The notes under the pieces are model-generated. The model saw nothing but the letters and a program-made list of their open reading frames with translations, did not search any database and was not told where the DNA came from. A stretch of DNA of 45,871 nt from Candidatus Gygaella obscura (GTDB taxonomy: Bacteria; Omnitrophota; Gorgyraeia; Gygaellales; Gygaellaceae): positions 1 to 45,871 of the forward strand of contig JAVCCR010000021.1 of the NCBI GenBank assembly GCA_030765485.1, written 5' to 3'. This document shows, one piece after another, positions 1 through 45,871 of the stretch (positions within the stretch are counted from its first letter, which is position 1; each line of letters starts with the position of its first letter). The translations under genes and the position numbers were made by a program.

Positions 1-652
1 CCTGAACAGCATTTTCATCTTTATAGACCTGTTTGCCAAGGCCAAGCATAGAGCCTTCCATGAGTAAACAGTCTATATCCTTAGGCGGTTTTGAAATCAT
101 CCTATCAAATAAAATGTTTTTTCTTCCGTGACCTCTGAAATCACCTGAATAGAATATTCTTTTACCTTCAGCTTCGATTAAGAAAGCCCGTGCATCAAAA
201 ACTGAATGATCTACCAAAAATGATTCAATCTTAAATTCCCCTACAGTAAAACTCTTTCCTTTATCAATCGTCTTTACATTAAACTTCCCTATTTTATGAG
301 GAATAAAAATATCCGAGATCTCAATTAGTATTTCAGCTCCTTTGCTCATATAAATAGGTATATCGGGATTTACAAACTTGAGGAACCCATAATGATCCAT
401 ATGGGAATGAGAAATAAGAATGCCATCTATGGATTTTTTTTCACCTATGTACAGACCCTTTATATCAGGAAGGATTTTTAGTTCTTTAAGCTCATCAAGA
501 GACTTGTTGATAAGTATTTTTGAATCAAAAGACTCTTTTTTATCATTTACAAGCGGCATCCCGAAATCGACAAGGATTCGAGACTTTGCGGTGCTTAATT
601 CAACACAGCTACCACCGATTTCTTTGGTGCCACGATGGATTGTTAATTTCAT
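1..652 (-). CDS. MBL-fold metallo-hydrolase, RNase J-like (partial, 3' end outside window)
   Basis: The reading frame starts at ATG 652 and runs off the left edge after 217 codons. The N-terminus (KEIGGSCVEL) is the first strand pair typical of RNase J/CPSF-like beta-lactamase-fold hydrolases. Metal-binding motif HSHMDH lies at residues 82-87, a further ligand candidate is His149, and SGDFRGHG holds the bridging Asp171. These fit a dinuclear-zinc hydrolase, probably a nuclease, though the beta-CASP and C-terminal parts cannot be seen. Its start overlaps the stop of the preceding nuclease-like gene (ATGA), so the two are translationally coupled. The substrate is unknown. There is no signal peptide, so a cytoplasmic role is inferred. 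Confidence 0.85.
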   Translation of the reverse strand, partial: MKLTIHRGTKEIGGSCVELSTAKSRILVDFGMPLVNDKKESFDSKILINKSLDELKELKILPDIKGLYIGEKKSIDGILISHSHMDHYGFLKFVNPDIPIYMSKGAEILIEISDIFIPHKIGKFNVKTIDKGKSFTVGEFKIESFLVDHSVFDARAFLIEAEGKRIFYSGDFRGHGRKNILFDRMISKPPKDIDCLLMEGSMLGLGKQVYKDENAVQ

Positions 653-1620
653 TGATTTCCGGTAAATGGATTTGATTCAAAAATAATCCGAGTTGAATTT
701 TTCTCTTCTGTATAATAGGCTACATATAGATTGATACGATCTTTACCAATCTGAAAAGATGAATTTTTCTGAAGCTCAGCAAACTCTTTTCTAAACTTAT
801 TTCCTTGGTCTGACGAAATAGCGACTACTGCTTCTATTTCAATGGATTTTGGTAATTGTCTTTTGAATCCAAAGAATTGATACCATTTCGCACCATTCTT
901 TGTATATCTAAATATTTTAAGAAGCGTAGCAGCGTAGATATAAACCTGAGAAGCAGGATGTCCATAAATGCCTGGCCTCTTTAATTCCCACATACAAAGC
1001 CTATCCTTGTTATCCTTTCCCTTATAGCGCGATAAGATATCGATATACCCATTACCTGATTTTGGTTCTTTGGCACTTGCTGAAATTGGAACCGGAATTT
1101 GCAAAGGAATACCACTAACAGTAACTGGTCTAATCTTTAAACCTTTGATTCCAAACTTATCGGATCCTTTCAACATTTCAACTATAAATTTAGATTCAAC
1201 GCGATGCTCAAGAATCCTAACTCCAGGTCGATAAGAACAACTCGCAGCCAATCTCTTAAAAAAAGATCTAAACTCTTTCCCTTCAGCGCTATGCCAAAAA
1301 TAATCCGCATCGTTTAATTTAAATCCCTTAAAGTACTTCTTATTACTTACGCTATGACCAGATAACCTAATTGCAATCTTACCATCTTTCAAAATCAATT
1401 GAGCGACCTCTTGACCAAAAAATCTCAAAGAAAAAATACATAATTTTGCTTTAGTAGTAGATATATAAATCCTAAGGTTTCCCCATTGATGAAATTTACT
1501 TCTCAAGAAAACCAAAGTCTCTCTATTGTTCTCAAATGATTCGAGCCAAATATTAAGCTTATTTTCAAAGATAAACTTGTTATCTTCCCAGATTTTATCT
1601 ATTTTTTTAGTTAAGTTCAT
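649..1620 (-). CDS. PD-(D/E)XK (RecB/Cas4-like) nuclease family protein, unnamed
   Basis: This protein has 323 residues from ATG 1620; an in-frame GTG at 1638 would add six. I prefer the ATG because the GTG lies inside a dyad motif repeated between other genes. The C-terminal half carries a convincing PD-(D/E)XK core: Glu143, then GYIDIL with Asp194, then ELK (Glu212, Lys214), then Q225-VYIY, the QxxxY motif of RecB-type nucleases. The N-terminal ~130 residues match nothing I know. It overlaps the downstream MBL-fold gene by four bases (ATGA), so the pair very probably acts together. Both partners look like nucleic-acid hydrolases, and the setting among SIR2 and HEPN genes suggests defence. 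Function is inferred from motifs only. Confidence 0.7.
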   Translation of the reverse strand: MNLTKKIDKIWEDNKFIFENKLNIWLESFENNRETLVFLRSKFHQWGNLRIYISTTKAKLCIFSLRFFGQEVAQLILKDGKIAIRLSGHSVSNKKYFKGFKLNDADYFWHSAEGKEFRSFFKRLAASCSYRPGVRILEHRVESKFIVEMLKGSDKFGIKGLKIRPVTVSGIPLQIPVPISASAKEPKSGNGYIDILSRYKGKDNKDRLCMWELKRPGIYGHPASQVYIYAATLLKIFRYTKNGAKWYQFFGFKRQLPKSIEIEAVVAISSDQGNKFRKEFAELQKNSSFQIGKDRINLYVAYYTEEKNSTRIIFESNPFTGNQ

Positions 1621-1631
1621 TTTATTGCTTA

Positions 1632-1646
1632 AGAACACCTTGTTCT
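1632..1646. repeat. Island dyad motif, copy 1
   Basis: This is a perfect 6+3+6 inverted repeat, AGAACA-CCT-TGTTCT, just upstream of the nuclease-like gene. It is one of five copies, all in the accessory island and all at gene junctions. On the minus strand it follows the string AGGGGTTG, which is shared with the copy at 4292. Confidence 0.75.
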
Positions 1647-1814
1647 CAACCCCTATGGTGTTATAGATACCTGACCTAACCTACATTGTGCTACTATTTG
1701 TCTGCCTTATAATTATAACTCCGGAACAAAAATGTGCCCCAAGTATGCCCGAATTATTTATTTTTTGTTTGCATAACTAATACTAAAGATTAAACAAAGC
1801 TACAATTTTATGTG

Positions 1815-3068
1815 TTAACTTAATGGTGCTACATTCCTAAGAAAATTTCTAATTAAACACAGCTCTGATTTATCCAACCCATTCCAAGAACATTGAATTT
1901 TAATATACTGCACTTCATGCAAACCTTTTGCCTTAAAACTTGCCGCCAAACGTCCAGTTATTAATCTGGCTTCTTCAGATGTCATATTTACCGCCGTGCC
2001 ATTTATTCGAACTTTGTTAAAATCAAAATCACCTTCCTCACCAGGAAGCCCTAATGCTTTTAGATTTTCATCATGATAACCAAAACCAAGAAAATAAATT
2101 CGTTTCGCAGACTTTAAATGTTTTAGAAATTCTTCCTTTTGCCCTTTGACATTCGCCTCATCAAACGTCTGAATTTCTCTAATCACTTTATTAAATCTTT
2201 CTACTAAAAACTGCCTGTTTTTTTTCGAAAACACATCACTACCTTGTTCAAAATCTCTCCTTGACCAACCATATTCTATTTTTTCCCCAATCAGCTGATA
2301 AAAACACGCTATATCCCAAGGAATATAAGGTGCTGTTTCCAACATAAATTTTTCAGGCGATAAAGGTAAACCAGGTAATGAATTAATTTCTTCGTAAAAT
2401 TTTCCCAATCGGCCATATACATGCTTAATTTTAATTGAATTAAATACTTCCATTACTTCCTCTTCTTCAGCCTTGAAAAATGTTTTAATGGCTCTCATTA
2501 AATAATATTCCAGAGACCTGTCATAATTGAATGTAATAATAGTGACTTTATTGTTATGCAGATCCTTTATGTCTTTGCATCCTTTTATAAGATTATTCCA
2601 TAGGTATCGATACCAACCAAAATCAGGAAAATCTTTTTTTAGTTTATTTGGATATTTTGATGGTAAATATTGCCAAGAATTTTCATCCTCGTAACGGGAA
2701 ATACAGAAAATAATACATAGCTTTCCTATAAGACTGTATTGAGGATTCTTTTCAAGAAAAAAGTCTACGGAGGGGGGCTGCGCTTGGAATAAACGCTCCG
2801 CAAATTCTTTTATATCATCGGATGTATATTTTTGACCATCGTCTTTTTTATAATCTGATAATTCAAGAAAGCGTTCCAAAAGTTGAGAATTGGTTAAAAA
2901 ATCTCTCTTAGAGAATCTTTCTCCTGCCACATCAGAGATGCGCTTAACTCCTATTGACCTATCGAACACTAATCGATAAATATCTTTAATTAACTCCTGT
3001 CCTAAAGGAAAACCCAAATGGACATTTGCCCCGGCACCTAACACTAGAACTGTTTGTCTTTTAATCAT
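1815..3068 (-). CDS. SIR2-like NAD-binding domain protein, probable defence effector
   Basis: The 417-residue protein opens with VLVLGAGAN (7-15) and GFPLG, the nucleotide-binding start of SIR2-like domains. ITFNYDRSLE (178-187) is the conserved Asn-Tyr-Asp block, His216 in KHVYGRLG sits where the catalytic His is expected, and FLGFGYHDENL (326-336) is the closing Rossmann motif. Such SIR2-like proteins often deplete NAD during phage defence; this is family knowledge. A strong GGAGG precedes the ATG. No second domain is recognisable. A dyad motif lies about 70 bp upstream of the start and a gene for a membrane protein lies before it. Whether the two cooperate is not known. Confidence 0.75.
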   Translation of the reverse strand: MIKRQTVLVLGAGANVHLGFPLGQELIKDIYRLVFDRSIGVKRISDVAGERFSKRDFLTNSQLLERFLELSDYKKDDGQKYTSDDIKEFAERLFQAQPPSVDFFLEKNPQYSLIGKLCIIFCISRYEDENSWQYLPSKYPNKLKKDFPDFGWYRYLWNNLIKGCKDIKDLHNNKVTIITFNYDRSLEYYLMRAIKTFFKAEEEEVMEVFNSIKIKHVYGRLGKFYEEINSLPGLPLSPEKFMLETAPYIPWDIACFYQLIGEKIEYGWSRRDFEQGSDVFSKKNRQFLVERFNKVIREIQTFDEANVKGQKEEFLKHLKSAKRIYFLGFGYHDENLKALGLPGEEGDFDFNKVRINGTAVNMTSEEARLITGRLAASFKAKGLHEVQYIKIQCSWNGLDKSELCLIRNFLRNVAPLS

Positions 3069-3134
3069 TACTTATATCCCTCCTAATACGACATCAACTT
3101 GTTCCCTTCTTAATTTCTATTATCGTGACAAACT

Positions 3135-3149
3135 AGAACACCTTGTTCT
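3135..3149. repeat. Island dyad motif, copy 2
   Basis: This is the second perfect AGAACA-CCT-TGTTCT palindrome. It lies between the stop of the membrane-protein gene (3175) and the start of the SIR2-like gene (3068). Confidence 0.75.
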
Positions 3150-3174
3150 TACTCTTCATCCCGCCATGCTACAT

Positions 3175-3711
3175 CTATAGACCAAAAAAATGTTCAACAA
3201 GATATGTAAATAATATGCCCAAAATTCCTAAAGTAGGTAATAGTTTACCCAGGAATGTATCAAGATTTTCAGGTATAGTTTGGCCTCCAAAAGAATGTAT
3301 TGATCTTCCTACAGTTGTGTACATACCAAATAAGATAAACAATGATGAAGTAATCCGAATTAGAAAAAATATGTTTTTAGATGGTAGTCCAAAAATTTTC
3401 AAACATAACAAAGCTGCGGATAAAGCACTAACATAAATAAAAAAGATACGAACAAATGCCTTCCAACATGCTTTACGAATTTCTCTTATCCTACTCAGCG
3501 AACCTTCCTTAAATTCTGAAGATTTTTCTCTAACAAAATATTCATCATCTCTTCTATCTATAAATGCTTGGTTTGTTTTTGATTCTCTGTCCAGAATCAT
3601 TTCCTTATCTAATTCTGCTAATGTATCTGGGGAAACAAGTAACAATATTAAATAAATAAAATAATTTAAAAAGGAAATTTTGTTTGTTTTTTTTAAAAAC
3701 CTTACCAACAT
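3175..3711 (-). CDS. Hypothetical membrane protein, about four transmembrane segments
   Basis: I do not recognise this 178-residue protein. A hydrophobic stretch at about 13-31 could be a signal anchor. A charged region (35-83) follows, then hydrophobic segments near 86-106, 115-135 and 155-176. The ATG is preceded at six bases by AAGGTG, which is itself the core of the island dyad motif, so in this copy the motif doubles as the ribosome binding site. It lies between a conserved hypothetical gene and the SIR2-like gene, all co-directional. A membrane partner for the SIR2 effector is possible but unsupported. Confidence 0.6.
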   Translation of the reverse strand: MLVRFLKKTNKISFLNYFIYLILLLVSPDTLAELDKEMILDRESKTNQAFIDRRDDEYFVREKSSEFKEGSLSRIREIRKACWKAFVRIFFIYVSALSAALLCLKIFGLPSKNIFFLIRITSSLFILFGMYTTVGRSIHSFGGQTIPENLDTFLGKLLPTLGILGILFTYLVEHFFGL

Positions 3712-3712
3712 A

Positions 3713-3727
3713 AGATCACCTTGTTCT
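3713..3727. repeat. Island dyad motif, copy 3, overlapping a ribosome binding site
   Basis: Sequence AGATCA-CCT-TGTTCT carries one change in the left arm. On the minus strand AAGGTG ends six bases before the ATG of the 178-residue membrane protein. Confidence 0.65.
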
Positions 3728-3744
3728 CCGCTTCTTATCTATCA

Positions 3745-4260
3745 TCATTTAGGATACGTAAGAGCATCTTTCATACCTATATAAAACTCTAGTTTACGCA
3801 TTGCTACGTAATGTTGAATATCCACATTTTTTTCTTTTAATTCTTTTTGTATTTTATCATTAACAATTTTGGGGTTTCTTGCTAAAAACCATACTCAATA
3901 TATTACCATATCTTCAGGTAATTCCTTAGTTGACTGCATATACATATTTACAGCATCTAATAATAAAAATTCAGTCTCTTCGGGGTTAAATTTCAATAAA
4001 CTATGCGAATCATTCTCTGCGTGTTTGAAAAAATTTTCAGCCTCATTTACTTTCTGAAGATACATTCTTTGATATTCTTTTCTAATCATTATTGGATCTT
4101 TTATAAAAGACTTTATTCCTTTTAGTTTAGCTAAATCCATCAGTATCTGATGCGCAGCAGCAGTTAAAGTATGTATTGAAACTGGGTCTGCCTCTTTAAA
4201 AAATAGACTAATAGCAGTCTCTAACTGTCTCTTAGAAGCATCTAGTTTTGATATTTCCAT
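3745..4260 (-). pseudogene. Conserved hypothetical gene (SIHTL/ENFFKHA family) interrupted by in-frame TGA
   Basis: The first 121 codons encode a widespread uncharacterised family marked by SIHTLTAAAHQIL and AENFFKHAEND, followed by LLLDAVNMY. The frame meets TGA at 3895-3897 but continues for 49 more codons (VWFLARNPKI... to a TGA at 3745-3747). That tail matches the usual family ending, an aromatic WF followed by NP. The full length would be 171 codons, normal for the family. Other genes here use TGG for Trp and TGA for stop, so this is most simply a recent nonsense mutation; readthrough cannot be excluded. Family function is unknown to me; a small helical HEPN-like fold is a guess. Confidence 0.75.
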
Positions 4261-4291
4261 ATAAAGAATATATTGGTTTTTTAAATAGAAT

Positions 4292-4306
4292 TGAACACCT
4301 TGTTCT
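4292..4306. repeat. Island dyad motif, copy 4
   Basis: Sequence TGAACA-CCT-TGTTCT has a 5+3+5 perfect core. On the minus strand it is preceded by AGGAGGGGTTG, resembling the flank of copy 1. It lies between the promoter at 4335-4363 and the ATG at 4260. Confidence 0.7.
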
Positions 4307-4334
4307 CAACCCCTCCTATTTCTTCTTAAACCAT

Positions 4335-4363
4335 ATTATACTCTGCTATATATTGGCAGTCAA
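4335..4363 (-). promoter_or_regulatory. Sigma70-type promoter for the gene at 4260
   Basis: On the minus strand TTGACT is followed after 17 bases by TATAAT. It lies just outside the end of the left direct repeat and closely resembles the promoter at 7377-7404 next to the other repeat copy. Confidence 0.7.
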
Positions 4364-4377
4364 TCTTGTAACTCCAC

Positions 4378-4543
4378 AGTGCCTAATTAGTGCCAACAAT
4401 GGATCAAAATTGGTAGTAATTGAGCGTAATTGGTAGTAATAGCTCATTGGCAGGGTAAACAAAAAACCCGCATATCTCGTCGATATACGGGCTTTATCTG
4501 GTTGCGGGGCTCAGATTTGAACTGAGGACCTCAAGGTTATGAG
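4378..4543. repeat. Direct repeat copy A: duplicated 3' part of tRNA-fMet with terminator (putative att site)
   Basis: These 166 bp match 7416-7582 with one substitution and one single-base indel. The copy contains the 3' part of tRNA-fMet from the anticodon loop through CCA (about 4499-4543), the tRNA terminator hairpin (4467-4491), three decamers of the AATTACTACC type, and a paired GTGCC...GTGCC. Identity stops exactly at the anticodon loop, a known crossover place for tyrosine recombinases. The 5' half of the tRNA is absent, so no functional tRNA can arise here. The 415 bp between flanking genes (4261-4674) hold this copy, the promoter, one dyad motif and the short repeats at 4629-4682. 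Confidence 0.85.
4460..4491 (-). terminator. Duplicated copy of the tRNA-fMet terminator
   Basis: Hairpin CCCG-c-ATATC/GATAT-a-CGGG with a following T-run on the minus strand. It would stop transcription coming from the L,D-transpeptidase gene before the promoter at 4335-4363. Confidence 0.7.
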
Positions 4544-4628
4544 TTATCCTGGAGATTTATATGGTTTTTGCTGATATTATCTAATGCTTTATCTTGTTTA
4601 TGGTTACAGCGGATTGGTTTGTTTGTTG

Positions 4629-4682
4629 TTATACGGTTTTATACGGTGTTTGTGCGTGTTTTGTTATCCGAGTGTTATCCGA
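4629..4682. repeat. Two pairs of 9 bp direct repeats beside the putative att site
   Basis: TTATACGGT occurs twice (4629-4637, 4639-4647) and GTTATCCGA twice (4663-4671, 4674-4682), the last running into the end of the L,D-transpeptidase gene. Closely spaced short repeats beside an attachment site are typical of integrase or excisionase arm sites. That role is inferred. Confidence 0.5.
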
Positions 4683-5136
4683 ATATATGAACTAATTCTC
4701 CTCTTTTAACTAAATTAAACAACTCAATTATGTCGCGATTCTTCATCCTTATACAGCCATAAGATGCTGGTTTCCCGATTAATCTCTCTTCCGGAGTACC
4801 ATGTATATAGATACATCTCCAAAATGAGTCAATCCCTTTACCTTTATTAACTCTTCTTTCTAAACCTTCCAATCGTAGGATACGGGTAGTCATCAAATCT
4901 CCGCAACCACTACGGATCTTAGCTATATTGCCAGTATTTCTGCGTCTTTTGAAAACCGCACCTAAGGAAGCATTCCTTCCGATTTTGCTAACTATATGAT
5001 GCAATCCTAAAGGTGTTCTATTACTTCCAGTTTTATTACCGATACCATACTTTGAAGTCGAAATTAAATACACCTTTTCTAATTTAGTTCCTAAATAATA
5101 ATACAATTTTTGTTTAGATATAATAATTTTAATCAC
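4675..5136 (-). CDS. L,D-transpeptidase, YkuD domain, without signal peptide
   Basis: The catalytic signature is clear in this 153-residue protein: IHGT with His112, then ASYGCIRM with Ser125, nucleophile Cys128 and Arg130. Such enzymes form 3-3 crosslinks in peptidoglycan or attach proteins to it. The YkuD fold fills the whole chain; there is no LysM or other binding domain and no N-terminal signal or membrane segment (the start is MIKIIISKQKLYYYLG). Export would therefore need another route, or the enzyme acts after cell lysis or in a recipient. It lies inside the putative integrated element, 38 bp after a secreted-protein gene. Confidence in the family is high and in the role low. Confidence 0.85.
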   Translation of the reverse strand: MIKIIISKQKLYYYLGTKLEKVYLISTSKYGIGNKTGSNRTPLGLHHIVSKIGRNASLGAVFKRRRNTGNIAKIRSGCGDLMTTRILRLEGLERRVNKGKGIDSFWRCIYIHGTPEERLIGKPASYGCIRMKNRDIIELFNLVKRGELVHIFG

Positions 5137-5174
5137 AGTTTTAATTTAGCTTCTCTTCCTTCTATGTTGTTATG

Positions 5175-5642
5175 CTATTCAACAAACTTCTCCCCATCCC
5201 ACTTATACACCTTAGTCCCTAAATCTTCTTCTCTAACTATATCTATATCCTTATGATCGAAATCCGGATCTTTATAATAGATCTTCTTTGATTCAACAAT
5301 TATTCCCTTATAGCCTGTATCTGGGTTAGCTTCCGTAAAATTAACTTTGGAGACAATATCAGCGTTATATTCAACCAAATCGCCTTCAAAACCCCAAGTC
5401 TTATCAAAAGTTCTAATATTAAAGATTAACTTAAGTTCAGGATAAATATCTTTGTAAATCCTTAAATCCTCTATGTAATGATTTGATCCGGCACCGTGTC
5501 CTGTTTCAATAATAATTTCATATATAGAATCTCCATCAAAATCAATATCGGATCTGACATTCGTATTCGTTGACCAAAAAGCCTGGACTGGAATGCAAAA
5601 ACATAACAGTATAAAAATAATTATAATTAATTTTCTTTTCAT
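5175..5642 (-). CDS. Secreted protein with a Ca-binding-like DxDxDG motif
   Basis: This 155-residue protein has a classical signal peptide (MKRKLIIIIFILLCFCIPVQA, cleavage near residue 21). The mature part begins with DIDFDGDSIYEI, a single FG-GAP/dockerin-type calcium-binding loop also common in small periplasmic proteins that report on trapped cargo. The rest is beta-rich with no family I know, and it ends in a KVYKWDGEKF strand like beta-propeller or VCBS-type proteins. A good distance separates it from the HEPN gene upstream, while the L,D-transpeptidase follows closely, so the two may share a transcript and an envelope role. Confidence 0.65.
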   Translation of the reverse strand: MKRKLIIIIFILLCFCIPVQAFWSTNTNVRSDIDFDGDSIYEIIIETGHGAGSNHYIEDLRIYKDIYPELKLIFNIRTFDKTWGFEGDLVEYNADIVSKVNFTEANPDTGYKGIIVESKKIYYKDPDFDHKDIDIVREEDLGTKVYKWDGEKFVE

Positions 5643-5719
5643 TTACACTTCCTTTAAATATCTGCTATTATTCGGAGACTTCTTCACTTCTTCCTCACAT
5701 TCTCATAGTCTATTAAAGT

Positions 5720-5738
5720 GGAGAGCACCTTGTTCTCC
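5720..5738. repeat. Island dyad motif, copy 5, with compensating arms
   Basis: Here the palindrome is extended (GGAGA outer arms pairing with TCTCC) around the same CACCTTGTTCT core. It lies midway between the HEPN gene stop (5825) and the secreted-protein start (5642). It is the only copy inside the repeat-bounded element. Confidence 0.65.
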
Positions 5739-5824
5739 ATCAGGTATATGCTTCTTATTATAATACAGTAAATTATAATTTGCTATCTACCCTCATCCCC
5801 AAATAACACCTGATTACTTAAACT

Positions 5825-6901
5825 TCACCTATGGTTAAAATATTTTATTATTACTTTTTCAAAATCCATCTCTTCACGAATCCTCTCTGCTAGCGACTTT
5901 CGACCACGCCTCTTTTTTTTAATGCCTGTTTTTGAAAGCTGTTCTATCAGAGCAACTTTATATATTAACGGAGCAACTGTTAGAAGATGTGGTATAGATT
6001 TATTCCCAAAAGGATATATATGCTTATCGGCAATTGGGTTGCCATGTAAAAAAGCATTTCTTGAATCATATAGTTGACAATAAAGTTTTTGGATAAGATT
6101 TATTGACTTTTCGCCTAACCTGTACCGTTTTTGTTTAAGCTCTGGCTTTGAAAACGAACGTTGTCCTAATAGCATTAGCACAGCATCAAGATTTGCTTTA
6201 CCACTACGTCCAGGATGAACCAAAACCTCAAATGCACTTACCCAAAGCCCTATTCTAGAACCAATATCAAATTCAGAAAAATGATTGCTAAAAAATATCT
6301 CTGAAGCTTGATACGCCATCTGTAAACTCCTAAAAATTGCTCGTGCTTTCCATGATCTTTTTTTTGGATTCTTTTTCCATAACCGAAACAACAAATCTAA
6401 CGTGCTATCTTCTATTGTAGCAGTCCTAAAAACAGTATGCGTTAGAGGGTTAACTTGCCCCCTAAATTTATCTGGATCATTATATCCATCTAAAACAATA
6501 GGAGTATGTACAGTCAAATGTTGACCATCTTTGTCCGGAGTAATTGGATAAAAATCAAAAAAATCAGAAAATAATGGTTCAAACTTTTGTCCTCTAAGTA
6601 TACTATTAGAAGATCCTTCGATAATAGCACAAATTGCAATAGCGTTTCGGAAATCTGTTATTACTTCAATTTTTCTGTAAAACGTCGGAGCTTTGTCATT
6701 TAAGATAATCGCACAAGGATGAACTACTTTATCAAATTGGTTAGAAAATTTCGTAAGTAGAGCTTTGGAAGCAAGACTCTCCTCTTTTATTTTAACTAAT
6801 CTACTATCACAGGATGGGACTAAAGCAAACTTATCAAATTCGATAGGATCTTTAATCTGTAAATTAGGAACAACAAATATTAACTTCCAACCATTATCCA
6901 T
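5825..6901 (-). CDS. HEPN-type protein with RX4H motif
   Basis: The 358-residue protein ends in an all-helical region containing FEVLVHPGRSGKANLD and LYDSRNAFLHGN. In the latter, Arg281 and His286 form the RX4H motif of HEPN domains, many of which are metal-independent RNases in toxin and abortive-infection systems. The N-terminal ~180 residues are mixed alpha/beta and unrecognised. This architecture (unknown N-terminal domain plus C-terminal HEPN) is frequent in island genes. A lysine/arginine-rich tail (KKKRRGRKS) follows. No partner nucleotidyltransferase gene is adjacent. Assignment as an RNase is inference from the motif. Confidence 0.6.
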   Translation of the reverse strand: MDNGWKLIFVVPNLQIKDPIEFDKFALVPSCDSRLVKIKEESLASKALLTKFSNQFDKVVHPCAIILNDKAPTFYRKIEVITDFRNAIAICAIIEGSSNSILRGQKFEPLFSDFFDFYPITPDKDGQHLTVHTPIVLDGYNDPDKFRGQVNPLTHTVFRTATIEDSTLDLLFRLWKKNPKKRSWKARAIFRSLQMAYQASEIFFSNHFSEFDIGSRIGLWVSAFEVLVHPGRSGKANLDAVLMLLGQRSFSKPELKQKRYRLGEKSINLIQKLYCQLYDSRNAFLHGNPIADKHIYPFGNKSIPHLLTVAPLIYKVALIEQLSKTGIKKKRRGRKSLAERIREEMDFEKVIIKYFNHR

Positions 6902-6928
6902 AACTAACCTTATTGTCCGAATAATACC

Positions 6929-6991
6929 TTAAAAATCCAGCTTCTCTACCGCCTTATCCACATACTCATCTGCAAAATGCGAATAAATCAT
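6929..6991 (-). pseudogene. Remnant of a tyrosine recombinase C-terminus
   Basis: Twenty codons starting MIYSHFADEYVDKAVEKL and ending in TAA match the last helix of phage-type tyrosine recombinases, whose usual form is RYSHLs...KAVE(K/V)L with the nucleophilic Tyr before Ser-His. An in-frame stop lies eight codons upstream and the rest of the enzyme is missing; the lipoprotein gene at 7000 begins where the body should be. This would be the decayed integrase of the element bounded by the tRNA-fMet repeats. The piece is short, so I rate it as likely rather than certain. Confidence 0.55.
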
Positions 6992-6999
6992 AATAATCC

Positions 7000-7329
7000 C
7001 TATACCTCCTTATCCTTCATTATTTCTACTCTACACACCTTTCCGTCTAAGAAATAAACAGTAATTCTTTCATCTTCTGCAAAGTAATACCACCAGTTTT
7101 CTCCTCTGCCACCTTTTGAAACATGATAAGGCTCTCCAAGTATGTATTTAACATCATCCCTAGAGTCGCCCTTATAGATGACCCCATATGGCGTAGTATA
7201 CGCAGATCCACCCCAATCAAAAGGAATGGTAACCTTGGCCTGACCATAAGTAATATCATCTTGGGAAACGATTACTGAGGAGGAACAACCTAATAATAAT
7301 ACTAAAGTTAGTAGAAAAATAAATCTCAT
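7000..7329 (-). CDS. Small lipoprotein, BamE/SmpA-like fold
   Basis: This 109-residue protein has a lipobox (LLLGC, Cys15) for membrane anchoring. The mature part contains IYKGDSRDDVKYILGEP followed by WWYYF and a final strand with DGKV. That is the helix-then-sheet pattern of SmpA/OmlA/BamE-like domains (short helix ending in LGxP, aromatic strand, DGkV). True BamE belongs to the outer-membrane assembly complex, but many such domains are stand-alone. It is the first gene of the island after tRNA-fMet, driven by the promoter at 7377-7404. Confidence 0.65.
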   Translation of the reverse strand: MRFIFLLTLVLLLGCSSSVIVSQDDITYGQAKVTIPFDWGGSAYTTPYGVIYKGDSRDDVKYILGEPYHVSKGGRGENWWYYFAEDERITVYFLDGKVCRVEIMKDKEV

Positions 7330-7376
7330 ATAAACTATACGATTCTTCTGTTTTACAGTTATATATACTTAAATAT

Positions 7377-7404
7377 ATTATACACTGCTATAAACGGTAG
7401 TCAA
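7377..7404 (-). promoter_or_regulatory. Sigma70-type promoter at the island edge
   Basis: On the minus strand TTGACT, a 16-base spacer and TATAAT precede the lipoprotein gene. The surrounding bases resemble those of the promoter at 4335-4363, so both copies sit at the same place relative to the direct repeat. Confidence 0.65.
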
Positions 7405-7415
7405 TCCAATACCAT

Positions 7416-7582
7416 AGTGCCTAATTAGTGCCAACAATTGATCAAAATTGGTAGTAATTGAGCGTAATTGGTAGTAATAGCCTCATTGGCAGGGTAAACA
7501 AAAAACCCGCATATCTCGTCGATATACGGGCTTTATCTGGTTGCGGGGCTCAGATTTGAACTGAGGACCTCAAGGTTATGAG
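7416..7582. repeat. Direct repeat copy B, overlapping intact tRNA-fMet (putative att site)
   Basis: These 167 bp are near-identical to 4378-4543. The copy includes the 3' part of the functional tRNA (7538-7582), its terminator and about 80 bp downstream. Together the two copies bound a 2.9 kb segment whose tRNA-proximal side is this one, the arrangement left by site-specific insertion into a tRNA 3' end or by recombination between two such insertions. Confidence 0.85.
7495..7530 (-). terminator. Rho-independent terminator after tRNA-fMet
   Basis: A stem CCCG/CGGG plus ATATC/GATAT with one internal C-A mismatch and a five-base loop is followed on the minus strand by TTTTTTGTTT. It ends the eno-ftsB-tRNA-fMet transcript. 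Confidence 0.8.
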
Positions 7583-7614
7583 CCTTGCGAGCTACCTGGC
7601 TGCTCCACCCCGCG
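7538..7614 (-). tRNA. tRNA-fMet (CAT), initiator
   Basis: A 77-nt cloverleaf with encoded CCA. The 5' C1 faces A72, the unpaired first position that marks bacterial initiator tRNAs; the rest of the acceptor is GCGGGG/CCCCGC. Anticodon loop CTCATAA and T-loop TTCAAAT are normal. The 5' end lies one base after the ftsB stop codon, so the tRNA must be cut from the eno-ftsB messenger. It is the insertion site of the neighbouring element. Confidence 0.95.
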
Positions 7615-7615
7615 A

Positions 7616-9209
<1,594 letters not shown>

Positions 9210-9220
9210 GAGATTATAAA

Positions 9221-9249
9221 TTGACTTTTAAAATCAGCTGTGTTATTTT
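9221..9249 (+). promoter_or_regulatory. Promoter of the FtsH-like gene
   Basis: TTGACT, 17 bases, TATTTT, ending 25 bp before the ATG at 9275. It is divergent from the eno promoter with only 11 bp between the two -35 boxes. Confidence 0.7.
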
Positions 9250-9274
9250 TATAGAGTACAGAAAGGCTAAAATT

Positions 9275-10957
9275 ATGAACGAAACAACCTTAAAAAAGAT
9301 AAAGTTCTTCCTCAAGCTTTATTGGATAAGAATCCTTGTTGTATCCTTACTAAGCACTATTGCAGTACTTTTTGTTATTCTTATTTTTAACGGGCTTCGC
9401 GCCTGGAACCAGGCAGAGCCTTTTTTAAAAGAATCCCAGCTTGCGGTTGCGCCATTACAGATTTTTATGCAGATAGTCATGGGGCTTATCTTTGCCACAA
9501 CCTATGTGTATCTATTTGTATTCGTTCTTTATAGACGCGGCCAGGGATTTACCCAGGTAAAGAAAAAAGCTGTAAAAGGCTCCTCTGTCGGCATCACCTG
9601 GCGCGATGTAATCGGCATGGATGCAGCCAAAGAAGAAGCAACCGAGGTGGTACGCCTGATCAAAGACCGCGCACAACTAACGCGTATCGGCGGACAGATA
9701 TTAAAAGGAATCCTGATGATCGGACCTCCTGGATGCGGCAAGACATATCTAGCTAAGGCGATGGCAACAGAAGCTGATATGCCTTTTATTACCATGTCGG
9801 GTTCAGAATTTGTAGAGATGTTTGTCGGTGTCGGTGCAAGCCGCATCAGAAAGCTTTTTAGCCAGGCACGCAGTCTTGCAGAACTTGAAGGCGGCTGTAT
9901 TGTATTTATCGATGAGATTGATGCAGTTGGTGCTCAGCGCGCAACAGATAAGGGCCTTGGCGGACAGAGTGAATTTAATACAACCGTTAACCAGCTTCTG
10001 GTTGAAATGGACGGACTTAAGGAAAAAGAAAGCAATGTCATAGTAATCGGTGCAACCAATGCCCCAGAAGACTTTTTAGATGAAGCGCTTCTTCGTCCAG
10101 GCAGATTTGATAGAAAAATCTATGTAGGTAAACCCGGCTTAGAAGACAGAGAAAAGCTTTTTTCCTATTACCTGCATTCAATTGTTTGTGATGCCACTAT
10201 TGATGCTCAACAACTGGCCCGTAGAGCCGTTGGCAAGACTCCGGCTGATATTGCCAATATCGTAAAAGAAGCTGCTTTAATTACCATAAGGAATAAGAAA
10301 GAAAAAGTTTCCATAAAAGAAATCAGTGAGGCTATGGATAGGATTGAACTGGGTATAAAAAGTAATATCAAACTCAGTAAAAAAGAAAAAGAGCTTACTG
10401 CCTATCATGAAGCAGGCCACGCCCTAGCCACTTATTATCTGCATCCAACTGATGATGTTTTTAAAGCCTCTATTATCCCGCGTAAGTCGATTCTGGGAGC
10501 GGTATATCATACTGCACGCGAAGAGATATATTCTTCCAGCAAAGAAAGAATCCTCGCAGAAATCAAGGTTGCCTTAGGCGGTTATGCCGCTGAGAAGATA
10601 AAATTTAACACCACCTCAGACGGCGTACTCTCAGACTTTAAAAAGGCAATGTATCTGGCGCATAATATGGTCTGGAATCTCGGTATGGGTGAAAGCGGCC
10701 TGGTGGGTGCGTATGAGATGATTGATGCCGCGTCAGGCAACTGGTCAAGAGCAAAAACAGGTTCGTTTATCTCAGAACAGTTAAAACAACAGCTTAATAC
10801 TGAAACCCAAAACATCCTGCAAAAATGCCTGGGTGATGTAACTGAACTTTTCCAAAGACAAAGAGAAATGCTGGATAAACTCGCTCAGGAATTAATCCGC
10901 AAAGAAGAGCTTGATTACGACGATATAATCGCTGTCTTTAACGAAGCAAAAAAATAA
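9275..10957 (+). CDS. ftsH: FtsH-family AAA+ zinc metalloprotease (paralogue)
   Basis: A 560-residue membrane protease that unfolds and degrades membrane and cytosolic substrates. From ATG 9275: two N-terminal membrane helices (about 17-38 and 62-86), Walker A GPPGCGKT (150-157), pore loop FVGVG, Walker B IVFIDEID (209-216), arginine-finger block LRPGRFDR, and zinc site HEAGH (378-382). The usual GAxNDL that supplies the third zinc ligand is here SDGVLSDF, still with an Asp. The segment between the two helices is shorter than in classical FtsH. I reject the earlier frame opening at 9221 because it lies in the -35 box. A lipoprotein gene follows two bases later, so the pair is an operon. It may be a second FtsH with a special substrate. 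Confidence 0.88.
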   Translation: MNETTLKKIKFFLKLYWIRILVVSLLSTIAVLFVILIFNGLRAWNQAEPFLKESQLAVAPLQIFMQIVMGLIFATTYVYLFVFVLYRRGQGFTQVKKKAVKGSSVGITWRDVIGMDAAKEEATEVVRLIKDRAQLTRIGGQILKGILMIGPPGCGKTYLAKAMATEADMPFITMSGSEFVEMFVGVGASRIRKLFSQARSLAELEGGCIVFIDEIDAVGAQRATDKGLGGQSEFNTTVNQLLVEMDGLKEKESNVIVIGATNAPEDFLDEALLRPGRFDRKIYVGKPGLEDREKLFSYYLHSIVCDATIDAQQLARRAVGKTPADIANIVKEAALITIRNKKEKVSIKEISEAMDRIELGIKSNIKLSKKEKELTAYHEAGHALATYYLHPTDDVFKASIIPRKSILGAVYHTAREEIYSSSKERILAEIKVALGGYAAEKIKFNTTSDGVLSDFKKAMYLAHNMVWNLGMGESGLVGAYEMIDAASGNWSRAKTGSFISEQLKQQLNTETQNILQKCLGDVTELFQRQREMLDKLAQELIRKEELDYDDIIAVFNEAKK

Positions 10958-10959
10958 TA

Positions 10960-11805
10960 ATGAAAAGGAATTTATTATTTTTTGCTTTTACCCTATGGAG
11001 CTGTTTTTTATTATCAAGCTGCGCTCAACCTGAACATCGCTACAACATTCAAGAGCTTATACATGAGATAGATGCAAGCCTTGAAAAAGAAGAAATTGAC
11101 GCTACAATCAAGTTAATCGACAATACCCTCTATGTTTATGTCCCGGTTGAAAAACTGTTTGTTGAAACCGATAAAACAAAATCCAACTTCATAAACTTTT
11201 CCGTTAATTATTTAAACGGTGCTTATAAAAATAAGGTTTTTTACTACAACTTCTCCATCAAAAAACTTCCCGAAAAGAGAAAAAATACACACAACCTCTC
11301 CTTCGATGAAACTACCCGTAAAATCGCTCAAAAGGTGCAGTATGCGGTAACGAATAAATACATGAATTCAGATACTGAGATTGAATTTATCGTCGAATCA
11401 TATGCCGATATAAATCAAGGTTATATATTCAGCTACATCACCTACCATAAAGATTTAGAAAAATACTTTTGCGGGGCTCTGCCTTATGAGGAATATTCAA
11501 AACGGATTGTTCAGGATTATATCCAGTCGGAAATATTAATAAACAATAAAAACGCTGTCGGTTTGGAATTTGAAGGCGTAACTAAGGAGACATTTTTATC
11601 AAAACAGATAACCCAAAGAATCAATAACTACTTCTCAAGAGAAATCCCCCCTAATACCTCAATAAAAGATACAATCACCAACATCATAAAACATACCTTA
11701 AAATACTACCAATTCAATGATTATCTTTTAGTCCAACTTGAGGATTTATACAAGGAAAAACTAGACGTATTCTCAAAAACTGAAATCGAAGACTTCCGGC
11801 TTTAA
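10960..11805 (+). CDS. Lipoprotein of unknown function, co-transcribed with ftsH-like gene
   Basis: The 281-residue protein has a signal peptide with lipobox LLSSC (Cys21). The mature chain is highly charged and mixed alpha/beta, with NIQELIHEIDASLEKEE near the start; I see no known domain. It starts two bases after the stop of the FtsH-like protease and has no promoter of its own, so it could be a periplasmic partner or modulator of that protease. Its last four bases overlap the end of convergent purN; no terminator is visible between them. Confidence 0.65.
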   Translation: MKRNLLFFAFTLWSCFLLSSCAQPEHRYNIQELIHEIDASLEKEEIDATIKLIDNTLYVYVPVEKLFVETDKTKSNFINFSVNYLNGAYKNKVFYYNFSIKKLPEKRKNTHNLSFDETTRKIAQKVQYAVTNKYMNSDTEIEFIVESYADINQGYIFSYITYHKDLEKYFCGALPYEEYSKRIVQDYIQSEILINNKNAVGLEFEGVTKETFLSKQITQRINNYFSREIPPNTSIKDTITNIIKHTLKYYQFNDYLLVQLEDLYKEKLDVFSKTEIEDFRL

Positions 11806-12398
11806 ATAACCCTTCTCCCCTTTAATCTTGCCTTTGATTTTAAAACTAGATTGATTGCTGCAGGATAAATCTGGTATTCTAATTTATGGATTTTTGCCTC
11901 TAATGATTTTAAGGTATCCTTTTTTACAATAGGTACAATAGCCTGAGCAATTATCGGACCGTGGTCGGTCTTCTCATCCACAAAATGCACTGTCACTCCA
12001 GTATATTTTACACCATAGATAAAGGCATCTTTGATTGCATGCGCCCCCTTAAAAGCAGGCAGTAATGCTGGATGGATATTCAGGATTTTATTCCTGTATT
12101 TTTTTACAAAATTGCTACTTAATATCCTCATAAAACCTGCTAAAACTATCAGGTCTATTTTATTTTCCTTTAGTACCGCTATAATAGCATTTTCAAAATT
12201 TGCCCTTGATGAAAAAAGCCTTCTCTCTATTAAAACTGACTTTACTTTTTCTTTCTTTGCCCTTTTTAAAACAAAGGCATTGAGCTTATCACAGACAAGT
12301 AGCTTTAAATTGGCTTTTATTTTTTTGTCCTTTATTGCCCTTTTAATAGCAGCAAAATTGCTGCCATTACCTGAAGCTAAGATAGCTATATTTTTCAT
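11802..12398 (-). CDS. purN: Phosphoribosylglycinamide formyltransferase
   Basis: PurN transfers a formyl group from 10-formyl-THF to GAR in purine synthesis. The glycine-rich start ILASGNGSNFAAI is the phosphate loop. Asn107, His109 and Asp145 (in NIHPALLPAFKG and DEKTDHGP) are the catalytic triad equivalent to E. coli N106/H108/D144. I use ATG 12398, which overlaps the rnfB stop (ATGA); an upstream extension of 19 codons lies wholly inside rnfB. The C-terminus is slightly shorter than E. coli PurN. Being last in an rnf operon is unusual company. Confidence 0.92.
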   Translation of the reverse strand: MKNIAILASGNGSNFAAIKRAIKDKKIKANLKLLVCDKLNAFVLKRAKKEKVKSVLIERRLFSSRANFENAIIAVLKENKIDLIVLAGFMRILSSNFVKKYRNKILNIHPALLPAFKGAHAIKDAFIYGVKYTGVTVHFVDEKTDHGPIIAQAIVPIVKKDTLKSLEAKIHKLEYQIYPAAINLVLKSKARLKGRRVI

Positions 12399-13183
12399 AA
12401 TTTTTTTATTACCTTTACCGGGCACTCCTTTATACACTCTCCGCAAAGCGTACATTTATTATAGTCTATTACGGCAAGATTATCAATTACATGTATAGCA
12501 TCATACTTACACACCCGCTCGCAGATCTTACAGGCAATACAGCCCTTATTGCATACATCCTTAACCTGCTTACCAGCATAATGAGAACTACAGGCAATAT
12601 ATATAGGTTTATCTTCTGGGACAAACTTAAACAAATCCTTAGGGCAGGCCTCCAAACACTTACTGCAGGCTTTGCATTTAGCTATATCTATCTTAGGAAG
12701 CCCTGTTTCCTGCATGGTTATACCATTAAAAGAACACATATCTGCACAAGTACCAAAACCTATACAACCAAAAACACACTCCTTAGGCCCTAAATGAAGT
12801 AGGTTCGCAGCCAGACAATCTTTGCTACCGTTATATTCATATTTAAACCTTACTGTATCTTTATCTCCCGAACAACATAAAACCGCTATTTTTTTAACAC
12901 TTTCCTTTCTGTCAATACCTAGCATTGAAGCGATTTCCTTAGCTGCTGATTCATTTAACACGCTGCAGCGGTTTATAGTAGTCTCTGCGCCGATTAAAGC
13001 CTGAGCAAAACCAGCACAGCCTGCATAACCGCATACCCCGCAGTTAAGTTGAGGAAGCAAAGCAAAAACCTGTTCTAGTCTTGGATCTTTAGCTACGCGC
13101 AGCTTTTTAGAAGCCAAAGCAAGACCGGCGCCAAAAATAACACCCATACTAGCCATAGTTATAATTGAAGGTAATAAACTCAT
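12395..13183 (-). CDS. rnfB: Rnf complex subunit RnfB
   Basis: RnfB passes electrons from reduced ferredoxin into the membrane Rnf complex. This 262-residue form has an N-terminal membrane helix (about 4-24), the four-Cys cluster site C48-C51-C56-C73 in LNCGVCGYAGC, then further cysteine-rich ferredoxin domains: CSFNG region, CKACSKCLEACP, CIACKICERVC and CTLCGECIKECP. The mature order and length are normal. It closes the rnf block and overlaps purN by four bases. Confidence 0.95.
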   Translation of the reverse strand: MSLLPSIITMASMGVIFGAGLALASKKLRVAKDPRLEQVFALLPQLNCGVCGYAGCAGFAQALIGAETTINRCSVLNESAAKEIASMLGIDRKESVKKIAVLCCSGDKDTVRFKYEYNGSKDCLAANLLHLGPKECVFGCIGFGTCADMCSFNGITMQETGLPKIDIAKCKACSKCLEACPKDLFKFVPEDKPIYIACSSHYAGKQVKDVCNKGCIACKICERVCKYDAIHVIDNLAVIDYNKCTLCGECIKECPVKVIKKL

Positions 13184-13185
13184 AT

Positions 13186-13794
13186 CTAAAATTTAAACCC
13201 GCTAAAACCCATAAAGGCAAGACTCATTAACGAAGCTACGATAAAAGCAATCGGAATACCTTTCATGCTTTCGGGGACATCACTTAATTCCAAACGCTCC
13301 CTGATTCCAGACATCAACAAAAGAGCAAGCAAAAACCCTACTCCGGCAAAAAATGCCTGGGCAACTGAATAAATAAAGCTTCCCGTAACGGCTTTCCCAT
13401 CAAGGAAAAAACTATTAATATTTAATAGTGTCACACCAAACACCGCACAGTTGGTAGTAATTAAAGGCAAATAAATCCCTAGATTTCTATAGAGTACGGG
13501 AGAAACTTTCTTAATCAACATTTCAATAAACTGCACGAATGTAGCAATTACTAGAATAAAGGTTATGGTTTTTAAATAAACAATATTAAAAGGAATTAAA
13601 ATATAATTATATAAGGCCCAGGTAATAGCGGATGAAAAAGTCATTACAAATATTACCGCAAAACCCATAGAGACAGCTGACTTGGTCTTTTTGGATACGC
13701 CCATAAATGGACAAAGACCTAAGAATTTTGAAAGAATAAAATTATTTATAAAAACCATACTTATTGCAATTGTAATAAGTCGAGAAAGTTCCAT
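13186..13794 (-). CDS. rnfA: Rnf complex subunit RnfA
   Basis: An integral membrane subunit of 202 residues with about six helices. The [16 protein letters not shown] segment near residues 18-36 holds the conserved Cys that, with its RnfE counterpart, binds an intramembrane iron-sulfur cluster. TTNCAVFG near residue 115 is the second Cys-bearing loop. It sits two bases from both rnfB and rnfE. RnfA and RnfE are inverted homologues forming the membrane electron path. Confidence 0.95.
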
Positions 13795-13795
13795 A

Positions 13796-14419
13796 TCAGC
13801 TAGAACATCCTTTCTTTAAAGCGGATTTACCCTTTTTTATTCTCATCAGATTAATCAAAGCAATCAAAAGCCCTAAGGTGAGTAATGCCCCTGGTGCAAG
13901 TACCATAACAGTCATTGGATTAATACCAGAAATTAATTTTACCTCGAATATGCTGGCTGCTCCTAGAAATTCTCTGACTAAGGCAACCGCACATATGGCA
14001 ATAGTAAAACCTATACCCATACCAAGACCGTCAATAAAAGAATAGAGGATATTGTTTTTAGAGGCGAAGGTTTCAGCGCGCGCTAGAATCATACAGTTTA
14101 CCACAATCAAAGGAACAAATATCCCCAATGACTTATTCAGCGCAGGAAAATAAGCCTTCATAAGCATATCGCAGATAGTTACAAAAGTAGCAATAATCAC
14201 AATAAACGCCGGAAGCCTAACCCGATCAGGAATTATCTTACGGGTAAGAGAAATAATCGTATTAGAACAAACCAAAACAAAAGTAGCGGCTAAACCCATT
14301 CCCAAGGCATTCACCAGACTTGTAGAAACCGCCAGTGCCGGGCAAAGCCCTAATACAAGACGAAAGATTGGATTTTCACTAGCTATGCCTTTGGTAAATT
14401 CTTTTAATATCTTTTTCAT
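13796..14419 (-). CDS. rnfE: Rnf complex subunit RnfE
   Basis: Membrane subunit with about six helices. From ATG 14419 (207 residues) it begins [11 protein letters not shown], the usual RnfE start; an ATG at 14440 adds seven residues that overlap rnfD and was not chosen. [17 protein letters not shown] and [11 protein letters not shown] contain the cluster-binding cysteines that mirror those in RnfA. The tail LKKGCSS is short. The gene lies one base beyond the rnfD stop. Confidence 0.93.
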
Positions 14420-14420
14420 T

Positions 14421-15380
14421 TTACTTTTTTGTTTTACCATATATATGCGGCCTGATATGACGGTCTATTAAAGGCGCGGCTGCATTCATTATCAAAATTG
14501 AATAGGATACTCCTTCAGGATAACCGGTAAATTTTCTAATAATAAAAGTCAGCAGACCGCAGCCAATACCAAAAATAATCTGGCCGTTTTTAGAAACCGG
14601 GCTGGTTACATAATCAGTTGCCATAAAAAATGCCCCCAGAATTAACCCGCCGGAAAGTATGCTAAAAAGAAAATCTCCTTTAAAAATACCGCTATAACCG
14701 AATACCCAGCTAAACAGGCCGGTTGTCAAAATAAAACTAAATGGAATATAGATTTTTATAATGCCTTTAGCAATTAGAAATACTGCACCTAATAAAAGGG
14801 CAATAATACAAACCTCACCCAGACAACCTCCACGGTTACCTAAAAGTAAATCAATATAGCTTAAATTAAGCTCTGAGAGCTTTGTAACCTTAGCTTCATT
14901 AAACATCATCAATGGCGTTGCCTTAGTAATACTATCAACAGCAAAAGGTTTTATGAAGCTGGTCATCTGCTGCGGCCAGCTGGCCAAAAGAAATGCCCGG
15001 GCAGCTAAGGCAGGGTTAAAGATATTCCTGCCTAACCCGCCAAAGGCAAGCTTGCATATTGCTATAGCAAAAATAGATCCCACTAAAGGAATCCACAACG
15101 GAATATTTGCCGGTAGGTTATAGGCTAATAAAAGTCCAGTCAAGACAGCTGAACCATCCTTGATTGCAACAGGCCTATTGACCATGCGCTGTAATAAACC
15201 TTCGGTGGCCACGCAGGTCAAAACGCAGACTACCATAACCTTTAGACTAGCTATACCGAATATAAATACGCTTGCTGCGCCTGCAGGGATAAGCGCAAAA
15301 AACACCGCCCAAATAACGCTTCGTGTGCGTTTATTAGAGTGTATATGCGGTGAACTTTGAACAAAAAGTTTATCTTGCAT
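14421..15380 (-). CDS. rnfD: Rnf complex subunit RnfD
   Basis: A 319-residue membrane subunit with covalent FMN. The flavin-accepting threonine is Thr155 in SITKATPLMM, and DGSAVLTGLLLAYNLP and GGLGRNIFNPALAARAF are family landmarks. RnfD forms part of the ion channel. Its first 11 bases overlap the end of rnfG, indicating translational coupling. Here rnfG comes before rnfD, the reverse of the common CDGEAB order. Confidence 0.95.
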   Translation of the reverse strand: MQDKLFVQSSPHIHSNKRTRSVIWAVFFALIPAGAASVFIFGIASLKVMVVCVLTCVATEGLLQRMVNRPVAIKDGSAVLTGLLLAYNLPANIPLWIPLVGSIFAIAICKLAFGGLGRNIFNPALAARAFLLASWPQQMTSFIKPFAVDSITKATPLMMFNEAKVTKLSELNLSYIDLLLGNRGGCLGEVCIIALLLGAVFLIAKGIIKIYIPFSFILTTGLFSWVFGYSGIFKGDFLFSILSGGLILGAFFMATDYVTSPVSKNGQIIFGIGCGLLTFIIRKFTGYPEGVSYSILIMNAAAPLIDRHIRPHIYGKTKK

Positions 15381-15897
15381 TGTTTAATTCCCTTAAATAA
15401 TCTTTAAATTCTTCTAACGTATTATCCACAGAATCAATCACTGCCTTAGAAGATATAGTAGCTCCGGTAATAGCATCTAATTTGCTCAATTGGCTTAATT
15501 TTTTATTGCTGAATTGATCCAAAAATCTTTTTTCTTCTATGCGGTTTCCCAAACCAGGAGTCTCTGACTGTGAAAGTATTTTTACATTGACAGTATCTAA
15601 ATTAGTATCTACTCCGGTTAAAATCTCAATATCTGATGCATATCCCTTCTTAGATGATTTTAGCACAAATCCAATAATCTTTTTATCTTTTAACCCAACA
15701 TAATAATCAAAATCTTTTTCCTCTGTTTTTTTAAATTCACTGGCCTCAGGCAAAACACTAACTAAAGCCTCCTGCTCTGCTTTTATCTTTTGCTGCTTGA
15801 TTTTTGGCTGGGTAAATAAATTTACAATGCTTAATAATGAACCGGTAATCAAACAAATCAGACCCAACACGAATGAAAACCTAATAAATTCTTTCAC
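15370..15897 (-). CDS. rnfG: Rnf complex subunit RnfG
   Basis: This subunit has one N-terminal membrane helix (about 7-28) and a periplasmic FMN-binding domain. The covalent FMN threonine is Thr147 in AITGATISSKAV, and ETPGLGNRI is the other conserved block. It is 175 residues long, at the short end for the family. It overlaps rnfC by four bases and rnfD by eleven. The periplasmic flavin receives electrons from the RnfD side during ion pumping. Confidence 0.94.
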   Translation of the reverse strand: MKEFIRFSFVLGLICLITGSLLSIVNLFTQPKIKQQKIKAEQEALVSVLPEASEFKKTEEKDFDYYVGLKDKKIIGFVLKSSKKGYASDIEILTGVDTNLDTVNVKILSQSETPGLGNRIEEKRFLDQFSNKKLSQLSKLDAITGATISSKAVIDSVDNTLEEFKDYLRELNNAR

Positions 15898-17168
15898 CTA
15901 GGCATCCTTTTTTTTGCAACTTTGATAGATTCAACCAAATTAATTCCTTGCGGACAAGAGTAATTACACAGGCCGCATTCCATACAATCAAGATAACCAT
16001 AAAGCTTAGCTAAAGGCCAATCTTGTTTATCAGCATGCAATTTTATAAAACAAGGCATGAGCCCTAACGGACAATATTCTACGCAGTTGCCACATCTGAT
16101 ACATACAGGGTCATCTTCTTTTTTTTCAACAGATGAAAAAAATAAAACAGCATTGGTGCTTTTTATAACCGGGGTATCCATATCAAATTGCGCCAAACCC
16201 ATCATCGGACCGCCGAAAATAATCCGTTTGGGGAATTGCTTAAAGTTATTGCAAGATTCTACCAAATCCTTAACTGGCGTACCGATAGGAACAACTACAT
16301 TCTTAGGAGTTCTTATACACTCACCCGCTACCGTAACCACCCTTTCAATCAAGGGTTTGCTCAAATAAATTGCTTCATATACGGCAAAAACAGTTGCGAT
16401 ATTTTGAACAACCACGCCGATATCGAAAGGAAGTTTGCCTTGAGGAATCTCTTTGTTTAAAATATTTTTTATAAGCTGCTTTTCACCACCCTGGGGATAA
16501 GCCGACTTCAACACTTTTATCTTATAATCAGGTTTTAATTTGGCCTTTTTAAAGATTTCAATTACCAGCGGCTTATTATCTTCAATAGCGATAAATACAT
16601 TTTTTACGCTTAGACAGCGCTGCGCAAGCTCAACGCCTTTAATAATCTCATCTGCCTTCTCCAGCATAAGCCTGTAGTCAGAGGTGATAAAAGGCTCACA
16701 TTCGGCTGCATTTATTATCAAAGTATCTACCTTAACAGGAGGGTTTAATTTTAGATGCGTAGGAAAGCTCGCCCCTCCTAAACCAACTATACCGCAAGCA
16801 AAGATTATTTCACGTATTTGCTCAACAGATAAACTATTTATCTCTTCAATAGTCCTAGCCTGAAAACAACAGCTGTCTTTAAAGTCATTTTCGATTATAA
16901 CCGTATTGGCAAGTCCAATTACAGGGTGGGGATGTTTTTTAATAGCTACAACCTTACCAGAGACGCTACTATGCACTGGGCTATATACCTGGGCATGAGC
17001 CTGGGCCAGTCTTTGTCCCTTTAATACACTATCACCTACATGAACCAAAATCACATCGCAAGATTTACCTACATGCTGCAATAAAGGAATATAAAGATAC
17101 TTGCCTCTTTTAAACGATTCAATCGCCGAATCTTTGGTAGCTTCTTTGCTATCCTTTAAATGGATCAT
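15894..17168 (-). CDS. rnfC: Rnf complex subunit RnfC
   Basis: A 424-residue peripheral subunit that holds the NADH/FMN site and two [4Fe-4S] clusters. A biotinyl-like barrel start (VGDSVLKGQRLAQAHA) is followed by GLGGASFPTHLKL with the nucleotide-binding glycines, and a C-terminal ferredoxin pair: CIRCGNCVEYCPLGLMPC and CMECGLCNYSCPQG. It is the first rnf gene. Its start lies inside the last 20 bases of the MFS gene, so rnf expression may depend on transcription from the tRNA/MFS promoter region. I see no separate promoter directly upstream. Confidence 0.95.
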   Translation of the reverse strand: MIHLKDSKEATKDSAIESFKRGKYLYIPLLQHVGKSCDVILVHVGDSVLKGQRLAQAHAQVYSPVHSSVSGKVVAIKKHPHPVIGLANTVIIENDFKDSCCFQARTIEEINSLSVEQIREIIFACGIVGLGGASFPTHLKLNPPVKVDTLIINAAECEPFITSDYRLMLEKADEIIKGVELAQRCLSVKNVFIAIEDNKPLVIEIFKKAKLKPDYKIKVLKSAYPQGGEKQLIKNILNKEIPQGKLPFDIGVVVQNIATVFAVYEAIYLSKPLIERVVTVAGECIRTPKNVVVPIGTPVKDLVESCNNFKQFPKRIIFGGPMMGLAQFDMDTPVIKSTNAVLFFSSVEKKEDDPVCIRCGNCVEYCPLGLMPCFIKLHADKQDWPLAKLYGYLDCMECGLCNYSCPQGINLVESIKVAKKRMPR

Positions 17169-18417
17169 TTATCAATTGTTTTTTAACTAAATTATAGACA
17201 CTAACAACGCAAAGTAAACTCCCTACAATTACCATAACACTTGTAGCATTGAAATACTCTGCAATGAAACTACTGATAAACATAAATATTAAAAAGGCAA
17301 AATGTATCACGATTTCAAGAGAACTAAATACCTTACCTCTCATTTCAGTCTGACTAGCCGAATGTATCAAGGTATTGGCGATATTCATAATCGGCGAAAT
17401 CACAATACCCAATAAAACAACCAATACAGAAGCCACTGCAAAATCAGGAAACTTATTTAAAACTAAGGTAAAAACAATCAATTGAAAACCTGATAAAAAA
17501 AGAAACACAAACATCGCTTTATAAAGAGAAAACTTTTGTCCAAACCTACCGTAAATAACCGTACCTAAAAATAATCCCAGCCCCAAAAACATTATCAAAA
17601 GCCCCAAGTCTTTAGTGGCAGACTGCAGGGCGTTCTGGATAAAAACGATTAAAACAACATAGACTGAACCCAGTGCTGACCAAAGTAAAAACAAGATCCC
17701 TGTTGTAAAACGAACCTCTTTTACCTTTACAATGTAGCCAATGCCTTCTTTTATCTCCTGGATAACGGATTTACTAATATCCTTTACAAAGCGGCTGCTT
17801 TGCTGAGCAAAATCCTTTGGTAATGAAGTGATTATCTTGCGCGGGTTTATCAAAAGAATCAGTATAGCTGAAATAAAGAAACTCAAAGCATCAAGATAAA
17901 AACCAGCTTGAGAAGACCACCACTCAACCAATATTCCGCCTAAACCAAAACCCAAAACAGCTGCAATCATCCCCGTTGTATTTACCAAGGAATTGGTCAA
18001 CAGAAGTTCCTTTTCCTGAACCAGATCAGGAATAATCGCCAGTTTTGCCGGCACAAAGAACCTGCCGATACAAAAAATCAGAAATATCACTATATACAAA
18101 GGAATATCGGAGCCTAAGCGGAATAAAAAAAGCGGAATTATCAAAACCAGTATTGAACGCAGGAAATCCGTAACAAACATGGTTTTCCTTCTATCCCAGC
18201 GATCAACATAGACTCCGGCTATAGGACCAATCAAGAATACAGGTATAATCGTAAAAGAAAGAATCTTGGCCATCTCCAAGGGGGAGCCGGGGCTTCTTTC
18301 ATAGACAAAAGCAATTAAAGCAATCTGGCCTAGGCGATCACCCCATTGAGAGATAATCTGACCTAACCATAAAAGAATAAAATTGCGGTTAGTAAATAAA
18401 TTTTTGAATTTTGACAT
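17149..18417 (-). CDS. MFS transporter, EntS-like exporter family
   Basis: Starting at ATG 18417 this is a 422-residue, roughly 12-helix major facilitator. The GPIAGVYVDRWDRRKTMF loop is the MFS signature between helices 2 and 3, and the family resembles MFS_3 (EntS-like exporters of siderophores or macrolides). The longer open frame upstream runs through tRNA-Thr and must be rejected. The ATG is only eight bases after the tRNA-Thr end with no Shine-Dalgarno sequence. Its end overlaps rnfC by 20 bases. The substrate is unknown. Confidence 0.85.
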   Translation of the reverse strand: MSKFKNLFTNRNFILLWLGQIISQWGDRLGQIALIAFVYERSPGSPLEMAKILSFTIIPVFLIGPIAGVYVDRWDRRKTMFVTDFLRSILVLIIPLFLFRLGSDIPLYIVIFLIFCIGRFFVPAKLAIIPDLVQEKELLLTNSLVNTTGMIAAVLGFGLGGILVEWWSSQAGFYLDALSFFISAILILLINPRKIITSLPKDFAQQSSRFVKDISKSVIQEIKEGIGYIVKVKEVRFTTGILFLLWSALGSVYVVLIVFIQNALQSATKDLGLLIMFLGLGLFLGTVIYGRFGQKFSLYKAMFVFLFLSGFQLIVFTLVLNKFPDFAVASVLVVLLGIVISPIMNIANTLIHSASQTEMRGKVFSSLEIVIHFAFLIFMFISSFIAEYFNATSVMVIVGSLLCVVSVYNLVKKQLINDPFKG

Positions 18418-18425
18418 TTTATTAT

Positions 18426-18498
18426 AGCCGACGGGGGGAATCGAACCCTCGACCCACGGTTTACGAAACCGTTGCTCTACCAACTGAGCTACGTCGGC
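18426..18498 (-). tRNA. tRNA-Thr (CGT)
   Basis: A 73-nt cloverleaf: acceptor GCCGACG/CGTCGGC, D-loop AGTTGGTA, anticodon loop TTCGTAA (anticodon CGT), T-loop TTCGATT. The T-stem has one A-C mismatch (GAGGG against CCCCC). CCA is not encoded, unlike tRNA-Phe just upstream. It reads ACG. Confidence 0.93.
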
Positions 18499-18507
18499 AG
18501 AAAAATA

Positions 18508-18583
18508 TGGTGCCGAGACCCAGACTTGCACTGGGGACGCCGGGCTTTTCAGGCCCGCGCTCTACTACCTGAGCTATCTCGGC
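18508..18583 (-). tRNA. tRNA-Phe (GAA) with non-canonical elbow
   Basis: A 76-nt cloverleaf with encoded CCA and perfect stems: acceptor GCCGAGA/TCTCGGC, anticodon stem CGGGC/GCCCG, loop CTGAAAA, T-stem CCCAG/CTGGG. The D-loop is AGGTAGTA (position 18 is A instead of G) and the T-loop is TGCAAGT (position 55 is G instead of T). Both partners of the normally invariant G18-Psi55 contact are changed; G19 and C56 are kept. Confidence 0.9.
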
Positions 18584-18595
18584 ACTTAGGGCATT

Positions 18596-18624
18596 ATTTT
18601 ACTAATATTTGTTCTTTCTGTCAA
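18596..18624 (-). promoter_or_regulatory. Promoter of the tRNA-Phe/tRNA-Thr unit
   Basis: On the minus strand TTGACA, 17 bases, TAAAAT, with the -10 ending 12 bp before tRNA-Phe. It probably also serves the MFS gene and the rnf operon. Confidence 0.75.
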
Positions 18625-19413
18625 CTAATCTATTATCTGAATCTGTATTGGATGTCTTACAATTATCTGAGCTGACCCCTTATATTCAGTTATTAACCCA
18701 GATACCCTTATAACTCTATTGGTAAAATGTTCAAATATATCTATACCAGCACGTTCAAAATTTACAATGTCCTTTCTAAAAATCACCAGCCTTAAAGCTT
18801 TTTTCCGGCTTTCATCATCAAAAAAGATCATAAACAGATTGGGTTTTTCAATCAAACCGGAAAAACGACCCTCTACGTTTTTAATCGAACCGATAAACTT
18901 CTTGGCAATTGTTGCTGGTATAACGTTTTTTTCCTGCCAAATACCTTTTTTCAAACCTCTTGCTTTTTGCTGCGCATCAATAAAATGATCTACATATTTT
19001 ATATTTGGCGGGTAGGTAAAAATAACTGCAAACCCTTCATCTAACAGCTTTTCATTTACAAAAACATCATCGACAAAACAATAACCTAAAAGCCTTGCGT
19101 ATTTATCTTTTTTTTGAACATCAAATTCAATTCTTACCTTTTTACCATCAACAAGCCTGCGGTTAAATTCTTTTGCCTGTACAGCAAAGTCTTTCGGCGA
19201 GTACTGCCAGGTGCCTGATACTTTTTTCGATGTCTCAGGTGTATCGATTCCGATATACCTAAGCGTCTGACCGTTGCTTAAAACTACGGTATCGCCATCA
19301 ATCACCTTTTTTACAATATAAAAATCATTGCCCAGATTGCCGCTAGAGCAACCGCAAATAAAAAATACTGCTATAAAAACAATTAAAGGCAATAACCTGA
19401 ATTTTTTTATCAT
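18625..19413 (-). CDS. Thermonuclease-family (SNase) lipoprotein
   Basis: This 262-residue nuclease cleaves DNA and RNA outside or in the periplasm. A signal peptide ends in a cysteine-rich ICGC (Cys20/Cys22), indicating a lipid anchor. The SNase core (about 31-155) contains the catalytic set: Arg52, Asp57, Thr58, Glu60 in LRYIGIDTPE and Arg107 in KYARLLGY. The C-terminal ~100 residues form a second domain, an OB-like extension that I cannot name. It follows the DUF3568-like lipoprotein gene by four bases and precedes the tRNA pair, whose -35 box touches its stop codon. Confidence 0.88.
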   Translation of the reverse strand: MIKKFRLLPLIVFIAVFFICGCSSGNLGNDFYIVKKVIDGDTVVLSNGQTLRYIGIDTPETSKKVSGTWQYSPKDFAVQAKEFNRRLVDGKKVRIEFDVQKKDKYARLLGYCFVDDVFVNEKLLDEGFAVIFTYPPNIKYVDHFIDAQQKARGLKKGIWQEKNVIPATIAKKFIGSIKNVEGRFSGLIEKPNLFMIFFDDESRKKALRLVIFRKDIVNFERAGIDIFEHFTNRVIRVSGLITEYKGSAQIIVRHPIQIQIID

Positions 19414-19417
19414 TGGA

Positions 19418-19807
19418 TTATTTTATCGCCGAAAACTCTCTGCTAATTTTGATGTATATCTTCTGGGCAAGATTAATATTCGGCAAAAGATACTTGGTGC
19501 GCGCAGAAACCCTTAAACGGACGGTATTTTTCGTAAGCTCTTCAATTCTTATATTGACGTTGTTTCTGTCAACTTCTACAGCCAAGGTGCCTTTGGTTCT
19601 ATCTTCTGCTCTGATAATGCCAGTAATCTCACTAACCTTAATCGCCGCACCCCAAACAGAACCCACATCTTGGGCAACTTCACCTTGAATGGTATCTTTA
19701 CTGATAGCATAACCGCCTAAAGCCCCTACTCCGATAAATAACGGCCAGCAACCACAAACTGATAAACATAAAAACAATGCCAAAATACCTGAAAAGACTT
19801 TTTTCAT
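19418..19807 (-). CDS. DUF3568-like lipoprotein
   Basis: A 129-residue lipoprotein with lipobox VCGC followed by WPLFIGVGALGGYAISKDTIQGE, the hydrophobic GG-Y entry of the DUF3568 family known mainly from Omnitrophota, Planctomycetes and deltaproteobacteria. The rest alternates strand and helix. AAAGGAG precedes the ATG. It probably shares a transcript with the nuclease gene. The function of the family is unknown. Confidence 0.7.
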   Translation of the reverse strand: MKKVFSGILALFLCLSVCGCWPLFIGVGALGGYAISKDTIQGEVAQDVGSVWGAAIKVSEITGIIRAEDRTKGTLAVEVDRNNVNIRIEELTKNTVRLRVSARTKYLLPNINLAQKIYIKISREFSAIK

Positions 19808-19819
19808 CTCGATCTCCTT

Positions 19820-19924
19820 TTAATCTATTTTCTTCTTACGCATCACCTTATAAAAACAAAAACTAAACCCTAGTATAATCACTACCCAGCTGATACCGAA
19901 AAATATCCAACCACCTTAATTCAT
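19820..19924 (-). pseudogene. Remnant of a small transporter subunit (MetS-like)
   Basis: After ATG AAT comes an in-frame TAA, then 31 codons open to TAA at 19820: GGWIFFGISWVVIILGF followed by FCFYKVMRKKKID. That is a single membrane helix with a basic tail, the shape of the small subunits that accompany NSS-family amino-acid symporters. It directly follows the NSS N-terminal fragment, where such a subunit is expected. The third-codon stop makes it non-functional unless an unseen start is used. Confidence 0.5.
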
Positions 19925-19925
19925 T

Positions 19926-20042
19926 TTAAACCGCCTTAGCAGGAAAACACAGGAAATTACCCAAACCAACCACAGAACCGACAACTGCCATTATAATGTC
20001 GGTACGAGAACCCCAGCTGTCTCTTTTTCGTATTTTATTCAC
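19926..20042 (-). pseudogene. N-terminal fragment of an NSS-family sodium-dependent transporter
   Basis: A 38-codon frame from GTG 20042 reads SWGSRTDIIMAVVGSVVGLGNF and then LCFPAKAV, ending in TAA. This is the unmistakable first helix of neurotransmitter:sodium symporters (WGSR...GLGN...FP), which holds sodium and substrate contacts. The remaining ~400 residues are missing. With the small-subunit remnant right behind it, the locus appears to be a decayed two-gene transporter with a large internal deletion. Together the two remnants account for the 276 bp between flanking genes. Confidence 0.7.
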
Positions 20043-20083
20043 TATAATTATATTATATATATTTGGCGGGGCTAATTCAAGAA

Positions 20084-20440
20084 CTAATCTTGTTTCTCAC
20101 TGGTTATGCTCCAGCTTAACAAACAATCGTTGCTGTCAAAATAAAGATAGATCTTTTCATTCTCAAAGAAATCAAGCGACAACCGATAAAGCCAACTTAA
20201 CCCATCGTCTTTTGTCAAAACCGGCTGACCGTAACGACTTAAAATATCCTTTTTATTAAGGCCTGTTTCTAAAACAGAACTTTTGATATCTTTTTTTAGG
20301 CTTTCAAACAAGGCATCTTTTTCCTCAATGCTTTTTTGCATAAGGGCATAATTGGAACCTAGTTTTTTAAAAACCATAACCCTTGAACATCCACTAAAAA
20401 AAAACAAACTTAACAATAAAAATAAAAAAACCTTATTCAT
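20084..20440 (-). CDS. Small lipoprotein, SmpA-like
   Basis: 118 residues with lipobox FFSGC (Cys18). A helical, charged stretch (35-60) leads into GLNKKDILSRYGQP, followed by WLYRL and a final strand with DSNDCLLSW. This resembles the helix-LGxP-strand pattern of BamE/SmpA-type domains. It starts one base after the stop of the larger lipoprotein gene, so the two are co-translated. The role is unknown, presumably in the outer membrane or periplasm. Confidence 0.6.
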   Translation of the reverse strand: MNKVFLFLLLSLFFFSGCSRVMVFKKLGSNYALMQKSIEEKDALFESLKKDIKSSVLETGLNKKDILSRYGQPVLTKDDGLSWLYRLSLDFFENEKIYLYFDSNDCLLSWSITSEKQD

Positions 20441-20441
20441 A

Positions 20442-21326
20442 TCACTCCATTTTGGTTTTCTTAGAAAACAAGGAAAAATCCACTGACTGAATTGATTTTA
20501 TATTAATCGGAATGGAAATTCCAGTCTTGGCAACTTTTAGAAATCCGCAAAAATCGATCTTTAGCTGTGAAGACTTTTTAACAAACTCATCGAAAATAAT
20601 TTTTCTTAGGTTCTCTTCTATTTTAATCGTATCCTCTATCAGCGTGGGCTGGCCTGAATTCAAAATAACGTTTCTAATCGCGCTGGAACCGATTATCTTT
20701 TCTTTATCAAAATACAATCTTATATCTCCGTCAAGCAACAAATCAATTTCAAAAGTGTTTACAAATTCTATCACATAATCAACAGATATATTACCCAACA
20801 ATCCTGGCTTTAAGGCAGAGAAAATCGTAGCAATCATCGGCCCTTTAAGGCTTTGCTTCATGCTCTTTAAATGCAAAGTGGCCACCTTATTATCATAAGG
20901 AATTTTTAATTTAAGTTTTTTATAGATGATATCGGTTTTTAGGAAAACACTTAGCTCGTCATTATTTAAAACTGCCAGATCCAGTTTTATATCAATCGGA
21001 CAGATCATACTGACATCTGTTGGCGTTTCAGGTTTTTGCCAATCAAGCTCAAGTTTTTTTAACTGAACGCCTTGTGCATCTTTTATAAATAAATAAATCT
21101 TTTCCAGTTTTAAATTGCTTTTTGACGGGTTAGTAAGAATAAGCTTTCCTTTTATCTCAACAAAATTTTGTTTAAATAAAGGCTCTATATCAACAAGGAT
21201 CTGCGGAATTCTCACCAAATTGTTCCTATTAGTCAAATACTGCAGACCAATAGAACAACCCGAAAACAAAATAACTCCAACCAATAAAAATAGAAGTATA
21301 AATTTATAACTAAAACTTTTTTCCAT
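20442..21326 (-). CDS. Lipoprotein with LEA14-like beta domains
   Basis: 294 residues with a signal peptide and lipobox LFSGC (Cys24). The mature part contains two segments of beta-sandwich character (VEIKGKLILTNPSKSNLKLEKIYLF and a later VIEFVNTFEIDLLLDGDIRLYF), resembling the LEA14/WHy fold. There is no catalytic motif. It overlaps the MazG-like gene by 17 bases, and another lipoprotein gene follows. Assignment beyond lipoprotein is tentative. Confidence 0.6.
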   Translation of the reverse strand: MEKSFSYKFILLFLLVGVILFSGCSIGLQYLTNRNNLVRIPQILVDIEPLFKQNFVEIKGKLILTNPSKSNLKLEKIYLFIKDAQGVQLKKLELDWQKPETPTDVSMICPIDIKLDLAVLNNDELSVFLKTDIIYKKLKLKIPYDNKVATLHLKSMKQSLKGPMIATIFSALKPGLLGNISVDYVIEFVNTFEIDLLLDGDIRLYFDKEKIIGSSAIRNVILNSGQPTLIEDTIKIEENLRKIIFDEFVKKSSQLKIDFCGFLKVAKTGISIPINIKSIQSVDFSLFSKKTKME

Positions 21327-21603
21327 GTCTATAAGGCCTTGTTTTATTATAATCTATCTTTTTTACCAAAGCGTCTTCCAAATCAATCTCTCTATCTCCA
21401 CAATAATCAAAAATCCTTATACAACAATCAGCCAATTCTTCTGCAATAGCATCTTTACCCTGATGGTTACGCATTGCCTCTAGCGCCTCTGAAAGCTCTG
21501 AGTGCATCAAAGCAATAAGTTCGCCATCATTTCTAGCATCCTGCCACCATCCTTTATCTTTTGCTACAGCATGACATTCATCTATAAACTGTTTTATCGT
21601 CAT
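21310..21603 (-). CDS. MazG-like nucleoside triphosphate pyrophosphohydrolase
   Basis: A 97-residue all-alpha NTP-PPase that hydrolyses (d)NTPs to monophosphates and PPi, used for pool cleaning. Metal ligands appear as E36xxE39 in ELSEALEAMR and E56xxD59 in EELADCCIRIFD, the ExxE...ExxD arrangement of MazG proteins. The length fits the single-domain type. I use ATG 21603, which shares one base with the preceding stop (TGATG); the frame can open two bases earlier only with TTG 21606. Confidence 0.85.
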   Translation of the reverse strand: MTIKQFIDECHAVAKDKGWWQDARNDGELIALMHSELSEALEAMRNHQGKDAIAEELADCCIRIFDYCGDREIDLEDALVKKIDYNKTRPYRHGKKF

Positions 21604-21917
21604 CAACTCTCCTTTTTAAAAATTTCTTCTGCCTTCATGCGAGCAGTCATATTATTATAGTCTTTATAATCAACACAGATAAACTGTTTACGCCATACTT
21701 TTAGTTTAACAAAAAAACTGGGATCCTCAACAATTTCTTGCCTAAAAGTAATATACTTTATCTGTGAGTTGCAACTATCGCACTTGCCTTTAGATAAATC
21801 AGCAATATTGTTCTTACACTTCTGACAGATCGCACTCTTTATCCCCAAAATGGCAATATGCTCTTTGACATCATTTAAATCAAGCTCTTTCCAGACTCTT
21901 AAGAATCTAGTATTCAT
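21603..21917 (-). CDS. Hypothetical zinc-ribbon protein
   Basis: 104 residues. Two CxxC knuckles (C31/C34 and C46/C49) form a zinc ribbon between an N-terminal helix and a C-terminal basic part. I know no family match. It overlaps the M48 protease gene by 11 bases and the MazG-like gene by one, so all three are translationally coupled. A nucleic-acid or protein adaptor role is possible but unsupported. Confidence 0.6.
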   Translation of the reverse strand: MNTRFLRVWKELDLNDVKEHIAILGIKSAICQKCKNNIADLSKGKCDSCNSQIKYITFRQEIVEDPSFFVKLKVWRKQFICVDYKDYNNMTARMKAEEIFKKES

Positions 21918-23010
21918 TAAAATAATTCTTTGCCAGTTTTATTCTCGATGCTATCGAAGGATGATCATACAATAAGAACTCAATTAACCGGTTCGGGTTT
22001 TTATCCGACAGATTCTGCTGTCCTAGTTTTTCCATTAAAGAAATAAAACTATCTTTATCGTTTGTAGCATTAAGCGCAAAAGCATCAGCTTCTCTTTCCA
22101 GCTTTCTGGAATATGCATTCTGTAGTGGCATAGCAACAAGGCTGATAATAATAAAGAAAAGCGCTATAATAGGAAAACCTACAATATCGCTAAAACCATT
22201 GATGCCTAAAAATAAAAATGACTTAGATAAAAATACATACATAAAAAATAAACTCGCTAAAGTTATAACAAAGCCGGAAAAGAGCAATTTGCGTATATGA
22301 CCACAGGCAAAATGGCCAAATTCATGCGCAAGAACAGCAATAATTTCATTAATCGTATAATTATCTACAAGGGTATCAGCAAGCACGATCCTTTTGGTTT
22401 TACCCATTCCAATTATCGCTGCATTTGCTTTTGCGGTTTCTTTACTGAAATCTATAGTATAAACATTCAAAACCTTTATATTGTTATTTCTGGCAAGCTC
22501 AATTATATTTTTACTAAGCTCCTTATTCTCAAGAGGCTTATATTTATAAAATATAGGCAGGATCATAACTGGCAAAATGAAACTTACCAAACTACTAAAC
22601 ACCAGATAAAACAAACTAAACCACAACCACCAATAACCTGGTTGAAGATTAAAAAATAGATACAACACTTCAATTAACGCTGCGCCAAAGACAAAAGAAA
22701 TAACTGCCTTTTTGATGTTTTTCTTAAACCACTGGGAAGAACTTTCCCGGGAAAGATTGAATTTATGTTCTAAAACAAATTGTGAATAAAAACTGATTGG
22801 GAAAAAAACTATGTAAAAAACCATGCTCAAAAAAGAGAAATATATAAATAAGGTTAAATAATAATTATTACTTATCTCTATGGCCAAGTCTTTTAACAGA
22901 TGTGAACCACCCAAGAAAAACAATAATGAAAGTAAAAGAATATTTAAAGAAATCTCTAAAAAGAAAAACGAATTCTTTATCGCCTGGTATTCTTTAGATT
23001 TATTATTCAT
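21907..23010 (-). CDS. M48 family membrane metalloprotease, Ste24-like
   Basis: A 367-residue multi-pass membrane protease. The zinc motif is HEFGH (229-233) and the third ligand lies in LEREADAFAL near residue 298, typical of M48. Several hydrophobic segments precede it (about 14-38, 50-76, 103-122, 128-155), matching the M48 N-terminal membrane domain of CAAX proteases; bacterial versions perform membrane protein quality control. It overlaps the genes on both sides. Confidence 0.9.
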   Translation of the reverse strand: MNNKSKEYQAIKNSFFFLEISLNILLLSLLFFLGGSHLLKDLAIEISNNYYLTLFIYFSFLSMVFYIVFFPISFYSQFVLEHKFNLSRESSSQWFKKNIKKAVISFVFGAALIEVLYLFFNLQPGYWWLWFSLFYLVFSSLVSFILPVMILPIFYKYKPLENKELSKNIIELARNNNIKVLNVYTIDFSKETAKANAAIIGMGKTKRIVLADTLVDNYTINEIIAVLAHEFGHFACGHIRKLLFSGFVITLASLFFMYVFLSKSFLFLGINGFSDIVGFPIIALFFIIISLVAMPLQNAYSRKLEREADAFALNATNDKDSFISLMEKLGQQNLSDKNPNRLIEFLLYDHPSIASRIKLAKNYFNEY

Positions 23011-23776
23011 CTTTACCTGTTGATACTGCCTTCATACGCATAGAATAGCTATTCATAAAACTACTATATTCAAACTTTAAGGGAAAATGATTCTCATCCG
23101 TACCAATCCATATTCTAAACGCTCCCTTTTTATCCTCTAAAAGATAGGCTTTGCTTGTTCCAAAAGGCACTTTAATATCAACAACTTTTTTTATTTCCAG
23201 TTCATAAGATTTAGTGGGTAGATTTATGCTTAGAATCTTGCCAAGAGAAAAATCATTAATCAACCTGCAGTAATATAAAAGCGATATGCTGTTTTGTATA
23301 ACCGTGGGCTTTTCAATAAATAAGTCTGGTAACGTCTTGCCGTTTTTGACTTTCTTAATCGTTACGCTTTTGTTTTTAATGTCATAAATTTCGGTAATCT
23401 CTTCCTTATCCCAACCCATAGAAAGTTTTCTTTCTACGTATAAAGGATAAAGATTATCTTGCTCAACAAATATTTTTTCAACTCCTTTATAATTTACGGT
23501 ATCACTGATAGATTCTATACAATAATGTAATTGACTGTAATCTTCAGTTGAACCGATAAATTCAATTACACTGCTACCTATCTTAAAGCTAAAAAGATAC
23601 ACATCAAAATCTATCTTTTCATTCTTAATAAAGGGGAGTTTCTTTATCTGATTTTGAGTAACAATTGATTTAGCTGGGCATATTTTATACAATGAACATT
23701 TCTTATTCTTTATATAAGATAAAAAAATAATTGCTATGACAATAAAAAACGTGAGTACTAAAGACCTTTTTATCAT
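23003..23776 (-). CDS. DUF3108 domain protein
   Basis: 257 residues with an N-terminal membrane anchor or signal (about 6-22). The main body begins with EKIDFDVYLFSFKIGSSVIEF and carries the repeated beta strands and the late FPLKFEYSSF strand of the DUF3108 family, a periplasmic beta-rich protein of unknown function. It overlaps the nadA stop by four bases and the protease start by eight. No catalytic residues are evident. Confidence 0.7.
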   Translation of the reverse strand: MIKRSLVLTFFIVIAIIFLSYIKNKKCSLYKICPAKSIVTQNQIKKLPFIKNEKIDFDVYLFSFKIGSSVIEFIGSTEDYSQLHYCIESISDTVNYKGVEKIFVEQDNLYPLYVERKLSMGWDKEEITEIYDIKNKSVTIKKVKNGKTLPDLFIEKPTVIQNSISLLYYCRLINDFSLGKILSINLPTKSYELEIKKVVDIKVPFGTSKAYLLEDKKGAFRIWIGTDENHFPLKFEYSSFMNSYSMRMKAVSTGKDE

Positions 23777-24678
23777 TTAATGCTCAACATCCTCTTAATC
23801 GGTTTTAATGCCTTTTTTCTTATAGCTTCTGTCACCTTCACTTCGTATTTCATATTTTCAAGAGAAAAAAGCAGCTTTTCAAGTGTTATCTTTTTCATGT
23901 CATCGCATATTGCCTTAGCACTTGCTGCAAAAAACTTCTTTTCCGGGTTTTCCTTATACAATCGGTAGAGCATTTCCTTCTCAGTGCCGATTATAAATTC
24001 TTTCTTCCTTGATTTGCTTACAAACTTACACATACCGCTTGTCGAAACAGCAGCATCCGCTAAAGCAATAACTTCAGACGTACACTCAGGATGCACTAAA
24101 ACAACAGCCTGAGGATGAGCTTTTTTCTGTCTTTTTATATGTCTGGGGGTTATATCAACGTGAACCGGACATGACCCCTTCCAGCTAATTAATTGTTGCC
24201 CAGTAGCCTTATATGCATAATCACTAAGACATCTATCAGGAACAAAAATAATCTCTTTTTTGTTTTTAAGATACCTGATAACAGAGATTGCATTGCCAGA
24301 AGTGCACACATAATCCAACTCAGCCTTAATTCTAGCTGTTGTATTCACATAACCAACGTTTACTGCTTTAGGATTTCTTGCCTTTAATAATTTTAACTCT
24401 CTTACGGTTATAGAATCAGCCAAAGGACAACCTGCATTATTATCGGGAATCAAGATTCTTTTATCCGGGCAGAGTATAGAAGCCGTCTCAGCCATAAACT
24501 TTACGCCACAAAAAACAATAACCTTAGATGATAACTGCGCAGCTATTCTGCTAAGCTCTAAAGAATCCCCTAATATATCGGCTATATCCTGTATCTCAGG
24601 AAGTTGATAATTGTGCGCCAGAATTGAGGCGTTGCGCAATTTTTTCAATCTTAATATTTCTTTCACTATTTTTTTCAT
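23773..24678 (-). CDS. nadA: Quinolinate synthase
   Basis: NadA condenses iminoaspartate with DHAP to quinolinate, the first pyridine of de novo NAD. The 301-residue enzyme carries the expected [4Fe-4S] ligands Cys57 (VFCGVKFMAET), Cys199 (HPECTSE) and Cys258 (AICDDMKKITLEK), plus the start ILAHNYQLPEIQDIADILGD. Its oxygen-sensitive cluster fits an anaerobe. Partners nadB and nadC are not in the window. It lies 12 bases after mnmA. Confidence 0.95.
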   Translation of the reverse strand: MKKIVKEILRLKKLRNASILAHNYQLPEIQDIADILGDSLELSRIAAQLSSKVIVFCGVKFMAETASILCPDKRILIPDNNAGCPLADSITVRELKLLKARNPKAVNVGYVNTTARIKAELDYVCTSGNAISVIRYLKNKKEIIFVPDRCLSDYAYKATGQQLISWKGSCPVHVDITPRHIKRQKKAHPQAVVLVHPECTSEVIALADAAVSTSGMCKFVSKSRKKEFIIGTEKEMLYRLYKENPEKKFFAASAKAICDDMKKITLEKLLFSLENMKYEVKVTEAIRKKALKPIKRMLSIK

Positions 24679-24690
24679 ATATTGCCTTAT

Positions 24691-25761
24691 CTAAAATGCT
24701 TCAACGATCGTACCTCCACCTAACAAATAATCTTTTTTGTAAAAAACAGCTGCCTGTCCCGGGCTAACCCCAAACTGCCGTTTTGAGAAAACTATCTTCA
24801 CTCTATTGTTTTCTAAAAAACTTAATTTGCCGCGTATTGGAATATGATTATATCGTATCTTGATATCTACTGCAAGGGATTGCGAAAAGCTCTTTTCTAT
24901 GAACAAATTGACGTCTTTGGCAACCAGCCCTTTAAAAAATACATCTTTTTTCCTAGCGACAGTAATTCTATTGTTCTTTTTATTTATTTTAAACACATAA
25001 AGGGGCTCTTTGCTACTTATTCCTAATCCTTCTCGTTGACCTACTGTATAAAAAGGCACGCCTTTATGCTTTCCGATTATCTTACCTTTTAAATCTATGA
25101 TATCGCCAGTTTTTACTTTAAATTGACTAAGGAACTCCCTATAATCCATACTGGATAAAAAACAAATCTCCTGACTGCCTTTTTTGCTGTCTACAGACAA
25201 ATGCAATTTTTTGGCAAGCCTTACAACATCTTTACGCGTAATATCCGATAATGGTAATAATAAATAAGGTAAAACTTCCTTTCTCACGCCGTATAAAAAA
25301 TAACTCTGGTCTTTTTCTCTATCTTTGGCTTTTTTTATAAAATAGGATTTATTTTTCTTATTGAAACACACACCAGCGTAATGACCGGTAGCATAATAAT
25401 CAGCGCCTGAATCTAATGCTGCTTTAAAAATCGAAGAGAATTTTATATACCTATTACACAGCACGCAAGGATTGGGAGTTCTGCCGCAAAGGTATTCTTG
25501 GATAAATTTATCTATCACCCTTTTCTTGAAATCATTTGAAAAATCTACCACATAATGCTTTATTTTCAGTATCCGGGCTATTTTTCTTGCCTGATTCATA
25601 CCCTTATCACTAAAATAGCGATCAATTCCTAAATAATTATCTATTTTAGAAAAGCTTCCCGTAAATGCAACTACATTAAAATTATTCTTTTTTAACAACC
25701 AGGCTGCAACAGCAGAATCTATACCACCGCTTAAAGCAACAGCTACTGTCTTTTTTACCAA
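24691..25761 (-). CDS. mnmA: tRNA-specific 2-thiouridylase
   Basis: MnmA places sulfur on U34 of tRNAs for Lys, Glu and Gln. This 356-residue protein has the PP-loop SGGIDS (11-16), the catalytic cysteines C99/C102 in NPCVLC and C200 in QEICFLS, and the C-terminal barrel (RYNHIPIRGKL, SPGQAAVFY). Length and motifs are normal. Its start overlaps the TonB-receptor stop by seven bases. It is one of several sulfur-handling genes in this stretch. Confidence 0.95.
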   Translation of the reverse strand: MVKKTVAVALSGGIDSAVAAWLLKKNNFNVVAFTGSFSKIDNYLGIDRYFSDKGMNQARKIARILKIKHYVVDFSNDFKKRVIDKFIQEYLCGRTPNPCVLCNRYIKFSSIFKAALDSGADYYATGHYAGVCFNKKNKSYFIKKAKDREKDQSYFLYGVRKEVLPYLLLPLSDITRKDVVRLAKKLHLSVDSKKGSQEICFLSSMDYREFLSQFKVKTGDIIDLKGKIIGKHKGVPFYTVGQREGLGISSKEPLYVFKINKKNNRITVARKKDVFFKGLVAKDVNLFIEKSFSQSLAVDIKIRYNHIPIRGKLSFLENNRVKIVFSKRQFGVSPGQAAVFYKKDYLLGGGTIVEAF

Positions 25762-27512
25762 GTTAATCTCACCCCCAATCTAAACAATCTACCAGGAGAA
25801 GGAACCCCTTCAATCTGCTCATATTCGACATTAAATAGATTATCCACTTCAAAAAAAACATCTTTGTTGCTATCTACTGCAAATATACTCTTCATACCGC
25901 ATAGTATCCAAGCATCCCTTAAAGGTTTTTTCTTGTAAGTTAAATCAAAATAATGAGAAAACTTTTTCTTCTTATAAGATAATCTAGCTGTAACAAGATG
26001 CCTCGTATTGCTGGGGCCATATTTATAGGTAAAACCTTCTTGGGAAGATTTGTTTGTATACATATAACTTAATTCTAATTTGGCCTGTTGGTTTATTCTC
26101 CAACCAAATATATTGTTTAACCCCAATACTGAAGAATCGATGTTCTGCGCCTGCCATAGGCTCGCTTTGCTAGATTTAACCCAATCGATCTCATTGCTTT
26201 GCTCCTGAAAGAAAACGCTCTGTGCAAAATTCATATTATTCATCCCGATATCATAACCTAGTTCATATTTATAACCAAACTCATAAGCAAGGTTAGCGTT
26301 ACCTAGCGTGGTAGAATCCGCATAATAAAGCTCGGTATATGAAGGTAGCCGTAGTGAACTAGATATTCCCAGATGTAAAAAACAGCGCTTATTAACCATC
26401 ATATTAAATAAAATACTTCCGGAAGAAATCCCCATATATTCATCGCTATAATCAAACCTATACCCTAAAATACAATCTAATTTATGGCTAATACCGATTT
26501 TATCCTTAAGATACGCGCTATACATCAAACGTCTATGTTTATTAAGCCTAAGGGAGTTAATTTTCTCCTCTAGCATCCTTAAGCCCATATCAAGCTTGCC
26601 AAAACCGGATTCAGATTCAATATCCAGATAAGTCGAATATGCATCGCTTTTATGATTATTCATATAAAGATTGGGATTAGTTTGTTCTAAGGTAAAAGTG
26701 TCTTTATGTTTTCTTATGAGCAAACCCGGTTTTATCTTAACGTCTTCCCGGACGAACTCACTATCAACGATAAAAAACTTTGTAGAGGTTAACTCTTTCG
26801 AAGCAAAACCACTACCGGGAGTATAAAAATCATACGCACCTAAATCCTTATTATTATAACCAAACCCCAAATCAACAAAAAAATCGTCTTTATGGTATGA
26901 GAAAAAATCGCTAATATTCAACTGCTTCTGTTCAGTAAAAGGTTGGAAACCGTCAGAAATTAATCTTTCAAAAGTAAAACGATTGCCCAGGTTTTCATTT
27001 GCACGACTTAGACTAAATAGGCCTGAAAAAGTATCATGATTGCCAAACCCGGATTCAAAAATGGTCTTATTTGCATTGGCTTTTTTAATCACAAAATTCA
27101 ATGCGCCAAAAGAACAACCCGGTCCCAAATTCACCGCGGAATCCGTATTTTTAACCTCAACCAAAGCTATATCTTGATTAGAAAGCGGCAAATCAAGATT
27201 ATAATGCGCTGTTTGAGGATCGTTAAAGTATTTTCCGTTAAGCGTCACTAAAACTTGCTGAAAATTAGATCCCCACAAAGAAATATCCTGTTGTGCAGCG
27301 TAAAACCCTCGGCTTTGCAGATCAATACCTGCAAGATTTTCTAGATAGGCAAGCTTATCCATATTTGAATAATCACAGACAACTTCTTGTCCAACGCTAT
27401 AACCAGAGAATTTATCTTTGGTTACAACGATTTTTTCTAAAGCCTGTGTTTGTGCAAAAACAAACCCAATAATTAAATAAAAGGATAGGTTAAAGAATAG
27501 TAGAATTTTCAT
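25755..27512 (-). CDS. TonB-dependent outer-membrane receptor, BtuB-like
   Basis: 585 residues. A signal peptide ends near VFAQTQA, followed by a TonB-box-like segment EKIVVTKDK. The plug domain shows LAGIDLQSRG, then WGSNFQQVLVTLNGKYFND and LGPGCSFGALNFVIKK. The C-terminal half is alternating beta strands ending in LFRLGVRLTW, the correct barrel signature. The size resembles vitamin B12 or small-metal receptors. No cobalamin riboswitch is seen upstream. It sits behind the NIL-ferredoxin gene by 21 bases. The ligand is unknown. Confidence 0.85.
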   Translation of the reverse strand: MKILLFFNLSFYLIIGFVFAQTQALEKIVVTKDKFSGYSVGQEVVCDYSNMDKLAYLENLAGIDLQSRGFYAAQQDISLWGSNFQQVLVTLNGKYFNDPQTAHYNLDLPLSNQDIALVEVKNTDSAVNLGPGCSFGALNFVIKKANANKTIFESGFGNHDTFSGLFSLSRANENLGNRFTFERLISDGFQPFTEQKQLNISDFFSYHKDDFFVDLGFGYNNKDLGAYDFYTPGSGFASKELTSTKFFIVDSEFVREDVKIKPGLLIRKHKDTFTLEQTNPNLYMNNHKSDAYSTYLDIESESGFGKLDMGLRMLEEKINSLRLNKHRRLMYSAYLKDKIGISHKLDCILGYRFDYSDEYMGISSGSILFNMMVNKRCFLHLGISSSLRLPSYTELYYADSTTLGNANLAYEFGYKYELGYDIGMNNMNFAQSVFFQEQSNEIDWVKSSKASLWQAQNIDSSVLGLNNIFGWRINQQAKLELSYMYTNKSSQEGFTYKYGPSNTRHLVTARLSYKKKKFSHYFDLTYKKKPLRDAWILCGMKSIFAVDSNKDVFFEVDNLFNVEYEQIEGVPSPGRLFRLGVRLTW

Positions 27513-27533
27513 CTTAACAACATCGCATTGAAA

Positions 27534-27947
27534 CTACTTGCTAAAATGCACTTCCATGGCATGGGTAGGACAAACCTTAACGCAGAGTTCGCAGGCAATA
27601 CATTTATCTTCGTGGAATATCACCTTTCTTGTCTGCGGATCAACTACAAGCGCTGCAACAGGACAAATAGGAACACAAAGTCCGCAATCAGTACATTTTT
27701 TTTCATTACGTACAATATCTTGACTTAACGGCTGGATTCTTACTCCGCTATTTTCAAGATACTTTATACCTTTTTCATAATCAACCTCATCACCCTTTAA
27801 TTCCAAAATCAAAACACCCTCTTCATTAGGAGTAACATGTGCCTTTAATATATTAAAAGAAAGATTAAAATCTTTTACCAACCTATACACTATAGGCTGA
27901 TCAACTAGTCCATGTGGAAAACGAAGTACTATTTTTTTAGATATCAT
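27534..27947 (-). CDS. NIL-domain ferredoxin of homocysteine biosynthesis
   Basis: 137 residues. An N-terminal NIL domain (about 1-75, starting KIVLRFPHGLVDQPIVYRL) is followed by two [4Fe-4S] motifs, CTDCGLCVPICP and CIACELCVKVCP. This architecture accompanies HcyB-type proteins in methanogens and many anaerobes, where it supplies electrons for turning aspartate semialdehyde plus sulfide into homocysteine. It follows hcyB by 16 bases with a good GGAG. Confidence 0.88.
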   Translation of the reverse strand: MISKKIVLRFPHGLVDQPIVYRLVKDFNLSFNILKAHVTPNEEGVLILELKGDEVDYEKGIKYLENSGVRIQPLSQDIVRNEKKCTDCGLCVPICPVAALVVDPQTRKVIFHEDKCIACELCVKVCPTHAMEVHFSK

Positions 27948-27963
27948 ACATACTCCTTTACGA

Positions 27964-29169
27964 CTATTTAAAATGCCTCTCTTTTAAAGGTTTTAGATTA
28001 TAATTATCTTTTGCGCCCGGTAAAGAAGCAACAGCCTCAGATAAATAGAATTTTTTATCTTTTATCCATTGCTTTAATATATCACAGATCTCCCGTGCCT
28101 TAGAATAACTAGACAAAGCACCAGTAGAAACATCCTTATTCTTTATCTTAATCGTCCCAGATTTTAACTGTTCATAATTTACTTCTGCTATGCTATGAGT
28201 TACCCCATTAGGATAATCTCTGCTATAATCAATTACTTGCGTATATATATCACTGTCTTTTACTGCCACAGAACGACAAATCTCCTCATCAATTATAGGA
28301 ATAGGTACACCGATACCAACAGCAAGGCTCGCACCATAACCAAGCATACTTACCCCCCGCAACCAAGATCCATCCATATTTTTTAAATCACCGATAGTTG
28401 CAATTGTCCCAGCAGGAAAAGCAGGGACACTGTTGTGTTTTCTTTTAACATTTGGATTGTGCTGTGTGCCATGCCAGGCAATATAACCAGTACCCCCACC
28501 TAAAAATATACGCGTACCAACACCAATCGTCCTGTAATTGGGATCTTTTAAAAGCGGTGAAAGCTGTCCGGCAGAACAATAATTTGCATTACCCAAATTA
28601 GGTTTAAGCGTACCCATATAAGTATGGATAAACTTATCGGATAAATTAACCGCAACATTATAGTTCTGATAAGCGTTTCTAATATTAAACAATACCGTTT
28701 CATTCAAATCTTTAATATTTATCAAAGTCTCTAATTTCTTTCTGGGATAACAGTCTGTTCCGTAACCCTCTCCGGACAACCTTATATCCTTACCGCTAAC
28801 TAAATCTTCTATAATATGGCCTCCGCCGTATTTAAATTCTCCAGGATAGACATTATTCTTCGGATCGTCTTTTAAAAGCGCAGTAGCTCCAATATAGACA
28901 TCGTAAGCGGCAAAGCCACAATAAGCAGGAACGTTATTCAACAAACAACTACCTCCGCCTAATTTTATCTTCGGCTTTGATGAACCAATATTGAAATAAG
29001 CGCCTGAAGAACACATTGGACCAAAGGTACCTGTTGTAACAATATCGACTTTCTTCGCTGCAGCTTCTACGCCTTCCTTTTCAACAATATCAATAATCTC
29101 TTCAACCGTAACAACTACCACTTCACCCAATTTTATTTTCTCATTAATCTCTTTGATTGTTCTAATCAT
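27964..29169 (-). CDS. L-aspartate semialdehyde sulfurtransferase (HcyB/DUF39 family)
   Basis: 401 residues of the homocysteine-biosynthesis (DUF39) family. The start is TIKEINEKIKLGEVVVVTVEE; Cys53 in GPMCSSGAYFN and Cys140 in YGTDCYPRKK are likely the two reactive cysteines of the family. No CBS domains follow, unlike the archaeal type. With the NIL ferredoxin it should make homocysteine directly from sulfide, bypassing acetyl- or succinyl-homoserine. Its ATG directly abuts the cysK stop. Confidence 0.88.
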   Translation of the reverse strand: MIRTIKEINEKIKLGEVVVVTVEEIIDIVEKEGVEAAAKKVDIVTTGTFGPMCSSGAYFNIGSSKPKIKLGGGSCLLNNVPAYCGFAAYDVYIGATALLKDDPKNNVYPGEFKYGGGHIIEDLVSGKDIRLSGEGYGTDCYPRKKLETLINIKDLNETVLFNIRNAYQNYNVAVNLSDKFIHTYMGTLKPNLGNANYCSAGQLSPLLKDPNYRTIGVGTRIFLGGGTGYIAWHGTQHNPNVKRKHNSVPAFPAGTIATIGDLKNMDGSWLRGVSMLGYGASLAVGIGVPIPIIDEEICRSVAVKDSDIYTQVIDYSRDYPNGVTHSIAEVNYEQLKSGTIKIKNKDVSTGALSSYSKAREICDILKQWIKDKKFYLSEAVASLPGAKDNYNLKPLKERHFK

Positions 29170-30105
29170 CTAGGAAACCTCCGTATCAAATAAACCCGTA
29201 CTTAAATATCTTTCGCAGCTATCTGGTAAAATAGCTACAATCAGTTTACCTTTGCTTTGTTCTTTTTTTGCAATCTCCAAAGCAGCATACACTGCTGCCC
29301 CAGAAGAAATTCCTACAAGGAGACCTTCTTTTGCGATCAATTCTCTAGTTGTAGAAAAAGCCTGTTCATCCGTCACCTGGATTATTTCATCAATAATGTT
29401 TTTATTTAATACTTTAGGAATAAAACCTGCGCCAATACCCTGTATTTTATGAGCTCCCGCACTTTTACCAGATATCACAGCAGAACCTTTCGGCTCTACT
29501 CCTATAATCTTGATATTTTTATTCTTTTTCTTAAGAACTTCTGCTATGCCAGTAATAGTCCCGCCCGTACCGATTCCAGCTACCAATATATCAATTTTAC
29601 CTGCGGTATCATCCCAAATCTCAACAGCTGTAGTCAATTCATGCGTTTTTGGATTAACAGGATTCTCAAACTGAGAAGGCATAAAAGCATCCTTATAATT
29701 ATTCCTTAATTCTTTGGCTCTTTTAACAGCAGCCATCATACCGCCTTCTTTAGGTGTTAATTCAACCTGCGCACCCAAGATCTTTAATAGTTTTATCTTT
29801 TCAACATTCACGCTTTCAGGCATTACCAAAAGAAGCCTGTATCCTTTCAAAGCACTAATCAAAGCAAGCGCAACTCCGGTATTACCGGAAGTTGGCTCTA
29901 CAATAGTTGAACCAGGCTTGATCAAACCTTTATTTTCAGCATCTTCTATCAAAGCCAAACCGATCCTGTCCTTAACAGAGAAACCAGGATTAAAAAATTC
30001 CAGCTTTACCACAATCTCAACCTGGAGATTCTTATTAAGCTTATTAAGCTTAACTAAAGGTGTTTTACCAATTAATTCCGTAATATCTTTTGCTATTCGA
30101 CTCAT
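29170..30105 (-). CDS. cysK: Cysteine synthase (O-acetylserine sulfhydrylase)
   Basis: 311-residue PLP enzyme making cysteine from O-acetylserine and sulfide. The PLP lysine is Lys45 in FSVKDRIG, PTSGNTG (71-77) binds the substrate carboxylate, and GIGTGGTITG binds the phosphate. The C-terminus is typical (LPDSCERYLSTGLF). It is the first gene of the cysK-hcyB-NIL-ferredoxin group, all of which use sulfide. Confidence 0.95.
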   Translation of the reverse strand: MSRIAKDITELIGKTPLVKLNKLNKNLQVEIVVKLEFFNPGFSVKDRIGLALIEDAENKGLIKPGSTIVEPTSGNTGVALALISALKGYRLLLVMPESVNVEKIKLLKILGAQVELTPKEGGMMAAVKRAKELRNNYKDAFMPSQFENPVNPKTHELTTAVEIWDDTAGKIDILVAGIGTGGTITGIAEVLKKKNKNIKIIGVEPKGSAVISGKSAGAHKIQGIGAGFIPKVLNKNIIDEIIQVTDEQAFSTTRELIAKEGLLVGISSGAAVYAALEIAKKEQSKGKLIVAILPDSCERYLSTGLFDTEVS

Positions 30106-30130
30106 AGTTATTGCCTAGTATAATAAAATT

Positions 30131-30139
30131 ATTATAGCA
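30131..30139 (-). promoter_or_regulatory. Extended -10 promoter before cysK
   Basis: TGCTATAAT on the minus strand, 26 bp before the cysK start; no good -35 box, as allowed for extended -10 promoters. It would give cysK-hcyB its own start within the longer run. Confidence 0.45.
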
Positions 30140-30170
30140 CTTGATTATTTGCTTTGCTATGATTTTTCTT

Positions 30171-31139
30171 CTAGATAAGAAGCCTATCTAAAGTAGTTCT
30201 TGTTTCTGGTAAAACCTCTACCGATAGGCTTAAATTTCCCTTTTCCCTAGAAATTAAAACTTTCCTTTTTGATGGTTTACCCTTTGTATAATAAACTATT
30301 ATCTTTGCGCATAAAATAAGTTCATCTTTCTTAAGACTTCCCCTGGCCAAACCTATTGGTCCGGCAATATCGGGTGCAAAAATAACATAATCTTCATTTT
30401 TAACAGCTTCAGAGATAATGCCGTTATCGGCTTTATCTCTTCCTACTATAAACTTTGCTTTCCTGCCAATACGAAAATGTCTCCCCATTCTCAATAAGCT
30501 GATATTTTTAACCTTAAGTTCGTCGTATTTTAATAAATCCTTTATCCTATGGCTATAACGCGGATCAGTTAAAAAACAACCTCCTGCCGGCTGACTAAAA
30601 CCAGTTAATTTATACTCTTTGGCAAACTGCAATTGAACTTTTCTCCCTCTTCCGCTAAGGCCTAATAAACGATCTCTTTTAACAAAATCTTTTTTCTCAA
30701 CCTCGGTTGGTGCCAATAATCTAGCGGATAAAGGACGAAGCAATAAACCCTTAAGACCGCTTTCAGACTCAATAAGTTTTAACATGCATTTATTCTGTGA
30801 CATCGAACGCTGCCCTAAGACTTCACCAGTTGCCACAAATGTAGCATTAAGCCTACTTAATAAAGCTTTAGCTTTTTTCAACATATAGATATGACAATCT
30901 ATACAAGGATTGGCATTTCTACCAAAGCCAAAACGCGGTTTGATCAATAAGTCAAGATAGTCTTTGCCACATTTAATGGTTTTTACAGGTATCTCTAATG
31001 ACTCGATTAACTTTTGAGGAATAGGTTTTGTAAAAGCAGTTGAAAAATTTACCCCGACTACATCGATATTCTGAGACTGCAGTATTTTGACAACTAAAGC
31101 GCTATCCAGGCCACCGGAAAGTAAAACTAACACCTTCAC
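30171..31139 (-). CDS. PP-loop sulfurtransferase (MnmA/ThiI-like) with NFACT-R-like C-terminus
   Basis: 322 residues. The PP-loop SGGLDS (8-13) and cysteines C79/C82 (NPCIDC) and C188 (GGCFL) match tRNA thiolation enzymes of the MnmA/ThiI type. The C-terminal third (GRHFRIGRKAKFIVGRDKADNG...GPIGLARG) resembles the NFACT-R RNA-binding domain. It is often annotated as ThiI-like, but THUMP and rhodanese domains are absent. It overlaps thi4 by four bases, suggesting that sulfur delivery for thiazole or tRNA is linked. The substrate is unproven. Confidence 0.8.
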   Translation of the reverse strand: MKVLVLLSGGLDSALVVKILQSQNIDVVGVNFSTAFTKPIPQKLIESLEIPVKTIKCGKDYLDLLIKPRFGFGRNANPCIDCHIYMLKKAKALLSRLNATFVATGEVLGQRSMSQNKCMLKLIESESGLKGLLLRPLSARLLAPTEVEKKDFVKRDRLLGLSGRGRKVQLQFAKEYKLTGFSQPAGGCFLTDPRYSHRIKDLLKYDELKVKNISLLRMGRHFRIGRKAKFIVGRDKADNGIISEAVKNEDYVIFAPDIAGPIGLARGSLKKDELILCAKIIVYYTKGKPSKRKVLISREKGNLSLSVEVLPETRTTLDRLLI

Positions 31140-31909
31140 TTTATCTTTTTCATTAAAGTAGAGGCGATTTTCTTACCTGATAAAAGCATACCGCCAAAAA
31201 CAGGACCCATGCGCGCGGCACCAAAAACAGCATTAGCGCACATACCACAGGTATAAAGGTTAGGAAAGACCTCCCGGGAATTTTTAATAATCGCCTCTTC
31301 TGCTACTTGAGCCCACATTGGTCTTTCTCCTTCGACGCGTCCGGATTTTGTATTTAGTTTATTGCCAATTTTTCTGGCAACAATATTACTTACTTCTGCG
31401 GCATGACCAGTTGCATCGACGACAAACTTAGATCTTACACAAATAGGATCAACATGAAGCCTAGCCAATTCAACCGCACTCCAATTGATTACAATGCCTG
31501 TGATATTGTTTTTTCTTATCATTACATCCTCAACTGAAACAAGATTAAAAACCTTTAATCCTGCTTTAGTTGCCTTAGAGCAAAGCGTAGAAACTGCCTC
31601 AATAGAATCAGCAGTATAATAATTCTCTTTGTATAATTTTGTCTTTATATCAAACTCTTCAAGAATCTTTTTAGCTTGACTCTGCACAACAATCTCATTA
31701 AACATAATACCTCCGCCCCACATTCCTCCGCCTAAAGAAATCTTACGTTCAAACAATGCAACTTTTATATTCTTTTTAGCCAGATAATAACCACAGACTA
31801 TCCCTGCGGGGCCTCCACCAACAATAGCAACATCTAATTCAAGACTATCAATTAACTTATCCGTAAAAGTTTCTATAATTGCTTTTGAAATCTTTATCTC
31901 ATCCAGCAT
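31136..31909 (-). CDS. thi4: Thiazole synthase Thi4, sulfide-dependent type
   Basis: 257 residues. The FAD/NAD motif GGGPAG lies at 31-36, GGGMWGGGIMF at 60-70, and the closing MGPVFGGMLLSGKKIA is typical. In yeast Thi4 the suicide Cys205 sits in CMDP; here the aligned position is His152 in LHVDP, as in methanogen enzymes that take sulfide and turn over many times. A GGGAGG ribosome site precedes the ATG. I see no TPP riboswitch between the promoter and start. Confidence 0.92.
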   Translation of the reverse strand: MLDEIKISKAIIETFTDKLIDSLELDVAIVGGGPAGIVCGYYLAKKNIKVALFERKISLGGGMWGGGIMFNEIVVQSQAKKILEEFDIKTKLYKENYYTADSIEAVSTLCSKATKAGLKVFNLVSVEDVMIRKNNITGIVINWSAVELARLHVDPICVRSKFVVDATGHAAEVSNIVARKIGNKLNTKSGRVEGERPMWAQVAEEAIIKNSREVFPNLYTCGMCANAVFGAARMGPVFGGMLLSGKKIASTLMKKIK

Positions 31910-31942
31910 GAAAAACCTCCCTTTATGTTTTTATATTGGATT

Positions 31943-31971
31943 ATCCTATATTAATTGTTTATTTTTGTCAA
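31943..31971 (-). promoter_or_regulatory. Promoter of thi4
   Basis: On the minus strand TTGACA, 17 bases, TAGGAT, about 34 bp before the ATG. The leader is short and shows no riboswitch-like structure. Confidence 0.65.
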
Positions 31972-32002
31972 GACTAGTTTGGGAAGGACAGTTACAAGAA
32001 AA

Positions 32003-32926
32003 CTATTTAGTCTGAAAGATACAAACGCGATTTTTCCCTTGGTTTTTTGCTTCATAAAGTGCTATATCGGCACTTTTAATTATATTTTCTTTTGTCTGAC
32101 CATTTTCAGGGAAACTCGCCAGACCAATACTCGCTGTAATCTTGCCGATTTCATCACCTTTTTCATCTTTAATCAAAGCTATTTCAACAGCATTACGTAC
32201 TCTTTCACATGCTATTTTTGCTCCATCTCTATTAGTATGAGGCATTATTGCAACAAACTCCTCTCCCCCATAACGACACACTAAATCTACTTTTCGTAAA
32301 CTACTGGTAATCGCCTGTGCTACCTCCCTCAATGCGCAATCACCTGCTAAATGACCGTAAGAATCATTAAAGCCTTTAAAATTATCTAAATCCAGCATCA
32401 TCAAACCAAACGATTGGGGATAACGCGCTCCGCGATTAATTTCACGTGTAATGAGTTCATGGAAATAACGATGGTTGTATACTTGAGTTAACCCATCAAG
32501 AATAGAAAGTTCTCTATAATACTCTTTTTCCTTCGAGTCTCTCAATAGATTCTGTCTTTCAATCGCTCGCTCAATAATAATTTTCATCTCATCAAGATTA
32601 TATGGCTTAGAGATATAGTCGTATGCACCCTCTCTTATTGCAGCAATAGCTGTTTCAATAGAAGAATATCCTGTAATTACAATAAAACATACCTCATCAT
32701 TAATCTGGTGTACGCTTCTTATCAACTCCAAACCGCTCATGCCCGGCATACGCATATCAGTAATGATTAAATCTAAATGATTAGTTTTTACGATATTCAA
32801 AGCCACTTCGCCATTTTCAGCGGTCTGGACCCGATAACCTATATCGCCTAAAAAATCATTCAAAAGCGAACGGGATACCTCTTCATCGTCAACTACAAGT
32901 ACGTTTGCCTTATGTTGTTTAGCCAT
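32003..32926 (-). CDS. Response regulator with GGDEF domain (diguanylate cyclase)
   Basis: 307 residues. A receiver domain (1-125) has phosphoacceptor Asp57 in IITDMRMPG and the conserved Lys in ISKPY. A linker leads into a GGDEF domain with active site GGEEF (220-224). RKVD (211-214) at the usual distance forms the inhibitory I-site for product feedback. It should make c-di-GMP when phosphorylated, presumably by the histidine kinase whose gene overlaps it by eight bases. The PilB/GspE-type ATPase in this window is a possible target. Confidence 0.93.
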   Translation of the reverse strand: MAKQHKANVLVVDDEEVSRSLLNDFLGDIGYRVQTAENGEVALNIVKTNHLDLIITDMRMPGMSGLELIRSVHQINDEVCFIVITGYSSIETAIAAIREGAYDYISKPYNLDEMKIIIERAIERQNLLRDSKEKEYYRELSILDGLTQVYNHRYFHELITREINRGARYPQSFGLMMLDLDNFKGFNDSYGHLAGDCALREVAQAITSSLRKVDLVCRYGGEEFVAIMPHTNRDGAKIACERVRNAVEIALIKDEKGDEIGKITASIGLASFPENGQTKENIIKSADIALYEAKNQGKNRVCIFQTK

Positions 32927-34415
32927 TTTTTACTGGTATTGTTATTATAAACTTTGTTCCTTTGTTCGCTTCACTCTCAACCGTTATATCTCCGCCGTGC
33001 TCCTGAATTATCTCGTAACTGACTGATAAACCTAGTCCCGTACCTTTTGACTCCTGTTTTGTCGTAAAGAACGGCTCGAATAATTTAGAGATATTCTCCG
33101 GTGCAATTCCTTTACCGGTATCTTGAATTTCTACTATTACCGCTATATTCTTTTCGCCTTCTTTTTTTGTTTTAGTCCGTAAATACAACTTCCCTCCGTC
33201 GGGCATGGCATGTTTTGCGTTAATCATCATATTAACTACCACCTGCTGCAATTTATTAAAGTTACCTTGAACTATAGGCAAATTCTCATCATACTCTTCG
33301 ATAATCTCAATTTTATGAGAACGCAAATCATGACCAGTTAAAGGCATAGTTTCACTAACAACCCTATTAAAATCTACATCTTCCATTTCTTTCTTCGGAC
33401 CGCGGGAAAATTTTAATAGGTTCTCAACAATTGTCTTACATCTTAATGATTCTCTTTCAATATACTCTAAATATGTTTTGCAGGTCTTAAAATCTTCCTG
33501 TTTAAAATCAGGTTTTCTAACCTTTTGTAAAGTATACTGGGCATAGCCAAGAATACCACCTAAAGGATTATTAAGCTCGTGTGCCACCCCTGCACCAAGT
33601 TGACCAATAGCAGCCATCTTAGAAGACTGGACAAGCTTAAACTGCGCTTCTTTTAATTCTTTATTGGTCAATTCTAATTCTTGAGTTCGTTTTTCAAGCT
33701 TGCCGTAGGCAGTTTTTAAATTCTCGGTCATCTCGTTAAAAGAAAGAGCCAAATCACCGATTTCATCGTTTGAATACATCTTAACCTTATAACTTAAATC
33801 ACCATTTGCAACTTTATGTGTTGCCTCTACTAAGCTGAAAAGAGGACCAATAATTATTCTGGTTAAAATAACCGTAATTATTAAAGTAAGTAAAATTAAT
33901 GCAATTGTTAAAAATATGGTTTTAGTCTGAATAAGCTTAATTGTATTATATAAATTTTGTAGGGATATCTGTAACTTTGCCTTACCAATAGCCTCTTCTG
34001 GCAGATCGCCACTAGGAACAATAGTCATGCCCTCAAGACCCAAAGACTGAGGAATAACTTTAGTTACTACAGAACTAATAAATTCGTATGTTGAATCCGT
34101 ATCTCCAGATATTCCAGATTCTGTAATCATCATATCTTCTGCATTAAAAATAGCAGCATAGATAACATCTTTTTCACTGACTATACCCTGAAGCATGTTA
34201 TCAAGACTATCTTTATCATTAGCCAAAACCCCAAGTTCGCAGTTATAGCTTAAATTCTTAACCAAAGACTCACCGCGGATTTTCAATTCAGCTTTTACAG
34301 TCCTGATCTGGCTTCTTATACAATTATAGCCAAGAATAAAAGCTGTAGCTATCATAAGTATAGAAACACCAATATTGACTTTCAATGCAATATTAAAACG
34401 TATTCTATTGGGCAT
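32919..34415 (-). CDS. Membrane sensor histidine kinase with HAMP domain
   Basis: 498 residues. Membrane helix 1 (about 13-30), a periplasmic sensor region (31-165) and helix 2 (about 168-190) are followed by HAMP, a short coiled coil, and a kinase core with the H-box VAHELNNPLGG and the G-boxes GKGIAP and GTGLGLSVSYEII. It overlaps the response-regulator/GGDEF gene. The substrate-binding-protein gene immediately before it (12 bp) suggests the periplasmic protein provides the signal. Confidence 0.93.
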   Translation of the reverse strand: MPNRIRFNIALKVNIGVSILMIATAFILGYNCIRSQIRTVKAELKIRGESLVKNLSYNCELGVLANDKDSLDNMLQGIVSEKDVIYAAIFNAEDMMITESGISGDTDSTYEFISSVVTKVIPQSLGLEGMTIVPSGDLPEEAIGKAKLQISLQNLYNTIKLIQTKTIFLTIALILLTLIITVILTRIIIGPLFSLVEATHKVANGDLSYKVKMYSNDEIGDLALSFNEMTENLKTAYGKLEKRTQELELTNKELKEAQFKLVQSSKMAAIGQLGAGVAHELNNPLGGILGYAQYTLQKVRKPDFKQEDFKTCKTYLEYIERESLRCKTIVENLLKFSRGPKKEMEDVDFNRVVSETMPLTGHDLRSHKIEIIEEYDENLPIVQGNFNKLQQVVVNMMINAKHAMPDGGKLYLRTKTKKEGEKNIAVIVEIQDTGKGIAPENISKLFEPFFTTKQESKGTGLGLSVSYEIIQEHGGDITVESEANKGTKFIITIPVKNG

Positions 34416-34427
34416 GTATCCTCCTCA

Positions 34428-35390
34428 TTAATAAATATTGGATGCTTTATTCAATGTGTCTTTGGATAATACTATATTAATTCTTTTTGCGGTATTCGCA
34501 TTTACTGAAAGTTCAATTTTCTGTGGAACGCTTATCGGTATTACAGAAGGATTATTTCCGTTAATAATTTCCAAAGCAATTTCAGCAGATTGTCTTCCTA
34601 TGTCGGCATAATTACAACTTGGCGCAATCAAAGCTCCAGCTTTTACAAAAGCGCTAGAAACACCCATAAAAGGAATTTTATTCCTTAAGGTTTCTAAAAT
34701 AATAAACTGAGTTGTCTGCGGACTATAAACAGTACTATCCGCTAATCCCCAAAGAGCGTCTTCTTTTGATATTAAATCCTTCAAAGACCGCTTAATATCT
34801 TTTTGCGTTGCTATAGGCACGGCTTTAAATTTAAACCCCAGCTGTTTAGCTACTTTCTCAGCGCGCCTTACCACATCTTCTGTTTCTTTAGGGCTATAAA
34901 AAACAACAATCCTTTTTAAACTCTTTACATTATCCTGCAGTAATTTAAACTGTGTTTCAATCGGTATATCCAAAGATGCACCTGTAATATTTAAACCGGG
35001 ATTACCTTTCATACTTTTTATAAAACCGCTGGCAACAGGATTTAAAACCATAGAAAAGACTATTGGAATTTGTTTAAAATTATTCTTGGCAAAAACAGTG
35101 GAACCTGAACCAACCGTAAGGATTAAATCAAAGTTATTGTTTTTAATCTGACTTATTATCTTTATCTTATTTGCGGCCTTACCGTTTCCTCCTAAATCAA
35201 ATTCCTTAAATTCGATATTTTTAAAACCCTTTTTAGACAATGTAGCTTTAAAACCGTCTAAAGCAACATTGTAAGGCTTGATATTCAAGCTCTTTATAAT
35301 AGCTATTTTCGTTTTGCCGTCTTGTGCGAATACAAGTCCAGCAAAAATAAGGAAGAACATAGCTCCCCAAATAAAGATTTTTTTAGACAT
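34428..35390 (-). CDS. Periplasmic ABC-type substrate-binding protein
   Basis: 320 residues with a signal peptide (cleavage near LVFAQDG). The body matches the ABC_sub_bind/TrpX-like family: KIAIIKSLNIKPYNVALDGF, LILTVGSGSTVFAKN, and GVSSAFVKAGALIAPSCNYADIGRQSAEIA. No permease or ATPase gene is adjacent; instead a histidine kinase and a GGDEF regulator follow. Such binding proteins sometimes act as sensors for an HK rather than in transport. Ligand unknown. Confidence 0.82.
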   Translation of the reverse strand: MSKKIFIWGAMFFLIFAGLVFAQDGKTKIAIIKSLNIKPYNVALDGFKATLSKKGFKNIEFKEFDLGGNGKAANKIKIISQIKNNNFDLILTVGSGSTVFAKNNFKQIPIVFSMVLNPVASGFIKSMKGNPGLNITGASLDIPIETQFKLLQDNVKSLKRIVVFYSPKETEDVVRRAEKVAKQLGFKFKAVPIATQKDIKRSLKDLISKEDALWGLADSTVYSPQTTQFIILETLRNKIPFMGVSSAFVKAGALIAPSCNYADIGRQSAEIALEIINGNNPSVIPISVPQKIELSVNANTAKRINIVLSKDTLNKASNIY

Positions 35391-35473
35391 CGTGTCGCCT
35401 CTCTTTTGCTTATAAATTAAACTTTGGCTTTTATATATTTAACTTTTAACCAATTAATATTCGCAAATTATTA

Positions 35474-37498
35474 CTAAAACCTCCCAGTTAAAGTAAAAAA
35501 TACTGCTCTTTCAATGTCAACATATATTTTATTGCCTGCAGCACCTCCAACATCCTCTAAATGGGACTGATCATATATATTCTGTCCGCTTAAAGCCATT
35601 TCAAGGTCTCCGTCCCAAAATGTCTTGGCAAGTCTTACATCTCCTCGAATATATGGCTTTATTTTTCTTCCTGCGTCTGTCGGATCCTGAACATCCTTGG
35701 TTATATAGTGATCGGTAAAATAATTCTCCCAGTTTAGCTTCCAACCACCAGGAAAAGTCATACGCATACCCCAGTTGAATTTATGTTTGGGATAAAGCGT
35801 ATCCAAAGCAGAATAACTATCTGTTATGTCTTCATAGGTATAATTGGCAAAATATTCGACCCAATCCAAAGGATGGTATTTTGCTTCAATTTCCACGCCG
35901 TTGGAACGGGCACGTTCATTCTGTACGAAACTGCTGGTTGTTGTTGTTACTGTGTGTAGTGGAAATGGAAGACCAGCATTTACTGTATTACTAACAACCC
36001 TGATTAAATCCTTATACTCATTGTGAAACGCTTCGAAACTCAAATTAAGTTTCTTATCCAATAACCTTGTATTATAACCAAACTCATAAGCATCAACAAC
36101 TTCCTTATCCAAATCAAAACTCTGTCTTGTTTCTGCTAAAACAGTAGACCCTGAAGAAACAAACTGAAAATTAAATGACTGTTCTAACATCGTCGGACTT
36201 CTGTATGCACGGGCATAACTTAAGCGAAATGTCTGCTCATCAAGCCAGGGTGAATACATACCGGCAACCCTTCCCGACCACATATCGCCAGCCATATGAT
36301 TATGCTCAAACATCAAACCACTTGTAAGACTGAACTTATCCGTCATCTGATATTCATTATTGCCAAACAACCTATAAATATTATCGGTTTTATTCTCACC
36401 TGCGCTATTGAATAGATACGCATCTCCCTGGTTATGTCTTACTCCAGCACCCCAGACAAAATTCGCTAAATCATCTAGCCAGCTAAAACTATGCTGCATC
36501 TCTAAGTCAAACTGCCTTGTCCAAAGATCTTGACCGTCAGCAGCGTATGAAGCAAGAGCGCCTCCTGAATAATGGTTATTAACATTGCAATACTGATTAA
36601 AAAACTGCAGATAAAAATCCTGGTCGTCAAATACCTTGGTATTATACCTTAACATATTATAAAAACTAACCGTATCGGACATATAAAAAGAGCTATTAGA
36701 ACCCGTACTTTGGTTTCTTGCGTTAATATCCTTTACACCCAAAAACCACTCCAGATTAGAGATATCATCAAAGTTATATTTGTTTCTTGAAGTAAAGGTA
36801 TGATTTGCGCTATCGTCATTTACATCCTCGCCGTCTCTTGAACCATAACCTCTATCATACTCATAACCATAGGTAAAACTGTAATCTAAGTTCTCTGTAG
36901 CGCCACCATAACCTACAGTATGTGAATTATAACCATGAGTACCTTGTTTTTCTTTTAGAAAAACACCTTGTCTTTCTTCGGGATCTTTCGTAATGAAATT
37001 GATAACTCCAGTAAAAGCATTGGTACCAAAAAGGATACTCGGACCCCTAATAATCTCAACACGTTTTATATTTTCGACATGAATCGGTAAATATTCCCAT
37101 TCTGTTCCACCATAAAGAGGTGTATAAACGCTTCTTCCATCAATCAAAACCTGGTTTCTTCTGGTCCAGTCTTCATTAAAACCGCGCGGACTAGCAGAAC
37201 CTGAATTTGCATCTTGAGTAGTAACATCCATTCCCGGGACCCTACGGAAAATATCCCATAAGTGACGCGGTTCCATATTTTCCAAATCCTCTTCGGTAAT
37301 TATGGTAATTGCCGCCGGTGCTTTATTTATCGGCTCTGCACGACGAGAAACCGAAGTCACTATTGGAATATCTGTGAACATTAATAATTCTCTTTGCGGA
37401 GCAGCCTTTGCCAAAAGCATAACATCGTCAGCAAAACAATTTAAAGTAAAAAAACCTACTAAAATAATAACTAAAAAAATGCTTAACATCTTTTTCAT
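35474..37498 (-). CDS. TonB-dependent outer-membrane receptor
   Basis: 674 residues. The signal peptide ends near CFADD. The plug domain includes RRVPGMDVTTQDANSGSAS, VLIDGRSVYTPL, VEIIRGPSILFGTNAFTGVIN, all classical. The barrel ends in a strand FFTLTGRF with aromatic terminus. The adjacent CheY-like regulator gene ends one base before it, and the binding-protein/HK/GGDEF set follows 84 bp later, so receptor and signalling appear linked. The ligand is unknown; siderophore or organic molecule are both possible. Confidence 0.9.
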   Translation of the reverse strand: MKKMLSIFLVIILVGFFTLNCFADDVMLLAKAAPQRELLMFTDIPIVTSVSRRAEPINKAPAAITIITEEDLENMEPRHLWDIFRRVPGMDVTTQDANSGSASPRGFNEDWTRRNQVLIDGRSVYTPLYGGTEWEYLPIHVENIKRVEIIRGPSILFGTNAFTGVINFITKDPEERQGVFLKEKQGTHGYNSHTVGYGGATENLDYSFTYGYEYDRGYGSRDGEDVNDDSANHTFTSRNKYNFDDISNLEWFLGVKDINARNQSTGSNSSFYMSDTVSFYNMLRYNTKVFDDQDFYLQFFNQYCNVNNHYSGGALASYAADGQDLWTRQFDLEMQHSFSWLDDLANFVWGAGVRHNQGDAYLFNSAGENKTDNIYRLFGNNEYQMTDKFSLTSGLMFEHNHMAGDMWSGRVAGMYSPWLDEQTFRLSYARAYRSPTMLEQSFNFQFVSSGSTVLAETRQSFDLDKEVVDAYEFGYNTRLLDKKLNLSFEAFHNEYKDLIRVVSNTVNAGLPFPLHTVTTTTSSFVQNERARSNGVEIEAKYHPLDWVEYFANYTYEDITDSYSALDTLYPKHKFNWGMRMTFPGGWKLNWENYFTDHYITKDVQDPTDAGRKIKPYIRGDVRLAKTFWDGDLEMALSGQNIYDQSHLEDVGGAAGNKIYVDIERAVFFTLTGRF

Positions 37499-37499
37499 C

Positions 37500-37874
37500 C
37501 TAAACCTCCTTCTTACCTATAGCGTTTTTAATCAAATCTAAGATTTCTTTTATATTAAAGGGCTTGTGAATACATGTCAAAGCCCCCTTTTTCTCAGATT
37601 CAAGCACCAGCTTATCTGGATAACTATCTGTCATAACAATCATTAAATCAGGCTGGATTTTTTTCATTTCAATCAATGCCTCAAGACCATTCATTACTGG
37701 CATATGCACATCCATAAAAGAAATGTCAAATTTCTTCTCTTTTACTTTATCAACTGCCTCCTGGCCATTATTAGCTGAATCAACGCCATAGCCTTCATCG
37801 GTCAATAAATCCTGGAAAAGACTTCTGATGACCGGTTCGTCATCAACAATAAGAATTTCTATCTTTCCACCCAT
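37500..37874 (-). CDS. CheY-like single-domain response regulator
   Basis: 124 residues: acidic DDEP (11-14), phosphoacceptor Asp55 in FMDVHMPV, and the closing Lys in IHKPFN. There is no output domain. It lies 26 bases after the large histidine kinase, its probable partner, and one base before the TonB receptor gene. It could act by protein-protein contact, for example on the secretion apparatus. Confidence 0.92.
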   Translation of the reverse strand: MGGKIEILIVDDEPVIRSLFQDLLTDEGYGVDSANNGQEAVDKVKEKKFDISFMDVHMPVMNGLEALIEMKKIQPDLMIVMTDSYPDKLVLESEKKGALTCIHKPFNIKEILDLIKNAIGKKEV

Positions 37875-37900
37875 GTTGATCCTTTCCTGTTAATCTAGAA

Positions 37901-40162
37901 TTACACTTCTTTATATAAAGGCAAAGAAACCTTAACTACGGTATCTTTACCCTCTGTGCTCTCTACTTTAATACTACCTTTATGTTCTTTTATAATACCC
38001 CAGGCAATGGAAAGCCCTAAACCAACTGCTTCTCCAGTATGCTTTGTTGTAAAGAACGGTTCAAATACTTTATCTAAATTATTCCTTGCAATTCCTATGC
38101 CATTATCCCAAAAACTAATAGCTACTCTCTGCTTATCATCAGATAGAATTGTATTAATTTTTATTATACCATTTTTTTCGTTTGATGTCTTGCGTTTTAT
38201 CGCCCAGTGACTATTATTTATAAAATTTAAGAAGGCCTGCTGCAGGCGACCTCTATGCGCTGACACCAAAACAGGCTCTGCACAAAACTCCTTTTCGATT
38301 TTTACGCCATCAACTTCAAGCATATGCTCAACTAAAAGTACGGTTGCCATAATTGTTTCATTAAGATCTAAAACCTGTTCTTTTTTTTGTCTTGTACGGG
38401 CAAAATCCAAAAGACTATGAACTATTTTACCGCAGCGAATTGCTGAACTTTCTGCAGTGTCAAGAAACTTCATAAAATCAGCAACTTTGCTTTCCGGCTT
38501 TAATTTTCCTTTCATCTTAACCAGCTGAATATTACCCAAAACGCCCGTCAAGGGATTATTAATCTCATGCGCCACGCCACCTGCCAATTCACCAACTGCA
38601 ACAAGACGACTGTTAGAAACAAGCTGCGTCTGCATTTTCTTGAGCTCTTCGTTACTTTTTTTAAGCTCTTCGTTGGTCCGCTCTAAGACATTCATATATT
38701 TTGACTTTGCCTGCACCTCAGCCAATTCTTTGGCGTTATTCTTCTCTCTTTCCACCAACATTATATTTTCAATAGATATCCCAATTTGATTTGCTAGTAT
38801 AGTCAATAAATCAAGTTCATCTCTTGCAAACATATCTCCGGAACGCTTGGCGCCCATATTTAATATACCTAAAACCAAATCATTGGAAACAACCGCAATC
38901 GACAAAGAAAGATTAGAATTCAATAAATCAAGATTATTTTTTACAATTCTTAAATTCTTTTGCAAATCAAAATCCTTTGAATCTTTAATTATAAAATCCA
39001 GCTCTTCCTTAACTACAAACTTTTTTTCCTTTAAATACTCGACCAAAGGATTATTATCTACTAATAACTCTTTAGGAATATGCAGTGAATCCGGATAGCG
39101 TTTTTTGCATATATATTTTTTTTGCTCTTCATCAAGTAAAAACAATGACACACTTTCAACCTTAACAAGCTTAACGAGTTTTTCCGTTATAAAATCCACA
39201 AGCTTATCTAGCTCTTTTAATGAACATAAAACCTGTGAAGTTTCCTTTAAGGCTAACTGATAATCCGTTCTGTTTCGGAAGAATATTTTATCCGTGACTT
39301 TAGAGAAAAACTCTTCTAAGTTTCTGAAACCGAAAACAATTAAAATAATCATGCTTAAATCCAATGTCCATTCAGGAATTTTAACAAAATTTGTGAAAAC
39401 ATTTTTAATTAAAAAAATTAGAGTTATATATACAATCAGAACAGAAAAAAGCAAGAAACTATAAAGAATGCTTTTTTTAATAAGCGTGCCGATATTCATC
39501 AAACGGTATTTAAAACCGGCGTATGTAAGAATAAAAGGATAAAGAATTAATATCGGAAGTGTTATGGGATAAAGATTAAACCCGAGAATACCAGGAAAAT
39601 CACTTAATCCTCCCATTAAAGCAGTAATACCTGCGATGATTATATATTTAAGTTGCTCTCTTTTTATACCTACGCTTTTCATGAAAGCAACTATCAAAAA
39701 AGCTGTAGAATAAAACGAAACCAACACATAATAAATTACATAGGGATAATAAAATACCCGCACCTGGCCAAAATATTCAAAACCAAATTTTGCACCTACT
39801 CCAATAAATGATTCGGAGGCAAAAATAGCTATAAAGAAAAAAGCAAAAGCTGCCAAATAGCTTATTCTTAGAAAAATGACATGATATTTAAACCTATCTG
39901 TTATCCTCATGCAAAAGTGCAGGAATAATACAGGGGCAAAACACGCAAACAGATTACAAACCATAGCCCAAACCTGTGCCTGTTCAATACCTGTTGAAGA
40001 AAACTGCATAAATCTGCTAAAAGCCCAACCACCTATTGAAAGAGACAAAAGAGAAAAAATAATATTAGTAAGCTGCTTCTTATTCTTAAAATACACCACT
40101 ATGCCAAAAATAAAACTAACTATTGCTATTACTAAACTAATTATTCTCATAAACTCATTCAT
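37901..40162 (-). CDS. Histidine kinase with seven-helix membrane sensor and GAF domain
   Basis: 753 residues. The first ~270 form about seven to eight membrane helices in the pattern of the histidine-kinase 7TM sensor. A GAF domain (about 310-470) follows, then a coiled coil (ERTNEELKKSNEELKKMQTQLV), H-box VAHEINNPLTG, and ATP-binding GIARNN and GLGLSIAWGIIKEH. It lies 13 bases after the secretion ATPase gene, suggesting one transcript with the pseudopilin operon. Confidence 0.92.
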   Translation of the reverse strand: MNEFMRIISLVIAIVSFIFGIVVYFKNKKQLTNIIFSLLSLSIGGWAFSRFMQFSSTGIEQAQVWAMVCNLFACFAPVLFLHFCMRITDRFKYHVIFLRISYLAAFAFFFIAIFASESFIGVGAKFGFEYFGQVRVFYYPYVIYYVLVSFYSTAFLIVAFMKSVGIKREQLKYIIIAGITALMGGLSDFPGILGFNLYPITLPILILYPFILTYAGFKYRLMNIGTLIKKSILYSFLLFSVLIVYITLIFLIKNVFTNFVKIPEWTLDLSMIILIVFGFRNLEEFFSKVTDKIFFRNRTDYQLALKETSQVLCSLKELDKLVDFITEKLVKLVKVESVSLFLLDEEQKKYICKKRYPDSLHIPKELLVDNNPLVEYLKEKKFVVKEELDFIIKDSKDFDLQKNLRIVKNNLDLLNSNLSLSIAVVSNDLVLGILNMGAKRSGDMFARDELDLLTILANQIGISIENIMLVEREKNNAKELAEVQAKSKYMNVLERTNEELKKSNEELKKMQTQLVSNSRLVAVGELAGGVAHEINNPLTGVLGNIQLVKMKGKLKPESKVADFMKFLDTAESSAIRCGKIVHSLLDFARTRQKKEQVLDLNETIMATVLLVEHMLEVDGVKIEKEFCAEPVLVSAHRGRLQQAFLNFINNSHWAIKRKTSNEKNGIIKINTILSDDKQRVAISFWDNGIGIARNNLDKVFEPFFTTKHTGEAVGLGLSIAWGIIKEHKGSIKVESTEGKDTVVKVSLPLYKEV

Positions 40163-40175
40163 TTATTTTCCTTTT

Positions 40176-41819
40176 TCATTCCTGAGTAACACGCATAACT
40201 TCCGATAAAGAAGTAATGCCGTTTTTTACCTTTAAAAAGCCGTCTTCATAAAGAGTCTGCATGCCTAGACTTTGCGCTTTTGCTTTTAATTGATTGACTG
40301 CGGCTTTATTTAATATAAGATCTTTAATTTGCTCATCCATCAACATAAGTTCAAAGATACCGGTTCTTCCTTTATAACCGGTATTATTACACTCTGAACA
40401 TCCTTCAGGCTCATAACCCTGTGCAGTTTTTCTACGGCATTTCTTACAAAGTACTCTCACTAATCTCTGGGCTAATATCCCAGTAATAGAAGAAGCCACT
40501 AAATAAGGCTCTACACCCATATCCACAAGCCTAGTAATAGCGGAAGTTGCGTCATTAGTGTGGAGCGTGGAAAAAACCAGATGACCAGTAAGGCTGGCAT
40601 GAATGGAAATTTCAGAAGTTTCTAAATCACGAATTTCACCAATCATTACTATATCCGGATCTTGCCTTACAATAGAACGAAGTCCATTGGCAAAAGTAAA
40701 GCCAGATTTTACATCAATTTGGGATTGCCTTATCCCTTCCAAGACATATTCAACGGGATCTTCTAAAGCAATAATATTTTTTGTGGGGCTATTAATAAGG
40801 TTTAAAACTGCATATAAAGTCGTGGTTTTCCCCGAACCCGTGGGCCCGGTAACAAGTACAATCCCATTAGGTTTTTGTATAAGCTCTTTAAAATTCTTCA
40901 GAACCTTTTCATTTGCGCCGATTTTATTTAAATCAAGTATGGCTTTTGACTTATCCAATATTCTTATAGCTACGTTTTCTCCGTATATCGTAGGAAATGT
41001 TGAGATTCTCATATCAATGGTTTTACCTGATATTGACATTTGAATTCTTCCATCCTGAGGCAGACGCTTTTCCGCTATATCCATTCCAGCGATTATCTTG
41101 ATTCGTGAAATCAAAGCTGCTTCAAACTCTTTAGCTGGATTAGCAACCTCATGCAGTATACCATCTATTCTCATACGCACCATTAATTTATCCTGCATCG
41201 GTTCTATATGCACGTCGCTAGCTTCATCTTTAACTGCCTGTTCTATCAAAAGATTAACCATCTTGACAACCGGCTTATCTTCACTTTGTTGAACAAGCTC
41301 GTTTATTTTCTCCTGATCGCTTTTAGTTTTTTGCGCCGGAGTCCCTGTCGACTCTTTACCTACATGATCAGCAAAAACATTCTGTTTACCATAATATTTT
41401 TCAATTGCCTTTTTTATTCCTGTTTCTGTTGCAAAAACAGGGTCTAGGTTATATTTTACTATCCTTTTTAAGCTGTCGATTTTCCCGATATCTAAAGGAT
41501 CAGCCATGGCCACAGTCAAAGTATCATTCATTAAAAATAAAGGCAGACATATAAAATCTCTGGCCGTAGATTCCTTTACCAAATCAATCACATCCCGATC
41601 GATAATATAAGAATCAATATCTACATAAGTAATTCCCAGCTGTTCACTTAAAACTTGCACTAAATCTATTTCTTTTATAGCGCCTTTTTCTACTAAAATA
41701 TCACCTAATCTTTTATTGGTTCTTTTCTGTTCAACCAAAGCATTATCAAGTTGTTCTTTAGTAATAAATCCCTTGCTTAAAAGGAGCTCTCCTATTAAAA
41801 AACGACTTTCTTTATCCAT
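40176..41819 (-). CDS. gspE: Type II secretion / type IV pilus assembly ATPase
   Basis: 547 residues. Two MshEN-type repeats at the N-terminus (8-31 and 37-60; the second fits the c-di-GMP motif RLG-x2-L-x10-L-x3-L-x2-Q exactly) precede the ATPase core: Walker A GPTGSGKTT, Asp box LEDPVEY, Walker B IGEIRDLET, and a His box. Zinc cysteines are arranged as CKKC...CSEC. It powers pseudopilus or pilus extension from the inner membrane. Whether it should be named GspE or PilB cannot be settled from the sequence. Confidence 0.93.
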   Translation of the reverse strand: MDKESRFLIGELLLSKGFITKEQLDNALVEQKRTNKRLGDILVEKGAIKEIDLVQVLSEQLGITYVDIDSYIIDRDVIDLVKESTARDFICLPLFLMNDTLTVAMADPLDIGKIDSLKRIVKYNLDPVFATETGIKKAIEKYYGKQNVFADHVGKESTGTPAQKTKSDQEKINELVQQSEDKPVVKMVNLLIEQAVKDEASDVHIEPMQDKLMVRMRIDGILHEVANPAKEFEAALISRIKIIAGMDIAEKRLPQDGRIQMSISGKTIDMRISTFPTIYGENVAIRILDKSKAILDLNKIGANEKVLKNFKELIQKPNGIVLVTGPTGSGKTTTLYAVLNLINSPTKNIIALEDPVEYVLEGIRQSQIDVKSGFTFANGLRSIVRQDPDIVMIGEIRDLETSEISIHASLTGHLVFSTLHTNDATSAITRLVDMGVEPYLVASSITGILAQRLVRVLCKKCRRKTAQGYEPEGCSECNNTGYKGRTGIFELMLMDEQIKDLILNKAAVNQLKAKAQSLGMQTLYEDGFLKVKNGITSLSEVMRVTQE

Positions 41820-41835
41820 CTGGCGAATTCCCTTT

Positions 41836-42207
41836 CTATTCTAAATCCTCTAACAACGTAGTTACTATAATCTTAGGATCCGTTGGTTCATCTTTTCTAT
41901 AGACTCTTATCTGAACAGGCAGTGGTTGTTTTTCGCGAAAAATTACCCTTTCCACCAACCAATCAACATTATTTACATTAATAGTATATTTTTTATCCGG
42001 CTGTATTTTAAACTGATTGATAGTAAAATTGGCGTTTCTTGTTTTCTCCATCTCCATACGCGCTAAATTAAAAGCAACTATATTTTCCTTATTCGCATTT
42101 ATATGCTCTAGGCTTGATGAATACATCCTCATCAAAGGCAAAACAACTATTCCCAATATCACAAGGGTAAGCAATATTTCAACAAAACTAAAACCATTTT
42201 TATTCAT
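41836..42207 (-). CDS. Minor pseudopilin, GspI/PilV-like
   Basis: 123 residues. Prepilin motif G5|FSFVEILL with Glu at mature position 5, then a hydrophobic helix and a small C-terminal domain. The short leader (five residues) suits processing by a prepilin peptidase, not seen in this window. Size and place after the GspJ-like gene support the GspI role at the pseudopilus tip. Its ATG shares a base with the preceding stop. Confidence 0.82.
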   Translation of the reverse strand: MNKNGFSFVEILLTLVILGIVVLPLMRMYSSSLEHINANKENIVAFNLARMEMEKTRNANFTINQFKIQPDKKYTINVNNVDWLVERVIFREKQPLPVQIRVYRKDEPTDPKIIVTTLLEDLE

Positions 42208-43415
42208 TAAGGTCGAAAATAAAGGGTTGCGCTATCAACATCCAATTGTAAAACCTTTAAAAAAACATTATCTCCTTTAAATATAACCCTATCTGTTAAT
42301 CCGCTATCATCATCGTAATCATACAACCCGTTTCTATCTAAGGTCAATAAATTTATACCCTTTAAAAGATCCATTTTAACAAGACCAGAACTATAAACAT
42401 TTGCCCCAGAAGGAAACTCAATTCGATAATTGGTTATAAAAGGATCCCCTTGAATAACCCCTAAATCCATATCAAGCAACCAAGATGGTTCTTGATCATA
42501 ACCAATTCCTAAAATAATTTTTCCATTTTCCTGAATACCGCTTATATTATCAATAATTAAACCCTTGATGCCATAGCTATCGGGAATTTTTACTCTATAT
42601 CCTTCCGTGAGAATAAGTCCACCAGTAAGATTTTTCAAATTCCTTAAAGCTGCAAAAGAAAAAAGCTCAAATTGCTCGCTGTTTCTTTTTGTTTTTATCC
42701 TTATACTGATACCGGATATATTCTGCAATTTGCCTAATGGAATCGAATCGCCATCAAAAACGATCAATTCTCCTGTATTGGTATAATAACTAAACTCACA
42801 AAAATTAATATCCACCTTTTCAATATCGGCAACCATAGCCTTAGATGTCAAAGCATACTGTCTCATTAAGGTGCGCGTGTTATCATTATAATAAAGCCTC
42901 ATATAAACTTCTGGATTTACATCGGGATTTGCCTTATAGGCCAGCTTCACTATGCTACCAGGCAATAAATCCCCTAAAACATTCACATAATGCTGATGTC
43001 TATACGTATCAAATCTCAATTCTATAAATCTGACTATAAAATCTTTATCATTAAGTGATTTTACCCAACAAATCGGTATCTGTGAATCCTGAGCCAGATG
43101 CTTTGTTAAATAAAACCTCTGCAGATCACCTTTGTATTCAAAAGTATCGCGCCAAAGCGGCAAGACATTAAGGCTCGTTTTTGTCGCTTCTGTTATAACA
43201 AGCGCTTCTCGTATACCAGGATACTTATCATCGCCTTCAATTATAAAATTAACAATTTGTTTAGCTGTTCGTTCCACTAAAAGAGTATCTGTTGAATAAG
43301 TCCAACTAAGCATACTCGTATCAAAAATCAAATTAGAAACCCCAGCAATAATTCCTATTATAGCGATTACTAATAATATTTCTACTAAGGTTATACCTTT
43401 TTTACCTAATTTCAT
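42207..43415 (-). CDS. Minor pseudopilin, GspJ-like, with long C-terminal domain
   Basis: 402 residues. Leader MKLGKKG| then ITLVEILLV with Glu at mature position 5. The long periplasmic part (about 360 residues, mostly beta) exceeds typical GspJ (around 200), so a second domain is present; I cannot name it. It overlaps the GspK-like gene by four bases (ATGA) and touches the GspI-like gene, so the three minor pseudopilins are co-translated. Confidence 0.8.
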   Translation of the reverse strand: MKLGKKGITLVEILLVIAIIGIIAGVSNLIFDTSMLSWTYSTDTLLVERTAKQIVNFIIEGDDKYPGIREALVITEATKTSLNVLPLWRDTFEYKGDLQRFYLTKHLAQDSQIPICWVKSLNDKDFIVRFIELRFDTYRHQHYVNVLGDLLPGSIVKLAYKANPDVNPEVYMRLYYNDNTRTLMRQYALTSKAMVADIEKVDINFCEFSYYTNTGELIVFDGDSIPLGKLQNISGISIRIKTKRNSEQFELFSFAALRNLKNLTGGLILTEGYRVKIPDSYGIKGLIIDNISGIQENGKIILGIGYDQEPSWLLDMDLGVIQGDPFITNYRIEFPSGANVYSSGLVKMDLLKGINLLTLDRNGLYDYDDDSGLTDRVIFKGDNVFLKVLQLDVDSATLYFRP

Positions 43416-43792
43416 TCTGCAAAACCTGCAGTAGCATAACTAATCTCAACTGATCTACGCACATCATTTACAACGCCCGTAGACGTTATAGTAAATAACT
43501 GAGGATTATGTTTAACCATATAAAATCCATCGCCAAGTTCAGTAACAGGAGCTTCGCCTATACCTAAATTATCCAAATCAACATCAGTTTTTAACTCCCT
43601 AATCGCATGACTTATGCCAGCCTCGGCAAGATATAATGCTTTTATACTATCAATCTCCAAATCAGAAGATACCGCTAGATTAAAAGATAAATTTATCAAA
43701 GCTGCACCCACTAAACTTAAGAATATAACAACTATCAAAATGCCAATTAAGGTAAAAGCCTTATTACCATTCAGATGGTTTTTGTTCAGCAT
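43412..43792 (-). CDS. Minor pseudopilin lacking Glu5, GspK/PilX-like
   Basis: 126 residues. Leader ends at A12, then FTLIGILIVV: mature position 5 is Gly rather than Glu. Loss of Glu5 is the mark of the tip pseudopilin GspK. The following LYLAEAGISHAIREL is common in PilX/GspK-type proteins. The globular domain is far smaller than classical GspK (about 300 residues). Its start overlaps the gspG end by 29 bases. Confidence 0.78.
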   Translation of the reverse strand: MLNKNHLNGNKAFTLIGILIVVIFLSLVGAALINLSFNLAVSSDLEIDSIKALYLAEAGISHAIRELKTDVDLDNLGIGEAPVTELGDGFYMVKHNPQLFTITSTGVVNDVRRSVEISYATAGFAE

Positions 43793-44216
43793 ATTCTCCC
43801 CAAGATTTATCTAACGGGATATCCCAATCTACATACATCTCAGCCTTATCGGTAAAATAAACCCAACCGCCGTTATTTAAAAAAGAGGGCGCGACATTAG
43901 AAGGCCTGTCGTCATACGTAGAATTACCGTTCTTATCGCTTATTAATTCTGCGGGTAGTTTATTTAAATAGGCTCTTTGAATACCTGCATCATAATAAAT
44001 AGTAGTGATCAACTCTCCTAAAGAAGCAGGATATCTTCCTTCCTTTGCCCGAAATAAACTAATACGCGTCCTTAAAGTTTCTAAATTGCTTTTTGTAGTC
44101 ACAACTCTTGCCTCAGCATCAAAACCGATAAAATTCGGTATTATCATTATAGCTAAAATTGCTAAGATACTGACTACAACTAATATTTCAATTAAAGTAA
44201 AAGCTTTTCTACTCAT
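43764..44216 (-). CDS. gspG: Major pseudopilin GspG-like
   Basis: 150 residues. Leader MSRKA| then FTLIEILVVVSILAILA, with Glu5. The body contains RISLFRAKEGRYPASLGEL, the GspG family block, and a closing region with WDIPLDKSWGEY around the usual calcium loop. It forms the shaft of the pseudopilus. Gene order GspF-G-K-J-I-E is compatible with type II secretion. Confidence 0.88.
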   Translation of the reverse strand: MSRKAFTLIEILVVVSILAILAIMIIPNFIGFDAEARVVTTKSNLETLRTRISLFRAKEGRYPASLGELITTIYYDAGIQRAYLNKLPAELISDKNGNSTYDDRPSNVAPSFLNNGGWVYFTDKAEMYVDWDIPLDKSWGEYAEQKPSEW

Positions 44217-44233
44217 TATTCTCCTTTCATATT

Positions 44234-45451
44234 TTACTGCCTAAAAACACGCACAAGGTTGAATATCGGTAGCAATACCGATAAAGCAATAAATGCAACC
44301 ATAGCACCCATACCAAGTAAAAGAATCGGTTCTAATAAAGAAGTCATATTGCTTACAGTATAATTAATCTCTAAATCATAAAAATTTGCAACATCTGCAA
44401 GCATATTATCCAGCTTTCCAGACTTTTCTCCTGCAGAAACCATTTGTATTACAAGAGGTGGAAACAATCCGCTTAAACGAAACGGTTCAACTAAATCCTG
44501 ACCAGAGGAAATCGCCACCTGTATATCCTGTATAACCCTTCTTACCACAACATTAGAAATCGTATTCTCAACAACCCTTAAACTTTCAAGTATAGGTACA
44601 CCACTTTTTAGAAGGGTGCTCACCGTACGGGTAAAACGAGCAATGGTAACTTTCAGAATCAAAACACCGAATATAGGAATTTTCAGAATAATCCTATGAA
44701 AATTATAAAGACCTTCGTTTGTAGAAATATACTTTTTAAAATAATAAATACCTGCAACAATACCTAATATCAATAAATACCAAAAATTCCTTAAAATCAT
44801 ACTGCTGCCTAAAAGAATCCTTGTAGGTAAAGGCAGAGCAACACCTGTAGAATCAAATAAAACACTAAACCTAGGTAAAACCTTTACTAAGAAAAAAACA
44901 ACAACCGACAAAGCGACAACAACCAAAACAGCCGGATACATAAGGGCTGATTTAACCTTACTGCGCAAATCCATCTCTTGAATACCTAAATCTGACAAAC
45001 GTTCAAGTACCTCAACGAATATGCCGCCTGCCTCTGCTGCCTGAATCATACTTTTATATGTCGGTGAAAATACTTCTGGGAAACGTTCCAGACTCATAGA
45101 AAAAGAATTACCTTTTTGTAATGAATTTATTATTTCGCTTAGAACAAACTTGAATTTTTTATTTACTGTCTGATCCCTTACTGCTTCTAAACTATTAATT
45201 AAAGGTAACCCAGACTTAAGAATAGAGGCTAGCTGACGGGTAAAAATAACAATCTCATCGTGTCGTATACGAGCAAACTTATCTTTAATCTTTTCAATAA
45301 AAAGCTCAGTCGGACTAGGAGCATTTATACTTATAATACAATATCCTAATTTTTTTAGGTTTTGGGCAACTAAAGCTGAATCGGAGCTTTCAACAGAACC
45401 GATTAACAAACCTCCAAGTCTATCTCTTGCCTTATATCTAAAGAGTGCCAT
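44234..45451 (-). CDS. gspF: Type II secretion inner-membrane protein GspF/PilC
   Basis: 405 residues with two T2SSF domains, each ending in a membrane helix: ELIVSFTRQLA-type FTRQLASILKSGLPLINSLEAVRDQ and a second copy RTVSTLLKSGVPILESLRVVENT. Three membrane helices and a C-terminal LLPIFNLV are typical. It anchors the assembly ATPase. It stands 17 bases before gspG. Confidence 0.92.
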   Translation of the reverse strand: MALFRYKARDRLGGLLIGSVESSDSALVAQNLKKLGYCIISINAPSPTELFIEKIKDKFARIRHDEIVIFTRQLASILKSGLPLINSLEAVRDQTVNKKFKFVLSEIINSLQKGNSFSMSLERFPEVFSPTYKSMIQAAEAGGIFVEVLERLSDLGIQEMDLRSKVKSALMYPAVLVVVALSVVVFFLVKVLPRFSVLFDSTGVALPLPTRILLGSSMILRNFWYLLILGIVAGIYYFKKYISTNEGLYNFHRIILKIPIFGVLILKVTIARFTRTVSTLLKSGVPILESLRVVENTISNVVVRRVIQDIQVAISSGQDLVEPFRLSGLFPPLVIQMVSAGEKSGKLDNMLADVANFYDLEINYTVSNMTSLLEPILLLGMGAMVAFIALSVLLPIFNLVRVFRQ

Positions 45452-45474
45452 AAGTTTTTACTATTCTGCAATCT

Positions 45475-45871
45475 CTACTGTTCTTCTACGGATCTTAAAG
45501 TGTCTTCTAACTTTTGTTTTCTTTGTAATTCTTTCTTGCGTATTTTTTCTTCACGAATACGTTCAATTTCTTTTAGAAGCTCTTCTCTTCTTAATTCAGC
45601 CTCTTTAATTTTCTTAAGTCGTTCTTCTTTTGCTTTTTTAATACGCTCTTCTTTTAATCGCTGTGCTTCTTGCTGTTTACGTATTTTTTCCTGCTCACGC
45701 CTAATACGACGTTCCTCTAATTCTTTAATCCTCTGTTGTTTCTTAAGACGTCTCTTCTCAAGAAGCTGTTCTCTTTCCACCTCACGCTGCTTCTTAAGCT
45801 GCTCAGCTTCTTTAAGTTTTTGGTCTTTTTCAAGACGTCTCTTCTCAAGAAGCTGTTCTCTTTCCACCTCA
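45475..45871 (-). CDS. Highly charged helical protein (partial, 5' end outside window)
   Basis: The visible 131 codons are nearly all Arg, Lys, Glu, Leu and Gln (for example KRRLKKQQRIKELEERR), with no proline or glycine, as in single alpha-helix or long coiled-coil regions. It ends ...LEDTLRSVEEQ. The frame stays open to the right edge, so the N-terminus is unknown. An exact 40 bp repeat at 87 bp spacing shows recent internal duplication. It is the first gene visible before gspF; a role as a cytoplasmic scaffold of the secretion system is conceivable but unproven. Confidence 0.6.
   Translation of the reverse strand, partial: EVEREQLLEKRRLEKDQKLKEAEQLKKQREVEREQLLEKRRLKKQQRIKELEERRIRREQEKIRKQQEAQRLKEERIKKAKEERLKKIKEAELRREELLKEIERIREEKIRKKELQRKQKLEDTLRSVEEQ
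45745..45871. repeat. 87 bp (29-residue) tandem duplication in the charged coiled-coil gene
   Basis: Forty bases at 45745-45784 recur exactly at 45832-45871, cut by the window edge, giving a 29-codon period (VEREQLLEKRRL). Further copies probably lie to the right. Confidence 0.75.

Follow-up and report, generated by a model that had tools for sequence, protein, structure and literature searches.

Gene layout of the locus

The first two genes of an Omnitrophota contig encode a predicted PD-(D/E)XK nuclease and a beta-CASP MBL protein, and the question raised by this locus is whether two hydrolases of different folds form a functional unit and, if so, what that unit might do. The window, meaning the whole stretch of DNA analyzed here (45,871 nucleotides), is an entire contig of the 1.38-Mb MAG of Candidatus Gygaella obscura, so the contig end truncates the MBL gene; the C-terminal half of the MBL was searched for in the rest of the assembly and was not found. 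Both genes lie on the minus strand, with the nuclease transcribed before the MBL. The features of the pair are as follows.

649..1620, minus strand: PD-(D/E)XK nuclease CDS, partner family F0; 323 aa, with ATG at 1620 and TGA at 649
2..652, minus strand: beta-CASP MBL CDS (RNase J/EF2904-like); 5' 217 codons, the rest beyond the contig end
649..652, minus strand: ATGA overlap of the nuclease stop and the MBL start
1240..1620, minus strand: N-terminal part of the nuclease, residues 1-127 (AlphaFold model, F0 alignment, F0/F1 profile)
703..1212, minus strand: PD-(D/E)XK core region, approximately residues 137-306 (secondary-structure order and fold matches)
1207..1209, minus strand: codon of invariant E138, the acidic residue of the first helix (49/49)
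1039..1041, minus strand: codon of invariant D194, the D of PD-(D/E)XK (49/49)
979..987, minus strand: codons of E212-L-K214, the ExK motif (E212 and K214 in 49/49)
392..409, minus strand: MBL motif 2, HSHMDH, residues 82-87, zinc ligands (motif conservation)
206..208, minus strand: MBL motif 3, His149 (motif conservation)
140..142, minus strand: MBL motif 4, Asp171 (motif conservation)

An in-frame GTG at 1638 provides an alternative start for the nuclease, which would then have 329 aa. The ATGA overlap had been described in an earlier note on this DNA and is indeed present. The same note placed the pair in an island with SIR2 and HEPN genes, and here the outcome is mixed. The SIR2 assignment holds weakly, as the divergent protein encoded by the neighbor at 1815-3068 has a weak PADLOC SIR2 match (E 4e-6). 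The HEPN assignment comes down to an R-x4-H motif (RNAFLH) recognized by eye in the protein encoded at 5825-6901, which has no match to any family in Pfam or PADLOC or to any solved structure.

The nuclease family

No family model in Pfam, PADLOC or NCBIfam matches the window nuclease, and the alignment of 49 relatives, designated F0, gives only scattered chance matches against Pfam; the SduA_C domain (PF14082) is absent from all 49 members in that search. The AlphaFold model of the 323-aa protein (mean pLDDT 91.5, pTM 0.90) contains a core made up of a helix at 137-150, strands at 171-182, 185-200 and 206-213, a second helix at 222-239 and a final strand at 261-269. This alpha-beta-beta-beta-alpha-beta arrangement is the PD-(D/E)XK order, and all 49 F0 sequences share the residues E138, D194, E212, K214 and Q225 without exception. 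Fold searches with the model return no strong match, the best E values being 0.018 in the PDB and 8.6e-4 among viral proteins, and many of the weak PDB matches are PD-(D/E)XK enzymes, namely Exo5, HamA, EcoO109I, ACE1, Can2, EndoMS, MunI, FokI and Card1. Viral PD-(D/E)XK proteins likewise occur among the weak viral matches. By motif, model topology and the identity of these weak matches, F0 is a member of the PD-(D/E)XK superfamily, with predicted nuclease activity.

The N-terminal part of the protein combines helices with a small beta sheet; R66, G69 and Q70 are conserved in it, and it possibly has a role in recognition. In one Planctomycetota MAG (L051:1817-3178), an apparent fragment of a group II intron reverse transcriptase, recognized by eye, lies upstream of the nuclease and in the same frame.

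The MBL family

The window MBL matches Pfam Lactamase_B_2 (E 1e-14), and its best relatives in the PDB are EF2904 (2az4), followed by RNase J. Full-length relatives have approximately 430 aa and contain both the Lactamase_B_2 and RMMBL domains, and EF2904 (E 1e-44) and RNase J (E 4e-35) are both found with a profile of the family. The HxHxDH motif, the motif 3 histidine and the motif 4 aspartate (window residues 82-87, 149 and 171) are conserved in 38-39 of 39 MBLs. The beta-CASP motifs A, B and C lie beyond the contig end in the window protein and were scored in its full-length relatives, at least 36 of 39 of which have them as D260, H383 and H405. A histidine at motif C marks the RNA-type version of beta-CASP MBLs. 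Because of this histidine, and because the RMMBL domain (the "RNA specificity domain" of Pfam) is found in 36 of the 39 MBLs, RNA is a more probable substrate than DNA. Motifs, model topology, and Pfam and PDB matches thus bear out the two folds, PD-(D/E)XK and RNase J-like MBL, originally proposed for these hydrolases.

The MBL is not a housekeeping RNase J, an identification that was considered and rejected. The 217 visible residues of the window protein score 49.3 bits against the NCBIfam RNase J model, which has a cut-off of 400. In five of the nine genomes checked there is also a separate gene for an RNase J-like protein (open frame, 557-577 residues). Four of these five proteins were placed in the MBL tree, where they group in a fully supported clade of their own, apart from the module MBLs. 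One MBL copy (L115) has an internal stop and seems to be decaying.

Pairing of the two genes

Homologues of the F0 nuclease are found in eight of 384 Omnitrophota genomes and, more widely, on 50 genome contigs that include Bacillota, Bacteroidota, Chloroflexota, Desulfobacterota, Actinomycetota, Acidobacteriota, Planctomycetota and Neomarinimicrobiota. These homologues make up 53 distinct loci in about nine phyla. The MBL gene is directly adjacent in 35 of them, lying downstream of the nuclease in 28 and upstream in seven. It is fused to the nuclease in two more, once as nuclease-MBL in a single open reading frame (L029) and once in the reversed order, with a frameshift (L058). In one locus (L022), an apparently decaying copy, the intact nuclease gene is followed by the remnant of an MBL; nine have an MBL within 5 kb that is not adjacent, four have none (L019, L023, L031 and L049, two of them near contig ends), and two are cut by contig ends such that the presence of an MBL cannot be judged. 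The neighborhood comparison suggested in the earlier note, which looked for pairing across phyla, thus gives 37 adjacent or fused cases in 53 loci, and the possibility it raised that the pair is confined to this Omnitrophota lineage does not hold.

The association is not obligatory. A search of the whole genome that contains L023 (G394) finds the F0 nuclease without any MBL, and four MBL genes (L101, L107, L114 and L127) have no recognizable PD-(D/E)XK neighbor. Conservation of the pair across loci nevertheless excludes chance adjacency, and we regard the existence of a two-gene module as nearly certain. An annotation or assembly artefact, or the accidental proximity of a nuclease to a housekeeping RNase J, would have in its favor the truncation at the contig end and nothing else; given that the pair recurs in many phyla, in independent assemblies and on complete plasmids, and that a separate RNase J exists in genomes that were checked and falls in a separate, fully supported clade, the probability of such an explanation is negligible.

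Exchange of partners beside the MBL

The MBL is about five times more common in Omnitrophota than the F0 nuclease, occurring in 40 of the 384 genomes rather than eight. In 24 of 31 further Omnitrophota MBL loci, the gene directly upstream encodes another protein with a D...ExK motif, and these upstream genes mostly overlap the MBL gene by 1 to 13 bases. The motif is present in 45 of 89 MBL-adjacent genes outside F0 and in 43 of 652 control open reading frames (odds ratio 14.5, Fisher p 3e-23), a comparison in which the pattern was written after examples had been seen and in which some of the controls are themselves unrecognized partners. Beyond what the earlier note captured, the pairing is not fixed, and elsewhere the MBL pairs with other PD-(D/E)XK families. 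Clustering by similarity groups the partners into F0 (33), F1 (29), F2 (9), F3 (3), F4 (2) and F5 (2), along with singletons, so that MBLs of the same family adjoin at least five PD-(D/E)XK-like families besides F0, although some of the profile links between families are weak and the count of independent families is uncertain.

The profile alignment of F0 with F1 ("YYRG") spans 152 columns (91% probability) and takes in the N-terminal part, in which F0 residues 1-127 can be aligned with the corresponding part of F1; the other links are weaker. Several partners have sub-threshold Pfam matches to SduA_C, PDDEXK_9, HSDR_N_2, NucS_C and NERD, with SduA_C at E 0.012 in F1. The model of an F1 member is of moderate quality (pLDDT 64.7), and its best fold matches, all weak, are the Shedu, Can2, Card1, R2, McrC and Cdn1 nucleases, the nuclease domain of Shedu being at the top.

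When 77 MBLs are placed in a quick, unbootstrapped tree, the partner label changes approximately 32 times, the least possible number being 12. The boundaries of exchange can be located in closely related loci. L121 and L124 have syntenic flanks with 80-82% identical DNA, and their MBLs are 84% identical in DNA and 90% in protein; the partner genes are unrelated, with homology resuming at base +12 of the MBL gene. Between L009 and either L097 or L131, and between L099 and L102, homology begins at the MBL start codon. The MBL is the constant part of the module and the PD-(D/E)XK gene the interchangeable part. One alternative in the earlier note was a housekeeping RNase J whose neighbor varies, and this description is half right: the neighbor does vary, within PD-(D/E)XK-like proteins, but the MBL is not a housekeeping enzyme.

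In some loci, several PD-(D/E)XK genes are grouped with a single MBL. There are two or three different ones in the Bacteroidota loci L045, L063 and L065, and L123 has a similar group in which one gene is degenerate. These arrangements look like a reserve of cassettes.

Distribution and genomic context

The occurrence of the MBL is patchy, at three of 198 Bacteroidota, four of 198 Desulfobacterota, nine of 199 Planctomycetota and six of 200 Bacillota genomes, with an overall range of 1.5-10% of genomes per sampled phylum. Ten plasmids, mostly alphaproteobacterial, carry an MBL copy, and there are module copies on IMG/VR contigs, while most lie on chromosomal or unassigned genome contigs. Cultured relatives with an intact module include Geomonas propionica Red259 (L025), Parabacteroides PFB2-10 (L032) and Cereibacter azotoformans, in which it is on a plasmid (L142). 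The window nuclease itself has no match in the plasmid and phage collections and, as a single sequence, none in the viral contigs; the nuclease alignment finds one match in the latter, beside BREX. Phage records yield only two weak matches among 50,697, and in L015 there is a terminase-like gene near the pair.

Some copies have defence-related neighbors. In L066, an MBL copy lies directly before brxA-brxB-brxC-pglX, and other MBL copies adjoin restriction genes of type I or type II, or a gene for SIR2 or for a Lamassu/Septu-like ATPase. In the Omnitrophota sample, PADLOC gave 176 model matches for 89 random neighbors and 62 for 89 other genes, figures that come mostly from redundant methyltransferase models and are not per-protein counts. 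The same 817-aa LmuB/PtuA-like ATPase is encoded near the pair in two Omnitrophota genera (L009:3744-6197 and L011:8004-10457).

Several other genes are found beside the pair. A gene for a calcineurin-like phosphoesterase is near the MBL gene, often directly after it, in 14 Bacteroidota loci (L029, L031, L032, L034, L036, L039, L042, L044, L045, L048, L054, L060, L062 and L063) and follows the MBL on the alphaproteobacterial plasmid L142; it is a possible optional third member of the module. In Bacteroidota, the pair repeatedly has a gene for a WYL-domain regulator nearby (L033, L034, L036, L039, L044, L045, L049, L052, L060-L063 and L065), and one is present on the Butyrivibrio plasmid L145. 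In L020, a T4 RNA ligase 1-like gene (7509-8600; PDB 2c5u, E 2.6e-8) begins 15 bases after the MBL. In L098 (1723-7232), a RecQ-like helicase with a phosphoribosyltransferase domain, a DprA-like protein, a PD-(D/E)XK protein and the MBL are encoded in one direction with little spacing. A small protein of approximately 125-200 aa with "GIFW...PRGRV"-like motifs is encoded beside the MBL on the plasmids L140, L141, L143 and L148 and in L025 (4555-5163); the L141 copy has no Pfam match.

Relation to known systems

Pairs of an MBL-fold nuclease gene with a second gene have been described before. In the trypsin-MBL (HamM-type) nuclease-protease pairs, a trypsin-like protease partner, fused to a defence enzyme, activates a ComEC-like MBL by cleavage, and the MBL, which has been recurrently acquired, joins existing defence systems (PMC12799240). 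The present module was compared with that one and the identification rejected: its MBL is beta-CASP/RNase J-like, with EF2904 and RNase J as closest relatives, and its partners are PD-(D/E)XK-like proteins. Shedu (SduA) also combines a PD-(D/E)XK core with variable additional domains and is the weak top fold match of F1, but it is a single gene without an MBL, and F0 has no SduA_C match. Restriction-modification systems, sometimes adjacent to the module, resemble it in having PD-(D/E)XK nucleases of changing specificity; here, however, no methyltransferase is part of the module, and the constant partner is an MBL nuclease.

On the MBL side, RNase J1/J2 share the beta-CASP MBL fold, the RMMBL domain and the motif C histidine, but have approximately 560 aa compared to approximately 430 and fall in a separate clade. 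Cas14 of type VII CRISPR-Cas is likewise a beta-CASP MBL effector, and was rejected as an identification for the window MBL, whose 217 visible residues score 42.3 bits against an NCBIfam cut-off of 800; no cas7 or cas5 gene was noticed beside the pair. The closest solved relative, EF2904 of Enterococcus faecalis, is an uncharacterized protein. A full-text search of open-licence papers found other mentions of MBLs and no description of this nuclease-MBL pair, in keeping with the earlier note, which knew of no named system with exactly this pairing. While both folds are known, the composition of the module and the rule of swapping the cutter appear to be undescribed.

Possible function of the module

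Pairing, partner exchange, natural fusions and preserved active sites in both enzymes are evident at the level of sequence. The context counted in favor of defence comprises the patchy occurrence, the plasmid copies, the BREX and restriction neighbors and the WYL regulators, and suggests that a role against phages or plasmids is fairly probable. The complete explanation that we favor, in which a constant beta-CASP MBL and an exchangeable PD-(D/E)XK nuclease make up a mobile cut-and-degrade defence module, is plausible at a level just short of even. The MBL and its partner would act together, probably as a complex. The partner, via its variable non-catalytic parts, would recognize some feature of the nucleic acid of an invading phage or plasmid and cut that nucleic acid, leaving a 5'-phosphate end, and the constant MBL would degrade 5'-to-3' from any such cut. 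Partners may be swapped because targets escape.

PD-(D/E)XK enzymes leave 5'-phosphate ends, and RNase J-type beta-CASP enzymes need a 5'-phosphate end for 5'-to-3' degradation. This logic is general to both enzyme classes and not particular to these proteins; common 5'-phosphate ends would explain how any PD-(D/E)XK partner could be used with the same MBL. Can2-like enzymes cut RNA, but most PD-(D/E)XK enzymes prefer DNA, and the predicted RNA preference of the MBL therefore fits uneasily unless the partner also cuts RNA. The order of events, cutting followed by chewing, is a tentative part of the explanation. More speculative again is a general immune platform, in which one RNase J-like beta-CASP degradation engine would serve many PD-(D/E)XK "specificity nucleases" replaced in situ at the start codon of the MBL, perhaps as other systems renew their specificity subunits.

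The strongest competing reading is a pairing of sensor and toxin, of the abortive infection or toxin-antitoxin type, in which the PD-(D/E)XK protein binds a trigger and either holds the MBL inactive or activates it, and the freed MBL degrades cellular RNA such that growth stops. The usual upstream position and tight overlap of the partner, as with an antitoxin or sensor gene, would fit this arrangement, as would the WYL regulators, and a constant MBL with a variable partner is the pattern expected for one effector with many sensors. However, a pure sensor would not need the catalytic residues that F0 keeps in 49 of 49 sequences, or the D...ExK motif that recurs in other partners. The gene order is also free, being reversed in seven F0 loci, and MBL-only loci exist. 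It is an unlikely competitor to cut-and-degrade defence.

A role in RNA processing or repair, in which damaged RNA would be trimmed or recycled by the pair, at times together with a phosphoesterase or RNA ligase, comes next and is distinctly unlikely. It is consistent with the RNA-type motif C and the RMMBL domain, and the phosphoesterase genes in 14 Bacteroidota loci and the ligase-like gene in L020 speak for it a little, but neither companion is general. The module is rare and patchy even inside one phylum, its partner has been replaced many times, which would be unusual for a conserved processing role, and plasmid copies and BREX and restriction neighbors also argue against it. Alternatively, the genes may belong to plasmids or prophages and serve to attack rival elements or host defences. 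Copies on plasmids, on IMG/VR contigs and near a terminase-like gene point in that direction; nonetheless, most copies are chromosomal or on unassigned genome contigs, the phage records yield almost nothing, and carriage as cargo on mobile elements is also normal for host defence systems. This last reading is improbable.

Implications

The comparisons of genes and neighborhoods made here suggest a modular two-nuclease system that probably acts in defence against phages or plasmids. As the two compact enzymes are encoded side by side, two purified proteins and two point mutants would suffice to test the cut-then-chew prediction. Searching beside the MBL also offers a route to new PD-(D/E)XK nucleases. 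If the proposed explanation is true, uncharacterized RNase J-like proteins of the EF2904 kind would gain a candidate role, and the pair would represent a widespread two-nuclease defence module with an organizing rule, "keep the engine, swap the cutter," that has so far gone undescribed.
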